Origin: Streptomyces sp. PCS3-D2
GTDB lineage: Bacteria > Actinomycetota > Actinomycetes > Streptomycetales > Streptomycetaceae
Assembly: GCF_000612545.2 (NCBI RefSeq)
Contig: NZ_CP097800.1
Location: forward strand, 3,449,001-3,513,000
DNA length: 64,000 bases
Direction: 5' to 3'
How positions within the stretch are numbered: the first letter of the stretch is position 1; each line of letters begins with the position of its first letter. The notes beneath the pieces were generated by a model. The model had not been told where the DNA came from. It was given only the letters and a program-made list of their open reading frames with translations, and did not search any database. The position numbers were made by a program, and so were the translations under genes. Below are positions 1 to 64,000 of the stretch, piece by piece.

Positions 1-2
1 AC

Positions 3-269
3 ACCCAGGAGAAGAACCTCCGCGCGTCGAAGATCGACCTGAGTCAGGCGCAGCCCGGGGACCTCATCTTCTTCCGGCCCGGCCCGAGCGGTTCCGAGCA
101 CGTCGCGGTCGTGTGGGACCCGGCCGGCAAGAAGATCCTGCACGCCCCGCGCGTGGGCAAGAACGTCGAGTTCAGCACCTGGGACGTGCAGGGCCAGATC
201 ACCGGCGTGTACCGGGTGCCGATCCCGGCGGGCACCAACCCCGTCGAAGGCGGCGGCGAACACGCGTAG
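3..269 (+). CDS. NlpC/P60 family cell-wall hydrolase, C-terminal end (5' truncated by window)
   Basis: Only the last 88 residues are inside the window. They read as the end of an NlpC/P60 papain-like peptidase: a PGDLIFF motif, then a SEHVAVV segment carrying the likely catalytic histidine, then a HAPRVG segment that usually holds the third polar residue. The catalytic cysteine would lie upstream of the window. Family members cut peptide crosslinks in peptidoglycan outside the cell. It lies about 100 bases upstream of a TraG/VirD4-like ATPase on the same strand. A wall hydrolase next to a coupling-type ATPase is typical of type IV secretion-like clusters. Confidence 0.8.
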   Translation, partial: TQEKNLRASKIDLSQAQPGDLIFFRPGPSGSEHVAVVWDPAGKKILHAPRVGKNVEFSTWDVQGQITGVYRVPIPAGTNPVEGGGEHA

Positions 270-373
270 CGGACCGCGCCGGCGGGAGCCGGCGCACCGC
301 AGACCCCTCAGCAGCAACGGAACGGATACCTCTTCCGTGCCAGATCCGCTCCAGCGGAAGGACAGTCCTGACC

Positions 374-2110
374 ATGGCCTCACCCCAGCAGAAGAAGCCC
401 CGCGCCGACGAGGACTGGACGATCGAGATCGCCTGCCTCGTCGGAGGCCTCCTGGCGCTTCTGTGCGGTGCCTGGCTCGCCGCGCGCCTCGGTTCGTCCT
501 TCGGCGACCACCCGGCGCCGCCGGGCAACCCGTTCTCGTTCGCCGTCTCCCTGGTCATGGGTGACTACTCCTGGCCGCACGGAGCGGCGAACGCCATCGC
601 GGCCGCCGAGGTCCTGCTGCTCGCCGGAGCCGTGACCGCCGCCTATCGGCTGCGCCAGCGCCTGCGCAACAAGCCCGACGTCGACGGCGCCGCCCAGCAC
701 CTCGCCAAGGGCGAGGAGCTCGGCAAGCTCACCATGAAGGGTGCCGCCGCGACCGCCGAACGCCTCGGTGTGGACAGCGGCTCCCCGGGCGTCTTCATCG
801 GCCGCTCGCTGCACGGGCGCCAGCCCCTGTTCGGCTCCTTCGAGGACATGCACGTCGACATCTGGGGTCCCCGTACGGGCAAGACGACCCGGCGCGCCAT
901 CCCCGCGATCCTCGACGCCCCGGGCTCCGTACTCGTCACCTCCAACAAGCGCGACATCGTCGACGCCACCCGGGGCCCGCGCCAGGCCCGCGGCCAGGTC
1001 TGGGTCTTCGACCCCCAGCAGGTGGCGCAGGAGCCGCCCACCTGGTGGTGGAACCCGCTGTCGTACGTGACCGACGTCGCCAAGGCCCGCAAGCTGGCCG
1101 ACCACTTCGCGTCGGGCTCGCGGGACGCCGACGCCTCCACGGACGCGTTCTTCGACCCCGCCGGACAGGACCTCCTCGCCAACCTCCTGCTGGCGGCGGC
1201 GACCGCCAAGGCCTCCATCACCCAGATCTACACCTGGCTGTCCAACCCGAAGGACGACACCCCCGAGCGCATCCTGCGCGGGGCCGGACACCTGATGCCG
1301 GCCGACGCCCTCTCCGGCGTCATCACCGCCCCGGACAAGCAGCGCAGCGGCATCTACGGCGTCGCCCAGCAGATGGCGTCCTGCCTGATCAACCCCGAGG
1401 TCAACAAGTGGGTGACGCCGCTCTCCGCGACGGACGACCGCCCGGAGTTCGACCCGCGCGAGTTCGTCCGCGCCGACTCCACCCTGTACTCGCTCTCCCG
1501 CGAGGGCACTGACTCCGCCGGCCCGCTGGTGACCGCTCTGACCGTGGCGGTCGTCGAGGCCGCCGAGGAGTACGCCACCACGCAGCGCGGCGGCCGGCTG
1601 TCCCGCCCGCTGGTGGGGGTCCTCGACGAGGCCGCGAACGTCTGCCGCTGGCGCGCCCTGCCCGACCTCTACTCGCACTACGGATCGCGCGGCATCATCC
1701 TGATGACGATCCTCCAGTCCTGGGCCCAGGGCATCGAGGTGTGGGGCGAGCGCGGCATGGAGAAGCTCTGGTCGGCCGCGAACGTCCGCGTGTACGGCGG
1801 CGGCGTCTCGGACACCCGCTTCCTCGGCGACCTCTCGGAGCTGGCCGGCGAGTACGAGCTGCGCGAGTTCACCACGTCCCGCGCCTCGGAGACGGGCGGC
1901 TGGTCGGGCCACCGCACCCTGAACGAGTCGGTACGCCGCGACCGCGTCCTGAAGGTCTCCGACCTGGGCGCGATGCCGCCCGGCCGGGCCCTCGTCCTGG
2001 CCTCCGGCATCAAGCCGGTGCTGGTCGAGACGATCCCGTGGTGGCAGGGCCCGTACGCCGCCCAGGTGAAGGCCTCCCTGACCCGCCACGACCCGGGCGC
2101 CCGCGCCTGA
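374..2110 (+). CDS. TraG/VirD4-type membrane-anchored ATPase (type IV coupling protein-like)
   Basis: 578 residues. Two hydrophobic segments (about 20-38 and 68-90) are followed by a cytoplasmic ATPase domain with a Walker A motif GPRTGKTT at 165-172 and a Walker B ending in D418-E419 (GVLDEAAN). This is the layout of TraG/VirD4/TraM coupling ATPases, which pass substrates to a secretion channel in the membrane. The ATG at 374 has a purine-rich GGAAGGACAG upstream; a longer reading into the preceding gene is out of phase with real coding. The NlpC/P60 gene before it suggests a chromosomal secretion or conjugation-like cluster continuing leftwards. The substrate cannot be told. It ends just before a strong hairpin. 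Confidence 0.8.
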   Translation: MASPQQKKPRADEDWTIEIACLVGGLLALLCGAWLAARLGSSFGDHPAPPGNPFSFAVSLVMGDYSWPHGAANAIAAAEVLLLAGAVTAAYRLRQRLRNKPDVDGAAQHLAKGEELGKLTMKGAAATAERLGVDSGSPGVFIGRSLHGRQPLFGSFEDMHVDIWGPRTGKTTRRAIPAILDAPGSVLVTSNKRDIVDATRGPRQARGQVWVFDPQQVAQEPPTWWWNPLSYVTDVAKARKLADHFASGSRDADASTDAFFDPAGQDLLANLLLAAATAKASITQIYTWLSNPKDDTPERILRGAGHLMPADALSGVITAPDKQRSGIYGVAQQMASCLINPEVNKWVTPLSATDDRPEFDPREFVRADSTLYSLSREGTDSAGPLVTALTVAVVEAAEEYATTQRGGRLSRPLVGVLDEAANVCRWRALPDLYSHYGSRGIILMTILQSWAQGIEVWGERGMEKLWSAANVRVYGGGVSDTRFLGDLSELAGEYELREFTTSRASETGGWSGHRTLNESVRRDRVLKVSDLGAMPPGRALVLASGIKPVLVETIPWWQGPYAAQVKASLTRHDPGARA

Positions 2111-2123
2111 ACCCACCCACACC

Positions 2124-2152
2124 GGAGCCCCGGGATTCCTTCCCGGGGCTCC
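2124..2152 (+). terminator. Hairpin terminator after the TraG-like gene
   Basis: A perfect 12-bp GC-rich stem (GGAGCCCCGGGA pairing with TCCCGGGGCTCC) with a 5-base loop, starting 14 bases after the stop codon. There is no clear T-run, as is common in Streptomyces. Confidence 0.7.
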
Positions 2153-2184
2153 TCTGCGTTCACGCCGTACCCTCGGGGCAACAG

Positions 2185-2217
2185 AAAACCCCAGGCCGGA
2201 TTTCTCCAGCCTGGGGT
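2185..2217 (-). terminator. Terminator of the tRNA-Thr transcript
   Basis: An 8-bp stem CCCCAGGC/GCCTGGGG followed on the minus strand by TTTT, immediately downstream of the tRNA gene. This is a conventional intrinsic terminator. Confidence 0.7.
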
Positions 2218-2224
2218 CTGTCTG

Positions 2225-2298
2225 AGCCGCCTTCGGGATTCGAACCCGAGACCTACGCATTACGAGTGCGTTGCTCTGGCCAACTGAGCTAAGGCGGC
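2225..2298 (-). tRNA. tRNA-Thr (anticodon CGU)
   Basis: The minus strand folds into a 74-base cloverleaf: a 7-bp acceptor stem GCCGCCT/AGGCGGC, a D arm, an anticodon stem ACGCA/TGCGT with loop CTCGTAA (anticodon CGT), and a T arm containing GGTTCGAATCC. Discriminator base U. CCA is not encoded. It reads ACG threonine codons. Its 3' end points towards the TraG-like gene, the side on which elements using tRNA attachment sites normally insert. Confidence 0.95.
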
Positions 2299-2455
2299 AC
2301 CGCTGATCAGACGAGTATTCCCTCGAAGAGGTGCTCTCATCAGCAGCGGCGCCAAGTCTACAGGGTGCGAGGGCGTGCACCGAACCAGGTTTCACACATG
2401 CGGACATTTGCCGTAGATCCGGCGTCCCTCGCGGCTCCGGCCCCCGCCCGGCGGG

Positions 2456-4027
2456 TCAGCACTTCTTGCCGTCCGCCGGGGCCTTGCCCTCCAGCAGGTA
2501 GCGGTTGATCGCGGTGTCGATGCAATCGCTGCCGCGCCCGTACGCCGTGTGGCCGTCGCCGTCGTAGGTGAGGAGGGTGCCCGACTCGAGCTGGTCGGCC
2601 AAGGCCTGGGCCCACTTGTACGGCGTCGCGGGGTCACGGATGGTGCCGACGACCACGATCGGCGCGGCGCCCTTCGCGGTCAGCGGCCCCGCCGTGCCCG
2701 TGGGCTTCACCGGCCAGTACGCGCAGTTCAGCGAGGCCCAGGCCAGGCCCGCTCCAAAGACCGGGGAGGCCTTCTCGAAGGAGGGGAGGGCCGCGTCGAC
2801 CGCTTCCGGGCCGCTGAAGGCCGCGGGCTGGTCGAGGCAGTTCACGGCGGCGTTCGCGAACATCAGGTTGGCGTACTTCCCGTCCGCCCCGCGCTCGTAG
2901 TAGCTGTCGGCCAGACCCAGCAGGCCTGCGCCGTCGCCGTTCATCGCCGAGGCCAGCGCCTCGCGCAGCTGAGGCCAGGCGTTCTCGTCGTAGAGCGCCG
3001 CGATCACCCCGGTCGTCGCGAGGGCCTCGCCGAGCGGCCGCTTGTCGTCGCCGCTGGGCACGGGCTGCGCGTCGAGCTTGCGGAAGAAGTCCTTCAGCCG
3101 GGCGGCCACCTCCTGCGGGCCGCCGTTGCCCAGCGGGCAGTCGGGCTGCTTCGCGCAGTCCTTGGCGAAGGAGGTGAAGGCCGTCTCGAATCCCTCGGTC
3201 TGGTCCCGGTTGAGGTCGAGGGCCTCACGCGCGGGATCCATCGCGCCGTCCAGGACCAGCCGGCCGACCCGGTCCGGGAAGAGGTTCGCGTACGTCGCCC
3301 CCAGCAAGGTGCCGTACGAGGCCCCGACGTAGTTCAGCTTCCTGTCGCCGAGCACGGCCCGCAGCAGGTCCATGTCGCGGGCGGCGTCCACGGTGGAGAC
3401 GTGCGGCAGGACCCGCTTCGAGCGGGCCTCGCAGCCGGCCGCGAACTCCTTGAAGGCGGCCACCAGGCGGGCCCGTTCGGCTGCGTCGTCCGGCGTCTGG
3501 TCCACCTGGGTGTACTTGTCCATCTCCGGGCCCGTCAGGCACTCGACCGGACTGCTGCGCTCCACGCCGCGCGGGTCGAAGGAGACCATGTCGTACCGGG
3601 CGCGCACCGGGGCGGGATAGCCGATGCCCGCGTACGCCTGGAGGTAGCCGATGCCGGATCCGCCGGGTCCGCCCGGATTGACCACGAGCGAGCCGAGCCG
3701 CTTGCCGGGGCCGGTCGCCACCCGGCGGGCCACCGCGATGTCCACGTCCCCGCCGGCGCCGGGGTTCGCGTAGTCCAGCGGCGCCTTCATCGTGGAGCAC
3801 TGGAATCCGGGGACACCGCAGTCGCGCCAGGTCAGCTTCTGCTCGTAGTACGGGCGCATCGCGGTGGCGTCGGGGGACGGCGGCACCGACGCCGTGGCGC
3901 CGGCCTCACCTCTCGCGGACGCGGCGGTCCGGAGCGTCTCCGACCCGCCCGAGGTGCACCCGGAGAGCAGCAACCCGGCCGCTGCGATCAAGATCCCGGT
4001 GGTACGCAGCACGCGACTGGTGTCCAT
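2456..4027 (-). CDS. Secreted lipoprotein alpha/beta hydrolase, peptidase S33 / tripeptidyl aminopeptidase type
   Basis: 523 residues. The N-terminus is a lipoprotein signal with lipobox LLSGC, so the protein is exported and lipid-anchored. The hydrolase core shows an oxyanion stretch NPGGPGGSG, a nucleophile elbow GASYG, and a C-terminal GDGHTAYG that supplies the catalytic histidine. This is the pattern of Streptomyces SlpD/SlpE and tripeptidyl aminopeptidases (S33 fold with a C-terminal TAP-like part). Likely role: release of short peptides outside the membrane. It is transcribed alone, with 200 bases to holB upstream. The substrate is inferred from the family only. Confidence 0.88.
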   Translation of the reverse strand: MDTSRVLRTTGILIAAAGLLLSGCTSGGSETLRTAASARGEAGATASVPPSPDATAMRPYYEQKLTWRDCGVPGFQCSTMKAPLDYANPGAGGDVDIAVARRVATGPGKRLGSLVVNPGGPGGSGIGYLQAYAGIGYPAPVRARYDMVSFDPRGVERSSPVECLTGPEMDKYTQVDQTPDDAAERARLVAAFKEFAAGCEARSKRVLPHVSTVDAARDMDLLRAVLGDRKLNYVGASYGTLLGATYANLFPDRVGRLVLDGAMDPAREALDLNRDQTEGFETAFTSFAKDCAKQPDCPLGNGGPQEVAARLKDFFRKLDAQPVPSGDDKRPLGEALATTGVIAALYDENAWPQLREALASAMNGDGAGLLGLADSYYERGADGKYANLMFANAAVNCLDQPAAFSGPEAVDAALPSFEKASPVFGAGLAWASLNCAYWPVKPTGTAGPLTAKGAAPIVVVGTIRDPATPYKWAQALADQLESGTLLTYDGDGHTAYGRGSDCIDTAINRYLLEGKAPADGKKC

Positions 4028-4233
4028 CCCAGGAGCCTACGTCCTGCCGAGGGGAGCGGGCGGATCCCCTGCTCCGGACGGACCCCGGCCGCGCGTGGTG
4101 TCCGCCCGGCCGCGCGCGGACCAGGCCCGTTCCGGCCCCGACGGCCGGTTCCCCCTTACGGATGAGGCGGTCAACCCGTTGTGGACCCCGAGCGGAGGCC
4201 GGGCAGCAGGCGGCAGGTGGCAGGGGTGCCGGA

Positions 4234-5457
4234 TCAGCCCGCGCGCAGCGACATCGTCATCGCCTCCACCGCGAGGAGCGGGGCGACGTTGCGGTCGAGG
4301 GCGTCCCGGCAGGCGATGACCGCCTCGATGCGGCGCAGGGTCCGCTCCGGGCCGGAGGCCTTGGCGATGCGCTCCAGGTCCTGCCGTATGTCCTCGTTGG
4401 CGATACCGAGGGCAGAGCCGAGCTGGAGGGCCAGGACATCGCGGTAGAAGCCGGTGAGGTCGGTGAGCGCCAGATCGAGGCTGTCGCGCTGGGTGCGGGT
4501 CCGGCGCCGCTTCTGCTTGTCCTCCAGCTCCTTCATCACGCCCGCCGTCCCGCGTGGCATCCGCCCGCCCGTCCCGGCGGCGGCGCCCAGGGCCGCCCGC
4601 AGCTCCTCGGTCTCCTTGCCGTCGACCTCCTCGGCCATCTGCCGGGCGTCCTCGGAAGCCGCGTCGACCAGTTCCTGGGCGGCCTTGAGGCAGGCGCCGA
4701 TGTCGTCCACCCGCAGCGGGAGCTTCAGGACCGTCGCCCTGCGCTCCCGGGCCCCCGCGTCGGTGGCCAGCCGACGGGCACGGTCGACGTGCCCCTGAGT
4801 TGCCCTGGCGGCGGCCAGGGCAACCGGCGGCTCGACGCCGTCCCGCCGCACCAGCATGTCCGCAACGGCCGCGACCGACGGGGTGCTGAGGCCCAGGTGG
4901 CGGCAGCGGGAGCGGATGGTGGGCAGCACGTCCTCCAGGGAGGGCGAGCACAGCAGCCACACCGTACGGGGCGCCGGCTCCTCCACGGCCTTGAGGACGG
5001 CATTGGCCGACTTCTCGTTCAGCCGCTCCGCGTCCTCGACCAGGATGATCTGCCAGCGGCCCGTCGCGGGGGACGTGTAGGACTTGCGGACGGTGTCGCG
5101 CATGTCGTCGACGAGGATCTGGCTGCCGACCGCGGCGACGGTGGAGACGTCCGCGTGGGTGCCGACCATCGTGGTGTGGCAGCCGTCGCAGAACCCGCAG
5201 CCGGGCTCACCGCCGAGGGCGCGGTCCGGGCTGGTGCATTGCAGGGCCGCAGCGAAGGCACGGGCGGCGGTGACGCGGCCGGATCCCGGCGGTCCCGTGA
5301 AGAGCCAGGCGTGGGTCATCTTCGACGCGGCGGGCGGCGCGGTCCCGTCCGCGGCGGCCGTGACCAGCGCATCGGCATCGCGGGCGGCGGCGGCCAGCTG
5401 CGTGCGGATCCGCTCCTGGCCCACCAGGTCGTCCCATACGGGCATCCCGCCCACCAC
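4234..5457 (-). CDS. holB: DNA polymerase III delta prime subunit
   Basis: 407 residues. Clamp-loader delta prime subunit, which together with tau/gamma and delta opens the sliding clamp during replication. It has an AAA+ fold with P-loop GPPGSGR at about 50-60; the usual lysine is arginine, consistent with a non-hydrolysing delta prime. A four-cysteine zinc module (CTSPD..GCGFCDGC) follows. The GTG at 5457 has GGAGAG eight bases upstream; an in-frame ATG four codons later is possible. It lies directly downstream of the tmk fusion gene, as in other Streptomyces. The C-terminal third is helical and Glu/Arg-rich. Confidence 0.93.
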   Translation of the reverse strand: MVGGMPVWDDLVGQERIRTQLAAAARDADALVTAAADGTAPPAASKMTHAWLFTGPPGSGRVTAARAFAAALQCTSPDRALGGEPGCGFCDGCHTTMVGTHADVSTVAAVGSQILVDDMRDTVRKSYTSPATGRWQIILVEDAERLNEKSANAVLKAVEEPAPRTVWLLCSPSLEDVLPTIRSRCRHLGLSTPSVAAVADMLVRRDGVEPPVALAAARATQGHVDRARRLATDAGARERRATVLKLPLRVDDIGACLKAAQELVDAASEDARQMAEEVDGKETEELRAALGAAAGTGGRMPRGTAGVMKELEDKQKRRRTRTQRDSLDLALTDLTGFYRDVLALQLGSALGIANEDIRQDLERIAKASGPERTLRRIEAVIACRDALDRNVAPLLAVEAMTMSLRAG

Positions 5458-5553
5458 CTCTCACTCTCCGTGCACCCATTGTGTCGGTCGCCACCGACAA
5501 TCCCGTGCGGCCCGCGCCACCGCGGCGGCCACCGCCCCCACCGCCGGCGTACG

Positions 5554-8500
5554 TCAGCGGCGGCGGCGCGCTCCCCGTTCGCCCTCGTCGTCGTCCCCGT
5601 CGTCCCGGCGGCGACCCAGCAGCTCGTCCGCCAGCGTCGGCAGGTCGTCGAGCGGGGTCTCCTCCGCCCACTCCGGTCGGGGACGACGCGGCCGGCCCTC
5701 GTCGTCGACGACCGGGAGCTCCCGCGTCCGGTCGTTGCTCGAATCCCGGAAGATGCCCGACGGAACCCGGTCGGCCGGGTCCTCCTCGGTGCGCCGGGCC
5801 GTCGGACGCGTGGCGGACCGGTGGCCGCCGCTGTCGCCTCGGCGGCCGCCCGCACCGGAGCGCTCGCCCTGCGGTGCGTCCGGGCGTACGGGCGGCAGCA
5901 CCGCCGTCTCGTCGGCCGCCCGCACCGGTGGCAGGACTGCCGTCTCGTCCGCGGCGGAGACCGGGTCCGGGGCCGGGGCCGGGGTGACCTTCGGCACCGG
6001 GACGGTCTGGGTGACATCGTCCGGGCGGAGCACCCGCTTGACCACGGGGGTCTCGACCGTGACCGCGTCGTCCGGGTGGTGCGGGGCCTTCGTCATATCG
6101 ATCCGGGCTCCCGAAGCGGCCGGACCGGACGCCGGAGCAGCGGCGGCAGCGGCCTGGGCCTCCGCGGCTGCGGCAGCGGCGGCGGCCTTCGCGGCGGCCT
6201 CGGCCGCCGCGGCCTCCACCAGCCGGCGCGCCTCCTCGGCCTTCAGCAGGGCCTCCTCGGCGCGCCGCTGCTTCTCCAGCCGCCGCTCCTCGGCCTCCGC
6301 CCGCAGCCGGGCCTCCTCCTCCGCCTGCCTGCGCAGCCGCTCGGCCTCCGCCGCACGCGCCTTCTCCTCGGCCTCCGCGCGCAGCCGCTCGGCCTCGGCC
6401 CGTGCCCGGGCCTCCTCCTCGGCCCGCAGCCGCTCCTCCTCCGCCTTGCGGGCGGCTTCGGCCTCCGCCCTGACCCGGGCCTCCTCGGCCTCACGGGCCT
6501 TGCGCGCTTCCTCCTCGGCCCGCAGCCGCTCCTCCTCGGCCTTGCGCGCCGCCTCTTCCTCGGCCTTGCGGCGCGCCTCCTCCTCGGCGAGGCGCCGGGC
6601 CTCCGCCTGAGCGGCCACCTCCGCCTCGGAAAGCGGGAGCATCCGGTCCAACCGGTGCCGTACGACGGTGGTCACCGAGTCCGGATCCTGCCCGGCATCG
6701 ACCACCAGGTAGCGGCCGGGGTCGGCGGCCGCGAGGGTGAGGAAGCCCGACCGCACCCGCTGGTGGAACTCCGCCGGCTCCGACTCCAGCCGGTCCGGGG
6801 CCTCCGTGAACCGCTCGCGCGCCGCCTCCGGCGACACGTCGAGCAGCACGGTCAGGTGCGGTACGAGCCCGCTGGTCGCCCAGCGCGAGATCCGGGCGAT
6901 CTCCGTCGGGGAGAGGTCGCGGCCCGCCCCCTGGTAGGCCACCGAGGAGTCGATGTAGCGGTCGGAGATGACGACTGCGCCGCGCTCCAGCGCCGGCCGC
7001 ACCACCGTGTCCACGTGCTCCGCGCGGTCAGCCGCGTACAGCAGCGCCTCGGCGCGGTTCGACAGCCCGGCCGAGGACACGTCGAGCAGGATCGAGCGGA
7101 GCCGCTTGCCGACGGGCGTGGCGCCCGGCTCCCGAGTCACGACGACTTCGTGCCCCTTGCCCCGTATCCACTCGGCAAGCGCCTTGACCTGGGTGGACTT
7201 GCCGGCTCCGTCGCCGCCCTCCAGCGCGATGAAGAATCCGGTGGCGGCCGGGGCCTGTACGGGCTCGCCGCCGCGCAGCGCGTCGCGCAGGTCGCGTCGC
7301 AGCGGCACGCCGCTGCGGTCGTCCGCCCTGGTGAGCACGACCACGGCGACGGGCAGCAGCAGCACGCCGACGATCATCAGGGTGAAGGCGGCCCCGCCGT
7401 GCGGGACGGCGGTCCCGGTTCCGGTCAGCCGGTGCGAGCCGATCACCGCGGCCAGCACCGGGGCGGCGACGGCGCCGACGGCCACGGCCACCCGCACGAC
7501 CGCCTGGAGGTGCTCGGTGACCCGCGCCCGGCGGAACTCCTCGGTCTCCTGGTCCAGCAGGGTGTGGCCGGTGTTGGCCGCGACGCCCGCGGCGGTGCCG
7601 GCGAGCAGCGAGAGGAACTGCACGGTCGCCATGTCCGCGACGAGGCCGCTCAGCAGCAGCGCGAGGCCGGCCGCCGCTGTGGCGAGGGCCAGCAGCCGGC
7701 GCCGGGACAGGCCGGGCAGCACCTTGCCGGCCTGGGCTGCACGGATGCCGGCGGCGGTACCGCCGACCAGGGCGAGGACGAACAGCGCGAAGGCGGCCGG
7801 CCCGCCGCCCAGGTCGAAGGCGTGCAGGACGGACACGGCGACGGCGCAGGACACGGCTCCGGCGACGGCGGCGCAGCTCAGGACGAGCAGGGGGATGGCG
7901 CCCGTACGGCCCTTGTCCGGCCGGTCGCCCGCCTTGGGGGCGCGCAGGCCCTCCAGCGGCGAACGGGGCCGCGGGGTGGCGGCCGTGGGCAGCACCAGGG
8001 GGAGCAGCAGGGACACGGACGCGGCGAAGAGGCCGGCGGCCACGTACGAGCCGAAGGCGGCCTGGTTCGCGGCGAACCAGGCAACGCCGAGGCCGAGGGC
8101 CTTGCCGACGAGGGTCGCGGCGAGCAGCGCAGCCGCCGCGACGGGGAGCGCCGCGAAGGCCGTGCGCAGGGTCAACCGCCGCAGGGCGTCCAGGTGGTCC
8201 GGGAGCGGCCGTACGGTGGCCCCCTCCGGCGGCGGCTCCGGCAGCAGGGCCGGTGCCGCGCTCTCCTTGGCCAGCGTCCACAGCCGTTCGGCGGCGCCGG
8301 ACACGAAGACGGTGGCCAGCAGCGCGGTGAGCGCGTGGGCCGCGATCCAGTCGAGCCACAGCGGGGCGACGACGAAGAGCGCGAGGCGCACCCCGTCGGC
8401 TCCGATCATCGTCCAGCGGCGGTCCAGCCGGCCGCCGGAGCCGAGGAGTCCGGCCAGCGGGCCGAGCAGGACGGCGCCGAAGAGCAGGGTGGCGAGGATC

Positions 8501-8778
8501 CGGACGCCGAAGACGGCGGCGACGGCGAGGGCCGCACCGCGGTGTCCGCCTCCGAAGGCGCCTTCGGAGGCGGCTGCCTGAAGGGCCAGCAGAACCAGCA
8601 CCAGCAGGGCGAGGGCATCACCGATGCCGCTCACCAGCTGGGCGCTCCACAGGCGGCGCAGCCGGGGGGTGCGCAGCAGTGCGCGCACCGCACGCTCGCG
8701 GGAATCCGCGGCTAGGGCTTCGTCGTAGGTGGGGTTCGCCGGGGCGGTCACGACCGCCGGCTGCTCGGCTCGCGTCAT
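5554..8778 (-). CDS. tmk: Membrane transporter-like domain fused to thymidylate kinase with long coiled-coil tail
   Basis: 1074 residues in three parts. Residues 1-500 form a multi-spanning, alanine-rich membrane region resembling a major-facilitator protein. Residues from about 515 to 720 are a complete thymidylate kinase (dTMP to dTDP) with P-loop GGDGAGKST (K527), the DRY motif SDRYIDSSVAYQG and a lid around APDRLESEP. From about 730 to 880 an Ala/Glu/Arg heptad-like stretch predicts a long coiled coil, followed by a charged low-complexity tail. This fusion is known in Streptomyces (SCO3542 type), while most bacteria have a soluble stand-alone kinase. No other thymidylate kinase is present here, so this may be the essential one. 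It would place dTDP synthesis at the membrane. Confidence 0.9.
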   Translation of the reverse strand: MTRAEQPAVVTAPANPTYDEALAADSRERAVRALLRTPRLRRLWSAQLVSGIGDALALLVLVLLALQAAASEGAFGGGHRGAALAVAAVFGVRILATLLFGAVLLGPLAGLLGSGGRLDRRWTMIGADGVRLALFVVAPLWLDWIAAHALTALLATVFVSGAAERLWTLAKESAAPALLPEPPPEGATVRPLPDHLDALRRLTLRTAFAALPVAAAALLAATLVGKALGLGVAWFAANQAAFGSYVAAGLFAASVSLLLPLVLPTAATPRPRSPLEGLRAPKAGDRPDKGRTGAIPLLVLSCAAVAGAVSCAVAVSVLHAFDLGGGPAAFALFVLALVGGTAAGIRAAQAGKVLPGLSRRRLLALATAAAGLALLLSGLVADMATVQFLSLLAGTAAGVAANTGHTLLDQETEEFRRARVTEHLQAVVRVAVAVGAVAAPVLAAVIGSHRLTGTGTAVPHGGAAFTLMIVGVLLLPVAVVVLTRADDRSGVPLRRDLRDALRGGEPVQAPAATGFFIALEGGDGAGKSTQVKALAEWIRGKGHEVVVTREPGATPVGKRLRSILLDVSSAGLSNRAEALLYAADRAEHVDTVVRPALERGAVVISDRYIDSSVAYQGAGRDLSPTEIARISRWATSGLVPHLTVLLDVSPEAARERFTEAPDRLESEPAEFHQRVRSGFLTLAAADPGRYLVVDAGQDPDSVTTVVRHRLDRMLPLSEAEVAAQAEARRLAEEEARRKAEEEAARKAEEERLRAEEEARKAREAEEARVRAEAEAARKAEEERLRAEEEARARAEAERLRAEAEEKARAAEAERLRRQAEEEARLRAEAEERRLEKQRRAEEALLKAEEARRLVEAAAAEAAAKAAAAAAAAEAQAAAAAAPASGPAASGARIDMTKAPHHPDDAVTVETPVVKRVLRPDDVTQTVPVPKVTPAPAPDPVSAADETAVLPPVRAADETAVLPPVRPDAPQGERSGAGGRRGDSGGHRSATRPTARRTEEDPADRVPSGIFRDSSNDRTRELPVVDDEGRPRRPRPEWAEETPLDDLPTLADELLGRRRDDGDDDEGERGARRRR

Positions 8779-8922
8779 CCGCCCAGCCTATCCGCTGCGC
8801 ATGGCAGCTGCGGAGGCCTGTGGACGAGCCCGGGTGTGAGCCCGGACCCACCTTCCGGAACCGGTCCCGGACCCGGTCCCGGCCGCTCCGCCGGGCTCCG
8901 CCGGATACGGCCGGCGGACGCA

Positions 8923-8953
8923 CGAGGGCCCCGCGCTCCGCGCGGGGCCCTCG
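8923..8953 (-). terminator. Terminator downstream of topA
   Basis: A 13-bp perfect stem (CGAGGGCCCCGCG with CGCGGGGCCCTCG), 5-base loop, starting six bases beyond the topA stop codon. Confidence 0.75.
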
Positions 8954-8959
8954 GCTCGG

Positions 8960-11785
8960 CTACTCCTCCGCCGGGGTCGCGGCCGTCTTCTTGGCCGCGG
9001 TCTTCTTCGCGACCGTCTTCTTCGCGGTCGTCTTCTTGGCAGTCGTCGTCTTCTTGGCCGCCGTCTTCTTCGCGGCCGCGGTCTTCGTCGCGGCCGTCTT
9101 CTTCGCCGGGGCCTTCTTGACGGCCTTCTTCGCCGTCTTCTTGGCCGGGCCCTTCGCCCGCTTCTCCGCGAGCAGCTCGTAGCCCCGCTCCGGCGTGATC
9201 GTCTCGACGTCGTCGTCCCGCCGCAGCGTCGCGTTCGTCTCGCCGTCGGTCACGTAGGGCCCGAAGCGGCCGTCCTTGACCACGACCGGCTTCTCGCTGA
9301 CCGGGTCGGTGCCCAGCTCCTTCAGCGGCGGCTTGGCCGCCGCGCGGCCCCGCTGCTTGGGCTGTGCGTAGATCGCCAGGGCTTCGTCGAGCGTGATCGT
9401 GAAGAGCTGGTCCTCGGTCTCCAGCGACCGCGAGTCCGTGCCCTTCTTGAGGTACGGGCCGTAGCGGCCGTTCTGGGCCGTGACCTCCACGCCCTCGGCA
9501 TCCGTACCGACGACGCGCGGCAGCGACATCAGCCGCAGGGCGTCGTCGAGCGTGACCGTGTCCAGGCTCATGGTCTTGAAGAGCGAGGCGGTGCGCGCCT
9601 TGACCGCGTTCTTGCCGGTCTTCGGCGTGCCCTCGGGCAGGATCTCCGTCACGTACGGCCCGTAGCGGCCGTCCTTGGCGACGATGTCGTTGCCGCTGAC
9701 CGGGTCCTTGCCGAGCTGGAACTCGCCGCTCGGCTTCGCGAACAGCTCCTCCGCGTAGGCGATCGTCAGCTCGTCCGGAGCCATGTCGTCGGGGATGTCG
9801 GCGCGCTGGTGACCCTCGGAGTCCTTCTCGCCCCGCTCCACGTACGGCCCGTAGCGGCCGACGCGCAGCACGATGCCCTCGCCGACGGGGAAGGAGGAGA
9901 TCTCCCGTGCGTCGATCGCGCCCAGGTCCGTGACCAGCTCCTTCAGGCCGCCGAGGTGGTCACCGTCGGCCGGCACGACCTCGGTGGCGTCCTCGGAGCC
10001 GAAGTAGAAGCGCTTCAACCACGGCACGGCCTGGGCCTCGCCCCGGGCGATCCGGTCGAGGTCGTCCTCCATCTTCGCGGTGAAGTCGTAGTCGACGAGC
10101 CGCCCGAAGTGCTTCTCCAGCAGGTTCACCACGGCGAACGAGAGGAAGGAGGGGACGAGCGCGGTGCCCTTCTTGAAGACGTAGCCGCGGTCGAGGATCG
10201 TGCCGATGATCGACGCGTACGTCGACGGCCGGCCGATCTCGCGCTCTTCGAGCTCCTTGACCAGCGAGGCCTCGGTGTAGCGGGCCGGCGGCTTGGTCGA
10301 GTGGCCGTCCGCCGTGATCTCCTCGGCGGCGAGCGCGTCGCCTTCGGCGACCTGCGGCAGGCGCCGCTCGCGGTCGTCGAGCTCGGCGTTCGGGTCGTCC
10401 GCGCCCTCGACGTAGGCCTTCATGAAGCCGTGGAAGGTGATCGTCTTGCCGGACGCGGTGAACTCGGCGTCGCGCCCGTCCGCGGCGCGGCCGCCGATCT
10501 TCACCGTGACGCTGTTGCCGGTCGCGTCCTTCATCTGGGAGGCGACGGTGCGCTTCCAGATCAGCTCGTACAGGCGGAACTGGTCACCGGTCAGACCCGT
10601 CTCGGCGGGCGTGCGGAAACGATCACCCGAGGGGCGGATCGCCTCGTGCGCCTCCTGCGCGTTCTTGACCTTGCCCGCGTAGACGCGCGGCTTCTCCGGC
10701 AGGTAGTCGGCCCCGTAGAGCTGGGTGACCTGCGCCCGGGCGGCCGCCACCGCGGTGTCGGACAGCGTGGTGGAGTCCGTACGCATGTAGGTGATGAAGC
10801 CGTTCTCGTACAGCTTCTGGGCCACCTGCATCGTCGCCTTCGCACCGAAGCCGAGCTTGCGCGAGGCCTCCTGCTGGAGCGTCGTCGTACGGAACGGGGC
10901 GTACGGGGAGCGGCGGTAGGGCTTGGACTCGACCGACCGGACGGCGAAGGTGGTGTCGGCGAGGGCTGCGGCCAGCGCCCTCGCGCCTCCCTCGTCGAGG
11001 TGCAGCACCTGGCTCTTGAGCTGGCCGTTGGCACCGAAGTCACGGCCCTGTGCGACACGCTTGCCGTCCACCGTGTTCAGGCGGGCGACCAGCGAGGACG
11101 GGTCGGACGGGTCCCCGGCGCGGCCGGTGGAGAAGGTGCCGGTCAGGTCCCAGTACTCGGCGGAGCGGAAGGCGATGCGCTCGCGCTCGCGCTCGACGAC
11201 GAGGCGGGTGGCCACCGACTGCACGCGGCCGGCAGACAGACGCGGCATGACCTTCTTCCACAGGACCGGCGAGACCTCGTAGCCGTAGAGGCGGTCGAGG
11301 ATGCGGCGGGTTTCCTGGGCGTCGACCATGCGCTGGTTGAGCTCGCGCGGGTTGGCGACGGCGTCGCGGATCGCGTCCTTGGTGATCTCGTGGAAGACCA
11401 TCCGGTGGACGGGGACCTTGGGCTTGAGGACTTCCTGCAGGTGCCACGCGATGGCTTCGCCCTCGCGGTCCTCATCGGTGGCGAGGAAGAGTTCGTCGGA
11501 CTCGGCCAGCAGCTCCTTGAGCTTGCGGACCTGCGCCTTCTTGTCGGCGTTGACGACGTAGATCGGCTGGAAGTCGTGCTCGACGTCCACGCCGAGGCGG
11601 CGGACCTCGCCGGTGTACTTGTCGGGAACCTCGGCCGCGCCGTTCGGGAGGTCGCGGATGTGCCCGACGCTCGCCTCGACGACGTATCCCGGGCCGAGGT
11701 AGCCCTTGATCGTCTTCGCCTTGGCAGGGGACTCGACGATGACGAGTCGGCGGCCGCCCTTTGCGGTCTCGCTAGTCGGGGACAA
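8960..11785 (-). CDS. topA: DNA topoisomerase I
   Basis: 941 residues. Type IA topoisomerase that relaxes negative supercoils. A Toprim domain at the start (RRLVIVESPAKAKTIKGYLG, then DEDREGEAIAWH), the active-site tyrosine in ITYMRTDS near residue 333, then four tandem C-terminal modules with GRYGPY/GRFGPY signatures. It ends in a lysine-rich tail of KKTAAKKT-like repeats, typical of actinobacteria, which replaces the zinc fingers of the E. coli enzyme and raises processivity. I chose the TTG at 11785 because it gives the conserved SPTSETAKGG start and has GGAGAG upstream; a longer reading to 11851 has no family support. Confidence 0.96.
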   Translation of the reverse strand: MSPTSETAKGGRRLVIVESPAKAKTIKGYLGPGYVVEASVGHIRDLPNGAAEVPDKYTGEVRRLGVDVEHDFQPIYVVNADKKAQVRKLKELLAESDELFLATDEDREGEAIAWHLQEVLKPKVPVHRMVFHEITKDAIRDAVANPRELNQRMVDAQETRRILDRLYGYEVSPVLWKKVMPRLSAGRVQSVATRLVVERERERIAFRSAEYWDLTGTFSTGRAGDPSDPSSLVARLNTVDGKRVAQGRDFGANGQLKSQVLHLDEGGARALAAALADTTFAVRSVESKPYRRSPYAPFRTTTLQQEASRKLGFGAKATMQVAQKLYENGFITYMRTDSTTLSDTAVAAARAQVTQLYGADYLPEKPRVYAGKVKNAQEAHEAIRPSGDRFRTPAETGLTGDQFRLYELIWKRTVASQMKDATGNSVTVKIGGRAADGRDAEFTASGKTITFHGFMKAYVEGADDPNAELDDRERRLPQVAEGDALAAEEITADGHSTKPPARYTEASLVKELEEREIGRPSTYASIIGTILDRGYVFKKGTALVPSFLSFAVVNLLEKHFGRLVDYDFTAKMEDDLDRIARGEAQAVPWLKRFYFGSEDATEVVPADGDHLGGLKELVTDLGAIDAREISSFPVGEGIVLRVGRYGPYVERGEKDSEGHQRADIPDDMAPDELTIAYAEELFAKPSGEFQLGKDPVSGNDIVAKDGRYGPYVTEILPEGTPKTGKNAVKARTASLFKTMSLDTVTLDDALRLMSLPRVVGTDAEGVEVTAQNGRYGPYLKKGTDSRSLETEDQLFTITLDEALAIYAQPKQRGRAAAKPPLKELGTDPVSEKPVVVKDGRFGPYVTDGETNATLRRDDDVETITPERGYELLAEKRAKGPAKKTAKKAVKKAPAKKTAATKTAAAKKTAAKKTTTAKKTTAKKTVAKKTAAKKTAATPAEE

Positions 11786-12293
11786 CTTGGCTCTTCTCTC
11801 CGGTCGGCACTCGGTCGCAGTACGGCGACGCTGCGGAGTGTGACGGTACAACCCGCCCCCGTGTCAAACGGCACAAGCCCGCAACGGCCACTCGAACGGT
11901 AACCCGACAAGTGCCGTTTCTGCCGCCCGGATGCCGCGCCGGACCCGTCGCGATCACCGGGCCGAGTGGCCGGGGGGCCGTCTGGCCCCGCGCCGGTGCC
12001 GCGTGCCCGAAGGCCCACGAAGCCCGCCGGGAAACCCCGCAAGCAAGCGGAAGCAGGAGTTCGACCGTGACGGGGCGCGCACGCGCGACCACCGGCGCAC
12101 AGCGGCCGGTGCGCGCTCCCGTCCAGGCCTACAGAGCAGCCCCGAACAGCGGGAATCACAGCCCCGCGAAGATCGCCGGACCGCGTTCCACGCCCTTCCC
12201 CCGCACCCCCGGGCCACTCTCGGGACCCCCCCGGACCCCGCTGCGCCCCAGTCTGCCGCCCTTGGGGATACGCCGGGCGAACCCCGGGTTACA
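11786..12293 (-). promoter_or_regulatory. topA upstream region, no gene seen
   Basis: About 500 bases between the methyltransferase stop and topA. Reading frames here are arginine-rich shadows without a ribosome site. In Streptomyces the topA promoter is supercoiling-controlled and should lie in the last 150 bases before the TTG start, but I cannot place its -10/-35 with confidence. Confidence 0.4.
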
Positions 12294-13835
12294 TCACGGT
12301 GCCGGCTCCCGCCCGGGGCCCGCCACGGGCTCCAGGAAGCCCTGCTCGACCAGCAGCCGGATGGCCCCCGGAGTCCGGTCCCGCAGCACCACCGGATCCT
12401 CCTGCATCAGCTGCGCGATCGCGTCGAGGATCCGCCCGGCGCTGAGTGAGCCGTCACACACTCCCGCGAAGCCCGCGCCGACCGTGTCGACCTTGGTGGC
12501 GCGCCGCATTCCGCGGTTCTGCCGGAGCACGACGTGTTCCGGGTCCTCGGCGCCGGGCGCGCCGACCTGCTCCTGGACCACTTCCTCCACCAGCACGAAG
12601 CGGGCCTCCAGCAGCGCCGCGTCGTCGTGCTCGCGCAGGTAGTCCTGACGGGCGAAGTGGGCGAGGACGGCCTCGCCGAGCGGCTGCTCCACGGTGTGCG
12701 GCCACTCCTCGACCACGATCGAGGGCTCGGCGGCGTCCGTCCGGCGCAGGGTGATCCACCCGAAGCCGATGCTCTTGGTCTTGCGGGCCTCGAACTCGTC
12801 CAGCCATTCCTCGTACCGCCGCGCGTACTCGGCGGGGTCGGTGCGGTGATCGCCGGCGTCGCGCAGCCACAGCTCCGCGTACTGGGTGACGTCCTGCACG
12901 TCGCGCTGGACGATCCAGGCGTCACAGCCGCGCGGCACCCAGGAGCGGAGCCGGTCGTGCCAGTCCTCTCCCTCCACGTGCTGCCAGTTGCCGAGGAACT
13001 GCGCGTACCCGCCGGGGTTGAGCCGGGCTCCCGCCTCCTGGACCAGGGTCCGGCAGAGGTCGTCGCCGCCCATCCCGCCGTCGCGGTAGGTCAGCCGGGC
13101 GCCCGGGGAGATCACGAACGGCGGGTTCGACACGATCAGGTCGTACGTCGCGTCGCCGACCGGCTCGAAGAGCGAGCCGGTGAGCAGCTCGGCCTCCGGC
13201 GCCCCGGAGAGGGCCAGCGTCAAACGGGTGAATCCGAGGGCCCTGGGGTTGACGTCGGTGGCGGTGACCCTCGTCGCGTGCCGGGTGGCGTGCAGCGCCT
13301 GGATACCGGATCCGGTGCCGACGTCGAGCGCGGAGCCGACCGGCGTGCGCACGGTGATGCCCGCGAGGGTGGTGGAGGCCCCTCCGACTCCGAGGACGAC
13401 GCCCTCCTCCCGGCTGCCGATCCCGCCGGCCCCGCCGACCGCGCAGCCGAGGTCCGAGACGATGAACCAGTCCTCGCCGTCGGGACCGCCGTAGGGACGC
13501 ACGTCCACGGTGGCGTGCACGGTGCCCTCGCCGTCGGCGGCATCCTCGCGCCGCAGCCAGCCGTCGGCCAGGGCCGCCCCGACCGGCATCGCCGCAGCGG
13601 CGTGCCCGTACGGCACGGGCTGCTGAAGCAGGAACAGCCGGACCAGGGTCGCGAGCGGGCCGTCTCCGCCGCCCCGGGTGGCGCGCAGGGCGGGGACCGT
13701 CTCACTGCGGGCCAGCGCGGCGTAGGCGGGAGCGCCGAGCAGGTCGAGCAGCCCGTCGGCGGTGAAGCCGGCGGCCAGCATCGCGCTGCGGAGCTCGGCG
13801 GCGTGGTCGGGGGTGGGGAGGCTGGTGGTACTCAC
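12294..13835 (-). CDS. Class I SAM-dependent methyltransferase, N5-glutamine/RlmG-like
   Basis: 513 residues. A Rossmann methyltransferase core lies mid-protein: the SAM loop LDVGTGSGIQAL, an acidic TATDVN, and the catalytic NPPF motif (VSNPPF) shared by PrmC/HemK and RlmG/RlmC enzymes acting on planar nitrogen. The N-terminal ~150 and C-terminal ~200 residues match actinobacterial uncharacterised accessory domains. The target could be ribosomal RNA or a release factor; the sequence does not decide. The GTG at 13835 has a CACAAT -10-like box six bases upstream and weak Shine-Dalgarno, suggesting a leaderless message. Confidence 0.85.
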   Translation of the reverse strand: MSTTSLPTPDHAAELRSAMLAAGFTADGLLDLLGAPAYAALARSETVPALRATRGGGDGPLATLVRLFLLQQPVPYGHAAAAMPVGAALADGWLRREDAADGEGTVHATVDVRPYGGPDGEDWFIVSDLGCAVGGAGGIGSREEGVVLGVGGASTTLAGITVRTPVGSALDVGTGSGIQALHATRHATRVTATDVNPRALGFTRLTLALSGAPEAELLTGSLFEPVGDATYDLIVSNPPFVISPGARLTYRDGGMGGDDLCRTLVQEAGARLNPGGYAQFLGNWQHVEGEDWHDRLRSWVPRGCDAWIVQRDVQDVTQYAELWLRDAGDHRTDPAEYARRYEEWLDEFEARKTKSIGFGWITLRRTDAAEPSIVVEEWPHTVEQPLGEAVLAHFARQDYLREHDDAALLEARFVLVEEVVQEQVGAPGAEDPEHVVLRQNRGMRRATKVDTVGAGFAGVCDGSLSAGRILDAIAQLMQEDPVVLRDRTPGAIRLLVEQGFLEPVAGPGREPAP

Positions 13836-13895
13836 CCGTCCATTGTGTCCGCTGGGGCCCGTCCCGCCGCTCACCACGGGCCCGGATGTACGAAA

Positions 13896-13932
13896 GGGCG
13901 GCCGCGGCCCCCTCCCGGGAGCCCGGCCGCCC
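13896..13932 (-). terminator. Terminator after the small lipoprotein gene
   Basis: A stem GGGCGGCCG/CGGCCGCCC with a further internal GC helix, located 60 bases past the stop of the lipoprotein gene and before the methyltransferase start. Confidence 0.6.
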
Positions 13933-13991
13933 GGGTCTTCGTACGGTGCGCGCCCCGTACGGTCCTGCGTCGCCGGTGACTGCCGGACGGC

Positions 13992-14543
13992 CTACGGAGC
14001 CGCGACCTGACAGCCCTTCTGGTTGCTGATGGCCTTGTTGAGACCGCCCGCGTTGAGCGTGGCGAGCGCGTCCTGGCCGCCCTTGTTCGCCTCCTGCAGA
14101 CCGCCCGCGACCTCCTTGAGGCCGTCGGCGAACTTCGTCTTGTCCGCCGGGTCGAGGGCGTCCATCTTCGCCTTCAGGTCGGCGTACCCCTTCGAGGTCG
14201 CCTCGAAGCCCTTGACGGCGGCCTCCTGGGTCGTGGAGCCGTCCTTGACCGGCGGAACACCCGCCTGCTGCAGGGCGCCGCCCATCGTCTTGTACGACTC
14301 GGACATGGTGGCGAAGGCAGCCGAGTCCGTCTGCTTGACCTCGTCGGGCTTGCTGCTCTCCGTGGCCACGCGCTTGATGTCGGCGTTGGCGGTCTCGATC
14401 TTCTTGAGTTCGGGCTGCCACTGGTCGCAGACCTTCTTGGCCCAGGCGTTGGCCTTCTCGTCGCCGTCGTCCCCGCCGCAGCCGGACAGCACGAGCATCA
14501 GCACGGCACTGCCCGACAACGCGGCTGCAAGCTTCTTGTTCAC
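13992..14543 (-). CDS. Small secreted lipoprotein of unknown function
   Basis: 183 residues. A GTG start preceded by AAGGGACC. Signal peptide with lipobox VLSGC, then a Gly/Asp linker and an all-helical body rich in Lys, Ala and Asp. Two further cysteines, near positions 40 and 178, could form a disulphide. This matches the conserved Streptomyces lipoprotein between the methyltransferase and the pyrophosphatase genes. It should sit on the outer face of the membrane. No enzymatic motif is visible. Confidence 0.8.
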   Translation of the reverse strand: MNKKLAAALSGSAVLMLVLSGCGGDDGDEKANAWAKKVCDQWQPELKKIETANADIKRVATESSKPDEVKQTDSAAFATMSESYKTMGGALQQAGVPPVKDGSTTQEAAVKGFEATSKGYADLKAKMDALDPADKTKFADGLKEVAGGLQEANKGGQDALATLNAGGLNKAISNQKGCQVAAP

Positions 14544-14705
14544 CGGATTGGTCCCTTCGAAGGCTCTCGGCCCGGAAGATACACGCCTGCCATCCGGGGA
14601 CGCGCAAAGGCGGACGGACGGCGCGTCAGTCCGCGCCGCCTGTCCGCCGTTCGGGCGCACGGCCGGCCCTGCCCGGCCGGGCCCGTCCTTCGAGTGGTGC
14701 CTCGG

Positions 14706-17105
14706 TCAGGAGACCGTCGCCGGGTCGGCCGACTGGGCCACCCGTTCGGCCGTCCCGTCGCTGTCGTCGCCCACCGCGATCCCGCGGCGCTTGGAGACGT
14801 ACACGGCGCCGATGATGACGCCGATCGCGAGGACCGCGACGATCGCCCGTACGGTCGGGCTGGTGTCCGGGCCGTAGCTGAACTGCACGACGGCGGGTGC
14901 GATCAGCAGCGCCACCAGGTTCATGACCTTGAGCAGCGGGTTGATCGCCGGTCCGGCGGTGTCCTTGAACGGGTCGCCGACCGTGTCGCCGATGACGACC
15001 GCCTCGTGGGCTTCGCTGCCCTTGCCGCCGTGGTGGCCGTCCTCGACCAGCTTCTTCGCGTTGTCCCAGGCGCCGCCGGAGTTGGCGAGGAAGACCGCCA
15101 TCAGCGTGCCCGTGCCGATGGCACCGGCGAGGAAGGAGCCGAGCGCGCCCACGCCGAGGCAGAAGCCCACCGCGATCGGCGTCAGGACGGCGAGCAGACC
15201 GGGCGTGGCGAGCTCGCGCAGCGCATCCTTGGTGCAGATGTCGACGACGCGCCCGTACTCGGGCTTCTCGCTGTAGTCCATGATCCCGGGGTGCTCGCGG
15301 AACTGGCGGCGCACCTCGTAGACCACCGAGCCCGCGGAGCGGGAGACCGCGTTGATGGCGAGGCCGGAGAACAGGAAGACCACGGCCGCGCCCAGGATCA
15401 GCCCGACGAGGTTGTTGGGCTGTGCGATGTCCAGGCTGAGGTTCAGTTCCCCGGCCTTGGCACCGACCTCCTTGACCGCGGCGGCGATCGCGTCGTTGTA
15501 CGAGCCGAACAGCGCGGCCGCGGCGAGCACGGCGGTGGCGATGGCGATGCCCTTGGTGATGGCCTTGGTGGTGTTGCCGACGGCGTCCAGGTCGGTCAGG
15601 ACCTGCGCGCCGGCGCCCTCGACGTCGCCGGACATCTCGGCGATGCCCTGGGCGTTGTCGGAGACGGGCCCGAAGGTGTCCATCGCGACGATGACGCCGA
15701 CCGTGGTGAGCAGGCCGGTACCGGCCAGGGCCACCGCGAAGAGCGCGAGCAGGATGGACGTACCGCCGAGCAGGAACGCCCCGTAGACGCCGAGACCGAT
15801 CAGCAGGGCCGTGTAGACGGCGGACTCCAGGCCGACGGAGATGCCGGCGAGGACGACGGTGGCGGCACCCGTCAGGGAGGACTTGCCGATGTCCCGGACG
15901 GGACGGCGGTTGGTCTCGGTGAAGTAGCCGGTCAGCTGCTGGATCAGGGCCGCCAGCACGATGCCGATGGCGACGGCGACGACGGCCAGGACGCGCGGGT
16001 CGCCGGCGTGGTTGGTGATCGCCGCGTTCTCGACGCCGACGAGGTCCTTGTAGCTGGACGGGAGGTAGGCGTAGACGGCGATCGCGACCAGCACCAGGGA
16101 GATCACGGCCGAGATGAAGAAGCCGCGGTTGATGGCGGTCATGCCGCTGCGGTCGCTGCGGCGCGGGGAGACCGCAAAGATGCCGATCATCGCGGTGATG
16201 ACGCCGATGGCGGGGACGATCAGGGGGAAGGCCAGACCCAGGTCGCCGAAGGCGGCCTTGCCGAGGATGAGCGCGGCCACGAGGGTGACGGCGTAGGACT
16301 CGAAGAGGTCGGCCGCCATTCCGGCGCAGTCTCCGACGTTGTCGCCCACGTTGTCGGCGATGGTCGCGGCATTGCGCGGGTCATCCTCCGGAATGCCCTG
16401 CTCGACCTTGCCGACCAGGTCGGCGCCGACGTCGGCGGCCTTGGTGAAGATTCCGCCGCCGACGCGCATGAACATCGCGATCAGGGCGGCGCCGAGACCG
16501 AAGCCCTCCAGGACCTTGGGGGCGTCCGCGGCGTAGACCAGGACCACGCAGGAGGCGCCGAGGAGGCCGAGCCCGACGGTGAACATGCCGACCACGCCAC
16601 CCGTACGGAAGGCGATCTTCATCGCCTGGTGGGAGACCGTGGTCAGGTCCTTGGCGGGCTCCCCCTCGGCGGGGGTGGCCTGGCGGGCGGCAGCGGCGAC
16701 GCGCACGTTGGCGCGGACCGCGAGGCGCATGCCGATGTAGCCGGTGGCCGCCGAGAAGATGGCGCCGACGAGGAAGAAGGCGGAGCGTCCCGCCCGCTGG
16801 TTCCAGTCGTCGGCGGGGAGCAGGAAGAGCAGGAAGAAGACCACGACGGCGAAGATGGCCAGCGTGCGCAGCTGCCTGCCGAGGTAGGCGTTGGCGCCTT
16901 CCTGGACGGCGGCGGCGATCTTCTTCATGCTGTCGGTTCCCTCGTCGGCGGCGAGGACCTGGCGGACCAGGAACTGCGCGACGACGAGTGCGGCGAGTGC
17001 CACGGCCGCAATGACCATCACGATGAGCCGATTGTCATCGGTGAGTACTGCGGATGCCAGATCAGCGGCGCTATCCGGCGCGAGAGGGGTGAAGAGCCCC
17101 GTCAT
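14706..17105 (-). CDS. hppA: Membrane-bound proton-translocating pyrophosphatase
   Basis: 799 residues with about 16 membrane spans. It couples pyrophosphate hydrolysis to proton export. The catalytic loop DVGADLVGKVE and the following Asp-rich segment (EDDPRN..NVGDNVGDCAG) are intact, as is the second Asp cluster near the C-terminus (GGAWDNAKK, GDTVGDPFKDT). The cytoplasmic motif GNTTKAITKG has lysine where potassium-dependent enzymes have alanine, which predicts a K+-independent pump. The ATG at 17105 follows a very good AAGGAGG. It is a single-gene unit. Confidence 0.96.
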   Translation of the reverse strand: MTGLFTPLAPDSAADLASAVLTDDNRLIVMVIAAVALAALVVAQFLVRQVLAADEGTDSMKKIAAAVQEGANAYLGRQLRTLAIFAVVVFFLLFLLPADDWNQRAGRSAFFLVGAIFSAATGYIGMRLAVRANVRVAAAARQATPAEGEPAKDLTTVSHQAMKIAFRTGGVVGMFTVGLGLLGASCVVLVYAADAPKVLEGFGLGAALIAMFMRVGGGIFTKAADVGADLVGKVEQGIPEDDPRNAATIADNVGDNVGDCAGMAADLFESYAVTLVAALILGKAAFGDLGLAFPLIVPAIGVITAMIGIFAVSPRRSDRSGMTAINRGFFISAVISLVLVAIAVYAYLPSSYKDLVGVENAAITNHAGDPRVLAVVAVAIGIVLAALIQQLTGYFTETNRRPVRDIGKSSLTGAATVVLAGISVGLESAVYTALLIGLGVYGAFLLGGTSILLALFAVALAGTGLLTTVGVIVAMDTFGPVSDNAQGIAEMSGDVEGAGAQVLTDLDAVGNTTKAITKGIAIATAVLAAAALFGSYNDAIAAAVKEVGAKAGELNLSLDIAQPNNLVGLILGAAVVFLFSGLAINAVSRSAGSVVYEVRRQFREHPGIMDYSEKPEYGRVVDICTKDALRELATPGLLAVLTPIAVGFCLGVGALGSFLAGAIGTGTLMAVFLANSGGAWDNAKKLVEDGHHGGKGSEAHEAVVIGDTVGDPFKDTAGPAINPLLKVMNLVALLIAPAVVQFSYGPDTSPTVRAIVAVLAIGVIIGAVYVSKRRGIAVGDDSDGTAERVAQSADPATVS

Positions 17106-17293
17106 TCGTCCTCCTTGACGTGATGAGCTCAAGATGTGGACGGATTGTAGGGAGCGCACACCGATCAAAACAGTGTGCAGGAAACACAATTGGCGTGCTC
17201 CTGCTCCTCAGCAATAGATCACGTCACTCCATTACCCTCGAAAGCGGTAATGGGGCAAAGGCGTTGACAGATGATCATTGATCCAGGGAAATG

Positions 17294-17319
17294 AAAAAGG
17301 CCCTGCTCAGCAGGGCCTT
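17294..17319 (-). terminator. Terminator of the bldG operon
   Basis: The inverted repeat AAGGCCCTGCT/AGCAGGGCCTT followed on the minus strand by TTTTTC: a textbook intrinsic terminator 44 bases after the anti-sigma factor stop. Confidence 0.85.
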
Positions 17320-17362
17320 GATAAAGATCAGAAGATAGGAGGGAATGCGCGCGCCGTGGATC

Positions 17363-17803
17363 TCACGAAAGATCGGAGGGCGCCGAGACGGGCCAGCTCA
17401 TCCGGATGGTCCCGCCCGATTCCCCACTGGTCACCTCGACGTCGTCGACGAGCCCGCTGATCACCGCGAGCCCCATCTCGTCCTCGGTGTCCCCGTCGGA
17501 GTCCTGGACGGCGGCCATGCCGGACACGGTGTCGGCGGGGATCCCGCCGGGGCCGGGCACCTCGTCGCCGACCTCGATGGAGAACGTCTTGTCCTCTTCG
17601 GTCAGCACCACCCGCACGGGTGCGACCAGCCCGTTGCTCCGGTGGAGTCCGACGGCACGCGAACAGGCCTCGCCCACGGCGAGGCGGACCTCGTCGAGGA
17701 CGGCTTCCTCCACGCCGGCCCTGCGCGCCACGGCGGCCGCGACCAGGCGGGCCGTCCGGACGTGTTCGGGCTGGGCGCTGAAGCGCAGTTCAACGGTGGC
17801 CAT
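17363..17803 (-). CDS. Anti-sigma factor, HATPase_c serine kinase type, downstream of bldG
   Basis: 146 residues. GHKL ATPase-like fold: LDEVRLAVGEAC is the N-box region and DEMGLAVISGLVDDVEV the glycine loop region, as in RsbW/SpoIIAB-type anti-sigma factors. In S. coelicolor the equivalent gene (SCO3548) is co-transcribed with bldG and its product interacts with BldG. I use the second ATG (17803) because GAGGGGG sits six bases before it; another in-frame ATG is two codons upstream. Likely role: partner switching that controls a stress or developmental sigma factor. Confidence 0.88.
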   Translation of the reverse strand: MATVELRFSAQPEHVRTARLVAAAVARRAGVEEAVLDEVRLAVGEACSRAVGLHRSNGLVAPVRVVLTEEDKTFSIEVGDEVPGPGGIPADTVSGMAAVQDSDGDTEDEMGLAVISGLVDDVEVTSGESGGTIRMSWPVSAPSDLS

Positions 17804-17926
17804 GCGCATCCCCCTCGGACTACGGGCGTGCCTTGCCAGAGGCCCGGACCGTCCATGGCCCGGTGCCCCTGCTCTCCTTGCCGGCCCCCAAGCTGCCCGG
17901 AGACTGCCGGGGGCCGCCTGGAGCCG

Positions 17927-18268
17927 TCAGTCGGTGGCGTTGACGGCGTCGTCCACCGTGGTGTGGATCGGGAACACCTTGGTCAGACCGGTGATGCGGA
18001 AAATCTTCAGGATGCGCTCCTGGTTGCACACCAGGCGGAGCGAACCCTCGTGCGCACGGACGCGCTTGAGACCTCCCACGAGCACACCCAGTCCGGTGGA
18101 GTCGAGGAAGTCCACTCGCTCCATGTCGACGACCAGGTGGTAGCTGCCGTCGTTCACCAACTCGACCAACTGCTCGCGCAGCTTGGGCGCGGTATACACA
18201 TCAATCTCGCCACCGACCTCCACGACCGTACGGTCGCCGACAGTGCGAGTCGACAGGGACAGGTCCAC
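17927..18268 (-). CDS. bldG: Anti-anti-sigma factor BldG
   Basis: 113 residues, one STAS domain. The phosphorylatable serine is S57 in the DSTGLG motif. BldG is required for aerial mycelium formation and antibiotic production in S. coelicolor, cycling between phosphorylated and free forms to control anti-sigma factors. The GTG start follows GGAGGATCC. The adjacent downstream kinase-type anti-sigma factor and shared terminator form the usual two-gene operon. The helicase gene is divergent. Confidence 0.95.
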
Positions 18269-18349
18269 GGATCCTCCAGCACCTTGCTATCGAGCGGCGC
18301 CCCCCAGGGGCCTCCCCACCCGAAGGTAGGTGAGGGATTGGCTGCCGCA

Positions 18350-20821
18350 ATGGCATTCAATCACTTACCGGCAGGCGCGCACGACGCCTTCCGACCATTG
18401 TCCCGCACGCCGGTGACACACTCGGTTCCGATGGCCAACACTCACGGTCCCGGACGGCCCACGGCAGACGCGGACTCCCGACCCACCCCCGGCACGGTCC
18501 TGGACCGCCTGTCACGGGGGCCTTCCCGCTCTGCGCGCATCACCCATACGGAGCACTTGCCCCCTCGGGAGGGCCGTCATGCAGTCTGGCCCGACCGCAT
18601 CCGAACGGATGTCGTAGCGGCCATCCAGTCCGCCGGGATCGGCCATCCGTGGGAACACCAGGCCGCGGCCGCCGAGCACGCCCTGGACGGCGAGTCCGTC
18701 GTCGTGGCCACCGGCACCGCGTCGGGGAAGTCCCTGGCCTACCTCGCCCCCGTCCTCTCGGCCCTCGCGGACGGCGCGCAGGCACCGAACGGCCGGGGCA
18801 CGACCGCCCTGTACCTGGCCCCCACCAAGGCCCTGGCGGCCGACCAGCGGCGTGCCGTAAGGGACCTGGCCGCCCCGCTGGGCAACGCCGTCCGCCCCGC
18901 GGTCTACGACGGGGACACGCCCGTCGAGGAGCGCGAATGGGTGCGCCAGTACGCCAACTACGTCCTGACCAACCCCGACATGCTGCACCGCGGGATCCTC
19001 CCGGCCCACCCGCGCTGGTCCGCGTTCCTGCGCGCCCTGCGCTACGTGGTGATCGACGAGTGCCACACCTACCGCGGGGTGTTCGGCTCCCACGTGGCGC
19101 AGGTCCTGCGCCGGCTGCGGCGGCTGTGCGCCCGCTACGGCTCCGATCCGGTGTTCCTGCTGGCCTCCGCCACCGCGAGCGACCCGGCGTCCGCCGCCTC
19201 CCGGCTGACCGGCGTACCCGTGACGGAGATCACCGACGACGCCTCACCGCGCGGCGAGGTGGTCTTCGCCCTGTGGGAGCCGCCGCTGCTCACCGACCTG
19301 CGGGGCGAGAAGGGCGCCCCCGTCCGCCGTACGGCCACCGCGGAGACCGCCGACCTGCTGACCGATCTGGTGATCCAGGGCGTCCGGACGGTCGCCTTCG
19401 TGCGCTCCCGGCGCGGCGCCGAGCTGATCTCCGTGATCGCGCGGGAACGCCTCGCGGAGGTGGACCGGTCCCTGCCCCGGCGGGTCGCGGCCTACCGGGG
19501 CGGCTACCTGCCCGAGGAGCGCCGGGCCCTGGAGCGGGCGCTGCACTCCGGCGAGCTGGTGGGACTGGCCGCCACGACCGCCCTGGAGCTGGGCGTGGAC
19601 GTCTCCGGCCTGGACGCCGTACTGATCACCGGCTACCCGGGAACGCGGGCCTCCCTGTGGCAGCAGGCGGGCCGCGCCGGGCGCTCGGGCCAGGGCGCCC
19701 TGGCGGTGCTGATCGCCCGGGACGATCCGCTCGACACCTACCTGGTGCACCATCCGGAAGCACTGTTCCGCCAACCGGTGGAAGCCACCGTCCTGGACCC
19801 CGACAACCCCTACGTCCTCGCCCCCCACCTGTGCGCGGCGGCCGAGGAGCTCCCGCTGACCGAAGCGGACCTGGGGCTCTTCGGCCCGGCCACCGGGGAG
19901 CTCCTGCCCCAGCTGGAGGCGGCCAGGCTGCTGCGCCGCCGGGCGACCGGCTGGCACTGGACCCGCCGGGAGCGGGCCTCGGACCTGACCGACATTCGGG
20001 GCGGCGGCGGTCGCCCGGTGCAGATCGTCGAGGCCTCCACCGGACGGCTGCTGGGCACCGTCGACGAATCGGCGGCCCACACCGCCGTCCACGAGGGGGC
20101 CGTCCACCTCCACCAGGGCCGCACCTACCTGGTGCGGCACCTGGACCTGGAGGGCTCCGCGGCCCTCGTGGAGGCGGCGGACCCGCCCTTCTCCACCACG
20201 GCCCGGGACACCACCTCCCTCTCCGTCCTGGAGACCGAGACCGAGATCCCCTGGGGCTCGGCCCGGCTCTGCTTCGGCTCCGTGGAGGTGACCAACCAGG
20301 TCGTCTCCTACCTGCGCCGCAAACTGATCACCGGCGAGGTCCTCGGCGAGGCCAAGCTGGACCTGCCGCCCCGCACCCTGCGCACCAGGGCCGTCTGGTG
20401 GACGGTGACCGAGGACCAGCTCGACGAAGCGCGGATCAACCCCGAAATCCTCGGCGGCGCCCTGCACGCCGCGGAACACGCCGCCATCGGCATGCTGCCG
20501 CTGTTCGCCACCTGCGACCGCTGGGACATCGGCGGCGTGTCCGTGCCACTGCATCCCGACACCCTCCTCCCCACGGTCTTCGTCTACGACGGCCACCCCG
20601 GCGGCGCCGGCTTCGCCGAGCGGGCCTTCCACACGGCCCGCGCCTGGCTGACGGCGACCCGCGACGCGATCGCCGCCTGCGAGTGCGAGTCCGGCTGCCC
20701 GTCTTGCATCCAGTCCCCCAAGTGCGGCAACGGCAACGACCCCCTGCACAAACGCGGTGCCGTCCGACTGCTCACCCGCCTCCTCTCCGAGTCCCCGCGG
20801 AACCCCTCCCCCGACCCCTGA
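18350..20821 (+). CDS. DEAD/DEAH-box helicase with C-terminal DUF1998 cysteine cluster (MrfA/Hrq1-like)
   Basis: 823 residues from the ATG at 18350, which gives the conserved MAFNHLPAG start; an ATG 27 codons later (18431) is an alternative. Walker A ATGTASGKS, DECH box (IDECHTYRG), a helicase C domain with QQAGRAGRSGQ, and near the C-terminus a tight cysteine cluster (CECESGCPSC..CGNG). That cluster is the zinc/iron site of the MrfA family, 3'-5' helicases that repair mitomycin-type DNA damage in Bacillus. It is divergent from bldG. Confidence 0.9.
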   Translation: MAFNHLPAGAHDAFRPLSRTPVTHSVPMANTHGPGRPTADADSRPTPGTVLDRLSRGPSRSARITHTEHLPPREGRHAVWPDRIRTDVVAAIQSAGIGHPWEHQAAAAEHALDGESVVVATGTASGKSLAYLAPVLSALADGAQAPNGRGTTALYLAPTKALAADQRRAVRDLAAPLGNAVRPAVYDGDTPVEEREWVRQYANYVLTNPDMLHRGILPAHPRWSAFLRALRYVVIDECHTYRGVFGSHVAQVLRRLRRLCARYGSDPVFLLASATASDPASAASRLTGVPVTEITDDASPRGEVVFALWEPPLLTDLRGEKGAPVRRTATAETADLLTDLVIQGVRTVAFVRSRRGAELISVIARERLAEVDRSLPRRVAAYRGGYLPEERRALERALHSGELVGLAATTALELGVDVSGLDAVLITGYPGTRASLWQQAGRAGRSGQGALAVLIARDDPLDTYLVHHPEALFRQPVEATVLDPDNPYVLAPHLCAAAEELPLTEADLGLFGPATGELLPQLEAARLLRRRATGWHWTRRERASDLTDIRGGGGRPVQIVEASTGRLLGTVDESAAHTAVHEGAVHLHQGRTYLVRHLDLEGSAALVEAADPPFSTTARDTTSLSVLETETEIPWGSARLCFGSVEVTNQVVSYLRRKLITGEVLGEAKLDLPPRTLRTRAVWWTVTEDQLDEARINPEILGGALHAAEHAAIGMLPLFATCDRWDIGGVSVPLHPDTLLPTVFVYDGHPGGAGFAERAFHTARAWLTATRDAIAACECESGCPSCIQSPKCGNGNDPLHKRGAVRLLTRLLSESPRNPSPDP

Positions 20822-20928
20822 CCCGCGGGACACACCCGGGGGCGCACCTCGGCCCCCCGCTGCGCCAGTGCGCTCCCACCCCACACCTCGCCGGGCTCTC
20901 CCCGGCAGGTCCCCGGCGCGGCACGGCG

Positions 20929-21276
20929 TCAGCCCGTCGGCTCCCGGGGCGGCCCCGCGCGGGCTCGGATCTCGGGCCTGAACGGGCCCGCCGCGACCCG
21001 GGCGGCCACGTCGGCGACCTCGCCCCCGAGGTGGCACCAGGCGAGCTCCGCACCCTGCGCCCGGGCCACCCGGAGCGCCGTGGTGCAGGCGGTGTCCGGC
21101 CCGTGCGCCCAGGTGGCCGCCGCGGCGAGCGCCGCCAGGTCGGCTGCCGCCGCCGCCCGGTGGCGGGCCAGGACGGCCTGGCCGAGCAGCAGCACGCCCG
21201 CGAACACCGCGCCCAGCGCCGTCGCCACCAGCGCCGCCCAGACCGTGGCCGAGCCCCGGTCGCGGTTCCCGCTCAC
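20929..21276 (-). CDS. TadE-like pseudopilin/helicase-associated secreted protein (Rv3654c-like)
   Basis: 115 residues. An N-terminal GSATVW segment and hydrophobic helix, then an Ala-rich helical body with two cysteines (ACTTAL, AWCHLG). This is the Rv3654c-type TadE-like protein that usually closes the actinobacterial tad block next to the helicase. The GTG start overlaps the stop of the preceding TadE gene by four bases (GTGA), indicating translational coupling. Probably a minor pilin or a secreted protein. Confidence 0.75.
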   Translation of the reverse strand: MSGNRDRGSATVWAALVATALGAVFAGVLLLGQAVLARHRAAAAADLAALAAAATWAHGPDTACTTALRVARAQGAELAWCHLGGEVADVAARVAAGPFRPEIRARAGPPREPTG

Positions 21277-21620
21277 GGTGGCGGCCCCACGCTGTCCTCG
21301 GCGAGGGCCACCGCCTGCGCGCCCAGCCGCAGCGGTATGCCGGCCGGCCCCGGGGCCGGCGCCACGACCCGCACCCGCCAGAGGTCGCCCACCCGCTCCA
21401 GCTCCACCCGGGCCCCCGCCGGCGCGGCCTCGCGGGCCGCCGCCACCGCCACCTCCGGGGGCTCCGACCTGGACGCCGCCCGGGCGCCCACCCGGGCCGC
21501 GTCCACGCACCGGATCTGTCCGGCCGCCGCCATCAGGGCCCACACCAGCGACGCCGCAAAGAGCACCAGCGCCGGAATCACCAGGGCCGCCTCCGCCGTC
21601 ACATATCCCCGGTCCGGCAT
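21273..21620 (-). CDS. TadE-family minor pilin-like protein
   Basis: 115 residues. Starts MPDRGYVTAEAALVIPAL: a short positive N-terminus, TAEAAL processing-like motif and one membrane helix, the hallmark of TadE-like pseudopilins. The rest is a small extracytoplasmic domain. It sits between the pilin gene and the Rv3654c-like gene with coupled starts. Confidence 0.82.
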   Translation of the reverse strand: MPDRGYVTAEAALVIPALVLFAASLVWALMAAAGQIRCVDAARVGARAASRSEPPEVAVAAAREAAPAGARVELERVGDLWRVRVVAPAPGPAGIPLRLGAQAVALAEDSVGPPP

Positions 21621-21648
21621 TCCCCGGCCGCGGCCACCGGACTTCTCC

Positions 21649-21846
21649 TCAGAACGGCACATCGAGCGCCTTCCCGATGGTGGACTGAAGGGCCGTGGCG
21701 ACGACGTCACTCGTCACCACCTTGTAGAGAACGGCAGCGAACGCACAGGCCGCGATCGTGCCCATCGCATATTCCGACGTGGACATCCCCGCATCACTCC
21801 GGCGGCCGGCAAGAGCCGTCCGCACACGAAACCAGATGATCCTCAT
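21649..21846 (-). CDS. Flp/Tad-type pilin-like small membrane protein (DUF4244)
   Basis: 65 residues. Basic N-terminus, then G/MSTSEYA with a glutamate at +5 of the likely prepilin peptidase site, followed by one hydrophobic helix. This is the Flp pilin layout in miniature. It lies directly after tadC and before the TadE genes. No prepilin peptidase or secretin gene is found in the window, so any fibre would need distant genes. Confidence 0.8.
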   Translation of the reverse strand: MRIIWFRVRTALAGRRSDAGMSTSEYAMGTIAACAFAAVLYKVVTSDVVATALQSTIGKALDVPF

Positions 21847-21891
21847 GGCAGTCTCCTGTGGATTTCCGTTTTTTGTGTGGTCATTGCGACT

Positions 21892-22662
21892 TCAGGGGCT
21901 GGAGAGAAGTCCTGAGGCCATACCGATCACCACCGGCGCGACCCCGATCGAAAGAAATGCGGGAAGGAAGCACAGCCCCACCGGTGCGGTGACGAGGACC
22001 GCCGCCCGCTGCGCCCTGGCCCCGGCCCGGCGGGCCCGGTCCTCCCGGAGCCCGGAGGCGAGCCGCGACATCGGCTCCGCCGCGGGCGCACCGGTCCGCG
22101 CGGCCCGCTCCAGGCATTCGGCGAGTCCCCGGGCACCCGGTATCTCCGCCAACCTCCCCCACCCGGAACCCGGTTCGCTGCCGAGCCGCAGCTCCGCCCC
22201 GGCGCTCGCAAGCCGTTCGCCCACCGGTCCGCCCAGCGACTCGCCCACCACCTCCGCCGCCTCCACCGGCCCGGCTCCGGCCGCCAGGCACGCGGCCAGC
22301 AGATCGGCGGCGAACGGCAGCTGGCGCTCGCCCTCCTGCGGATCCGCCCGGGCCGTCTGCGGCCCGGACCGCAGGCGCCGCACCACGGCCGCGGCCAGAC
22401 AGCCGACAGCCGCACCGGTCGCTCCGCCGACGAGCACCCAGCCCGCCAGCAGCGCCCCGGCCGGAGCGGCCCACGCCACCGCCGCCCTTCGCAGCACGGA
22501 ATCCGACACCGGCTCGCGCGGCACTGACCGCGCACCCAGCAGCGCCGCGGTCCTGCGCCGGACGGCGCGCTCCCTGACCCGCGCCGCCAAGGCCGACACC
22601 ATCCACGGGGCCGCCGCCGCACCCAGGACGATCCCCAGCCTGTGGACGAAGAATCCGGCCAT
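21892..22662 (-). CDS. TadC-like type II/IV secretion inner-membrane platform protein
   Basis: 256 residues with an N-terminal hydrophobic stretch, a cytoplasmic T2SSF helical domain and a C-terminal pair of membrane helices. It is the second half of the TadB/TadC platform pair. Its ATG overlaps the tadB stop by one base. Confidence 0.82.
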   Translation of the reverse strand: MAGFFVHRLGIVLGAAAAPWMVSALAARVRERAVRRRTAALLGARSVPREPVSDSVLRRAAVAWAAPAGALLAGWVLVGGATGAAVGCLAAAVVRRLRSGPQTARADPQEGERQLPFAADLLAACLAAGAGPVEAAEVVGESLGGPVGERLASAGAELRLGSEPGSGWGRLAEIPGARGLAECLERAARTGAPAAEPMSRLASGLREDRARRAGARAQRAAVLVTAPVGLCFLPAFLSIGVAPVVIGMASGLLSSP

Positions 22663-23549
22663 CACCGTTCGCCCGCCCGGACGATCCGCCGGCACCACAA
22701 GAGCCCCAGCGCCTCCAGCACCCCGCCCGCCAGCAGGCAGACCCACCCCATGGGGGTGTGCAGCAGAACCCGCAACGGGTTCGCACCCAGCCCGGTGCCG
22801 ATCAACAGACCCACCAGCGGGAGCAGCGCGAGCACCAGCACCGTCGACCGCGCGCCCGCCAACTGGGCCCGCAGCGACTCCTGCCGGTCCCGCTCGGCCC
22901 GCAGGGCTCCCTCCAGCCGGTCCAGCCCGGCGGCCAGCCCCGCACCGCCGTCCGCCGACACCCGCCAGCAGGCGGCCATCCCGGCCAGCCCCTCCGCTCC
23001 CGGCTCCTTGGCCGCCTGGCGCAGCGCCCCGGACACATCCCCGCCGAACGCCGCGGCAGCCAGCACACCCGCCTCCGCCGCACCCGGCCCGCCCGGGCCG
23101 GCGGCCGTCCGCCGCATGGCCGCCGTCAGCGCCTGCCCGGGCTGGGCTCCGGCCCGCAGCTCGCCCACCGCCGCCCCGCACAGGGCCACCACCTCGGCGG
23201 CCCGGGCGGTGCGGGCCCGCTCGCACGCCCGCGCCCGCAGCCAGCGCCGCACCAGTGGTACCGCTCCCGCCCCGACCAGCAGCGGGAGCACCGACCCGCC
23301 CAGGACCGCGATCACCGCCCCGGCCGCGAGGCAGGCCCACTCCCGCCACCGCCCGGCCCGCACCCGCAGGGCGCCCAGCAGCAGCTCGCGGCGCGGCGGG
23401 CGTCCGCACCCGGGCGGCTGCCACCCTCCGGCGAGCACCGCCCTGGCCCGCCGGGACCCCCGGTCGCCGCCGGTGATCCCCCAAGCGGCCGCGCCCGCGC
23501 ACAGCACTCCGGCGAACAGCGGCAGCGGCAGCACCGCCCCGGCGCTCAC
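22662..23549 (-). CDS. TadB-like secretion platform protein
   Basis: 295 residues from the GTG at 23549. Several Leu/Ala-rich membrane segments around a helical T2SSF domain with the RAGAQPGQALTAAM signature. It forms the inner-membrane platform with TadC. The start overlaps the tadA stop (GTGA), and the stop overlaps the tadC start. Confidence 0.82.
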   Translation of the reverse strand: MSAGAVLPLPLFAGVLCAGAAAWGITGGDRGSRRARAVLAGGWQPPGCGRPPRRELLLGALRVRAGRWREWACLAAGAVIAVLGGSVLPLLVGAGAVPLVRRWLRARACERARTARAAEVVALCGAAVGELRAGAQPGQALTAAMRRTAAGPGGPGAAEAGVLAAAAFGGDVSGALRQAAKEPGAEGLAGMAACWRVSADGGAGLAAGLDRLEGALRAERDRQESLRAQLAGARSTVLVLALLPLVGLLIGTGLGANPLRVLLHTPMGWVCLLAGGVLEALGLLWCRRIVRAGER

Positions 23550-24694
23550 CGGGCACCTCGCAGCAGCGGGCGCAGCCGATCCCAGCCCTGCTCCCGTACG
23601 AAGCCCCGGGCTGCCCACCTCAGCGCCGGTACGGTCACCACCAGTCCGGCGGCGTCCCGCTCCAGCACATGCACCTCGGCCACCCGGCGCCGCCCTTCCC
23701 GGTCCCGCACCAGGTGCAACACCAGCGTCAGCGCGGCGGCCAACTGGCTGTGCAGTGCGCCCCGGTCGAGCCCCGCGGCCGTCCCCAGCGCCTCCAGCCG
23801 GGCCGGGACGTGAGCGGCCGCATTGGCGTGCACCGTGCCGCATCCCCCCTCGTGACCGGTGTTCAGCGCCGCAAGCAGGTCCGCCACTTCGGCGCCGCGC
23901 ACCTCGCCGACCACCAGCCGGTCGGGCCTCATCCGCAGCGCCTGCCTGACCAGGTCCGCCAGCGTGACCAGCCCCGCCCCCTCCTGATTGGCCGGCCGGG
24001 TCTCCAGCCGCACCACGTGCGGATGGTCGGGGCGCAGCTCGGCCGAATCCTCGGCCAGCACGATCCGCTCGCCCGGCCCGACCAGCCCCAACAGGGCACT
24101 GAGCAAGGTGGTCTTGCCGGTCCCGGTCCCGCCGGAGACAAGGAACGACAACCGGGCCTCGACCATGTCCCGCAACAGCCGCTGCCCGCCCGGTGGCAGC
24201 GTGCCCGCCGCGACGAGCTCGTCCAGTGTGAAAGCCCGCGGCCGCACCACCCGCAGAGAGAGGCAGGCCGAGCCGACCGCGACCGGTGGCAGCACGGCGT
24301 GCAGCCGCGTGCCGTCGGGCATCCGGGCGTCCACCCAGGGCCGGGCGTCGTCGAGCCGCCGCCCGGCCACAGCGGCCAGCCGCTGGGCGAGCCTGCGCAC
24401 GGATCCCGCGTCGTCGAAGGTCACCCCCGTCAGCTCCAGCCCGCCCCCGCGGTCCACCCACACCCGGTCCGGGGCGGCCACCAGCACGTCGGTCACCTCC
24501 GGATCGGCCAGGAGCGGCTCCAGCGGGCCCGCACCGACCAGTTCGGAGCGCAACTCAGCTGCCGCACCCAGTACTTCTTCGTCGCCCAGCAGCCTGCCCT
24601 GTGCGCGCAGGGCGGCCGCCACCCGCGCCGGGGTCGGCTCCGCCCCGCTCTCGGCGAGCCGCCGGCGCACCGCGTCCAGCAGTACCGCGCTCAT
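23546..24694 (-). CDS. TadA/CpaF-family secretion ATPase
   Basis: 382 residues. VirB11/CpaF-type hexameric ATPase that powers Tad pilus assembly: Walker [10 protein letters not shown] at about 187-195, Asp box [10 protein letters not shown], Walker B-like RLVVGEVRG, and His box [14 protein letters not shown]. All functional motifs are intact. It overlaps the ssd stop upstream by ATGA and the tadB start downstream by GTGA, so it lies mid-operon. Confidence 0.92.
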
Positions 24695-25938
24695 GCCGGC
24701 ACCCCCTGACCGGCGCCGAGGGCCCGCTGCCAGAAGCCGTCGCAGAAGCGGGAGAGAGCACCGCGCCCCTGCGCCCCCGGCGGCTCCCCCTCGGCCACCC
24801 GTCCCGGGAGCCCGACCTCGACGGGCACCTCACCGGCCAGCGGAGCCCCCAACAGCCCTGCGACGGACTCCGGATCGAGACCGCCGGGGCAGCGGCCCCG
24901 GACGACGACGCGGACGTCCCGGGCCACCATCCGCACCCCGGCGGCCACCCGTCCCGCCGCCGCCACCGAACGCAGCTCACCCGGCACCACCATCAGCACC
25001 AGGTCAAGCTGAGCGAGGACCTCGGCCACGGCCTCGTCCACCCGGCGCGGGAGGTCGACCACGACGACGCCGCCCCGGCGGCGCGCCGCGGCCAACACCG
25101 CGCGGACGGCGGCCGGAGGCACGACCACACGGTCCCCCCGGTCCCAGCTGAGCACCCGCAGGTCGTGCAGTTCGGGCAGGGACTCCTCCAGCGCTCCGGC
25201 TCCGACCCGTCCCCGGGAGGCCGCGAAGTCCGGCCAGCGCAGCCCCTCGGCACCCTCGCCGCCGAGCAGGACGTCCATGCCGCCGCCCAAGGGGTCTCCG
25301 TCGATGAGCATGGTCCGCTCACCGGCACGGGCGGCACGGACGGCGAGGGCGCAGGCGAGGGTGGAGGCGCCCGCCCCGCCACTGCCCCCGATCACGCCGA
25401 CGGCGAGGGCGGGCCGTCCGGCCCCTTCGACGACGTCGGCGATCCGGTCCACGAGCCGGCTCTCGGCGTCGGGGAGGCGCAGCACCTCCTCGGCGCCGAT
25501 CTCCACCGCCCTTTGCCACACGAGGGGATCGTCCGGGTCCCGTCCGACGAGGAAGACCCCGGTCCTGCGCGGCGCACCCCGCACACGCCTCGCGGCGTCG
25601 TCCCCGACCAGCACGAGAGGGGCCGACTCCCAGCCAGCACCGCCCGTGTTGAAGCCAGTCGCGGAAACGGCCGGATCGGCCCCGCTCGGGACAGATCCGC
25701 CCTCCGCTTCCACGACCGCGCCGCCGCGCGCCGGCATCGTGTGGAGCACGTGCGGTTCGGCCCCCGCCGCCGCGCACAGCCGCAGCAAGTCGTCGAGCAG
25801 CAGGGGGTCTTCGGTGATGATCAGCGGTCGTCCCCCGGCGGTCCCGGCCGCGGGCGCGGCTGCTGCGCCGCTGCCCGCCTCCTGCTCCCTTCCGTTCCTC
25901 ACCGACTTCGGCGTTTCGCACGACTTCGATCGAGCCAC
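24691..25938 (-). CDS. Septum-site-determining/CpaE-like MinD-family protein (Ssd)
   Basis: 415 residues from a GTG with GGAG upstream (25938). It has an N-terminal receiver-like segment and a MinD/ParA-like domain. The nucleotide loop reads GGSGGAGAST, in which both signature lysines of the ParA/MinD loop are missing, as in the actinobacterial Ssd proteins (Rv3660c). The rest of the fold (LIDGDPLGGG, VVVDLP) is kept. CpaE-type proteins position Tad machinery and, in mycobacteria, affect septation. First gene of the tad block; a 478-base divergent region lies upstream. Confidence 0.85.
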   Translation of the reverse strand: MARSKSCETPKSVRNGREQEAGSGAAAAPAAGTAGGRPLIITEDPLLLDDLLRLCAAAGAEPHVLHTMPARGGAVVEAEGGSVPSGADPAVSATGFNTGGAGWESAPLVLVGDDAARRVRGAPRRTGVFLVGRDPDDPLVWQRAVEIGAEEVLRLPDAESRLVDRIADVVEGAGRPALAVGVIGGSGGAGASTLACALAVRAARAGERTMLIDGDPLGGGMDVLLGGEGAEGLRWPDFAASRGRVGAGALEESLPELHDLRVLSWDRGDRVVVPPAAVRAVLAAARRRGGVVVVDLPRRVDEAVAEVLAQLDLVLMVVPGELRSVAAAGRVAAGVRMVARDVRVVVRGRCPGGLDPESVAGLLGAPLAGEVPVEVGLPGRVAEGEPPGAQGRGALSRFCDGFWQRALGAGQGVPA

Positions 25939-26234
25939 GATCTCCGCCCCCTTCTCACTGCAAATCCCCAGCGCCGCGGACTTCGCGGCTGGAATCACCG
26001 TGCAGGGATCGGGAAAAAGAAGTGGATCTTGCCCAATAACTGTGGACAACCCATCGATTGTGAATAACCCGGTCACTCTCACAGGTGAGTTCCAGAGCGC
26101 ACGGGAACCACTACGCAGCGTCACGAGTCTGACGTGGTGAGGGTGCGGAACCGGCGCGCCCCACACAGGAGGAGGGCCGAGGAGATGGCCGTTCAGGGCC
26201 GGAGCAAGGGACGCGAACTGCGTCCGGACATGCG

Positions 26235-26267
26235 ACGACCCCCGCCGGGGGGGAGAGCGGGGGTCGT
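26235..26267. terminator. Strong hairpin in the divergent ssd/HAD intergenic region
   Basis: An 11-bp perfect stem ACGACCCCCGC/GCGGGGGTCGT with a 11-base G-rich loop. It lies in a 477-base region between divergently transcribed genes, where a terminator is not expected for either. No T-run follows on either strand. It may end a small antisense or leader transcript. The rest of 25939-26415 shows an AT-richer promoter zone around 26000-26080 and no coding sign. Confidence 0.45.
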
Positions 26268-26403
26268 CCCCACGGTCCGACTCGGGGGGGGAGGAGCCAG
26301 ACCGGGTTAGCACGGTCGCGAACGATCCGTGACTTCCATGGTGTACCCGAGAGCCCTCTCAGGCAAACCCACGCGCCACACCTTACGCCGAATGGTGGGC
26401 GCA

Positions 26404-26416
26404 TATGCTCGGTGCG
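26404..26416 (+). promoter_or_regulatory. -10 box of a leaderless message for the HAD gene
   Basis: TATGCT at 26404-26409 ends seven bases before the GTG at 26416, and no Shine-Dalgarno is present. This spacing puts the transcript start on the first base of the start codon. The -35 is weak (around 26381-26386). Confidence 0.5.
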
Positions 26417-27267
26417 TGGAAAATCAGCCCATGCCGCACTCCTCGCCCCGCACCGCTGCCTTCTTCGATCTGGACAAGACGGTCATTGCGAAGTCGAGCA
26501 CCCTGACGTTCAGCAAGTCCTTCTACCAAGGCGGCCTGATCAACCGGCGAGCCGTGTTGCGGACCGCATACATCCAGTTCATCTTCCTGGCCGGCGGCGC
26601 CGACCACGATCAGATGGAACGGATGCGGGAGTACCTGTCCGCCCTCTGCAAGGGATGGAACGTGCAGCAGGTGCGGGAGATCGTCGCGGAAACCCTGCAC
26701 GACCTCATCGACCCCATCATCTACGACGAAGCCGCCTCCCTGATCGAGGCCCACCACACGGCCGGCCGCGACGTGGTGATCGTGTCGACCTCCGGAGCCG
26801 AGGTGGTCGAGCCGATCGGGGAGATGCTCGGCGCGGACCGGGTCGTCGCCACGCGCATGGTCGTGGGTGAGGACGGCTGCTTCACCGGTGAGATCGACTA
26901 CTACGCCTACGGGCCCACCAAGGCGGAGGCCGTACGGGAGCTCGCCGAGTCCGAGGGCTACGACCTCTCCCGGTGCTACGCCTACAGCGACTCGGCGACC
27001 GACATCCCGATGCTGGAAGCGGTCGGGCACCCGCACGCGGTCAACCCCGATCGGGCGCTGCGCCGGGAAGCGACGGCACGCGAATGGCCGGTGCTGGTCT
27101 TCAGCCGGCCCGTCCGGCTGAAGCAGCGGCTCCCCGGGCTGTCGATGCCCGCCCGCCCGGCGCTGATCGCCGCAGCAGCGGTGGGCGCGGCAGCCGCCAC
27201 GGCCGGGCTCGTCTGGTACGCGAGCCGCCGCCGGGCCCACACCCTGTCGGCGGCCGCCTCAGGCTGA
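26416..27267 (+). CDS. HAD-family phosphatase, SerB-like (HAD-IB)
   Basis: 283 residues. Motif I FFDLDKT (D18, D20), motif II VIVSTSG, motif III/IV YAYSDSATDIPML: a complete HAD catalytic set of the IB subfamily related to phosphoserine phosphatase. A hydrophobic C-terminal helix and RRR anchor it to the membrane, as expected for the Rv3661-like orthologue beside the ssd/tad block. The substrate is unknown. The start is GTG at 26416, apparently leaderless; ATG at 26431 is an alternative. Confidence 0.87.
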   Translation: MENQPMPHSSPRTAAFFDLDKTVIAKSSTLTFSKSFYQGGLINRRAVLRTAYIQFIFLAGGADHDQMERMREYLSALCKGWNVQQVREIVAETLHDLIDPIIYDEAASLIEAHHTAGRDVVIVSTSGAEVVEPIGEMLGADRVVATRMVVGEDGCFTGEIDYYAYGPTKAEAVRELAESEGYDLSRCYAYSDSATDIPMLEAVGHPHAVNPDRALRREATAREWPVLVFSRPVRLKQRLPGLSMPARPALIAAAAVGAAAATAGLVWYASRRRAHTLSAAASG

Positions 27268-27376
27268 TTGCCCCACCTGCACCGATTCAGGCTGCCCGGT
27301 TCGCCCCCGGTCGTCCGGAAAGTAAAAAGTGGAGCCAGGGGTTTCGCATAGCAGCGAAGCGGAGTACAAATAAAGC

Positions 27377-27604
27377 AACGGCCCGCGAGACCAAAGAACA
27401 TCCGAGAGGATCATCTTTAAAACGCAGTAAGGCCCACGGACCGAAGCATGAGCGCCGAGCACCCACGCGACGTCGACCCGTCGATTACGGGCCAGCCGCA
27501 CCAGGTGACGGGCAAAGTACCCGACCTGATGGGCAACCTTCGAGGACGCTTGGTAACTGGGCGTAAGTGCCAGCGGCGACACCAGAGCAGTACGGTGTCG
27601 CCGC
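27377..27604 (+). ncRNA. Probable 6S-like small RNA (scr3559 position)
   Basis: The 371-base gap between the HAD gene and the Fic-like gene contains no credible gene but many local helices (for example CAGGT..GGG..CCC..ACCTG around 27500-27530) and ends in an 11-bp hairpin (27573-27604). A plausible promoter lies upstream: TTCGCA at 27343, 16 bases, TACAAA at 27365. In S. coelicolor the abundant 6S RNA (scr3559) maps between SCO3558 and SCO3559, the orthologues of these neighbours. Exact ends and strand are inferred, and the hairpin could also serve the convergent gene. Confidence 0.45.
27573..27604. terminator. Bidirectional hairpin between the 6S-like locus and the Fic-like gene
   Basis: A perfect 11-bp stem GCGGCGACACC/GGTGTCGCCGC with a 10-base loop, 35 bases past the stop of the minus-strand Fic-like gene. 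Confidence 0.65.
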
Positions 27605-27638
27605 AACCCATGTCCGGGCCCGGAACCTCGCGACCGGT

Positions 27639-28460
27639 TCAGGCCGCGCCGCGCTGCAGGGCCTCGCAGACCGCCGTCGACTCCCGCACGCCAAGCTCGA
27701 TCGCACGTCCACAGTGCGCAATCCAGGCCGCCACACCCTCCGGGGTTCCGGAGAGATAGCCCGCGAAGGCGGCCAGATAGGCCTCGGCGCCCTGCTCGGC
27801 GTGACCGACCTCCGCCGGGCAGATCGCCTTGGGGTCCAGGCCGCTGTTGATCAGGACGATGCGCTCGGCCGCGCGCGCGACCAGCCCGTTGTAGGAGCCG
27901 AACGGCCGCAGCGCCAGCAACTCACCGTGCACGACCGCCGCCGTGACCAGGGCCGGGGCCGAACCGCCCGCGATGACGATCCGGGACAGGCCGTCGAGGC
28001 GGCCGGCGACTTCGTCCGCCGTCGGCAGCGGCGCCTCCACCAGCGGCTCGACCACCGACTCGCCGGCGAGGCGCGGGCGGCCCACCACGTCGCCCCCGGC
28101 CGTCGAGCCGACCGCGACGAGATGCAGGCGCGCCAGGACGCGCAGCGGGGACTGGCGCCAGATGCTGAGCAGCTGCCCGGCCTCCGCCGTGAGCCGCAGC
28201 GCGGCCCCCACGGTGAGTGCCTCCGGTTCCGAGCCGAAGTCGGTACGCCGCCGCACCTCTTCCAGAGCCCAGTCCGCGCCGGACAGCGCCGCGCTGCCGC
28301 GGGCGCCGCGCAGGGCGGCCTCCGAGGTGATCTCACCGCTGCGGCGGCGCATCACCCGGTGCCCGTAGACCCGGTCCACGGCCTTGCGTACGGAATCCAC
28401 GGAATCGGCGACACCCGGCAGCCCGGCCAGGGCGGCCAACGGGTCAGAAGCGCTACTCAT
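27639..28460 (-). CDS. Degenerate Fic-domain-like protein (often labelled oxidoreductase)
   Basis: 273 residues. Orthologues in Streptomyces are often labelled oxidoreductase, but no dinucleotide fold is visible. About residues 180-200 read HGELLALRPFGSYNGLVAR, which resembles the Fic motif HPFx(D/E)GNGR with the catalytic histidine replaced (LRPF) and GNGR turned into YNGL. The preceding HxEL..IRPF-like helix also fits Fic proteins. If so, it has probably lost AMP-transfer activity. It is conserved next to the HAD and CooC-like genes; role unknown. Confidence 0.7.
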   Translation of the reverse strand: MSSASDPLAALAGLPGVADSVDSVRKAVDRVYGHRVMRRRSGEITSEAALRGARGSAALSGADWALEEVRRRTDFGSEPEALTVGAALRLTAEAGQLLSIWRQSPLRVLARLHLVAVGSTAGGDVVGRPRLAGESVVEPLVEAPLPTADEVAGRLDGLSRIVIAGGSAPALVTAAVVHGELLALRPFGSYNGLVARAAERIVLINSGLDPKAICPAEVGHAEQGAEAYLAAFAGYLSGTPEGVAAWIAHCGRAIELGVRESTAVCEALQRGAA

Positions 28461-28569
28461 AAGTAGGGAGCCTACGCACTGTGCGGGCGCGACACCGACC
28501 CCTCCTTGGAGTGGTCTTCTTCACTCACCTTGACAACTCAGCGCTACATAGCCGCTACGCTTGGTGAAC

Positions 28570-29628
28570 ATGAAGATCGCTTTCGTGGGAAAGGGCGGCA
28601 GCGGCAAGACCACGCTGTCCTCCCTCTTCATCCGCCACCTCGCCGCCAATGAGGCCCCCGTCGTCGCGGTGGACGCCGACATCAACCAGCACCTGGGCGC
28701 CGCGCTCGGGCTCACCGAGGACGAGGCGGCCTCGCTGCCCGCCCTGGGCGCCCACCTGCCCCTGATCAAGGAGTACCTGCGGGGCTCCAACCCGCGCATC
28801 GCGTCCGCGGAGACGATGATCAAGACCACCCCGCCCGGCCGGGGCTCACGCCTCCTGCGCGTCACCGAGGACAACCCGGTGTACGAGGCCTGCGCGCGAA
28901 CGGTCGTGCTCGACGGCGGGCCCGTACGCCTCATGGCGACGGGGCCGTTCACCGAAGCCGACCTGGGCGTGGCCTGCTACCACTCCAAGGTCGGTGCGGT
29001 CGAGCTCTGCCTCAACCACCTCGTCGACGGGCCCGACGAGTACGTGGTCGTCGACATGACGGCGGGCTCGGACTCCTTCGCCTCGGGCCTGTTCACCCGC
29101 TTCGACATGACCTTCCTGGTCGCCGAGCCAACGCGCAAGGGCGTCTCCGTGTACCGCCAGTACAAGGAGTACGCCCGGGACTTCGGGGTCGCCCTCAAGG
29201 TCGTCGGCAACAAGGTGCAGGGCCCCGAGGACATCGAGTTCCTCCAGGACGAGGTCGGCGAGGACCTACTGGTCACCGTCGGACACTCCGACTGGGTGCG
29301 GGCGATGGAGAAGGGCCGCCCGGCCTCCTTCGAACTGCTGGAGGCGACCAATCGGTTCGCGTTCCAGGCGCTCCAGGACACCGCCGACGACTCCTACGCG
29401 CACCGCGACTGGACCCGGTACACCGAGCAGATGGTGGGCTTCCACCTCAAGAACGCCGAGAGCTGGGGCAACGCCAGGACCGGAGCCGACCTGGCGGAGC
29501 AGGTCGACCCCGGCTTCGTCCTGCGCGAGGGCCTGCGCACCCCCGGCGCGATCGACGGCGGCGCGAGCGCCGAGGAGGTCGTCAGCCCTCGTCACCAGTC
29601 CCCTCGGCCGGCTCCGCAGCCGGCTTGA
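28570..29628 (+). CDS. CooC/ParA-like P-loop ATPase
   Basis: 352 residues. Starts directly with MKIAFVGKGGSGKTT, the deviant Walker A of CooC-type nickel-insertion and ParA/MinD ATPases; then VDADINQHLG (switch I) and VVVDMTAGSD (switch II). CooC proteins deliver metal cofactors, but no CO dehydrogenase gene is nearby, so its client is unknown. The ATG at 28570 sits eight bases after TACGCT, which suggests a leaderless start; TTG/GTG codons 6-9 bases upstream are alternatives. Its 3' end overlaps the convergent lipoprotein gene by 47 bases. Confidence 0.82.
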   Translation: MKIAFVGKGGSGKTTLSSLFIRHLAANEAPVVAVDADINQHLGAALGLTEDEAASLPALGAHLPLIKEYLRGSNPRIASAETMIKTTPPGRGSRLLRVTEDNPVYEACARTVVLDGGPVRLMATGPFTEADLGVACYHSKVGAVELCLNHLVDGPDEYVVVDMTAGSDSFASGLFTRFDMTFLVAEPTRKGVSVYRQYKEYARDFGVALKVVGNKVQGPEDIEFLQDEVGEDLLVTVGHSDWVRAMEKGRPASFELLEATNRFAFQALQDTADDSYAHRDWTRYTEQMVGFHLKNAESWGNARTGADLAEQVDPGFVLREGLRTPGAIDGGASAEEVVSPRHQSPRPAPQPA

Positions 29629-30883
29629 CGCCGGCGGGGGCGGCCGGCGGCGCCGGCGGCCCCACGGTCAGGAACTTCGTCCAGCCCTCCTTCGGCGCCT
29701 CGCCGACGTCGAGGGTGCGCATCCACTCCAAGGCCTTCGGGTCCTGGGCGTCCAACCAGTCCACCAGTTCCCGGAACGGCACGCAGCGGACCTCCTTCTG
29801 CGTGCACATGCCCTTGATCGACTCCTCGACGGCACGCATGTAGGTGCCGCCGTTCCAGGACTCGAAGTGGTTGCCGATGATCAGCGGCGCGCGGTTTCCC
29901 TGGTAGACGCGGTCGAAGGCCTGCCGCAGGCCGTCACGCATCTGGTCGCCCCAGTAGGCATGCTGCGAGGGGTCGCCCTGCGAAGTCGTCCCGGACTGGT
30001 TGACCATGTAGTTGTAGTCCATGCTCAGGGTGTCGAAGGCGCGTCCCGGCATGGGCACCAACTGGAGCGGGATGTCCCAGAGCCCATCGGTCTTCTTGGG
30101 CCAGATCTGCTTGCTGATCCCGCTGGAGTCGTAGCGGAATCCCATGTCCTTCGCAGCCAGCATGAAGTTCTTCTGGCCTTCGAGGCAGGGGGTGCGGGCA
30201 CCGATGAGCTCCTTGTCGTAATCGAAGGGGAGCGCCTCTTCCTTCTTCAGGCCCGCATTGGTCTTCCAGTTCTTGACGAAGGACTTGGCCTGGTCGATCT
30301 CGCTCCTCCACTCCTCCACGGACCACGTCCCGACGCCGCCGTCGGGCCCGCAGAAGTGCCCGTTGAAGTGGGTGCCGATCTCGTTGCCCTCCAGCCAGGC
30401 CGCGCGGACCTGGGCGGCGGTGTCCTTGATGCCCTGGAGGTCGCCGAAGCCGATGTCGGAGCGGCCGGGCGAGTGCTGCGGAGCGGTGTAGAGGAAACGC
30501 TTCTCCTCGGGGAGCATGTACACGCCGCTGAGGAAATACGTCATCCGGGCGTCGTACTTCTTGCCGACCTCGCGAAAGTGCGAGAAGAGCTTCTGACTGT
30601 CCTCGCCGGCCCCGTCCCACGAGAACACCACGAACTGCGGGGGCTTCTCCCCCGGCTTCATCTTCTGGGGCTTCCGCACGTTCGGCTGCGGTCCGGTGTA
30701 CGCGGTCGAGCCGTCACCGATGGGACGGTTGACGCTGCCGGGGGCCTCAGGTGCAGCCTTGAGCGCGTTGGGGCCTCCGGCGGCCGGGCGCTTCGCGGGT
30801 TCCGAGGCGGTGCACCCGGCGACGCCCAGGACCAGCGCCGTGGCGACCAGGCCGCCGGCGATCTTCTTCGTGGCGGCGATCAT
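29582..30883 (-). CDS. Polysaccharide deacetylase-like lipoprotein
   Basis: 433 residues from the ATG at 30883. Lipobox LGVAGC. A NodB-like barrel begins with FVVFSWDGAGED (metal-binding Asp pair region), later GTHFNGHFCG giving an HxxxH metal motif. Such enzymes remove acetyl groups from surface polysaccharide or peptidoglycan. The motif spacing is looser than in classical NodB, so activity is uncertain. Secreted and lipid-anchored. It is convergent with, and overlaps, the CooC-like gene. Confidence 0.78.
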   Translation of the reverse strand: MIAATKKIAGGLVATALVLGVAGCTASEPAKRPAAGGPNALKAAPEAPGSVNRPIGDGSTAYTGPQPNVRKPQKMKPGEKPPQFVVFSWDGAGEDSQKLFSHFREVGKKYDARMTYFLSGVYMLPEEKRFLYTAPQHSPGRSDIGFGDLQGIKDTAAQVRAAWLEGNEIGTHFNGHFCGPDGGVGTWSVEEWRSEIDQAKSFVKNWKTNAGLKKEEALPFDYDKELIGARTPCLEGQKNFMLAAKDMGFRYDSSGISKQIWPKKTDGLWDIPLQLVPMPGRAFDTLSMDYNYMVNQSGTTSQGDPSQHAYWGDQMRDGLRQAFDRVYQGNRAPLIIGNHFESWNGGTYMRAVEESIKGMCTQKEVRCVPFRELVDWLDAQDPKALEWMRTLDVGEAPKEGWTKFLTVGPPAPPAAPAGVKPAAEPAEGTGDEG

Positions 30884-31120
30884 CCGCCCCACCTCTCCCT
30901 CGCTGTTGCATCGCAGGACTTCCGCGCCGCAACGTCCCACGCGGCCCCGGACGAGGAAGGTATGACAAGCCGGACAAAATGCTTAATCACCCATGAGTGC
31001 TAATTCGTAGTCCATTTGCCCGAATTGTTCGCTACTCATCTTTACTCTCCATTACCATCCATTTACTGAGTGTTGAGATTCCCGCCGCTTCACCCCTCAT
31101 CCCCGAGGAGACGGGACCCC

Positions 31121-33613
31121 ATGACAGCCACTTCCCCCACCAGCACACCCCGAGGGGTCCGCAAAGACCTCCCCGCGGACCTCTCCGCCTCCATCACCGT
31201 CTTCCTGATCGCCATCCCGCTCTCCCTCGGCATCGCCCTCGCCACCGGAGCCCCGCTGCAGGCGGGCCTGGTCGCGGCCGCGGTGGGTGGGATCGTCGCC
31301 GGACGCCTGGGCGGCGCCCCCCTCCAGGTCAGCGGGCCGGCCGCCGGACTCACCGTGGTCACCGCCGAGTTGATCCAGCGGTACGGATGGCGCACCACGT
31401 GCGCCATCACCGTGCTCGCCGGTGTCTGTCAGCTCGGCCTCGCCGCCCTGCGCACCGCCCGGTCCGCGCTCATGGTCAGCCCTGCCATCGTGCACGGCAT
31501 GCTCGCGGGCATCGGCGTGACGATCGCACTGGCCCAACTGCACATCGTGCTCGGCGGCACTCCGCAGAGCTCGGCCGTGGCGAACGTCCTCGGCCTGCCT
31601 GCCCAGCTGGCGGACCTGCACCCGGTGGCGCTCGGAGTCAGCGCACTGACCCTGGTCGTCCTGCTCGGCTGGCCGCGGCTGCCCGGGCGGCCGGGCCGTG
31701 CACTGCGCAAGGTGCCGGCCCCCCTCGCCGCCGTCGCCACGGCAACCGCCGTCGCCGCACTGGCCGGGCTCAGCCTGCCTCGGGTGGACCTGCCGTCCTG
31801 GCGCAGCCACGCCCTTCCGGAAATGCCCGAGGGGCCGGTCCTCGGCCTCATCGCCGCCGTACTGACCATCACCCTGGTCGGAAGTGTGGAATCCCTGCTC
31901 TCGGCGGTCGCGACCGACAAGCTGATCGCCTCCGAGCGGGGCACGGACAACCGCCCGCCCCGTGCCGACCTCGACCGGGAACTGCGCGGGCAGGGCGCGG
32001 CGAACATCGTCTCCGGAGCCCTGGGCGGGCTACCCATCACGGGTGTGGCCGTGCGCAGCGTGGCGAACGTCAAGTCCGGCGCGGCCAGCCGGAAGTCCAC
32101 CATGATCCACGGGTGCTGGGTGCTGCTCGCGGCCTTCCTGCTGGTGCCCCTCCTGGACCTGATCCCGCTGGCCACGCTGGCCGCCCTGGTGATGGCGGTG
32201 GGCGTGCAGATGGTCAGCATCACGCACCTGCGCAGCGTCACCCGGCACCGGGAGGCCCTGGTCTACGGGACGACCATTGCGGCCGTGGTGCTCGGTGGGG
32301 TGCTGGAGGGCGTGGCCGTGGGCATCGCGGTCGCCGTGGCCCTGGCCCTGCACCGCCTCGCCCGGACCCGGATCACGCTGGAGCGGCTGGACGGCGGCGC
32401 CCACCAGGTGCGGGCGCACGGCCAGTTGACCTTCCTCGCGGTGCCACGGCTGAGCCGCGTGCTGGGCCAGATCCCGCACGACGCGCACGCCGTGCTCGAG
32501 CTCGACGGCTCCTTCATGGACCACGCGGCCTACGAGACCATCCGGGACTGGCAGCTGTCCCATCTGGCGCACGGCGGAACCCTGGAGGTCACCGGCCGCT
32601 CGGGACAGGCAGCCCGGATCACCGGGGCCGAACAGACCGGGGACGGCGGAGCGCACACGCCCGACGGAGCGGACCGGGCCGACGTCCCGGGCGGGGCGCA
32701 CGCGCCGGACAGCGGCCACGACGTCCGCCACGCCGAGGGCGGCCACCAGGGCGAGCGGTCGCGTCGCGCCCAGCAGCGCGGGACGCACCAGTGCTGCCGT
32801 CCCTGGACCCCCTGGCAGAACCACTGCGACCACCGCGCCGCTTCCACCCGTACCGCCACCACGGCCGCGACGATGGCGGCCGCGGCGGCCACGGACACCG
32901 CGGGCGGTGAGGGGCAGGCCGGGGCGCCGGCGCCCCGGCTGCGCGGCGCGGGCCAACTGGCCAGTGGGATCAGCGCCTTCCACCGCGACACAGCGCCCCA
33001 CGTACGGGACGAGCTGGCCCGGCTGGCCCGCGAGGGGCAGCGGCCCTCGCAGCTGTTCATCACCTGCGCGGACTCCCGGCTGGTGACCAGCATGATCACG
33101 GCGAGCGGCCCGGGAGACCTGTTCACCGTGCGCAACGTCGGCAATCTGGTGCCGCTGCCCGGAGCTGAGTCCACGGACGACTCCGTCGCTGCGGCCATCG
33201 AGTACGCGGTGGACGTGCTGCAGGTGGACAGCATCACGGTCTGCGGGCACTCGGGCTGTGGGGCCATGCAGGCCCTGCTCAGCTCGGCGCCCGGGGTCGC
33301 GATGACTCCGCTGCGCCGCTGGCTGCGGCACGGACTGCCCAGCCTGGCGCGGATGTCCAGCCGCCACCACGCCTGGGCCCGGATCGCCGGCAGGCTCCCC
33401 GCGGACGCGGTGGAGCAGCTGTGCCTGACCAATGTGGTCCAGCAACTGGAACACCTGAGGGCCCACGAGTCGGTGGCCAGGAGGCTCGCGGAGGGCACCC
33501 TGGAGCTGCACGGGATGTACTTCCACGTGGGCGAGGCCCAGGCGTATCTGCTGTCCGAGGGGGATGACTTCTTCGACTGCAGGGTCTTCGACACGGTCGG
33601 CCAGCACGCCTGA
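31121..33613 (+). CDS. SulP-family anion transporter fused to beta-carbonic anhydrase
   Basis: 830 residues. Residues 1-500 form a SulP membrane domain (10-12 spans) plus a STAS-like stretch around LTFLAVPRL..LELDGSFMDHAAYETI. A His/Cys-rich linker (about 515-610) follows, then a beta-class carbonic anhydrase with zinc ligands in ITCADSR and CGHSGCGAM. The fusion couples bicarbonate transport to CO2 hydration; a similar fusion is Rv3273 in M. tuberculosis. The ATG at 31121 has GAGGAG ten bases upstream. The upstream region is comparatively AT-rich and should hold the promoter. Confidence 0.9.
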   Translation: MTATSPTSTPRGVRKDLPADLSASITVFLIAIPLSLGIALATGAPLQAGLVAAAVGGIVAGRLGGAPLQVSGPAAGLTVVTAELIQRYGWRTTCAITVLAGVCQLGLAALRTARSALMVSPAIVHGMLAGIGVTIALAQLHIVLGGTPQSSAVANVLGLPAQLADLHPVALGVSALTLVVLLGWPRLPGRPGRALRKVPAPLAAVATATAVAALAGLSLPRVDLPSWRSHALPEMPEGPVLGLIAAVLTITLVGSVESLLSAVATDKLIASERGTDNRPPRADLDRELRGQGAANIVSGALGGLPITGVAVRSVANVKSGAASRKSTMIHGCWVLLAAFLLVPLLDLIPLATLAALVMAVGVQMVSITHLRSVTRHREALVYGTTIAAVVLGGVLEGVAVGIAVAVALALHRLARTRITLERLDGGAHQVRAHGQLTFLAVPRLSRVLGQIPHDAHAVLELDGSFMDHAAYETIRDWQLSHLAHGGTLEVTGRSGQAARITGAEQTGDGGAHTPDGADRADVPGGAHAPDSGHDVRHAEGGHQGERSRRAQQRGTHQCCRPWTPWQNHCDHRAASTRTATTAATMAAAAATDTAGGEGQAGAPAPRLRGAGQLASGISAFHRDTAPHVRDELARLAREGQRPSQLFITCADSRLVTSMITASGPGDLFTVRNVGNLVPLPGAESTDDSVAAAIEYAVDVLQVDSITVCGHSGCGAMQALLSSAPGVAMTPLRRWLRHGLPSLARMSSRHHAWARIAGRLPADAVEQLCLTNVVQQLEHLRAHESVARRLAEGTLELHGMYFHVGEAQAYLLSEGDDFFDCRVFDTVGQHA

Positions 33614-33716
33614 ACCGATACCCTCCGATATCCGTGCCACCGTTTGGCCCCTTCCCGCACCCTGCAGCGGGGAGGGGCCCTTCGCACGCCGTTCCTGCGC
33701 GGGCCGCCTTCGTGAT

Positions 33717-33732
33717 ATAGGTCTAAACCAAT
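33717..33732. promoter_or_regulatory. DasR-like operator (dre) upstream of acsA
   Basis: ATAGGTCTAAACCAAT matches the core of the GntR-family DasR site (GGTCTAGACC) at nine of ten central bases. It lies 85 bases upstream of the acsA start, overlapping an AT-rich promoter-like stretch. DasR links N-acetylglucosamine supply to metabolism and development. The match is by eye only. Confidence 0.45.
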
Positions 33733-33816
33733 TTCAGGTTACCCCTTGTCACCTGGGCCGCAGACTGATGAGCTATGCCCGGGGACACAACGGACACCCT
33801 GGGAAAGGGAGATGTC

Positions 33817-35775
33817 GTGAGCAATGAGAGCCTGGCCAATCTGCTCAAGGAGGAGCGGCGGTTCGCACCGCCCGCCGATCTGGCCGCCGCCGCCAATGTG
33901 AAAGAGGCTGCGTATGCACAGGCCGACGCGGACCGGCTGGGCTTCTGGGCCGAGCAGGCCCGGCGGCTGACCTGGGCCACCGAGCCGACCGAGACGCTCG
34001 ACTGGACCAACCCGCCCTTCGCGAAGTGGTTCGCCGACGGCAGGCTGAACGTCGCCTACAACTGCGTGGACCGCCACGTGGAGGCCGGCAACGGCGACCG
34101 CGTCGCCATCCACTTCGAGGGCGAGCCCGGCGACAGCCGCGCGATCACCTACGCCGAGCTCAAGGACGAGGTCTCCAGGGCCGCCAACGCCCTCACCGAG
34201 CTGGGCGTCGAGGCCGGCGACCGCGTCGCCATCTACCTCCCGATGATCCCCGAGGCGGTCGTCGCGATGCTCGCGTGCGCCCGCATCGGTGCCGCGCACT
34301 CCGTGGTCTTCGGCGGCTTCTCCGCCGACGCCGTCGCCTCCCGCATCCAGGATGCCGACGCCAAGCTGGTCATCACCGCCGACGGCGGCTACCGCCGCGG
34401 CAAGCCCAGCGCCCTGAAGCCCGCCATCGACGAGGCCGTCGCCAAGTGCCCGCAGGTCGAGCACGTGCTCGTGGTACGGCGCACCGGCCAGGACACCTCC
34501 TTCACCGAGGGCCGCGACGTCTGGTGGCACGATGCGGTCGCCCGCCAGTCCGCCGAGCACACCCCGCAGGCATTCGACGCCGAGCACCCGCTCTTCATCC
34601 TCTACACCTCGGGGACCACGGGTAAGCCGAAGGGCATCCTGCACACCTCCGGCGGCTACCTCACGCAGGCGGCGTACACCCACCACGCGGTCTTCGACCT
34701 GAAGCCGGAGAGCGACGTCTACTGGTGCACGGCCGACATCGGCTGGGTGACTGGGCACTCCTACATCGTCTACGGGCCGCTCGCGAACGGCGCCACGCAG
34801 GTCATGTACGAGGGCACGCCGGACACCCCCCACCAGGGCCGCTTCTGGGAGGTCGTGCAGAAGTACGGCGTCACGATCCTCTACACGGCGCCGACGGCCA
34901 TCCGCACGTTCATGAAGTGGGGCGACGACATCCCCGCGAAGTTCGACCTGTCGAGCCTGCGCGTCCTGGGCTCGGTCGGCGAGCCGATCAACCCCGAGGC
35001 CTGGGTCTGGTACCGCAAGCACATCGGCGGCGACCGGTGCCCGATCGTGGACACCTGGTGGCAGACCGAGACCGGCGCGATGATGATCTCCCCGCTGCCG
35101 GGCGTCACGCACACCAAGCCCGGATCCGCCCAGCGGGCTCTGCCCGGAATCTCCGCCACCGTCGTGGACGACGAGGCGCACGAGGTCCCGAACGGCGGAG
35201 GCGGCTATCTGGTGCTCACCGAGCCGTGGCCGTCGATGCTGCGCACCATCTGGGGCGACGACCAGCGCTTCATCGACACCTACTGGTCGCGCTTCGAGGG
35301 CAAGTACTTCGCGGGCGACGGTGCGAAGAAGGACGACGACGGCGACATCTGGCTGTTGGGCCGGGTGGACGACGTGATGCTGGTCTCCGGTCACAACATC
35401 TCGACCACCGAGGTCGAGTCGGCACTGGTCTCGCACCCGTCGGTCGCCGAGGCGGCCGTGGTGGGCGCCGCCGACGAGACCACCGGCCAGGCCATCGTGG
35501 CCTTCGTCATCCTGCGCGGCAGCGCCTCCGAGACCGGAAGCCTGGTCAGTGACCTGCGCGACCACGTGGGCAGCACGCTCGGCCCGATCGCCAAGCCCAA
35601 GCGGATCCTGCCGGTTCAGGAGCTGCCGAAGACCCGCTCTGGCAAGATCATGCGCCGCCTGCTGCGCGATGTGGCGGAGAACCGCGCCGTCGGCGACGTC
35701 ACCACGCTCGCCGACTCCTCGGTGATGGACCTCATCCAGAGCAAGCTCCCGGCCGCCGCCGGCAGCGAGGACTGA
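33817..35775 (+). CDS. acsA: Acetyl-CoA synthetase
   Basis: 652 residues, the usual size. It activates acetate to acetyl-CoA through acetyl-AMP. The ANL signature is complete: the P-loop-like YTSGTTGKPKG, the WQTETG motif, and the C-terminal acetylatable lysine in KTRSGKIMRR. The start is the GTG at 33817 with GGGAG upstream (SNESLANLLKEERRF), as in relatives; an upstream ATG at 33775 is less likely. Possibly under DasR control. Confidence 0.96.
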   Translation: MSNESLANLLKEERRFAPPADLAAAANVKEAAYAQADADRLGFWAEQARRLTWATEPTETLDWTNPPFAKWFADGRLNVAYNCVDRHVEAGNGDRVAIHFEGEPGDSRAITYAELKDEVSRAANALTELGVEAGDRVAIYLPMIPEAVVAMLACARIGAAHSVVFGGFSADAVASRIQDADAKLVITADGGYRRGKPSALKPAIDEAVAKCPQVEHVLVVRRTGQDTSFTEGRDVWWHDAVARQSAEHTPQAFDAEHPLFILYTSGTTGKPKGILHTSGGYLTQAAYTHHAVFDLKPESDVYWCTADIGWVTGHSYIVYGPLANGATQVMYEGTPDTPHQGRFWEVVQKYGVTILYTAPTAIRTFMKWGDDIPAKFDLSSLRVLGSVGEPINPEAWVWYRKHIGGDRCPIVDTWWQTETGAMMISPLPGVTHTKPGSAQRALPGISATVVDDEAHEVPNGGGGYLVLTEPWPSMLRTIWGDDQRFIDTYWSRFEGKYFAGDGAKKDDDGDIWLLGRVDDVMLVSGHNISTTEVESALVSHPSVAEAAVVGAADETTGQAIVAFVILRGSASETGSLVSDLRDHVGSTLGPIAKPKRILPVQELPKTRSGKIMRRLLRDVAENRAVGDVTTLADSSVMDLIQSKLPAAAGSED

Positions 35776-35870
35776 CCCGGCGACACCGGCGATCCACGCG
35801 GAGACGGGCACTCGGCACGACGCGCCGGGTGCCCGTTTCGCGAATAAAGTAACGATCGCCGGATGCACCG

Positions 35871-35899
35871 TTGCGTACACCCTGTAAAGTGTTTAAGCG
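35871..35899 (+). promoter_or_regulatory. Possible promoter of nhaA
   Basis: TTGCGT (35871), a 17-base spacer, then TAAGCG (35894), in the unusually AT-rich stretch 85-115 bases upstream of the nhaA start. Confidence 0.4.
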
Positions 35900-35984
35900 T
35901 AAAGAAAGACCACAGGGTGCGCCGGGAAGTCTGGTCGGCAACGAGTTCCGCCATGCCGTCCAACCGCCCCCGGAGGTGCCCCCC

Positions 35985-37418
35985 GTGGCCGCGCCCAGCC
36001 CCACCGACCACAAGAGCCGCAAGCTGCTCGGCCGCCTCTCGCTGCCCGAGAGCCGCTTCATCGCCGACGCCCTGCGCGCCGAGACGGTAGGCGGCGTCCT
36101 GCTCCTGGTGGCCGCGATCGCCGCCCTCCTGTGGGCCAACATCCCCGCCGTATCGGACAGCTACGCGAGCGTCCGGTCCTTCCACATCGGACCCGCCTCC
36201 CTCGGCCTGGACCTCTCGCTCCAGCACTGGGCGGCCGACGGCCTCCTCGCCATCTTCTTCTTCGTCGCGGGCATCGAGCTCAAGCGCGAACTCGTCGCGG
36301 GCGACCTGCGCGATCCCAAGGCCGCCGCGCTCCCCGTGATCGCCGCCCTCTGCGGCATGGCCGTGCCGGCGCTGGTCTACGCCCTGGTCAACCTCACGGG
36401 CAACGGCTCGATGGACGGCTGGGCGGTTCCGACGGCCACCGACATCGCCTTCGCGCTCGCCGTCCTCGCCGTCATCGGCACCTCACTGCCCTCGGCCCTG
36501 CGCGCCTTCCTGCTGACCCTCGCCGTCGTCGACGACCTGTTCGCCATCCTGATCATCGCGGTCTTCTTCACCAGCGAGATCAACTTCCTGGCGCTCGGCG
36601 GCGCACTCGTGGGCCTGGCCCTCTTCTGGTTCCTGCTCCGCCGCGACGTCCGGGGCTGGTACGTCTACGTCCCGCTCGCCCTGGTCGTCTGGGGCCTGAT
36701 GTACAACAGCGGCGTGCACGCCACCATCGCCGGCGTCGCCATGGGCCTGATGCTCCGCTGCACCCGTCGGGAAGGCGAGCGAACCTCCCCCGGCGAGCAC
36801 ATCGAGCACCTGGTCCGGCCCGTCTCGGCCGGACTCGCCGTGCCGCTCTTCGCCCTCTTCTCCGCCGGCGTCTCGCTCTCCGACGAGGCCATCGCACAGG
36901 TCTTCACGCGCCCCGAGACCCTCGGCGTGGTCCTCGGCCTCGTCGTCGGAAAGACCGTGGGCATCTTCGGCGGCACCTGGCTGGCCGCCCGCTTCACAAA
37001 GGCCGAGCTGAACGAGGACCTGGCCTGGCCCGACGTACTCGCCGTGGCCACCCTCGCGGGCATCGGCTTCACCGTGTCCCTCCTCATCGGCGAGCTCGCC
37101 TTCGCCGACGACGCGACCCTCGCCGACGAGATCAAGGCCGCCGTCCTGTTCGGCTCCCTCATCTCCGCCGTGATCGCGTGCGTCCTGCTCAAGCTCCGCA
37201 ACCGCCGCTACCGCGCGCTCACCGAGGCCGAGGAGCGCGACGAGGACCACGACGGCATCCCGGACATCTACGAGGAGGACAACCCCGACTACCACCTGCG
37301 GATGGCCAAGATCTACGAGGACCGGGCGGCGGAGCACCGCCGCAAGGCGGAGAAGGCGGCGGCCGCCGCGCTGCGAACCGCGGCCGGGTCCACCACCGAG
37401 GCCGACCGTCCGGCATGA
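35985..37418 (+). CDS. nhaA: NhaA-type Na+/H+ antiporter with EF-hand-like C-terminal tail
   Basis: 477 residues. About 12 membrane helices, with the ion-binding aspartate pair D183-D184 in LAVVDDLFAI and conserved GIELKREL and PTATDIAFAL motifs. It exchanges sodium for protons across the membrane. The GTG at 35985 has GGAGG nine bases upstream. After the last helix comes a charged cytoplasmic tail with D419-E430, whose Asp spacing at positions 1, 3, 5, 9 and Glu at 12 fits a calcium-binding EF-hand loop, then a coiled-coil-like Ala/Lys/Glu end. Confidence 0.94.
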   Translation: MAAPSPTDHKSRKLLGRLSLPESRFIADALRAETVGGVLLLVAAIAALLWANIPAVSDSYASVRSFHIGPASLGLDLSLQHWAADGLLAIFFFVAGIELKRELVAGDLRDPKAAALPVIAALCGMAVPALVYALVNLTGNGSMDGWAVPTATDIAFALAVLAVIGTSLPSALRAFLLTLAVVDDLFAILIIAVFFTSEINFLALGGALVGLALFWFLLRRDVRGWYVYVPLALVVWGLMYNSGVHATIAGVAMGLMLRCTRREGERTSPGEHIEHLVRPVSAGLAVPLFALFSAGVSLSDEAIAQVFTRPETLGVVLGLVVGKTVGIFGGTWLAARFTKAELNEDLAWPDVLAVATLAGIGFTVSLLIGELAFADDATLADEIKAAVLFGSLISAVIACVLLKLRNRRYRALTEAEERDEDHDGIPDIYEEDNPDYHLRMAKIYEDRAAEHRRKAEKAAAAALRTAAGSTTEADRPA

Positions 37419-37485
37419 TCTGAGGGACGACGCAGGGACACGCACGGCGCCGCCGGGTGGCGGACGACGACAGAGGGAGAGAGCG

Positions 37486-37944
37486 ATGAGCGCAGTGGAC
37501 CAAGAGGCGCAGGGAGCCGAGCGCACACTCGGCCAGCTGGTCGCCTCGGCCACCGCCGAGATGTCCGCCCTGGTTCACGACGAGATCGCCCTGGCCAAGG
37601 CGGAACTCCGCGAGGACGTCAAGCGTGTGGGCAGCGGTAGCGCCTCCATCGCCGTCGCAGGAGTGTTCGCCGTCTTCTCCCTCCCGGTGCTGACCTTCGC
37701 GGCCGCGTACGGGATCCACAACCTGGGGCTCGGCCTGGCCTGGTCCTTCCTGATCGTCGGCGGCGCGTTCCTGCTGATCGCGGGTGTCCTCGCGCTGATC
37801 GCCGTACGGAAGTTCAAGAAGATCAAGCCGCCGGAGAAGTCCATCGCCTCGGTCAAGCAGACCGCCGCGCTGGTCGGGACCGTCAAGCCGCACCCGCGGC
37901 CGGTGAGTGACCAGGCTGTGGGTGTGGCACGCTCGTCCTCATGA
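37486..37944 (+). CDS. Phage-holin-superfamily membrane protein (DUF1469 type), chromosomal
   Basis: 152 residues. An N-terminal amphipathic helix (LGQLVASATAEMSALVHDEIALAKAEL) followed by two membrane helices and a basic tail. The fold name is holin-like, but this is a conserved chromosomal gene of actinobacteria between nhaA and the hydrolase, not a phage gene. It overlaps the hydrolase start by ATGA, so the two are coupled. Ribosome site GGGAGAGAG. Confidence 0.85.
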   Translation: MSAVDQEAQGAERTLGQLVASATAEMSALVHDEIALAKAELREDVKRVGSGSASIAVAGVFAVFSLPVLTFAAAYGIHNLGLGLAWSFLIVGGAFLLIAGVLALIAVRKFKKIKPPEKSIASVKQTAALVGTVKPHPRPVSDQAVGVARSSS

Positions 37945-38900
37945 CAGCGCCCACGCCGGACCCCAGCATTCCGCCCACGGCCACCACGGCGGTGCGGCTC
38001 GGCCTCCCCGGCGGGGAAGCGGTGACGCACCGGGACGTGGCCGCCAACGGTGCCCGCTTCCACGTCGCCGAGCTCGGTGACGGCCCGCTGGTGCTGCTGC
38101 TGCACGGCTTCCCGCAGTTCTGGTGGACCTGGCGGCACCAGCTGACCGCTCTGGCCGACGCCGGGTACCGGGCCGTCGCGATGGACCTGCGCGGGGTCGG
38201 CGGCAGCGACCGCACCCCACGTGGCTACGACCCCCCCAACCTGGCGCTCGACATCACCGGGGTCGTGCGGTCCCTCGGCGAGCCGGACGCCGCTCTCGTC
38301 GGGCACGACCTGGGCGGGTACCTCGCGTGGACGGCGGCCGTGATGCGGCCCAAGCTGGTGCGCCGGCTCGTGGTGTCCTCCATGCCCCACCCTCGGCGGT
38401 GGCGCTCGGCGATGCTGTCGGACTTCGGTCAGTCCCGGGCGAGTTCACACATCTGGGGCTTCCAGCGGCCCTTCCTGCCCGAGCGGCAGCTCGTCGCCGA
38501 CGACGGCGCCCTCGTGGGGGACCTGATCCGCGACTGGTCGGGGCCGCGTCCCCCCGAGGAGGAGGATCTCGCCGTGTACCGGCGGGCCATGTGCATCCCG
38601 TCCACCGCACACTGCTCGATCGAGCCGTACCGGTGGATGATGCGGTCGATGGCCCGGCCCGACGGGCTGCAGTTCAACCGGCGGATGAAGCGGCCGGTCC
38701 GGGTGCCGACGCTGCACCTGCACGGTTCGCTCGACCCGGTGATGCGCACGCGCAGTGCCGCCGGATCCGGCGAGTACGTCGAAGCCCCTTACCGGTGGAG
38801 GCTGTTCGACGGCCTCGGGCACTTCCCGCACGAGGAGGATCCGGCCGCCTTCTCGACCGAGCTGGTGAACTGGCTGAAGGACCCCGAGCCGGACCGCTGA
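37941..38900 (+). CDS. Alpha/beta hydrolase, epoxide hydrolase-like
   Basis: 319 residues. The nucleophile elbow is VGHDLGG, with aspartate as nucleophile as in epoxide hydrolases and haloalkane dehalogenases. HGFPQFWWTWR supplies the oxyanion HGFP motif, and GLGHFPHEEDP the catalytic histidine. This makes it an EphE-like enzyme (Rv3670), which also matches the M. tuberculosis gene order. Cytoplasmic, perhaps detoxifying lipid-derived epoxides. Confidence 0.9.
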   Translation: MTAPTPDPSIPPTATTAVRLGLPGGEAVTHRDVAANGARFHVAELGDGPLVLLLHGFPQFWWTWRHQLTALADAGYRAVAMDLRGVGGSDRTPRGYDPPNLALDITGVVRSLGEPDAALVGHDLGGYLAWTAAVMRPKLVRRLVVSSMPHPRRWRSAMLSDFGQSRASSHIWGFQRPFLPERQLVADDGALVGDLIRDWSGPRPPEEEDLAVYRRAMCIPSTAHCSIEPYRWMMRSMARPDGLQFNRRMKRPVRVPTLHLHGSLDPVMRTRSAAGSGEYVEAPYRWRLFDGLGHFPHEEDPAAFSTELVNWLKDPEPDR

Positions 38901-39027
38901 CCACCCGTCGTACGAGGGGCAGTTCGGCAGTCCGATCGTCCTATGGGCTTTCAATTGCCGCGCGCATAGGCCAATTGGACGTCGCGTACGGGGTTACGGA
39001 CCTTGGGGCCCGGGCACAGAGCCGAGT

Positions 39028-39201
39028 ATGAGCTGGACGCACGACTACGGTGACACCGCGCACGAACGCCGCTCGGCAGCTACGCCGGGCACGCACGAGA
39101 GGGCCGGCCGGCACGGCCACGACCCACGGCTCGGGATTTCCCGCATCCTGCGCCGCCGGGCCCGCTGGGTCTCCGCACGCCTGCGGCATCCACGGACGTA
39201 G
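39028..39201 (+). CDS. Small basic protein, uncertain
   Basis: 57 residues beginning MSWTHDYGDTAHERR and ending in an arginine-rich segment (RILRRRARWVSARLRHP). It lies in the 322-base gap between the hydrolase and the convergent marP gene. Start ATG at 39028, no Shine-Dalgarno. Composition alone would make any GC-rich frame look basic, so this is a tentative call. Nothing else is seen in the gap. Confidence 0.35.
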   Translation: MSWTHDYGDTAHERRSAATPGTHERAGRHGHDPRLGISRILRRRARWVSARLRHPRT

Positions 39202-39222
39202 GGACCCGGCGGCGGCGCCGCG

Positions 39223-40434
39223 TCAGAGGGCGCAGCCCTGGCTCTCGACCCGGCGCTCGGCGGTCCGGCCCTTCTCGATGTCCTCGCGGATCTCGTCCAC
39301 GGTCAGGGCGTAGCCGGTGTTCGGGTCGTCGAGGGACTTCGCGAAGACGACGCCGTACACCTGGCCGTCGGGCGTGAGCAGCGGGCCGCCGGAGTTGCCC
39401 TGACGGACCGTCGCGAACAGCGAGTAGACGTCCCGTCGGACAGTACCGCGGTGGTAGATGTCCGGTCCGTTGGCGTTGATCCGGCCGCGGACCCGGGCCG
39501 GGCGGACGTCGTACGCGCCGTTCTCCGGGAAACCGGCGACGATCGCGTCGCTGCTGCTCACTGCGTCCTTGTCGGTGAACTCCAGCGGCGGCGCCTTCAG
39601 CTTGGGCACGTCCAGGACGGCGATGTCGCGCTCCCAGTCGTAGAGCACGACCTTGCCGTCGTACAGCCTGCCCTCGCCGCCGATCTGCACGGTCGGCTCG
39701 CCGACCCCGCCGACGACGTGCGCGTTGGTCATGACCTTGCCGGGCGCGAACACGAAGCCCGTGCCCTCCAGTACCTTGCTGCAGCTGGGCGCCGTACCGA
39801 CGACCTTCACGATCGAGCGCTTGGCCACGTCCGCCACGGGGCTGGTGGCGAGCGCCGGATCGGGCGCCTTCACCTCGGTGATGGGCTCGTTGGAGAACGG
39901 GCTGAACACCTGCGGGAAGCCGTTGCGCGCGAGAGTGGAGCTGAAGTCCGAGAACCAGCTGTTCGCCTGGTCGGGCAGCACCCGCGCAACGCCCAGGAGC
40001 ACCTTGGAGTTGCGGACCTCCTTGCCCAGGGTGGGCAGCGAGGTCCCGGCCAGCGCGGAGCCGATCAGCCAGGCCACGAGCAGCATCGCGACCACGTTGA
40101 CCAGGGCCCCGCCGGTGGCGTCGAGCACCCGCGCCGGGGCACCGGTGATCTGCCGCCGGAGTTTGCCGCCGAGATGGGTGGTCAGCGCCTGGCCGACCGA
40201 GGCACAGATGATGACCGCCACCACGGCGATGACGACGACCGTGGTGGACACCTGGGTGCCGTTGTCCGTCACCCGGTCCCAGATCAGCGGGAGCAGGGAA
40301 ACGGCGACGAGGCCACCGCCGAGGAAGCCGATCACCGACAGGACGCCGACGACGAACCCCTGGCGGTAGCCGACGATCGCGAACCACACGGCGGCGAGCA
40401 ACAACAGGATGTCCAGCACGTTCACGTGGGCCAC
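39223..40434 (-). CDS. marP: MarP-like membrane serine protease with CvpA domain
   Basis: 403 residues. Four N-terminal membrane helices of the colicin-V-production (CvpA) type, then an extracytoplasmic chymotrypsin-fold protease: TNAHVVGG (His), ERDIAVLDV (Asp) and QGNSGGP (Ser). Cysteines in SCSKVL and QGCAL at the ends of the protease domain may form the redox disulphide of MarP. In M. tuberculosis, MarP (Rv3671c) gives acid resistance. It starts with GTG four bases after the Nudix stop, so it is in the nth-Nudix-marP operon. Confidence 0.93.
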   Translation of the reverse strand: MAHVNVLDILLLLAAVWFAIVGYRQGFVVGVLSVIGFLGGGLVAVSLLPLIWDRVTDNGTQVSTTVVVIAVVAVIICASVGQALTTHLGGKLRRQITGAPARVLDATGGALVNVVAMLLVAWLIGSALAGTSLPTLGKEVRNSKVLLGVARVLPDQANSWFSDFSSTLARNGFPQVFSPFSNEPITEVKAPDPALATSPVADVAKRSIVKVVGTAPSCSKVLEGTGFVFAPGKVMTNAHVVGGVGEPTVQIGGEGRLYDGKVVLYDWERDIAVLDVPKLKAPPLEFTDKDAVSSSDAIVAGFPENGAYDVRPARVRGRINANGPDIYHRGTVRRDVYSLFATVRQGNSGGPLLTPDGQVYGVVFAKSLDDPNTGYALTVDEIREDIEKGRTAERRVESQGCAL

Positions 40435-40438
40435 CGTC

Positions 40439-41161
40439 TCACGCGTGCCAGTCGAGCGGGACCTGGCGTGATCGGTCCCACGGACGTTCCCAGCCTGCGA
40501 AGTGCAGGATCCGGTCGATCACCCCGGCCGTGAAACCCCAGACCAGAGCCGATTCCACCGTGAAACCGGGGCCCAGGTGGCCCCGCGGGTGGACCGTCGT
40601 GACCCGGTGCTCGGGGTCCGTGAGATCGGCCACGGCAACCGTGAACACCCGGGCCGTCTCGGCCGGATCCACCACGCCGACCGGGCTCGGGGTGTGCCAC
40701 CAGCCCAGGACCGGAGTCACGACGAACTCGCTGACGGGGATGTAGAGGCGGGGCAGCACCCCGAAGAGCTGCACGCCGGAAGGATCAAGCCCGGTCTCTT
40801 CCTCAGCCTCGCGCAGCGCGGCCGAGAGCGGGCCCGTGGTGTGCGGATCCCCGTCCTGCGGGTCCAGTGCGCCGCCCGGGAAGGACGGCTGGCCCGCGTG
40901 CGAGCGGAGGGTGCCGGCGCGCTCCATCAGGAGCAGCTCCGGACCCCGGAGCCCCTCCCCGAAGAGGATGAGGACGGCCGACTGTCGCCCCCGGCCGTCC
41001 TCGGGCGGCAGGAACCGGCTCAGCTGCCGCGGCTCCACGGTCCGGGCGGCCTCGACGACGGGATCGAGCCAGTCGGGCAGCCCCGCGGTGGTGACGGCCG
41101 GGCCGCCCCCCGCGCGCACTCCCGCAGCGACCCCGGCCTCGTCCCGTGTACCGCGCGTCAT
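40439..41161 (-). CDS. Nudix hydrolase, CoA pyrophosphatase-like
   Basis: 240 residues. The Nudix box appears as PGGALDP..LREAEEETGL, with extra residues before the REAEEE helix. This resembles Rv3672c and NudL-type CoA pyrophosphatases. It would cleave nucleoside diphosphate-linked compounds. It lies between nth (74 bases upstream) and marP (four bases downstream), the conserved actinobacterial order. Confidence 0.88.
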   Translation of the reverse strand: MTRGTRDEAGVAAGVRAGGGPAVTTAGLPDWLDPVVEAARTVEPRQLSRFLPPEDGRGRQSAVLILFGEGLRGPELLLMERAGTLRSHAGQPSFPGGALDPQDGDPHTTGPLSAALREAEEETGLDPSGVQLFGVLPRLYIPVSEFVVTPVLGWWHTPSPVGVVDPAETARVFTVAVADLTDPEHRVTTVHPRGHLGPGFTVESALVWGFTAGVIDRILHFAGWERPWDRSRQVPLDWHA

Positions 41162-41235
41162 AGGCACCCCTGTCCGCGTTCCTCTGTCAACAGCGTCTCC
41201 CACACCGCAAACGCGGTCCGGGTACCGATTCGTTC

Positions 41236-42081
41236 CTACGCCTGCCGCTCCGCGCCCGCGCCCAGCGGCGGCGCGGGCCGGCCCGGGTAGTCCGGGGGCG
41301 GGCTCAGCCGCTGGCCCGGCTGGCCGCCCTTCTCGTACTTGAGCAGCTTCTTCGCCTTCTCCGGGTCCGTCTCGCCCTCCCCGTACGCCGGGCAGAGCGG
41401 GGCGATCGGGCAGGCGCCACAGGCGGGCTTGCGGGCGTGGCAGATGCGGCGGCCGTGGAAGACGACCCGGTGCGAGAGCATCGTCCACTCGCTCTTGGGG
41501 AAGATCGCCCAGATGTCCGCCTCGACCTTCTCCGGGTCCTCCTGCTCGGTCCACTTCCACCGGCGCACCAATCGGCCGAAGTGGGTGTCCACGGTGATCC
41601 CGGGAACGCCGAAGGGGGTGTGCACATTAGCACCATGGTCAGGATCACCGGCCCGGCTGTCCTCACAGGCGCACGCGTTGCCGGTCACGACGAACGAGGT
41701 CTTCCGACCGACACCGGGGAGTTTCACCAGGTCGGCCGTGGTCTTGGGCACCATGCCGCCAAAGTCGGCCACGATCGCAGCGGCCAGTCCCGTGATGCTC
41801 CGAGTCTTGGCACGGAAGAACCCCGTGGGCCGGATCAGCTCCTCTACGTCCGCCGGGTCCGCCCCGGCAAGATCAGCGGGCCGGGGGTACTTCGCGAACA
41901 GCGCCGGGGTCACCTGGTTCACGCGTAGGTCTGTCGTCTGCGCGCTGAGCACGGTTGCTACCAACAGTTGCCACGCGTTCACGTGGTCTAGCTCGCAGTG
42001 CGCATACGGGTACACATCAGCAAGCGCACGGTTGATCTTCCGTGCCCGCCGAACGAGTGCTAGCCGGGTCTCTTCAGCCAT
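41236..42081 (-). CDS. nth: Endonuclease III, chimeric: element-encoded N-terminal half joined to host C-terminal half
   Basis: 281 residues. DNA glycosylase/AP lyase for oxidised pyrimidines. Residues 1-155 come from the inserted element; the rest is the host gene beyond the attachment core at 41609-41615. All working parts are present: the HhH motif LPGVGRKT with K127, D165 in GITVDTH, and the [4Fe-4S] cysteines in [17 protein letters not shown]. Against the displaced native copy, the element half lacks a 57-residue basic extension and carries about 17 extra residues (C137-T155) between the lysine and aspartate. The ATG at 42081 follows TACGCT by seven bases, suggesting a leaderless message from an element-borne promoter. 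Confidence 0.93.
41609..41615. repeat. Left attachment core
   Basis: CCGAAGG, with host sequence (GATCCCGGGAACG) on its left and element sequence (GGGTGTGCACATTAG) on its right. On the coding strand the core reads CCTTCGG, spanning Pro-Phe-Gly of Nth. Confidence 0.8.
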
Positions 42082-42148
42082 ACCGGCCAGCGTAAAGGCC
42101 CCGCCCATGCGCCATGGGGGAAGCGCACAGACGGGGCCGGAGGGAGCC

Positions 42149-42976
42149 CTACAGAGCCGCACTCAGCCTCTCGCAGACTTCGGCGCTGGTAGGCCGGTCA
42201 GCAGGCGAACGGCTGAGCATGTGAGGGATGAGTTCTCCCAGCACTCCGGGCATGTCCACGGTGCGGTGTGAGCGTGCCACGATGGCCCACCGCTGTTCCT
42301 CCCGGGAAGCGTCGTCCGGGTAGGCCACGTGCCGCCATCCCGTCGCGCTGATGAACAGTGCCGCCCCCAGTGCGTACACGTCCGCTTCCTGCGTCGGTGT
42401 GGCTGTGCCGGAGTCCAACACGCTGGCCGAGATTTCCGGCGCTTCGTAGTGGACGAGACACCCCCGGTACGGGAAGTCATAGGCGCGGGGAATTCGCCCC
42501 CCGCTGGACAGCGCAAGATCGATCAGGAACGCCCCGGCCGACTCCCCCAGAAGGAAATGCGCGGGCTGCACATCACCGTGCACCCATCCCATCCCGTGCA
42601 GCCCCGACAGAGCCACAGCGCACGACAGCGCCTCTCCGATGTTCGGCTCAGCCTTACCGTCCCGGCAGGGTGCCCACCGGTCATAGAGGCTGTCTCCCCG
42701 CCGCCACGGTTGAGCGCCCCACGTGCCGTGCTCCCACTCTCCGCTGAAAATCCGCTCATGCGTGAGCTGTCTCAGAACGGCGGCTTCACGGGCAGGGGCC
42801 AGCGCGGTCCACGCGTGCGTTCGGCTCGGATACCCCACCTTCACAGCGTACGGACCGGCCTCGGTCTTGACCTTCCACACGGACGACCCGCGCCGGTTGA
42901 GAACCAGTTCGGCGGGGCCCGGATTCAGGAGTTGCAGCGCACCGTCCGGCGGGCTGTACGGACCATCGCAAATCAT
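42149..42976 (-). CDS. Divergent Ser/Thr protein kinase-like protein
   Basis: 275 residues. Kinase landmarks in order: a VKV lysine (K46), HGDVQP at 133-138 in place of HRDLKP, IDLAL (D153) in place of DFG, and YEAPE as the activation-segment end. The loop lysine and asparagine are Gln137 and His140, so catalysis may be altered or absent. No membrane helix or PASTA repeats. Good ribosome site GGAAGGTG. It is likely transcribed with the three small genes to its right, which face the HTH/TPR regulator. Target unknown. Confidence 0.78.
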
Positions 42977-43054
42977 GCTTCACCTTCCAACAGCAAGGCC
43001 GGTTCCCGCAGTTGAGAACCGGCCCCACCCTCACCTGAACGGAACGGCCGGCGG

Positions 43055-43498
43055 TCAGGCGGCCCGGTAGTCCCGCCCACAGTCAGAGTCGCACTGTGCC
43101 GCGTTCGCGCCGTTCACGGTCCACAGCGAGTCCAGCACCATGAACCCGTTGGCCTTGATCGCGTGCGCGGTCGCCTGCACCTCCTCCAGGACCCGGCCGC
43201 CACCACCGGGGCGCGGGTTGTGCTCCAGGAACCGGCCCGCGTACTTCTCGCAGAACTCGCGGTAGTCGGCGGTGTGCAGGATGAACGAGTGCAGCGCACC
43301 GTCCACGTCGTCACTCGGGACCATCTTCACCGTGGCCGTGCCGACCGTGGCGACGAACGCGAGCGCCTGATCCGTGGCCCGCTCCGCCTTGTCGCGGTCG
43401 TAGCCGAAGTGCGTCACGGTGAACTCAGCGATGCTGTCGAACAGGTCCGTGCTGACCAGCGCGCGGCCGGTCCGAAGGTCGTTCGCGGTTGCCGTCAT
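43055..43498 (-). CDS. Unknown protein of the kinase/regulator module
   Basis: 147 residues, soluble, with aromatic and acidic central region (HSFILHTADYREFCEKYAGRFLEHNP), a glycine run, and a C-terminal pair of cysteines (CDSDCGRDY) that might bind metal. Ribosome site AAGGAGG. ATGA overlap with the preceding small gene. I recognise it only as a type of small protein found near HTH/kinase pairs in Streptomyces; function unknown. Confidence 0.7.
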   Translation of the reverse strand: MTATANDLRTGRALVSTDLFDSIAEFTVTHFGYDRDKAERATDQALAFVATVGTATVKMVPSDDVDGALHSFILHTADYREFCEKYAGRFLEHNPRPGGGGRVLEEVQATAHAIKANGFMVLDSLWTVNGANAAQCDSDCGRDYRAA

Positions 43499-43671
43499 GG
43501 CTTTGCCTCCTTGTGGTGGATGAGCTGTTCCGCAGCGAGCCGAACGAGGACGGGGGCCGCACGTCTTATGGCGGCCTCCCACTCCCGGGCCTCCCGCTCC
43601 GCGAGGATGCGCACCAAACCGGCGTCGATCTCCGCGCGCTGTTCCGGGGTGAACCCGGGAACCCCTCTCAC
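43495..43671 (-). CDS. Small helical protein
   Basis: 58 residues from a GTG at 43671 with GGGAG upstream; body FTPEQRAEIDAGLVRILAER is strongly helical. It overlaps both neighbours (GTGA upstream, ATGA downstream), which argues that it is translated. It may be a small partner or regulator. Confidence 0.62.
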   Translation of the reverse strand: MRGVPGFTPEQRAEIDAGLVRILAEREAREWEAAIRRAAPVLVRLAAEQLIHHKEAKP

Positions 43672-43919
43672 ATCCGCTCCCTTATCCGCTGGCTCGTGTT
43701 CGCGGTGACCACAGCGGTACTGAGCGCGTCGGACTGGTAGGCGGGCCGCAGGCTCGACGGGTCCGCTTCCCACTCCCGCCCACCGTTCAGCGGGCGGAGT
43801 TGGTAGCGCGGTCCCACGTGGCCCATGACGCGGCCCACTCGGCCCGTGGAGACGTCCAGCGCCGTTTCCCCCGCCTCCCAGTCCCGGGGGTGCTCACGTG
43901 CGCTCTCAGGGCTGCTCAT
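43668..43919 (-). CDS. Small protein, first gene of the kinase-side operon
   Basis: 83 residues. The central segment DVSTGRVGRVMGHVGPRYQLRPLNGGREWEADPSSLRP looks like a short beta barrel (KOW/SH3-like), as seen in many Streptomyces small proteins beside HTH regulators. The ATG at 43919 has GAGGTGCAGCC upstream. Its stop overlaps the next start. Function unknown. Confidence 0.68.
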   Translation of the reverse strand: MSSPESAREHPRDWEAGETALDVSTGRVGRVMGHVGPRYQLRPLNGGREWEADPSSLRPAYQSDALSTAVVTANTSQRIRERM

Positions 43920-44050
43920 GGCTGCACCTCTCGTGTTCGTTCGGCTGCTCACAGAAGGCAACCGCGTAACCACAGCCGAGAGGTACCGTTGCAACAGCGC
44001 CAGGACTTAAGAGCTTTAAGCGGCTTGAAGACGCGGGGAGTTGATGACCG
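43920..44050. promoter_or_regulatory. Divergent promoter region between kinase-side operon and HTH/TPR regulator
   Basis: 131 bases separating oppositely transcribed operons. It contains AT-richer AAGAGCTTTAAGC at 44010-44022, a likely promoter/operator zone for autoregulation by the regulator. No perfect long palindrome was seen. Confidence 0.4.
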
Positions 44051-45391
44051 GTGACCAGCCCCAACGAGGCACTTGCCCGACTGCACCGGGAAACCGGGTG
44101 GACGCTCCGCCAGTTCGCCCAAGAGGTCAACAAGCTGGGGACCGAGCGGGGAACGCCCCTCAAATACCGAGAGCCTTCCGTGCACCAGTGGCTCAACGGG
44201 CACATGCCGAAAGAGGCCGTCCGCCCGCTGATCTTGGAAGCGCTGGCCCGGAAACTCGCCCGTCCCATCACGCACAGCGAGGCAGGATTCCCGCCCCCTC
44301 CCGCCGAAGAGTCCAGCGCGCTCCCCAGTACCGTGGAAGGACTGCTAGACCTGGGGAGGCAAGATATGGACCCGTCGCGCCGGAGCGTGCTCGGAGTAGG
44401 TCTGTTTTCTGTCGCCCTCACCGTGCCAAATTGGCCGGACGTGGTTGGCCGAATGGAAGTCGCCCAAAGGGGCGAGACACAGCGCATCGGCATGTCCGAC
44501 GTTCAATCGGTCATTGCGATGACCGAACGGTTGTCAGATATTGACGACCAATTCGGCGGACGAACAGCGCGGCCGATGGCTGCTGCCTATGTGGTTAATA
44601 CCGTCGCCCCCTATCTGCGCGCTGATGCCCCGGGGGATATTCGCAAAGCGATGATGGCCGCCGCCTCCGATCTCTCATATCTCACGGGATATATGGCGGT
44701 GGATGAGGGCGTGCACGGAATGGCTCAGCGCTACTACCTGAAAGCGCTGGAACTCGCCGGGGCTTCCGAGGATCACCTAACGTTCTGCACCACCCTCCGA
44801 GGAATGAGCGTTCAGGCCGTAGACCTCGGACACGGGGCCGAAGCATTGCGACTCGCAGACGCTGCCGCCGCCGCTTCCCCGCAGGCCGGTCCTCGAATGC
44901 GCGCTTTCCTCGCCGGACAGCAGGCACACGCAGCCGCGCAAGAGGGAAACCGGCGCATGGCTCTACAGCGCATCAGGGAAGCCGAGACGGCCATGGAAAA
45001 GGCCGAATCGCAGTCGAAGACTTTCGGGTCCTATAACCCTTCCTCGCTGGCATATCACGTGGGTCAAGTGCGCTACCAACTGGGAGACGTAGCGGGTTCC
45101 ATCGAATCTCTCAAGGAATCGGATCGGCTACGTCCCAGCACGTTCCGGCGGACGAGTATCCGCTATTTGTCCATGCTGGCCGAACGGCAACTAGAGGTTG
45201 GCCACTTGGAGGCGGCGTGCGAGACGTGGGGGCGGGTCTTGGAGATATACCCCCTGGTGCAGTCCGGGCAGTGCGATCGAAACCTAGCCGCCATGCATAG
45301 CCGGATTCGCCCGTACCTGAAGAACCACACTGCCCGTGACTTGTTCGAGCGGGCCCGACTCGTGACACCTTCGAACCTGCTACTCCACTGA
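44051..45391 (+). CDS. Xre-type HTH transcriptional regulator with TPR domain
   Basis: 446 residues from a GTG. The N-terminal 75 residues form an HTH (LARLHRETGWTLRQFAQEVNKLG..YREPSVHQWLNG). From about 150 to 430 follow helical repeats of TPR type (for example AQRYYLKALELAGAS, QLEVGHLEAACETWGRVLEIYPL). Such actinobacterial regulators sense a ligand or peptide with the TPR part. Placed divergently from the kinase-like operon, it is the best candidate for the element's master regulator. Confidence 0.85.
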   Translation: MTSPNEALARLHRETGWTLRQFAQEVNKLGTERGTPLKYREPSVHQWLNGHMPKEAVRPLILEALARKLARPITHSEAGFPPPPAEESSALPSTVEGLLDLGRQDMDPSRRSVLGVGLFSVALTVPNWPDVVGRMEVAQRGETQRIGMSDVQSVIAMTERLSDIDDQFGGRTARPMAAAYVVNTVAPYLRADAPGDIRKAMMAAASDLSYLTGYMAVDEGVHGMAQRYYLKALELAGASEDHLTFCTTLRGMSVQAVDLGHGAEALRLADAAAAASPQAGPRMRAFLAGQQAHAAAQEGNRRMALQRIREAETAMEKAESQSKTFGSYNPSSLAYHVGQVRYQLGDVAGSIESLKESDRLRPSTFRRTSIRYLSMLAERQLEVGHLEAACETWGRVLEIYPLVQSGQCDRNLAAMHSRIRPYLKNHTARDLFERARLVTPSNLLLH

Positions 45392-45548
45392 ATCTGACGG
45401 ACCGTCAGGAACTACCTCGGTACCTGCCACTGCCTGAGATTCGAAGGGGGCCGATTCCCTTGCAATCTCGGGCCCGAGGGTACCCAGCATCCCGCAGCCG
45501 GCCAGACTTCCCGCCTTTCTTTCGAAGGTACCACCGGGGACGCACAAA

Positions 45549-45590
45549 GCCCCCGACGACCAACCCACAGCGGGGCCAGTCATCGGGGGC
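45549..45590. terminator. Bidirectional terminator between convergent element genes
   Basis: Stem GCCCCCGA/TCGGGGGC with a 26-base loop containing further pairing, located between the regulator (plus strand) and the 137-residue protein gene (minus strand). Confidence 0.6.
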
Positions 45591-45595
45591 CAGGA

Positions 45596-45619
45596 CCACA
45601 CCTTGACGTTTAGGTGTGG
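45596..45619. repeat. Inverted repeat sharing a motif with 48278-48290
   Basis: CCACACCT, 8-base loop, AGGTGTGG. The loop side carries ACGTTTAGGTGTGG, whose complement CCACACCTAAACGT recurs at 48278. It spans the stop codon of the 137-residue protein gene and may help end transcription or bind a regulator. Confidence 0.5.
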
Positions 45620-46023
45620 TCGGCGGTCATGCGGACAGCGCAACGGGTAGACCAGCGGAGCGCAGGCAAGTGCAACACTGACGACTCAAGCGGCGGCACA
45701 CCAAACCCGATAAGCCGTGTCGAATACAGCGGCAAAGGTGCACGGTAAGTGTGGCGGAATCTCATGGACCGGAACCAATCGTCAATTGCGTGATCCCGGT
45801 TCATCTCGGCCATCATCACGGCATAATCCGGCCCGCTGAAATACGTTGGGGAAAGTTCCCGGTCCGTAATCCAGTCGGCCGCATCCTCGCTGTAAAGGCT
45901 TGCCGCCTCGGGGTGTTCACTGAGTACGCCACGCACAACAGCGGGAGTAGGGGCGCACATGCCTAGCAGGCGTTCCACACGGACCGGCAACGGGACAGCG
46001 GCGGAGTAACGGCGGCGGCTCAT
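45610..46023 (-). CDS. Unknown element protein
   Basis: 137 residues, beginning MSRRRYSAAVPLPVRVERLL. Basic N-terminus, acidic centre (SEDAADWITDRELSP), aromatic patch (WFRSMRFRHTYRAPLPLY). No known motif found. Its ATG overlaps the stop of the TerS-like gene (ATGA), so the two are coupled. In phages the gene after TerS is often the large terminase; this is far too short and lacks Walker motifs. Confidence 0.65.
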   Translation of the reverse strand: MSRRRYSAAVPLPVRVERLLGMCAPTPAVVRGVLSEHPEAASLYSEDAADWITDRELSPTYFSGPDYAVMMAEMNRDHAIDDWFRSMRFRHTYRAPLPLYSTRLIGFGVPPLESSVLHLPALRWSTRCAVRMTADHT

Positions 46024-46379
46024 CCTCGGTTCCCCCATCGGGCGCGGGCAGCCTTTCGCGCTGCATCACTGCGGGCCTTAGACGCTACGGCCTCGGTCAT
46101 GTCGATAACCTCGGCGGCCGTTTCACGCGGCAGGCTAAGCGACTTGAGTAGCGCCATAAACGTCTTGCGGTGCTTATCCGCCTGCTCTAGTGCGGGATTG
46201 ATCTGCGGACCGTAACGCCCTTGCACAATTGCACCGTGTTGGGCGATGGCCGATTCCATGAGATCGAGTTCATCGAGAATGCGGGCGGCCTGATCAACGA
46301 TGCGGGCATGATCCGGGTCAAGGTCGAAAGTGTCCGCAATCTCGTCACGGAATGCAGTCGATCGGCTAGTTTCGGACAT
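46020..46379 (-). CDS. Phage terminase small subunit-like protein
   Basis: 119 residues. The segment VDQAARILDELDLMESAI..GAIVQGRYGPQINPALEQADKHRKTFMALLKSLSLP has the order of helices and the NPxLxxxxxxRxxFxxLLxxLxLP signature of actinophage small terminases, the DNA-recognition subunit that marks genomes for packaging. The tail is Ala/Arg-rich (RKAARARWGNRG). Ribosome site AAGGAGGTGCC. An HNH gene precedes it, as in many HK97-type phages, but no large subunit follows. Confidence 0.65.
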   Translation of the reverse strand: MSETSRSTAFRDEIADTFDLDPDHARIVDQAARILDELDLMESAIAQHGAIVQGRYGPQINPALEQADKHRKTFMALLKSLSLPRETAAEVIDMTEAVASKARSDAARKAARARWGNRG

Positions 46380-46477
46380 GGCACCTCCTTACGGTGCGTA
46401 GAGGTTTGCTGGAGCTGGGAGCGATGCGAGCACGCATCCAAACGACGGCTATACGCTTGCGATCCGGAAAGGGGCCG

Positions 46478-46494
46478 AAAGGGGGTCACCCCCC
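46478..46494 (-). terminator. Short hairpin downstream of the HNH gene
   Basis: GGGGGTGACCCCCTTT on the minus strand: a 5-bp GC stem, three-base loop and a short T-run, about 100 bases past the HNH stop. Confidence 0.45.
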
Positions 46495-46586
46495 ACCCCT
46501 CCGATCACCTTCCGTAACCCCAGCCGGCCGTCACGTTCTGTGAAATTCGAGCCGATCTCAGAGATTTGCGTCACTCGCACCATTGG

Positions 46587-46898
46587 TCACCATGGGTCGG
46601 GCGAGGACTCTCTAGCCCTCCGGTCTATATGCGTTCTCAAGCGGGGCCCTCTCGCTGTTGCTGCCTCGGCTTGCGTCTTCCTGGTGTGGTGCCATCGGCA
46701 AAGCAACTGGAGATTGTCAAGGGCATGGTTATCACCCGGGGCTATGTGGTCAACGTCTGTGCCCGATTCCCCGCAGCGTTGGCCGGTATCGAGTAGGACG
46801 GCCTCACAGCGACCCCCGGCACGTCGAATGACCCGCTGCCGCAGCTTTGCCCAGTTGGCCGGTAGGCGGGAACGTCGATTACTGGTCTCCCATGCCAT
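46587..46898 (-). CDS. HNH endonuclease, phage type
   Basis: 103 residues. Short basic HNH nuclease: CEAVLLDTGQRC and a later LLCRWHH contribute zinc ligands; DVDHI, an asparagine in DNLQLL and the HHxxK end form the HNH active site. Small HNH proteins next to terminase genes are needed for packaging-linked DNA cleavage in several phages. The ATG at 46898 follows AAAGGA. Confidence 0.88.
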   Translation of the reverse strand: MAWETSNRRSRLPANWAKLRQRVIRRAGGRCEAVLLDTGQRCGESGTDVDHIAPGDNHALDNLQLLCRWHHTRKTQAEAATARGPRLRTHIDRRARESSPDPW

Positions 46899-46960
46899 AA
46901 GCGCGGGTCCTTTCTCGCGAAGCGGGGCCGGTGGTCCGGGCCGACCCCGCAAACGAATGC

Positions 46961-47788
46961 CTAATGGTTGTAGTTGCCATAAGGGCTCGCGTGCGTCATC
47001 GTCATTCGAGACGCCGCTAGCGCTTCCTGCCACTCTTCGTAACGCTGCTCGGCCAGCTCGGGCAGCGCATCGGCGATGGTGTCTAGATCCTCGGTTAGCA
47101 GGGTGCCGCCCTTGATTGGGTCATCGCTGAGCACGTACCGGCGAACCTCGCTAAGAGCCTCGCTCAGCTTGGAGTCGTTCCAACTACCGTGCCCCTGTCC
47201 GGTGAACACGCCCCCATGCGTGAGCTGATCGCCGTTGTACTCAATGGCGCGGACGGCATCGCCCAGCAGGTTGTCTAGCGTGAACTCGCCAAGCAGTCCG
47301 TACAGTTCGGACAGCGCTGGAATCTCTGTATCCAGGACCTTGAATGCGTTCACCGCAGCCTCGCGCCGCTTTAGGAATTCTGCCGAAACAGCCGCGCGAT
47401 ACTCGGTGATGAACTTGCGGTCATCAAACAGCGCGTCATACGCCTTACGTGCGGCCACCAATCGCGGGAGGTTATCCCGGTAGGCGCGCAGCGTCCCGTC
47501 AACGGCTAGCTTGGCATCCTGCACCTTTGAACCCAGACCGGCCGGAGCAGCCTTTCCGGTATCAGCAGCGCGCGCATAAGCGGCGACAGCCTCTAGGCGA
47601 GCCTCCTCGGCGGCCTCGGCCCGCTCGTAATACAGATCGGAAAGCCGACCCATCTCGCTGACAACGGCCTGTAGGTCCTGCCAACGATCCTCGGCCGCCT
47701 TCGGCGCTAGGACCCCATGACGCTTGTTGCGCATCATGAATGCATGGTTGGAAGTAACTAGATCTTCTGGTGTGGTGATCTCGGTCAT
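46961..47788 (-). CDS. Unknown, mostly helical element protein
   Basis: 275 residues with a ribosome site GAGGAG. Long helical stretches (for example 25-75 rich in Glu/Ala: YYERAEAAEEARLEAVAAYARAAD, written here by position 50-75) suggest coiled coils. No membrane helix, no enzymatic motif. Its position beside HNH and TerS-like genes would fit a scaffold- or capsid-related protein, but nothing in the sequence proves it. Lower GC than neighbours outside the element. Confidence 0.7.
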   Translation of the reverse strand: MTEITTPEDLVTSNHAFMMRNKRHGVLAPKAAEDRWQDLQAVVSEMGRLSDLYYERAEAAEEARLEAVAAYARAADTGKAAPAGLGSKVQDAKLAVDGTLRAYRDNLPRLVAARKAYDALFDDRKFITEYRAAVSAEFLKRREAAVNAFKVLDTEIPALSELYGLLGEFTLDNLLGDAVRAIEYNGDQLTHGGVFTGQGHGSWNDSKLSEALSEVRRYVLSDDPIKGGTLLTEDLDTIADALPELAEQRYEEWQEALAASRMTMTHASPYGNYNH

Positions 47789-47813
47789 TTGGGTATCTCC
47801 TCGGCGGGTTAGT

Positions 47814-48104
47814 TCAGAGCCAGGGGGCGTGAATGCGGTTGAAAATTCGCGCGGCCAGTTCCTCAGGGTCAATCTCCGCCACCGGTTCACCCTTGGCCCG
47901 CACTGCCTCTAGTTCGGCTTCATGCTTTAGCGCGCGCTCCTCGTAAACGCTCAGCATCATGTCGTTGTGGCTGACAGCGGAGGATGCGGCCCGGTGCTCC
48001 GTTAGTAGGCGGTCGACATTCCCAGTCGAACCCTGCTGCATTCGCGCTGTATTGAGGCGGGAAGTAGAACCCTGACCCTCGGTCGTAATGTCCCATGTGG
48101 TCAT
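47814..48104 (-). CDS. Small unknown element protein
   Basis: 96 residues, polar, with a helical centre (SVYEERALKHEAELEAVRAK) and a C-terminal acidic helix ending IFNRIHAPWL. AAAGGA upstream of the ATG. Twenty-five bases upstream of the 275-residue protein gene on the same strand, so probably the same transcript. No function assigned. Confidence 0.65.
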   Translation of the reverse strand: MTTWDITTEGQGSTSRLNTARMQQGSTGNVDRLLTEHRAASSAVSHNDMMLSVYEERALKHEAELEAVRAKGEPVAEIDPEELAARIFNRIHAPWL

Positions 48105-48126
48105 GGGGGATTCCTTTCAGATACGC

Positions 48127-48183
48127 AAAAGGGCCCTCTTGCTCGCCGGATCTCTGCTCAGATCACAGCGGGCAAGAGGGCCC
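48127..48183 (-). terminator. Intrinsic terminator within the element
   Basis: Stem GGGCCCTCTTGC/GCAAGAGGGCCC (12 bp, 29-base loop) followed on the minus strand by TTTTGCG. It separates the zinc-knuckle genes from the HNH/TerS-like operon. Confidence 0.7.
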
Positions 48184-48277
48184 ATCGGGGAGGAGTACGC
48201 CGACTATGCGCACGTGACTACAACTCGCCCAAGAATTAAGGGGATGCGGGAGCAGCCGCAGCGTGTGGGGACGTCAA

Positions 48278-48296
48278 CCACACCTAAACGTTTAGG
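48278..48296. repeat. Palindrome CCTAAACGTTTAGG and shared motif
   Basis: A perfect 14-bp palindrome at 48283-48296, preceded by CCACA so that CCACACCTAAACG matches the complement of 45607-45619. It is in the 460-base gap 48105-48564, which otherwise holds the terminator to its left and no convincing gene. Candidate operator. Confidence 0.5.
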
Positions 48297-48564
48297 CGTG
48301 CCGACGGGCGGACCGGCCGAGGAGAGACGACCGGCCACGCGCCGACTGAAGGGAAGAACACCGAGGTTCACCAGAGGCGAGAGGAAACACCCACATGGTC
48401 CAGAGAGTGAGTTCGTAAAGGCCAAAGATGGATAGCTTCGGAATTCCGGCACCCGGCAGCCATTCGTTGCCTAACCGTGACGGCCGGCTGGGAGCGCCCA
48501 AAGGGCTAGACGCCTCTCTAAGCGGCTATCTCTGCCCCGCTGACACTCGGTACCGGCTTACCCA

Positions 48565-48978
48565 TCAGCGGCTGCCAGAAGCGCGCTCAGCGGCCTTACG
48601 TAGGCGGTACGCCTTTTGCTTGTGGGCATTGGAACAGAACCGGCGCGGTGCCCCGACTCCATCCCATCCGGTATTCGCCTCGCATCCATCCAAATCACAG
48701 ACAGCGTCGTAACGCCCACCCTCGGCCTCTCGCTGTGCACCAGCGGAACAGTTCGCATTGCAATACTTCTGAGTGGCCGTGCGTGGGTCGAAGGCATCTC
48801 CGCAGTGCGCGCAGTCGCGACCTATCAGCCGGTCCAGGTAGTCAGCATCGGTCAGCTTGGCCGCGCGCTTACGGGCCTGTCGGCATCGCTCAGAACAGAT
48901 GATTTCTTGACGTCCCCTTAGTGGCCCGTCGCAGACAACACAGCGGCCGTCCGTGGTCTCCCATGGGTAGTACGACAT
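48565..48978 (-). CDS. Multi-zinc-knuckle protein
   Basis: 137 residues with three cysteine modules: CVVCDGPL..ICSERCRQ, CAHCGDAF..YCNANCSA, and CDLDGCEA..RFCSNAHKQKAYR. Each looks like a treble-clef/knuckle of the kind found in phage and plasmid small DNA-binding proteins. The third module resembles the single module of the 88-residue protein upstream. Likely nucleic-acid binding; start ATG at 48978 with weak ribosome site. Confidence 0.72.
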   Translation of the reverse strand: MSYYPWETTDGRCVVCDGPLRGRQEIICSERCRQARKRAAKLTDADYLDRLIGRDCAHCGDAFDPRTATQKYCNANCSAGAQREAEGGRYDAVCDLDGCEANTGWDGVGAPRRFCSNAHKQKAYRLRKAAERASGSR

Positions 48979-49138
48979 TCTGGGGTTTCTCGCTTCGGAG
49001 TAGGGGTGTGTGTCGAGTGCTGTTTCCGAGGTTCGGTTTTGGCTAAGCCTAGGAAACCCTTAGAGACCCACCTTGCTAGGTACATACACTCTTCAATACG
49101 TAACAGAGATAGAAAACTAAGAAGAAAGAGAGACTGGC

Positions 49139-49405
49139 TCAGCCCTCCCGCTGTACCCGCTTGGCTCGGTACGCGCGCTTCTTGCAAGCCTCCCCGCAGT
49201 AGACACGTGGGCGGCCGGTAATCGGCTGAGTCAGTGCATTGCCGCAGCTCACGCATACGCCGTCGGGGGTTTTCGCTGCCTCGGCCTGTAGGGCTATGGC
49301 AATCCTTCGGTGCGTCTCCTCTGCCCTGCTCACGCCCTTTCCGAGGGTTTCCCACAGAACGGACTCGGCCTCACGGAGCAAGGAAATTAGCTCTTTCTTG
49401 GTCAT
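49139..49405 (-). CDS. Single-zinc-knuckle small protein
   Basis: 88 residues. An N-terminal helical half (MTKKELISLLREAESVL..) and a C-terminal CVSCGNAL..RVYCGEACKKRAYRAKR knuckle. Ribosome site AAGGAAC. It is preceded by the 32-bp repeat array at 49422-49549, which may control it. Possible excisionase or regulator, not provable here. Confidence 0.7.
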   Translation of the reverse strand: MTKKELISLLREAESVLWETLGKGVSRAEETHRRIAIALQAEAAKTPDGVCVSCGNALTQPITGRPRVYCGEACKKRAYRAKRVQREG

Positions 49406-49421
49406 GGTGTTTAGTTCCTTT

Positions 49422-49549
49422 CGGGGACAGGGGTGCATCCCTAAAGTTGAATGCGGGGACATTCTGGTATTCATAAACAGGGTTCCGGGGACAACGGAGA
49501 TTCCCTAAAGAGGGTTGCGAGACTTAGCCTGTCCCCGAAAGTCCCTAAA
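49422..49549. repeat. Three 32-bp direct repeats plus an inverted half-site
   Basis: CGGGGACA begins at 49422, 49454 and 49486, exactly 32 bases apart, each followed 17 bases later by CCCTAAA or a variant (49439, 49471, 49503). An inverted TGTCCCCG at 49530 and another CCCTAAA at 49543 close the array. It is in the 5' region of the 88-residue gene. Iteron-like or operator array. Confidence 0.75.
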
Positions 49550-49559
49550 CTCTGGGAAG

Positions 49560-49592
49560 AAAAACCCCCGCCAGTGAAAGACGAGGGTTTTT
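49560..49592 (-). terminator. Terminator after the 60-residue protein gene
   Basis: AAAAACCC/GGGTTTTT stem with T-run on both strands, 20 bases beyond the stop of the minus-strand gene. Confidence 0.7.
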
Positions 49593-49611
49593 CGGAAGGG
49601 GGGCGGAATGC

Positions 49612-49794
49612 CTATGCAGCCTTTTCGGCGTAACCGATCAGCAGCGAGAGGCGGGCCGCCTGTAGGTCCGGCGAGTTACCGAGATTCGCGCGGAAGACCC
49701 GAACGAGTCGGCCGCGCTTGGTTCGGGGCTCTGCCGCCCACGCGTCCATTCGCGCGCTGAGCGTTTCCAGGTCGAGTGTGTTCGTGATGGGCAC
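49612..49794 (-). CDS. Small 60-residue element protein
   Basis: 60 residues from a GTG with GGGAGG seven bases upstream. Helical, ending QAARLSLLIGYAEKAA. It lies between the integrase and the repeat array on the same strand as both neighbours, a usual place for a recombination directionality factor or its regulator. Function unknown. Confidence 0.55.
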   Translation of the reverse strand: MPITNTLDLETLSARMDAWAAEPRTKRGRLVRVFRANLGNSPDLQAARLSLLIGYAEKAA

Positions 49795-49937
49795 CGCGCT
49801 ACCTCCCTGCTGTTTCTCCTTGGCGGTTTCAACGTCCAGAGAGGCAGCCTGTAAAGAGCGATTTCTGACTAGCCGTCAGCTATGCCAGCCGACCGTTCCC
49901 GCCCCCGCCCCTGTGTGGCCGTCTGCGGGCGCGAGAG

Positions 49938-49970
49938 AGGGGCCCGGCGGGGTTATCCCACCGAGCCCCT
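49938..49970 (-). terminator. Terminator of the integrase gene
   Basis: AGGGGC-CCGG paired with CCGA-GCCCCT around a short loop, 32 bases after the integrase stop; no T-run. Confidence 0.55.
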
Positions 49971-50001
49971 GAAAGCCTCTCAGCGCGCCTGACAGGCCGC
50001 C

Positions 50002-51786
50002 TCAGTCCTCCGTCTTGACGTCGTCCGAGGGCCGTACAAACTCGATCTCGATTCGCTCGCTCACGTCGTACCCGCCGCGCACTCGGCCAGCGTGCGGGTT
50101 GTCGGTCGCCTTGACCGTGATCCGGCGGACGAACAGCTCAACGAACTTTCGCCGGTCCGCCAGTTCAACCCTCGCCCACCATGAGCCCTCGCCCAACGGG
50201 TCGCCGTCGTCGGCCCCGTCCAACCACTCATCGAACGGGAGTTCCAGGGTTTCCGGGTCGGCCAGTTCCTCTAGCCGCTTGTCCGCTGCGCTGAGTCGAG
50301 CCTCAATCCGCGCCTTCTTCTCCTTGAACCGAGCACGCCCCATGGTCCCCTCGTAGAGACCGGCGTCTAGGTCGTCGTAAAGGTCGCTCAGCGCGTTGTT
50401 CGCGTCGGCCCGCTCGGTCACCACCTCGGTTCGCTCGGCGGCCGTCTCGGGCTTCTCGACGGACCGAGAGAAGACCCGCGTTGCCTCGGCCACGATCTCC
50501 AGTGCGTCACTGTCCGCTGTGCCGACTGTCACGCTCTGAATGAGCGCGAAGATCCGCCGGGCGATGTGGTCGTCAAGGTGGCTTTGCATCACGCGGTTGA
50601 GTCCCGAGTGCTCGCCGTTGGTCGCAACGGTCGTCCCGCGAGTGCACAGATAGATCGGCTTGGCCCCGCTGTTCTGTGCCTTGCCGGGTCGGCCACACTC
50701 GCACGTGAGGACCGGCGTACGGGGTGCGCTGCGGAGACCGGAGAGCAGAGAGGTTCCGCGCGCCACGCCCTCGCCCTGGCCCCGACCGAGGAGCCAATCC
50801 CGGATGACGAACCACTGAGCCGGGGGAATGATCGGCTCACAGATCATCTCGGGTCGGCCGTCCTCATCCCGGATGATCCGGTACCCCTCAAGCGTGCTGC
50901 TGCGCGTGCCGTTCTCCCGGACCTTGTAGATCGGCTCAGCTCGCATACCAGCGATGGCGGGGTTGAGGAGAATCCACTTGAGCGTGCGCACCTGCCATGT
51001 GGAGTTCTTCCGCTCCTTCCCCTTCCGCTGGCCACGCGTCGGGATGCGCCGCGCGTTCATGTCGTCGCACAGCGCGGAGAGGGTGCCCGGGTTCCGCTGG
51101 CCAGGCTTGCGGGTGACCGGGTCGTGCATGTGCTTGATGATCAGCGCGCCGATCCGGCGGAGGTTCGCAGTCTCGCCCTTGTTGTGGACGAGACGCATGA
51201 GCGTGAGCTTGCCCTCTACGTACGACTCAGCGTCGAGACCGTACGGCGTCTGTCCCCCGAGCCATGAGCCCGCCGCCCGCTGTGCTGCCTTCACGTCGCG
51301 GACCTTCTTGGACTTGACGGCCGACTCCTTGTTGGCGGCGTCCAGCCGCATGATCAGGTAGATCAACGCCATGGTGTCGCGGGGGGCGAATACCCCATCA
51401 CAGACGCTCACGATGGTGACGCCGAGCGTGTGCAGTTCGCTGACGATGGGGATGGCATCCATCACTTCGCGGCGGGAAAAGCGGCTGACGTCGTAGACCA
51501 CCAGCATGTTGAACGCGCCAGCGCGGGCGGCCGTGAGCATGGCCTCAAAGCCGGGGCGCTCAGCCTCAGGGTTCCAGCCGGAGACGCCGATGTCCTCGTA
51601 GTGCCGGACGAAGCGCGCGTTCAGCTCAGCGGACCGGGTCTCGTTGGCCGCGCGCTGAGTAAGAGGGGATGCCTCGGTCTTGTTGGTCTTGGCCGAGGAC
51701 TGCCGTACGTAGCTGACGGCGACGGCCTCACGGGCCGGGGCAGAGAGGAAGCTAGCCGGAACGTCGGCAAGCGGGGTGGTGACCAC
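50002..51786 (-). CDS. int: Large serine recombinase (phage-type integrase)
   Basis: 594 residues. N-terminal resolvase catalytic domain with the nucleophile S30 in SYVRQS and arginines in YDVSRFSRR. A recombinase domain and a zinc-ribbon remnant (CECGRPG..YLC) follow, then a long coiled coil (about 440-520) as in phiC31-class enzymes. It cuts and rejoins attP and attB without host factors, and needs a directionality factor to excise. The GTG at 51786 follows AGGAGACAAGGC. It sits 158 bases inside the right attachment core, the normal place. Confidence 0.95.
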   Translation of the reverse strand: MVTTPLADVPASFLSAPAREAVAVSYVRQSSAKTNKTEASPLTQRAANETRSAELNARFVRHYEDIGVSGWNPEAERPGFEAMLTAARAGAFNMLVVYDVSRFSRREVMDAIPIVSELHTLGVTIVSVCDGVFAPRDTMALIYLIMRLDAANKESAVKSKKVRDVKAAQRAAGSWLGGQTPYGLDAESYVEGKLTLMRLVHNKGETANLRRIGALIIKHMHDPVTRKPGQRNPGTLSALCDDMNARRIPTRGQRKGKERKNSTWQVRTLKWILLNPAIAGMRAEPIYKVRENGTRSSTLEGYRIIRDEDGRPEMICEPIIPPAQWFVIRDWLLGRGQGEGVARGTSLLSGLRSAPRTPVLTCECGRPGKAQNSGAKPIYLCTRGTTVATNGEHSGLNRVMQSHLDDHIARRIFALIQSVTVGTADSDALEIVAEATRVFSRSVEKPETAAERTEVVTERADANNALSDLYDDLDAGLYEGTMGRARFKEKKARIEARLSAADKRLEELADPETLELPFDEWLDGADDGDPLGEGSWWARVELADRRKFVELFVRRITVKATDNPHAGRVRGGYDVSERIEIEFVRPSDDVKTED

Positions 51787-51867
51787 GCCTTGTCTCCTAG
51801 GGGTCTGGATGGACCCCTACGGGCCACCGTCCCTAGGTAGAGAGGCGTGTCGTAAAGACCGTGGGAC

Positions 51868-52509
51868 CTAGGTGATCAACTCGTAGGCGTTGCTCACCCT
51901 GGCCCCGCCGATGCCTCCCGACCGTAGTACCGGTGTGGGAAACCCGAAGGCGTTGCCGAGGACCACGTTGGCGGTCTTGCGGCCCACGCCCGGCAGCTTG
52001 ACCAGGTCCTCCAGCCGGCCCGGCACCTCGCCGCCGTGGTCGTCCCGCAGCGCCTGCGAGAGGCCCAGCAGCGACCTGGCCTTCATCCGGAAGAACCCGG
52101 TCGGGCGGATGAGCTCCTCCAGATCCTCCGGAACGGCCGCCGCCATGTCCTCGGGGGTCGGATAGGCCGCGAAAAGGGCCGGGGTCGTCTGGTTCACCCG
52201 CAGGTCGGTGGTCTGTGCGGACAGCACCGTGGCGACGAGCAGCTCGAAGGGATTGCGGAAGTCGAGCTCCGGATGGGCGTACGGGTAGATCTCGGCCAGC
52301 TCGCGGTTGATGCGGCGCGCCCGGCGCACCATGGCCAGGCGGGATTCCGGCTTGGCAGCCCTCGGTTTCTTGGCCGAAACTTTGCCCTGAGGGCCGGTCG
52401 CACCCTTCGGAGGGACCCTCGGGGGCACTTGTTCGCCCACAGCTGAATTCGGGGTGTCCGTCACTCCTACGGACCCCTTGGCCTGTGCTCTCACCGGCTT
52501 ATTGGACAC
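51868..52509 (-). pseudogene. Displaced native 5' part of nth
   Basis: Native Nth residues 1 to about 190 from a GTG at 52509, including the 57-residue Lys/Pro/Ala-rich N-terminal extension and LPGVGRKT, up to GNAFG at the right core. Past the core the frame runs into element sequence and ends after 24 foreign codons. It keeps the catalytic lysine but lacks the aspartate and the iron-sulphur cysteines, so it should be inactive as a glycosylase. It retains the native promoter region facing crp and may still be expressed as a 213-residue protein. Confidence 0.9.
51944..51950. repeat. Right attachment core
   Basis: The second CCGAAGG, with element sequence (CCGGTGTGGGAAAC) on its left and native nth sequence (CGTTGCCGAGGACC) on its right. 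The flanking GGGAA is partly shared with the left site. Short imperfect cores are usual for large serine integrases. Confidence 0.8.
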
Positions 52510-52691
52510 CCGGCCAGCCTAAGGCCGGGCGCCGGCACCCGCCCGGACCTCTGGTAACACCACTCCGATTGGCCTCTCGCCGCACAGCATGCCCGTCCGT
52601 CCGGCATCCTTGTGATTGATCGCACTGTTTGAGCCGTCCGGCAAAATGGGGAGCACGGTCCCCTGAGCTGGTCGACATAGGAGAGAGACTC

Positions 52692-53366
52692 GTGGACGAC
52701 GTTCTGCGGCGCGCCCCGCTCTTCGCGGCGCTCGATGACGAGCAGGCCGCGGAGCTCCGCGCCTCCATGGGCGAGGTGACCCTCGCACGCGGCGACGCCC
52801 TGTTCCACGAGGGCGACCCCGGCGACCGGCTGTACGTCGTGACCGAGGGCAAGGTGAAGCTGCACCGCACCTCCCCCGACGGTCGCGAGAACATGCTGGC
52901 CGTCCTCGGCCCCGGTGAGCTGATCGGCGAGCTGTCGCTCTTCGACCCGGGCCCGCGCACCGCCACCGCCACCGCGCTGACCGAGGTCAAGCTGCTCGGC
53001 CTCGGCCACGGCGACCTCCAGCCCTGGCTCAACGCCCGGCCCGAGGTCGCGACCGCCCTTCTGCGCGCCGTCGCCCGACGCCTGCGCAAGACCAACGACC
53101 AGATGTCCGACCTGGTCTTCTCCGACGTTCCCGGCCGCGTGGCCCGGGCCCTCCTCGACCTGTCGCGCCGCTTCGGCGTGCAGTCGGAAGAGGGCATCCA
53201 CGTGGTGCACGACCTCACCCAGGAAGAGCTCGCACAGCTCGTCGGCGCCTCGCGCGAAACCGTGAACAAGGCCCTGGCCGACTTCGCGGGCCGCGGCTGG
53301 CTCCGCCTGGAGGCCCGTGCGGTGATCCTGCTGGACGTGGAGCGCCTGGCGAAGCGCTCCCGCTGA
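52692..53366 (+). CDS. crp: CRP/FNR-family cAMP receptor-like transcription regulator
   Basis: 224 residues, the usual Streptomyces Crp size. A cyclic-nucleotide barrel with PGDRLYVVTEGKVKLH and GELIGELSLFDPGPRTATATA, then a winged HTH with LTQEELAQLVGASRETVNKAL. Crp controls germination, growth and antibiotic genes in S. coelicolor. The GTG at 52692 follows GGAGAGA. It is divergent from the native nth 5' end. Confidence 0.95.
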   Translation: MDDVLRRAPLFAALDDEQAAELRASMGEVTLARGDALFHEGDPGDRLYVVTEGKVKLHRTSPDGRENMLAVLGPGELIGELSLFDPGPRTATATALTEVKLLGLGHGDLQPWLNARPEVATALLRAVARRLRKTNDQMSDLVFSDVPGRVARALLDLSRRFGVQSEEGIHVVHDLTQEELAQLVGASRETVNKALADFAGRGWLRLEARAVILLDVERLAKRSR

Positions 53367-53390
53367 CGGCGGCACCGCCGCTGACGTTGC

Positions 53391-53422
53391 GAAGGGTCCT
53401 GCCCGGCCGGGCAGGACCCTTC
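53391..53422. terminator. Terminator downstream of crp
   Basis: A perfect 16-bp self-complementary stretch GAAGGGTCCTGCCCGG/CCGGGCAGGACCCTTC, 24 bases after the crp stop. Confidence 0.8.
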
Positions 53423-53513
53423 CGCGCGTCCGGGCGGCTCCGTTCGCGGGGCTCCGCCCCCGGGCCGCCCGCGCCTCGGACACCGCCGGGCCCGATCTGT
53501 GCACAGTGGAGGC

Positions 53514-54350
53514 ATGGAACACAGGGGTCTGGACGCCTACGGCTACTTCGAGCGGGAGGGCTCCCTGGGGCAGGTGCAGAGCGAGTTCCGAGACGTCGTG
53601 GCCGCCGCGCGTGAGCGGACGGCCGAGGCCTACGGGCGCCGCCTGCACAGCGCGTACCTGTACGGGTCCGTGCCGCGCGGGACGGCCCGCCCCGGCCGCT
53701 CCGACCTCGACCTGCTGCTGGTGCTCCACCACCCGCCCGCGGACGACGACCGCGACACCGCCGAGGTCCTCGCGCGGGGCATCGACGAGGACTTCGGCCA
53801 GATCGACGGGGTCGGCGTCCTGCTGCACGACAAGGACACCGTGCTGGGCGAGGAGGAACGATTCGACCTGGGCTGGTTCCTCGCCTGCCTGTGCACCCCA
53901 CTGCTCGGCGCGGACCTGGCCGAGCACCTGCCGCGCTACCGGCCGGACAGCCTGCTGGCCCGTGAGACCAACGGCGACCTCGCCTCGCTCCTGCCCACGT
54001 GGCGCAGGAGCCTGCGGGAGGCTTCCGCACCGCAGGAGTACCGGCGGCTGAGCCGGCTCTTCGCCCGCCGCCTGGTACGCACGGGCTTCACCCTGGTCAT
54101 GCCGAGGTGGGGCGGCTGGACCAGTGATCTGGCCGAGTCCGCGGAGGTCTTCGGCAGCTACTACCCGGAGCGCGCCGCCCAGATGCGGGCCGCGGCCGCC
54201 GTGGCCCTGGACCCGGTCGCGGACCCGGCCGTACCGCGCGGTTACGTCGAGGACCTCGGCCCGTGGCTCGCCGACGAGTACACGGCACGCCACGGCACGA
54301 AGAGCCGCCGGCGCCTCGCGGGGGCGGGAACTACTTCTTCGGCTCGGTGA
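53514..54350 (+). CDS. Nucleotidyltransferase-domain protein
   Basis: 278 residues. The Pol-beta-type motif GSVPRGTARPGRSDLDLLL gives the GS and the Asp-x-Asp metal pair, with a third acidic site likely in QIDGVGV. C-terminal helical domain. Resembles aminoglycoside/MNT-type nucleotidyltransferases, but no resistance function is implied. The ATG at 53514 has GGAGG one base before it and a CACAGT box, so a leaderless start is possible. The 3' end overlaps the convergent gene by 20 bases. Confidence 0.83.
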   Translation: MEHRGLDAYGYFEREGSLGQVQSEFRDVVAAARERTAEAYGRRLHSAYLYGSVPRGTARPGRSDLDLLLVLHHPPADDDRDTAEVLARGIDEDFGQIDGVGVLLHDKDTVLGEEERFDLGWFLACLCTPLLGADLAEHLPRYRPDSLLARETNGDLASLLPTWRRSLREASAPQEYRRLSRLFARRLVRTGFTLVMPRWGGWTSDLAESAEVFGSYYPERAAQMRAAAAVALDPVADPAVPRGYVEDLGPWLADEYTARHGTKSRRRLAGAGTTSSAR

Positions 54351-54633
54351 GGGCGAGCGCCTCGACCGCCTGCTTGGCCTCCAACAGGCCCGCGCCGGTG
54401 ATGCGGCGGTAGGCCTTGATGGCCGGGATCTGCCGGTCCTCGCGGACCAGGGCCCGCACCTCGTCCAGGCCCGCCGGCTCCGGCTCCTCGATGCCCAGGT
54501 GGTCCAGCAGCAACGCCAGGCGGCGCTCCGCGCGGTCCGCCTGCACCTGGAGGCTCTTCACCCGCAGCGACACCGCGGACGTGATCCATCCGGCGGTGGC
54601 CAGCAGCACGACGAGCAGGAACACGGTGTTCAT
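54331..54633 (-). CDS. Membrane-anchored ribosomal L7/L12 C-terminal-like protein
   Basis: 100 residues. One N-terminal membrane helix, a short coiled coil, then IPAIKAYRRITGAGLLEAKQAVEALA, which matches the factor-binding C-terminal fold of L7/L12. It is conserved in Streptomyces beside the MBL hydrolase. ATGA overlap with the upstream hydrolase stop. It may use the L12-like domain for protein contacts. Confidence 0.82.
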   Translation of the reverse strand: MNTVFLLVVLLATAGWITSAVSLRVKSLQVQADRAERRLALLLDHLGIEEPEPAGLDEVRALVREDRQIPAIKAYRRITGAGLLEAKQAVEALALTEPKK

Positions 54634-55475
54634 TCAGGCCCTCCCGGGATCAGTCCGTGATCTTGAAGGTACTCGAGCTGGGCCCGGACGGACCACTGCG
54701 CCGCCGGCCACAGGGAGGGGTCCACATCCGCGTACACCTCGGCGACGACCGCCTCGGGGGTGGTGAAGCCGTTCTCGACGGCGGTCTCGACCTGGGCGAG
54801 CCGGTGCGCCCGGTGGGCCAGGTAGTACTCGACGGCGCCCTGCGCGTCGTCCAGGACCGGCCCGTGGCCCGGCAGGACGGTGTGCACGCCGTCGTCCACG
54901 GTGAGCGAGCGCAGACGGCGCAGGGAGTCCAGGTAGTCGCCGAGGCGGCCGTCGGGATGGGCGACCACCGTGGTGCCGCGCCCGAGGACGGTGTCACCGG
55001 TCAGCACCGCCCGGTCGGCGGGCAGGTGGAAGCAGAGCGAGTCGCTGGTGTGGCCGGGGGTGGCGACCACGCGCAGCTCCAGCCCGCCGGTGCGGATCAC
55101 GTCCCCGGCGGCGAGGCCCTCGTCGCCCAGCCGCAGGGCCGGGTCCAGCGCGCGCACGGCGGTGCCGGTGAGCTCGGCGAAACGGCCGGCGCCCGCCGCG
55201 TGGTCGGGGTGCCCGTGGGTGAGCAGGGTGAGCGCGACCCGCTTGCCCGCCTGCTCGGCGGCGGCGAGGACCGCCCGCAGGTGGCCCTCGTCCAGCGGGC
55301 CGGGGTCGATGACGACGGCGAGGTCCGAGTCCGGCTCGGACACCAGCCAGGTGTTGGTGCCGTCCAGGGTCATCGCGGACGGGTTGGGGGCCAGTACGTT
55401 CACCGCCCGGGCGGTCGCCGGCCCGGAGGCAACCACTCCACGGGGCTGTCCGGGCAGTGCGGCGGCGTCGCTCAT
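54630..55475 (-). CDS. Metallo-beta-lactamase-fold hydrolase
   Basis: 281 residues. Zinc-binding motif THGHPDH, downstream His in TPGHT, Asp in LTGDTV and His in LPGHGP: a full glyoxalase-II-like MBL set, as in LACTB2/Rv3677c. C-terminal winged-helix-like region (LEYLQDHGLI). Could act on RNA or thioesters. Coupled by ATGA overlap to the Nudix gene upstream and the L12-like gene downstream. Confidence 0.9.
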   Translation of the reverse strand: MSDAAALPGQPRGVVASGPATARAVNVLAPNPSAMTLDGTNTWLVSEPDSDLAVVIDPGPLDEGHLRAVLAAAEQAGKRVALTLLTHGHPDHAAGAGRFAELTGTAVRALDPALRLGDEGLAAGDVIRTGGLELRVVATPGHTSDSLCFHLPADRAVLTGDTVLGRGTTVVAHPDGRLGDYLDSLRRLRSLTVDDGVHTVLPGHGPVLDDAQGAVEYYLAHRAHRLAQVETAVENGFTTPEAVVAEVYADVDPSLWPAAQWSVRAQLEYLQDHGLIPGGPE

Positions 55476-56380
55476 GCCGGGCCTCCAGGGCCTGTGGGGC
55501 GCCCGAACCGGACGCGCTTGGTGAACTCGTCGTGGCCCGGCCAGCTGAGCACCACCTCGCCGTCCTCCAGCGCGGCCTGCGCCAGCACCGGGGCGAGGTC
55601 CTGGGACGCGGCCGCGGTGAGCGCGTCCGCGGCGCGCCCGTAGCGCTCCAGCGACCGCAGGGTGGAGATGGTGGGCGGCATCATCAGCAGCTCGCCCTTG
55701 TCGTAGCCGCCGGCGGCGTCGGCCGGGCGGATCCAGACGGTCCGGTCGGCCTCGGTGGAGGCGTTGCGGGTGCGCTGGCCCTCGGGGAGGGCGGCCACGA
55801 AGAACCAGGTGTCGTAGCGGCGCGGCTCGAACTCCGGAGTGATCCAGCGCGCCCACGCCCCGAGCAGGTCGGAGCGCAGCCACAGGCCGCGGCGGTCGAG
55901 GAACTCCGCGAAGGACAGCTCCCGCGCCACCAGGGCCCGCCGGTCCGCCTCCCAGTCGTCGCCGGTGGTGTCGCCGACGACCGTGTCCGGAGCCGGCCCG
56001 GCCAGCAGGACACCGGCCTCCTCGAAGGTCTCCCGGACGGCGCCGCACACGATGGCCTGGGCGGTGCGGGCGTCGGTTCCCAGTCGGGCCGCCCAGTCCG
56101 CCCGGGACGGCCCCGCCCAGCCGACGTGCTGTTCCTCGTCGCGGGGGTCTACCCCGCCGCCCGGATAGGCGTACGCACCGCCGGCGAAGGCCATGGAGGC
56201 CCTTCTGCGCAGCATGTGGACGACCGGCCCGTCCGCGGTATCACGCAGGAGCATCACGGTGGCGGCGAGCCGCGGCCGCACCGGGGTGAGCGAGCCGTCC
56301 GCGAGCGCGCGGATGCGGTCGGGCCATTCGGGCGGGTACCACTGGCCCCCGGCGGGGGGCTGCTGCTGACCATTCGGCAT
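55472..56380 (-). CDS. Nudix hydrolase, NUDT19-like
   Basis: 302 residues. The Nudix box is split by an insert: AYPGGGVDP early and REtfEEAGVLL about 40 residues later (GAVRETFEEAGVLL). This large-insert type matches NUDT19-like CoA diphosphatases. The ATG at 56380 lies six bases after TAGCAT with no Shine-Dalgarno, so the message is probably leaderless. First gene of a three-gene coupled set. Confidence 0.86.
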   Translation of the reverse strand: MPNGQQQPPAGGQWYPPEWPDRIRALADGSLTPVRPRLAATVMLLRDTADGPVVHMLRRRASMAFAGGAYAYPGGGVDPRDEEQHVGWAGPSRADWAARLGTDARTAQAIVCGAVRETFEEAGVLLAGPAPDTVVGDTTGDDWEADRRALVARELSFAEFLDRRGLWLRSDLLGAWARWITPEFEPRRYDTWFFVAALPEGQRTRNASTEADRTVWIRPADAAGGYDKGELLMMPPTISTLRSLERYGRAADALTAAASQDLAPVLAQAALEDGEVVLSWPGHDEFTKRVRFGRPTGPGGPA

Positions 56381-56446
56381 GGCCGGATGCTACGGCCATC
56401 CGGCCCGATGTTCGAGGGTCGCCCGTTCCGGTCGCCGCGCGGCCAC

Positions 56447-56488
56447 CGGAACGGGGCGGGTGCCGCGTCCGGCACCCGCCCCGTTCCG
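56447..56488. terminator. Long hairpin between ridA-like gene and Nudix gene
   Basis: A perfect 18-bp stem (CGGAACGGGGCGGGTGCC with its complement) and six-base loop, 19 bases after the RidA-like stop. Confidence 0.8.
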
Positions 56489-56506
56489 TAGGGCTCCCGC
56501 CGGAAA

Positions 56507-56980
56507 TCAGGCCCCGGGGACCAGCTCGACCTGGATCTCGACCTCGACGGGCGCGTCGAGCGGCAGGACCGCCACGCCGACGGCGCTGCGGGCGTGGACG
56601 CCCTTCTCACCGAGGACGGCGCCCAGGAGCTCGCTCGCACCGTTCAGCACGCCCGGCTGGCCGGTGAAGTCGGGGGCCGAGGCGACGAAGCCGACGACCT
56701 TCACGACACGCGCGATCTTGTCGAGGTCGCCGACGACCGACCTGACGGCGGCCAGCGCGTTCAGCGCACAGGTGGCGGCCAGTTCCTTGGCCTGCTCCGG
56801 CGAGACCTCGGCGCCGACCTTGCCGGTGATGGGCATGCTGCCCTTGACCATCGGGAGCTGGCCCGCGGTGTAGACGTAGGCGCCCGACCGCACGGCCGGC
56901 TGGTACGTGGCCAGCGGCGGGACGACGTCGGGCAGGGTCAGGCCGAGCTCGGCCAGCTTCGCGTCGACGACGCCGCTCAT
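56507..56980 (-). CDS. RidA/YjgF-family protein
   Basis: 157 residues. A YjgF trimer fold: AYVYTAGQLPM, the middle CALNALAAV helix, and HARSAVGVAVLPLDAPVEVEIQVEL at the end. The RidA catalytic arginine is here within ARSAVGV. The family clears reactive enamine/imine intermediates. It is the Rv3678c-like protein of this conserved block. ATGA-type overlap with the upstream 53-residue gene. Confidence 0.9.
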   Translation of the reverse strand: MSGVVDAKLAELGLTLPDVVPPLATYQPAVRSGAYVYTAGQLPMVKGSMPITGKVGAEVSPEQAKELAATCALNALAAVRSVVGDLDKIARVVKVVGFVASAPDFTGQPGVLNGASELLGAVLGEKGVHARSAVGVAVLPLDAPVEVEIQVELVPGA

Positions 56981-57138
56981 GCCTTCTCCCGCTTGAGGTA
57001 GGCCACGAGCTGCTCGGGGTTGTTCGGGCCGGGCACGACCTGGACGAGCTCCCAGCCGTCCTCGCCCCAGGTGTCCAGGATCTGCTTGGTGGCGTGGACC
57101 AGCAGCGGGACCGTCGCGTATTCGAACTTCTTGGTCAT
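56977..57138 (-). CDS. DUF4177 small protein
   Basis: 53 residues beginning MTKKFEYATVPLL, with LDTWGEDGWELVQVV, the DUF4177 signature. Function unknown. TACCCT seven bases before the ATG indicates a leaderless start. Divergent from the ArsA-like pair, and its stop overlaps the ridA-like start. Confidence 0.85.
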   Translation of the reverse strand: MTKKFEYATVPLLVHATKQILDTWGEDGWELVQVVPGPNNPEQLVAYLKREKA

Positions 57139-57211
57139 GGGAGCGAGGGTAGTGCCTGTGGTGCGGGGCTCATGCGCGCCCGGGGGAGCCGAGTGGTTAG
57201 GCTCGGGCGGT

Positions 57212-58192
57212 GTGAGCAGGCTCCAGGTGGTCAGCGGCAAGGGCGGCACCGGCAAGACCACGGTCGCCGCAGCACTCGCGCTTGCCCTCGCGCGCGAGGG
57301 CGGACGGACTCTTCTGGTGGAGGTCGAGGGCAGGCAGGGGCTCGCACAGCTCTTCGGTGCCGAAGCGCTCCCCTACGAGGAGCGCAAGATCGCGGTGGCG
57401 CCGGGCGGGGGCGAGGTCTTCGCGCTCGCCATCGACGCCGAGCGGGCGCTGCTGGACTACCTCCAGATGTTCTACAAGCTCGGCTCGGCCGGACGCGCCC
57501 TCAAGAAGCTCGGCGCCATCGACTTCGCGACGACCATCGCCCCCGGGCTGCGCGACGTGCTGCTGACCGGTAAGGCGTGCGAGGCGGTCCGCCGCAAGGA
57601 CAGGGCCGGGCAGTACGTCTACGACCACGTGATCATGGACGCGCCGCCGACCGGGCGGATCACCCGGTTCCTGAACGTCAACGACGAGGTGGCGGGCCTG
57701 GCCCGGTTCGGACCGATCCACCACCAGGCGCAAGCCGTCATGAAGGTGCTCAAGTCCCCCGAGACGGCGGTCCACCTGGTCACCCTCCTGGAGGAGATGC
57801 CCGTCCAGGAGACCGCGGACGGCATCGAGGAACTACGCGCGGCGGGGCTGCCGGTCGGCCGGGTCATCGTGAACATGGTCCGCCCGCACCACCTGGACGA
57901 GGACACCCTGCGCACCGCGGCCGGCGACCACCGGGCCGGAGTGGCCCGGGCCCTGTCCCGGGCGGGGCTGGGCGGCGCGCGGCGCGGCGGACTGGCCGAA
58001 CGGCTGGTCGAGCCGCTGCTCGCGCAGGCCGCCGAGCACGCCGGCCGGGTGGAACTGGAACGCGCCCAGCGCGCCGTACTGTCGAACCTGGACCTGCCGA
58101 CGTACGAACTGCCCCTGCTCGGGGCGGGGATGGATCTGGCCGGGCTGTACGCGCTGGCCAAGGAACTCCGGAAGCAGTCGGTGGCCGAATGA
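57212..58192 (+). CDS. ArsA-like ATPase, first of a pair (Rv3679-like)
   Basis: 326 residues from GTG at 57212, eight bases after TAGGCT (leaderless). P-loop SGKGGTGKTT at residues 8-17 and DAPPTGRITRFL switch. Homologous to ArsA/Get3 deviant P-loop ATPases; the pair corresponds to Rv3679/Rv3680 of M. tuberculosis, linked to stress and surface traits. No arsenite-binding cysteine triad is seen. Coupled by ATGA overlap to the second subunit. Confidence 0.92.
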   Translation: MSRLQVVSGKGGTGKTTVAAALALALAREGGRTLLVEVEGRQGLAQLFGAEALPYEERKIAVAPGGGEVFALAIDAERALLDYLQMFYKLGSAGRALKKLGAIDFATTIAPGLRDVLLTGKACEAVRRKDRAGQYVYDHVIMDAPPTGRITRFLNVNDEVAGLARFGPIHHQAQAVMKVLKSPETAVHLVTLLEEMPVQETADGIEELRAAGLPVGRVIVNMVRPHHLDEDTLRTAAGDHRAGVARALSRAGLGGARRGGLAERLVEPLLAQAAEHAGRVELERAQRAVLSNLDLPTYELPLLGAGMDLAGLYALAKELRKQSVAE

Positions 58193-59472
58193 GCGAGGGG
58201 GTGGAGACGGTGGGTCTGGACACACCGCCGCGGCTGGCGGTCGACCGGCTGCTGGACGACCGGGAGACCCGCATCATCGTGTGCTGCGGAGCGGGCGGCG
58301 TCGGCAAGACCACCACGGCCGCGGCACTGGGCGTACGGGCGGCTGCACGCGGGCGGAAGGTGGTCGTGCTGACCATCGACCCGGCGCGGCGGCTCGCGCA
58401 GTCGATGGGGATCGACTCGCTGGACAACACCCCGCGCAGAGTCCGTGAGGCCGGCCAGGACGGCGGCGAACTGCACGCCATGATGCTGGACATGAAGCGG
58501 ACCTTCGACGAGATCGTCGAGGCGCACGCGGACGCCGAGCGGGCCCGGGCCATCCTCGCCAACCCCTTCTACCAGTCGCTGTCGGCCGGCTTCGCGGGCA
58601 CGCAGGAGTACATGGCGATGGAGAAGCTCGGGCAGCTGCGGGCCCGGGACGACTGGGACCTGATCATCGTGGACACCCCGCCGAGCCGGTCCGCGCTGGA
58701 CTTCCTCGACGCGCCGAAACGCCTGGGGTCCTTCCTGGACGGGAAGTTCATCCGGGTGCTGATGGCCCCGGCGAAGGTGGGCGGCCGGGCCGGGATGAAG
58801 TTCCTGAACGTCGGCATGTCGATGATGACCGGCACCCTCAGCAAGCTGATGGGGGCTTCGCTGCTGAAGGACGTCCAGACCTTCGTGGCGGCGATGGACA
58901 CGATGTTCGGCGGCTTCCGCACACGCGCCGACGCGACCTTCCGGCTGCTCCAGGCGCCCGGCACGGCCTTCCTCGTGGTCGCGGCGCCCGAACCGGACGC
59001 GCTGCGCGAAGCGGCGTACTTCGTGGAACGGCTGGCTGCGGAGCGCATGCCGCTGGCCGGCCTGGTGCTCAACCGCGTGCACGGCAGCGGCGCCGACCAG
59101 CTGTCCGCCGAACGGGCGTTGGCCGCCGCAGAGAATCTTGAAGACGGCGGCATTGTCGATCAGGAGTCCGGGAAAGCTGGACTTCGTGACATGGCCGCCG
59201 AACCCCCCGGCGCCGATGACGACACCCACCGCGACGACACCCACTGCGACGACACCACGACCGTCGACCGGATCACGGCAGGACTGCTGCGCCTGCACGC
59301 CGAACGCATGCAGGTGATCTCGCGTGAGCAGCGCACGCGTGATCGCTTCACCTCGCTTCACCCCGAGGTGGCGGTGGCCGAAGTGGCCGCCCTGCCCGGC
59401 GATGTGCACGACCTCGCCGGGCTGCGGGCCATCGGAGAACGACTCGCGGCCGGGGTACCGGCCGGAGCGTAG
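58189..59472 (+). CDS. ArsA-like ATPase, second of a pair (Rv3680-like)
   Basis: 427 residues. P-loop CGAGGVGKTTTAAAL, TIDPARRLAQSMGI (A-loop region), and VDTPPSRSALDFL. A Met/Gly-rich middle (MKFLNVGMSMMTGTL) resembles the Get3 client-binding region. A His/Asp-rich stretch DDDTHRDDTHCDDTTT near residue 345 is a variable insert. Probably forms a heteromer with the first ATPase. Convergent with wblA, only 30 bases apart. Confidence 0.92.
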   Translation: MSEGVETVGLDTPPRLAVDRLLDDRETRIIVCCGAGGVGKTTTAAALGVRAAARGRKVVVLTIDPARRLAQSMGIDSLDNTPRRVREAGQDGGELHAMMLDMKRTFDEIVEAHADAERARAILANPFYQSLSAGFAGTQEYMAMEKLGQLRARDDWDLIIVDTPPSRSALDFLDAPKRLGSFLDGKFIRVLMAPAKVGGRAGMKFLNVGMSMMTGTLSKLMGASLLKDVQTFVAAMDTMFGGFRTRADATFRLLQAPGTAFLVVAAPEPDALREAAYFVERLAAERMPLAGLVLNRVHGSGADQLSAERALAAAENLEDGGIVDQESGKAGLRDMAAEPPGADDDTHRDDTHCDDTTTVDRITAGLLRLHAERMQVISREQRTRDRFTSLHPEVAVAEVAALPGDVHDLAGLRAIGERLAAGVPAGA

Positions 59473-59502
59473 GCGTCTGTACGAAGGCGGCGGCCGCGTG
59501 TT

Positions 59503-59853
59503 CTACCCGGCTGCCGCGTACGTCTCGTACGCAACGTCGATCTCCGCGTCTGCATCCATGGTGAAGATGCCCGTGCTGCGCTCGTACTCTGTACGGGCGG
59601 TTTCGAGCAGCCGTCGCCACGAGGTGACGGTGGGACGCCGGCGCAGCAGCGCACGTCGTTCCCGCTCGGTCATTCCGCCCCACACGCCGAACTCGACGCG
59701 ATTGTCGAGCGCGTCGGCCAGGCATTCGGTCCGCACCGGACACCCGGTGCACACCGCCTTGGCCCTGTTCTGTGCCGCTCCTTGAACGAACAGTTCATCC
59801 GGATCGGTAGTGCGGCAGGCTGCCTGCGCACTCCAGTCGGTAACCCAGCCCAT
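59503..59853 (-). CDS. wblA: WhiB-like developmental regulator WblA
   Basis: 116 residues from the ATG giving MGWVTDWSAQAACR. Four cysteines (AACRTT, AVCTGCPVRTEC) ligate a [4Fe-4S] cluster; GVWGGMTERERR is the WhiB turn and RRALLRRRP the basic end. WblA represses antibiotic production and promotes aerial development in Streptomyces. In-frame upstream codons at 59904 and 59910 add about 17-19 residues and cannot be excluded. The 385 bases up to ponA hold its promoter. Confidence 0.93.
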   Translation of the reverse strand: MGWVTDWSAQAACRTTDPDELFVQGAAQNRAKAVCTGCPVRTECLADALDNRVEFGVWGGMTERERRALLRRRPTVTSWRRLLETARTEYERSTGIFTMDADAEIDVAYETYAAAG

Positions 59854-60006
59854 CCCGGCGCCGTCCTCTCCCGAATCGAGGCTCCCCCACGGCGGTAGCG
59901 GCATATTCACCGCTGCCAGTTGAGGACGTTACGGAAGCCGGGCACAGCGCAACACCCCCGACGGGCCCAATCTTGAATGGTCCGAACGGACTATGGGTAA
60001 GCGGCA

Positions 60007-60026
60007 GATCACCCGACGGAGTGATC
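60007..60026. promoter_or_regulatory. Inverted repeat in the wblA/ponA intergenic region
   Basis: GATCAC, 8 bases, GTGATC, about 155 bases upstream of the wblA start and 210 upstream of ponA. It is a possible operator for a dimeric regulator. The rest of 59854-60238 is relatively AT-rich with no gene. Confidence 0.4.
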
Positions 60027-60238
60027 CGGCGACATGCCCGACCATTCCGGCGATTCGGGTGTAATCGGCGGATCGTGTTCACCGGGGCGACAAGATTCGG
60101 ACATCAGTCCACCCCATTCGGGAAGGGTGAAAATCAAGCCGAGGGGTTGATGTCGCACCGGACTGCTGTGACAGTTGGGGTCAGCTTAGGCCAAGGCATT
60201 CGCGCGTGTCCGGTGAATGAGAACGTAGGCTGCCCTCC

Positions 60239-62524
60239 ATGGGAAAGAAGCGCTCGGGCGGCGGGCTCACCGGGAGCCAGCAGGCCGCCAAGTTCCTCGG
60301 GGTGTCCGTTCTCTCCGGAGTCGTGCTGGCCGGCATGGCGATTCCGGCTGCAGGCGCCCTGGGGCTGGCCGCCAAGGGCACGGTCGAAGGATTCGACGAG
60401 ATCCCGGCCAATCTGAAGACACCGCCGCTGAGCCAGCGGACCACGATTCTGGACGCCGAGGGTGGCTTGATCGCCACCGTCTATTCACGAGACCGGCAGG
60501 TGGTACCGCTCACCTCGATCTCCCCGTACATGCAGAAGGCCATCGTCGCCATCGAGGACTCCCGCTTCTACGAGCACGGCGCGGTCGACCTCAAGGGCAT
60601 CCTGCGCGCGGTCAACCGCAACGCGCAGGAGGGCGGCGCGGCACAGGGCGCGTCCACCCTCACCCAGCAGTACGTGAAGAACGTGTTCGTCGAGGAGGCG
60701 GGCGACGACGAGACCAAGGTGCGCGAGGCCCAGGAGAAGAGCCTCGGCCGCAAGATCCGCGAGCTGAAGTACTCGATCCAGGTCGAGGAGGAGCTCGGCA
60801 AGAAGAAGATCCTCGAGAACTACCTCAACATCACCTACTTCGGCCAGCAGGCCTACGGGATCGAATCCGCGGCCCAGCGCTACTTCAGCAAGCCGGCCAA
60901 GGACCTGACCCTGGAGGAGTCCGCGCTGCTGGCCGGCGTCGTGCAGTCGCCGAGCCGCTACGACCCGGTGAACGACGCGCAGGAGGCGATGAAGCGCCGC
61001 AACGTCGTGCTCCAGCGGATGGCCGACACCAGGGACATCTCGCAGGCGGAGGCCGACGAGGCGAAGGCGAAGCCGGTCACCCTGAAGGTCACCAGGCCCC
61101 GGAACGGCTGCATCACGGCGGTCAAGGGCGCGGGCTTCTTCTGCGACTACGTGCGCAACTCCTTCCTGACCGACCCGGTCTTCGGCAAGACGCGCGAGGA
61201 GCGGGCGAAGATCTGGAACCAGGGCGGCCTGACCGTACGCACCACCCTGGACCCGCAGTCGCAGGACGCGGCCAACGAGTCGATCAAGGACCACGTCTAC
61301 CAGGAGGACTCCGTCGCGACGGCTGTGACCATGGTCCAGCCGGGCACCGGACGCGTGCTGGCGATGGGCCAGTCCAAGCCGTACGGCTTCGGCAAGAACG
61401 AGACGCAGATCAACTACTCCGTGGACAAGCGGATGGGCGGCTCGAACTTCGGCTTCCAGGTCGGCTCGACCTTCAAGCCGTTCATCGCCGCCGCCGCCCT
61501 GGAGCGGGGCATGCCCCCGACGAAGGTCTACCAGGCCCCGAACAAGATGGACTACCCGAGCCCGATCCGCCGCTGCGACGGCTCGAACTACGTCAACACC
61601 AAGAAGGAGTCCGCGGAGAACGAGACCGAGGACGAGATCGGCCCCTACTCGCTGCGCACGGCGATGGAGAAGTCGATCAACACCTACTTCGTCGAGATGA
61701 TCTCCGAGATCGGCCTGTGCCCGGTGTCCGAGATGGCGGCGAAGCTGGGCGTGGTGCCGGCGAGCGGCGCGAAGCTGGCCGACGGCCCCGCCATCGCGCT
61801 CGGCTCGGAGGAGATGTCCCCGCTGACGATGGCCAACGCGTACGCGGCCTTCGCCAACCGCGGCGTCTACTGCACCCCGATCGCGATCGAGTCGATCACG
61901 GACGCGCACGGCAAGGCGCTCGCGGTGCCCAAGAGCAAGTGCGAGCGGGCGATGTCGCAGAACACCGCCGACACCATCAACACCCTGCTGAGCGGTGTGG
62001 TCGACTCCGGCACCGGTGAGCGGGCCGGCCTCACCGACCGCGACAGCGCGGGCAAGACCGGTACGACGGACTCCCGCTACAACGCCTGGTTCGTGGGCTA
62101 CACCCCGAACGTCTCGGGCGCGGTGTGGGTCGGCTCCGGAGGCGCGAAGAAGATCACGATGGAGAACATCGTGATCGGCGGCAAGTCCTTCGCCAAGGTC
62201 TTCGGCGGCGGTCTGCCCGGCCCGATCTGGAAGGACGCGATCACGGGCGCGCTGTCCGGCCGCGAGGCCCCGCGCTTCACCACCGTCCACATCGCGGAAC
62301 CGAGCGTGCCCTCCGGCGGCTCCCGCGGCAACAAGCCGTCGACCGGCAACCCGAGCCGGCCCGGCAAGCCCGGCGGCGACGGCAAGCCCGGCGGACGGCC
62401 GGACGGCCAGAACGCCGGCCAGACCGGCGGCCCCACGGGCGGCGGTGCGGGCCAGCCGGACATCCCCTTGCCCGGCATCTCCCTCGATCCGGGCACCGTG
62501 ATCGGCGGCCCCGACGGCCCGTAG
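60239..62524 (+). CDS. ponA: Class A penicillin-binding protein (bifunctional transglycosylase/transpeptidase)
   Basis: 761 residues. One N-terminal membrane anchor, a GT51 glycosyltransferase domain with EDSRFYEHG and TLTQQYVKN, then a transpeptidase with GSTFKPF (SxxK), SINT (SxN) and KTGTTD (KTG). A Gly/Pro/Arg low-complexity tail ends the protein. It polymerises and crosslinks peptidoglycan outside the membrane. ATG seven bases after TAGGCT, leaderless. Orthologue of Rv3682 ponA2 by position. Confidence 0.96.
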   Translation: MGKKRSGGGLTGSQQAAKFLGVSVLSGVVLAGMAIPAAGALGLAAKGTVEGFDEIPANLKTPPLSQRTTILDAEGGLIATVYSRDRQVVPLTSISPYMQKAIVAIEDSRFYEHGAVDLKGILRAVNRNAQEGGAAQGASTLTQQYVKNVFVEEAGDDETKVREAQEKSLGRKIRELKYSIQVEEELGKKKILENYLNITYFGQQAYGIESAAQRYFSKPAKDLTLEESALLAGVVQSPSRYDPVNDAQEAMKRRNVVLQRMADTRDISQAEADEAKAKPVTLKVTRPRNGCITAVKGAGFFCDYVRNSFLTDPVFGKTREERAKIWNQGGLTVRTTLDPQSQDAANESIKDHVYQEDSVATAVTMVQPGTGRVLAMGQSKPYGFGKNETQINYSVDKRMGGSNFGFQVGSTFKPFIAAAALERGMPPTKVYQAPNKMDYPSPIRRCDGSNYVNTKKESAENETEDEIGPYSLRTAMEKSINTYFVEMISEIGLCPVSEMAAKLGVVPASGAKLADGPAIALGSEEMSPLTMANAYAAFANRGVYCTPIAIESITDAHGKALAVPKSKCERAMSQNTADTINTLLSGVVDSGTGERAGLTDRDSAGKTGTTDSRYNAWFVGYTPNVSGAVWVGSGGAKKITMENIVIGGKSFAKVFGGGLPGPIWKDAITGALSGREAPRFTTVHIAEPSVPSGGSRGNKPSTGNPSRPGKPGGDGKPGGRPDGQNAGQTGGPTGGGAGQPDIPLPGISLDPGTVIGGPDGP

Positions 62525-62557
62525 CCGCAGCGGGCCGCACGCGGCGACCACATGAGG

Positions 62558-62589
62558 GAGGGCCCCAGCCGACGCCGGCTGGGGCCCTC
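62558..62589. terminator. Bidirectional terminator between ponA and the YqeY gene
   Basis: A 14-bp stem GAGGGCCCCAGCCG/CGGCTGGGGCCCTC with a four-base loop, between convergent genes, followed by TCTCCCTTT on the plus strand. Confidence 0.85.
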
Positions 62590-62611
62590 TCCCTTTCCGT
62601 CTCCGGGGTTC

Positions 62612-63073
62612 CTACGCGAGCGCCTTCTTCACGGCGGCGGCGACCCGCCCGCCCTCCGCCAGTCCGGCCACCTTCGGGGTCACGATCTTCATGACGGCGC
62701 CCATGGCCCGCGGGCCCTCGGCGCCCGCCGAGCGAGCCTCCTCCACGGCCTCCGCCACGATCCCGGCGAGCTCCTCGTCGGAGAGCTGCTTGGGCAGGTA
62801 GGTGTCCAGGAACTCACCCTCCGCGCTCTCGCGCGCGGCCTGCTCGGGACGACCACCCTGCGCGAAGGCGTCCGCGGCCTCGCGGCGCTTCTTCGCCTCC
62901 TTGGCGATCACCTTGAGGACCTCCTCGTCGGAGAGCGCACGGGCCTCCTTGCCCGCGACCTCCTCCTTGGTGATGGCGGCAAGGGTCAGGCGCAGCGTGG
63001 ACGAGTGCAGCTCGTCGCGCGCCTTGATGGCGGTGGTGAGGTCTTCCTGGAGCTTGGCCTTGAGCGTGGTCAT
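62612..63073 (-). CDS. GatB/YqeY domain protein
   Basis: 153 residues, all helical. Signature segments STLRLTLAAI, LPKQLSDEEL and MGAVMKIVTPKVAG. Relates to the tRNA-binding tail of GatB amidotransferase, but its own role is not settled. The ATG at 63073 has no strong ribosome site. Divergent from the phosphoesterase gene. Confidence 0.92.
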   Translation of the reverse strand: MTTLKAKLQEDLTTAIKARDELHSSTLRLTLAAITKEEVAGKEARALSDEEVLKVIAKEAKKRREAADAFAQGGRPEQAARESAEGEFLDTYLPKQLSDEELAGIVAEAVEEARSAGAEGPRAMGAVMKIVTPKVAGLAEGGRVAAAVKKALA

Positions 63074-63140
63074 GCAGGTGAGTCTGCCAGGTGCGGGGAC
63101 GGTGGCGCTCACCCGTTTTCCGGTCTGCGACGATGGGTCC

Positions 63141-64000
63141 ATGCGTGCGCGTTACGGAGTACCACTGAAGGCGGCTGCCGGTATCGCTGCGGTGGGGGCC
63201 GCGGGTGTGGCCTACGCCGCCGGTTTCGAGGCGCGGTCCTTCCGACTGCGCCGGGTCACGGTGCCGGTGCTGCCGCCGGGGACGCGCCCGCTGCGCGTAC
63301 TCCAGGTCTCGGACATCCACATGGTCGGCGGGCAGCGCAAGAAGCGCGCCTGGCTGCAGTCGCTGGCGGGCCTGCGCCCCGACTTCGTCGTGAACACCGG
63401 CGACAACCTCTCCGACACGGAAGGCGTCCCCGAGGTCTTGGACGCCCTGGGCCCGTTGATGTCCTTCCCCGGCGTGTACGTCTTCGGTTCCAACGACTAC
63501 TACGGACCGCGGCTGCGCAACCCCGGGCGCTACCTCATCGAGAAGGTCCAGGGCCGGCACGGCCTGAACGGCAACAAGCCGGTCGTCGGTGCCGTGCACA
63601 ACCCGTGGGAGGAGATGCGGGACGCCTTCGACGCGGCGGGCTGGCTGAACCTCACCAACACCCGGGCCCGGATGAAGCTCGACGGGCTGGAGCTCGCCTT
63701 CACCGGTCTCGACGACCCGCACATCAAGCGGGACCGCTACGAGAGCGTCGCCGGCGGACCCGAGACGGACGCGGACTTCTCGCTGGCCGTGGTGCACGCC
63801 CCGTACCTGAGGGTCCTCGAATCCTTCACCGCTGACCGGTACCCGCTGATCCTCGCCGGCCACACGCACGGCGGGCAGCTGTGCGTCCCCTTCTACGGGG
63901 CCCTGGTGACCAACTGCGACCTGGACACGAAGCGGGTGAAGGGGCTCTCCACCCACGAGGCGGCGGGCCACCGCTCCTACCTGCACGTCTCGGCCGGCTG
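63141..64000 (+). CDS. Calcineurin-like metallophosphoesterase (3' end outside window)
   Basis: 286 residues visible. An N-terminal hydrophobic helix, then metal motifs in order: SDIHM, NTGDN, GSNDYY, VVHAP and GHTHGGQ, which together bind two metals. Similar to membrane-linked YkuE-type phosphoesterases and to Rv3683. Possibly acts on a lipid or cell-wall phosphate. The ATG at 63141 lacks a ribosome site and follows GACGAT by six bases. Confidence 0.92.
   Translation, partial: MRARYGVPLKAAAGIAAVGAAGVAYAAGFEARSFRLRRVTVPVLPPGTRPLRVLQVSDIHMVGGQRKKRAWLQSLAGLRPDFVVNTGDNLSDTEGVPEVLDALGPLMSFPGVYVFGSNDYYGPRLRNPGRYLIEKVQGRHGLNGNKPVVGAVHNPWEEMRDAFDAAGWLNLTNTRARMKLDGLELAFTGLDDPHIKRDRYESVAGGPETDADFSLAVVHAPYLRVLESFTADRYPLILAGHTHGGQLCVPFYGALVTNCDLDTKRVKGLSTHEAAGHRSYLHVSAG

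Follow-up and report, generated by a model that had tools for sequence, protein, structure and literature searches.

SXT/R391 ICEs, whose integrase is of the tyrosine type, supply prfC with a new 5' end and promoter. These elements integrate into the 5' end of prfC, a conserved protein gene, according to the accessible text of PMC4344509. In Bifidobacterium, prophages in dnaJ2 integrate through a tyrosine integrase at the 3' end of the gene, where the site is 35 bp long, and the gene is rebuilt on integration, as described in the available portion of PMC6109161. The accessible part of PMC4701971 reports that in streptococcal ICEs which enter rumA by means of a serine integrase, int and rumA exchange their 3' parts on integration, with a change of frame, and that, per its authors, every insertion of 29 serine-integrase ICEs disrupts a gene. 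In Mycobacterium, serine-integrase PICI candidates are described in the part of PMC10654092 available to us.

The locus analysed here lies in a 64,000-nt stretch of Streptomyces sp. PCS3-D2 DNA (the window), where nth is split by a 10,335-bp element with a phiC31-like serine integrase. In contrast to SXT/R391, this element uses a serine integrase, cuts mid-gene, replaces well over 100 codons and has a translated attP arm. The dnaJ2 prophages act at a gene 3' end, whereas here the N-terminal half is replaced; the rumA ICEs likewise exchange gene ends via a serine integrase, but the nth element rebuilds its target in frame (both comparisons within the accessible text of those papers). The strategy by which an element restores its target gene is known already and is unusual for serine integrases.

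Architecture of the split nth locus

The integrated element spans 41609..51948 from core to core. The initial annotation described two nth 5' parts and one 3' part around a serine integrase, and both the Pfam domain matches and the att cores agree with this layout. The orphan host 5' half (51868..52509, minus strand) reads 24 codons beyond the core to a stop. At the opposite end of the element, an element-borne 5' half (41614..42081, minus strand) lies in frame with the host 3' part (41236..41608, minus strand), forming a chimeric nth of 281 aa (41236..42081, minus strand), which is the sole full-length nth match in the window genome at E<=1e-90. The element-borne half had been called divergent from the native one, and the two are 70.7% identical. 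Supplying a new gene end that joins the target in frame at the att site is the hallmark of target-gene-restoring elements. In-silico excision, on which the initial annotation had staked its reading, regained the native gene: the joined flanks give a single open nth frame, collinear with the element-free genome G042 in an unbroken alignment (93.9% over 2,427 bp).

The attL core TTCGG (41609-41613, minus strand) has, in nth sense, the element arm upstream and the host arm downstream, and the attR core TTCGG (51944-51948, minus strand) has the host arm upstream and the element arm downstream. The fusion was said to occur in frame at a 7-bp core; the frame stands, and the stretch common to both ends in the window copy is indeed 7 bp (CCTTCGG), but TTCGG alone is constant across relatives, which reduces the family-wide core to 5 bp. 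Such a short common core between non-identical attP and attB is characteristic of large serine integrases. The attL motif was found in 4 of 393 Streptomyces genomes, and the reversed control pattern gave 0 matches in the same set.

The integrase (50002..51786, minus strand, 594 aa, 41% identical to phiC31 Int) matches Resolvase (PF00239) and Recombinase (PF07508) above the Pfam cut-offs as well as the phrog_95 integrase family, the domain pair and length (about 600 aa) of phiC31-type large serine integrases. Relative to the Streptomyces phages phiC31 and TG1, identity is 41.2% and 36.7% over 95-96% of the query. The 13 integrases of the nth-element kind form a single clade (support 100/100), and a class-wide search of 394 genomes at E<=1e-100 matched only the window's own genome.

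Translation of attP-side DNA adds exactly 20 residues to the chimera beside the active site, a feature that the initial annotation had not noticed. These extra codons (41614..41673, minus strand) lie between the HhH and VDTH motifs, and the core-proximal ones constitute the left attP arm; the corresponding segment measures 21 residues in 7 chimeras versus 1 in 8 natives. So close to the active site, the added segment could impair the chimeric enzyme. A CxC motif within it, considered as a metal-binding site, was dropped, being absent from the viral contigs L085 and L089. Pfam HhH-GPD is present in both the ORF at 41236-42162 (minus strand) and the native 5' ORF at 51868-52509 (minus strand), and the EndIII_4Fe-2S motif is found in the former and absent from the latter. 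Restoration of the catalytic and iron-sulphur residues, as originally proposed, extends to all 7 aligned chimeras of the 8 known, which keep GVGRKT, TVDTH and C-x6-C-x2-C-x5-C; the alignment leaves out L075, the protein of whose 5' half is identical to that of L078.

The element half had also been credited with its own promoter. A -10-like hexamer, TACGCT (42089..42094, minus strand), stands 7 nt ahead of its ATG as a putative leaderless promoter, and the leaderless-type pattern TA[GC]GCT-n7-ATG occurs upstream in 8/8 chimeric copies; a generic sigma-70 promoter scan, however, found nothing. A similar hexamer, TAGGCT (52516..52521, minus strand), lies 6 nt ahead of the native GTG and may serve the host gene. 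Since both free viral copies (n=2) lack the leaderless motif by eye, the start coinciding there with the end of the upstream ORF, promoter carriage may not be universal. The motif suggests promoter use by the element-borne half in the integrated copies.

Recurrence and gene content of the nth elements

The initial annotation had proposed searching genomes for this integrase with nth fragments on both sides. An integrase with 60% identity or more was found in seven strains, and every one of them has the orphaned host 5' half as well as a chimeric nth; integration into nth with a replacement 5' half joined in frame recurs in other strains. The ends are linked in 6/7 strains, 10.0-40.2 kb apart (10,335, 10,136, 10,005, 35,700, 39,681 and 40,172 bp); in the seventh, G397, the chimera is on a separate contig and its linkage to the integrase end is unproven. 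The uninserted form is seen in L085 and L089, where the element nth 5' half, attP and int are contiguous and no host nth 3' part was found at the junction. Four other viral records, in which no element half was found, are uninformative on this point because each begins at int. In the phages collection, the element half matches at 63.5% or less, and none of the 19 records is a Streptomyces phage.

The element nth 5' halves (n=10) form a clade of their own (100/99), separate from the 40 native rows, in a tree that omits 4/26 genus native loci, 4/17 family native loci and 2/7 host 5' halves (G393 and G395), for which the motif pattern failed. Branch order is partly discordant between the integrase tree and the element-half tree. 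In G359, a 99% complete genome, the one nth match at E<=1e-8 is a chimera, and most of the element is gone. A relative with only the chimera had been named as evidence against the initial reading, and G359 fits that description; its 5' half, however, falls in the element clade and the insert derived from attP is still there, as are traces of the native start and promoter motif, so that its chimera is read as a derived scar of element loss, not the ancestral state, in a draft of about 120 contigs where misassembly at the scar is possible. Both the tree and this native remnant led to rejection of a chimeric ancestral nth.

The window copy encodes a terminase small subunit homologue (46020..46379, minus strand; phrog_1496, 1.1e-9), whose Pfam Terminase_4 match is below its cut-off, and a TPR transcriptional regulator (44051..45391, plus strand; phrog_10886). 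A protein-kinase-like ORF (42149..42976, minus strand) adjoins the element nth half, and an ORF without a family (46961..47890, minus strand) has a relative in L025, where a different phiC31-like integrase lies next to it. Of two small Cys-rich ORFs, one (48565..48978, minus strand) has a weak treble-clef match below cut-off and relatives in L025 and L021; the other (49139..49474, minus strand) has weak phrog matches, one of HNH type, and a relative in L025. PHROGs matched no structural (capsid) gene among 12 ORFs, one 60-aa ORF lying outside the scan. Small size (10.3 kb), a packaging-redirecting gene and no capsid set are the marks of a phage satellite, and the window copy appears satellite-like. 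TerS relatives sought in L025, G006, G395 and the pirin elements described below amounted to a 16-residue match (E 0.38). FtsK/TraB or Rep genes, diagnostic of AICEs, were not found by Pfam among the 12 ORFs.

L089 carries phrog_9 TerL, phrog_12 portal and phrog_83 TerS, and the elements of G393, G396 and G224 have homologues. With terminase, portal and related genes beside the integrase, as in temperate phages, the 36-40 kb relatives are, judged by gene content, prophages. The integration module is common to full phages and a ~10-kb element, which the initial annotation had not noticed. The window copy shares with PICI-type satellites its size of about 10 kb, integrase, regulator and TerS, without recognised structural genes; unlike in PICIs, its integration module also occurs in 36-40 kb phages, and satellite status is read from the genes.

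Proposed integration mechanism and competing explanations

We consider it highly probable that a phage or element integrates into nth via a phiC31-like integrase and supplies a replacement 5' half, giving a hybrid endonuclease III. The integrase would recombine attP with attB inside nth at the core TTCGG (codons ...GNA-FG-VPG...). Because attP lies immediately ahead of int, at the 3' end of the nth 5' half that the element carries, a single crossover would both cut and rebuild the gene: it would leave the host 5' half beside int and fuse the element half, with its start and probable leaderless promoter, to the host 3' half. In the loop that precedes the catalytic Asp, the hybrid would gain about 20 residues encoded on the attP side, and excision would bring native nth back. 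Recombination of attP with attB by this integrase and transcription of the chimera from the element are both predicted from the arrangement, and the hybrid enzyme probably works, which would make insertion into a conserved gene low-cost.

The element half might instead be kept mainly as a promoter or leader for int, gene repair being a by-product; in the circle, int would lie behind the element half, and integration would place it behind the host nth promoter. In its favour, int is on the strand of the truncated nth and begins 76-100 nt past the nth stop in 6/6 linked elements (81 nt past the orphan stop in the window); by the ORF calls, the gap is about 65 nt in both viral contigs. We regard this explanation as unlikely: a leader would not hold about 128 codons at dN/dS 0-0.25 (45 pairs; the ratios are rough, as many pairs have saturated dS values, reaching 2.6), nor does it explain a single insert length with an open frame. 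The element halves evolve under purifying selection. That selection, the kept motifs, the chimeras' open frames and the G359 genome, whose only nth match is the chimera, make it less probable still that host nth is merely disrupted and the chimera a functionless side product of gene-fragment capture, even though the insert is close to the active site and serine-integrase elements often break coding genes (PMC4701971 and PMC9934374, in their accessible parts). Partial duplication of nth, or an nth acquired near a serine recombinase by chance, has a negligible probability; a tandem duplication could give two 5' halves, but the TTCGG junction is repeated in other strains, the flanks rejoin exactly and the uninserted form is present in viral contigs. 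It was discarded on this recurrence and the free viral form.

Implications for target-gene repair

Integration by phage or element with repair of nth has a parallel in phiC31-like elements at pirin (G068, G220 and G125), in which, as with the nth element, part of the host gene is orphaned next to int and the opposite end bears the gene in complete form. The G068 element, which also contains AICE-type FtsK/TraB and Rep genes, carries pirin in full, start included, whereas the nth element brings a half that is fused. The duplicate-gene test covered 14 other integrases, with less than 20 kb of downstream sequence for four, where misses mean little; G190 gave one weak match (40% over 84 aa). We give even odds to the proposal that serine-integrase phages and elements of Streptomyces repeatedly evolved target-repair modules, an nth half with a coding attP arm in one case and a spare pirin in the other.

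If so, conserved host genes become occupiable, the host may retain a hybrid repair enzyme for good, and the nth and int promoters would be exchanged in one step on integration. Serine integrases often use attB within coding genes, and the literature, in the portions available, mostly reports disruption; the nth family would be a way round this cost, with a base-excision-repair gene kept. These elements may explain odd nth annotations and provide an integration system whose attB is predicted. They also represent a natural split-protein experiment, in which a ~70% identical 5' half, a host 3' half and 20 further residues are apparently tolerated, and they raise the question of whether lysogeny alters DNA repair.

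Organization of the nth element and the empty site

The element occupies positions 41609–51948. Read along the minus strand, the window has first the host nth 5′ half (start 52509, broken at the TTCGG core, 51944–51948) and a phiC31-like large serine integrase of 594 aa (int; 50002–51786, minus strand). Small ORFs fill the next 8 kb or so, and beyond them lie another nth 5′ half, starting at 42081, and the host nth 3′ part (end 41236). The second, element-borne half runs in frame through TTCGG (41609–41613) into the host 3′ part. The main point of the initial annotation, an element that splits nth and supplies its own 5′ half, is right. The element is 10,335 bp long, its nth half shares 70.7% identity over 133 aa with the host half, and a search of the own genome with the resulting chimera, in which each of 21 candidates was scored, matched at E ≤ 1e-90 only the chimera's own locus. 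The expectation that excision in silico restores an intact native nth is borne out as well: host flanks joined at the core form a single open nth frame, collinear with the element-free genome G042 in an unbroken alignment (93.9% over 2,427 bp, 4 small gaps). Left unjoined, the left end stops matching G042 at the core, and at the right end the element-borne half matches at only about 69%. In the eight element-free relatives examined, the host site (attB) is GNA(F/Y)GVPG.

A protein-kinase-like ORF (42149–42976) adjoins the element-borne half. Separately, positions 49409–49550 contain an inverted repeat (arms of 23 nt, 87%) with direct repeats close by; these overlap the start of the ORF at 49139–49474, extend upstream of it, and are perhaps a replication or control site.

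Family members, free forms and cargo

A scan of genome contigs yielded nine loci, in six of which the integrases are 61–79% identical to that of the window. In those six and in the window the host nth 5′ half lies directly upstream of int, and each of the six genomes encodes a chimera 76–89% identical to the window's. Element ends are linked in six of the seven (10,335, 10,136, 10,005, 35,700, 39,681 and 40,172 bp); in G397, chimera and int lie on different contigs. Among 393 Streptomyces genomes (own included), 17 have an integrase match at E ≤ 1e-100, at least 60% identical in three (own, G006, G224), and the attL motif occurs in four (own, G006, G224, G359), the reversed control pattern giving zero matches in the same set. 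A class-wide draw of 394 genomes gave an integrase match in the own genome only, and the 1.5-kb flanks of 14 integrases at 39–44% identity contain no nth half. Two phiC31-like integrases (43% identical; G160:C100, G323:C466) lie 5–6 kb from an apparently complete nth; another attB may therefore be nearby.

In the viral contigs L085 (7.3 kb) and L089 (from a contig of 38.8 kb), the order is element-borne nth half, attP core, int, and the host nth 3′ part is absent at this junction; this is the uninserted form. L089 encodes large and small terminase subunits, portal and DNA polymerase. The elements of G396 and G224 are full of homologues of these proteins and of numerous further proteins encoded by the G393 element; by gene content, the 36–40 kb members thus appear phage-like in full. 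Besides int, comparison of twelve window element ORFs with PHROGs identified a small terminase subunit (46020–46379; phrog_1496, 1.1e-9), a kinase-like protein and, as phrog_10886, a regulator, with no large terminase, portal or capsid among the twelve; a Pfam Terminase_4 match falls under its cut-off. By this gene content the window copy has phage-satellite anatomy. In neither G006 nor G395 does the 10-kb element show a relative of its small terminase. At L025 (12600–15692), relatives of four window element ORFs, together with an HNH endonuclease, lie beside a 40% identical integrase, which suggests that the cargo block travels between integration modules.

The hybrid protein, its expression and its history

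Seven of the eight chimeras were aligned against eight natives. In each of the seven, GN and FGVPG are separated by 21 residues, versus 1 in the natives, and all seven retain GVGRKT, TVDTH and C-x6-C-x2-C-x5-C; GVGRKT and VDTH contain the E. coli Nth residues K120 and D138. The left side of attP codes for the insert; chimeras share the arm CCATGGTGC(T/C)AA-GTG, in place of which L085 and L089 carry CCGTAGTGCTA- -GTG. The flanking parts align to solved endonuclease III structures (phmmer). Two native Nth from another genus of the family (L095, L101) carry 8 extra residues (GNARDPKTGEPFGVPG) at this position, so the loop accommodates changes in length.

All eight chimeras are preceded by TA[GC]GCT-n7-ATG, which suggests that a captured promoter gives rise to leaderless transcripts; scanning for generic sigma-70 promoters gave no match. 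The window's native nth is preceded by TAGGCTGGCCGG-GTG, and 11 of 26 native nth loci match a strict version of such a pattern. By eye, L085 and L089 are without the leaderless motif, and their nth half starts where an upstream ORF ends. Because int starts 76–100 nt past the orphan nth stop, on the same strand, in 6/6 linked elements, integration probably exchanges one nth promoter for the other as the source of transcription entering int.

In a tree of 50 N-terminal halves, whose bootstrap is not fully settled, all 10 element copies group in a single clade (100/99), separate from the 40 native rows; host halves of element-bearing strains, five of seven being included, all fall among the natives. 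The integrases of this type also form one clade (13 rows, 100/100), some near-identical; four viral integrase records start at int, and nth is therefore outside their view. Branch order differs in places between the two trees. Among element halves dN/dS is 0–0.25 (45 pairs; dS saturated in many), and since the element-borne half can serve as a protein only in the fused state, its selection would point to a working hybrid.

The initial annotation had named an element-free close relative whose nth is already the chimera as the contrary case. In G359, a 99% complete draft, the chimera (L082, G359:C21, 10099–11412) is indeed the single nth match at E ≤ 1e-8 (all 51 candidates scored), but the native nth start remains upstream: host flank, native promoter motif and native nth beginning are followed by about 350 bp matching neither reference, then by the element-borne half. 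No integrase was found in the 32 kb around this chimera, and most of the element, interior included, seems to have been lost. If the assembly is right, G359 is a natural experiment in which the strain tolerates the hybrid.

Known cases and a possible second repaired target

PMC4701971 covers 29 serine-integrase ICEs, every insertion being said to disrupt genes, and describes how rumA and int exchange their 3′ parts; PMC3218068 reports a serine AICE (an integrative element type with FtsK and Rep) that disrupts an endonuclease gene in Frankia, a case possibly worth re-examining. Mycobacterial cases have likely inactivating or unclear effects (PMC9934374, PMC10654092), the latter source also giving candidates for PICI, a phage satellite type, with serine integrases; phiJoe integration is treated in PMC5311408, and tyrosine-integrase prophages rebuild dnaJ2 (PMC6109161). 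In the open-access text searched, no nth case was found. The nth element is a variant of a known strategy, and that variant is new.

A duplicated pirin part is present in 3 of 14 other phiC31-like integrase loci, in elements of about 10–16 kb (L111 in G068; L112/L006 in G220; L116/L007 in G125), at the site that is the phiC31 attB. In these loci an orphan 3′ part adjoins int and a complete pirin lies about 10.5–15.7 kb off. The complete, element-borne pirin of G068 comes after a 5′ fragment of the host pirin, and RepSA and FtsK make this element AICE-like. No separate host 5′ fragment was matched in G220 and G125 (E ≤ 1e-40), for which recombination between pirin copies would be one explanation. 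The relatives give a wider and better-supported picture than one window alone could, and with the nth and pirin cases side by side, serine-integrase elements may have evolved repair of their targets on more than one occasion.
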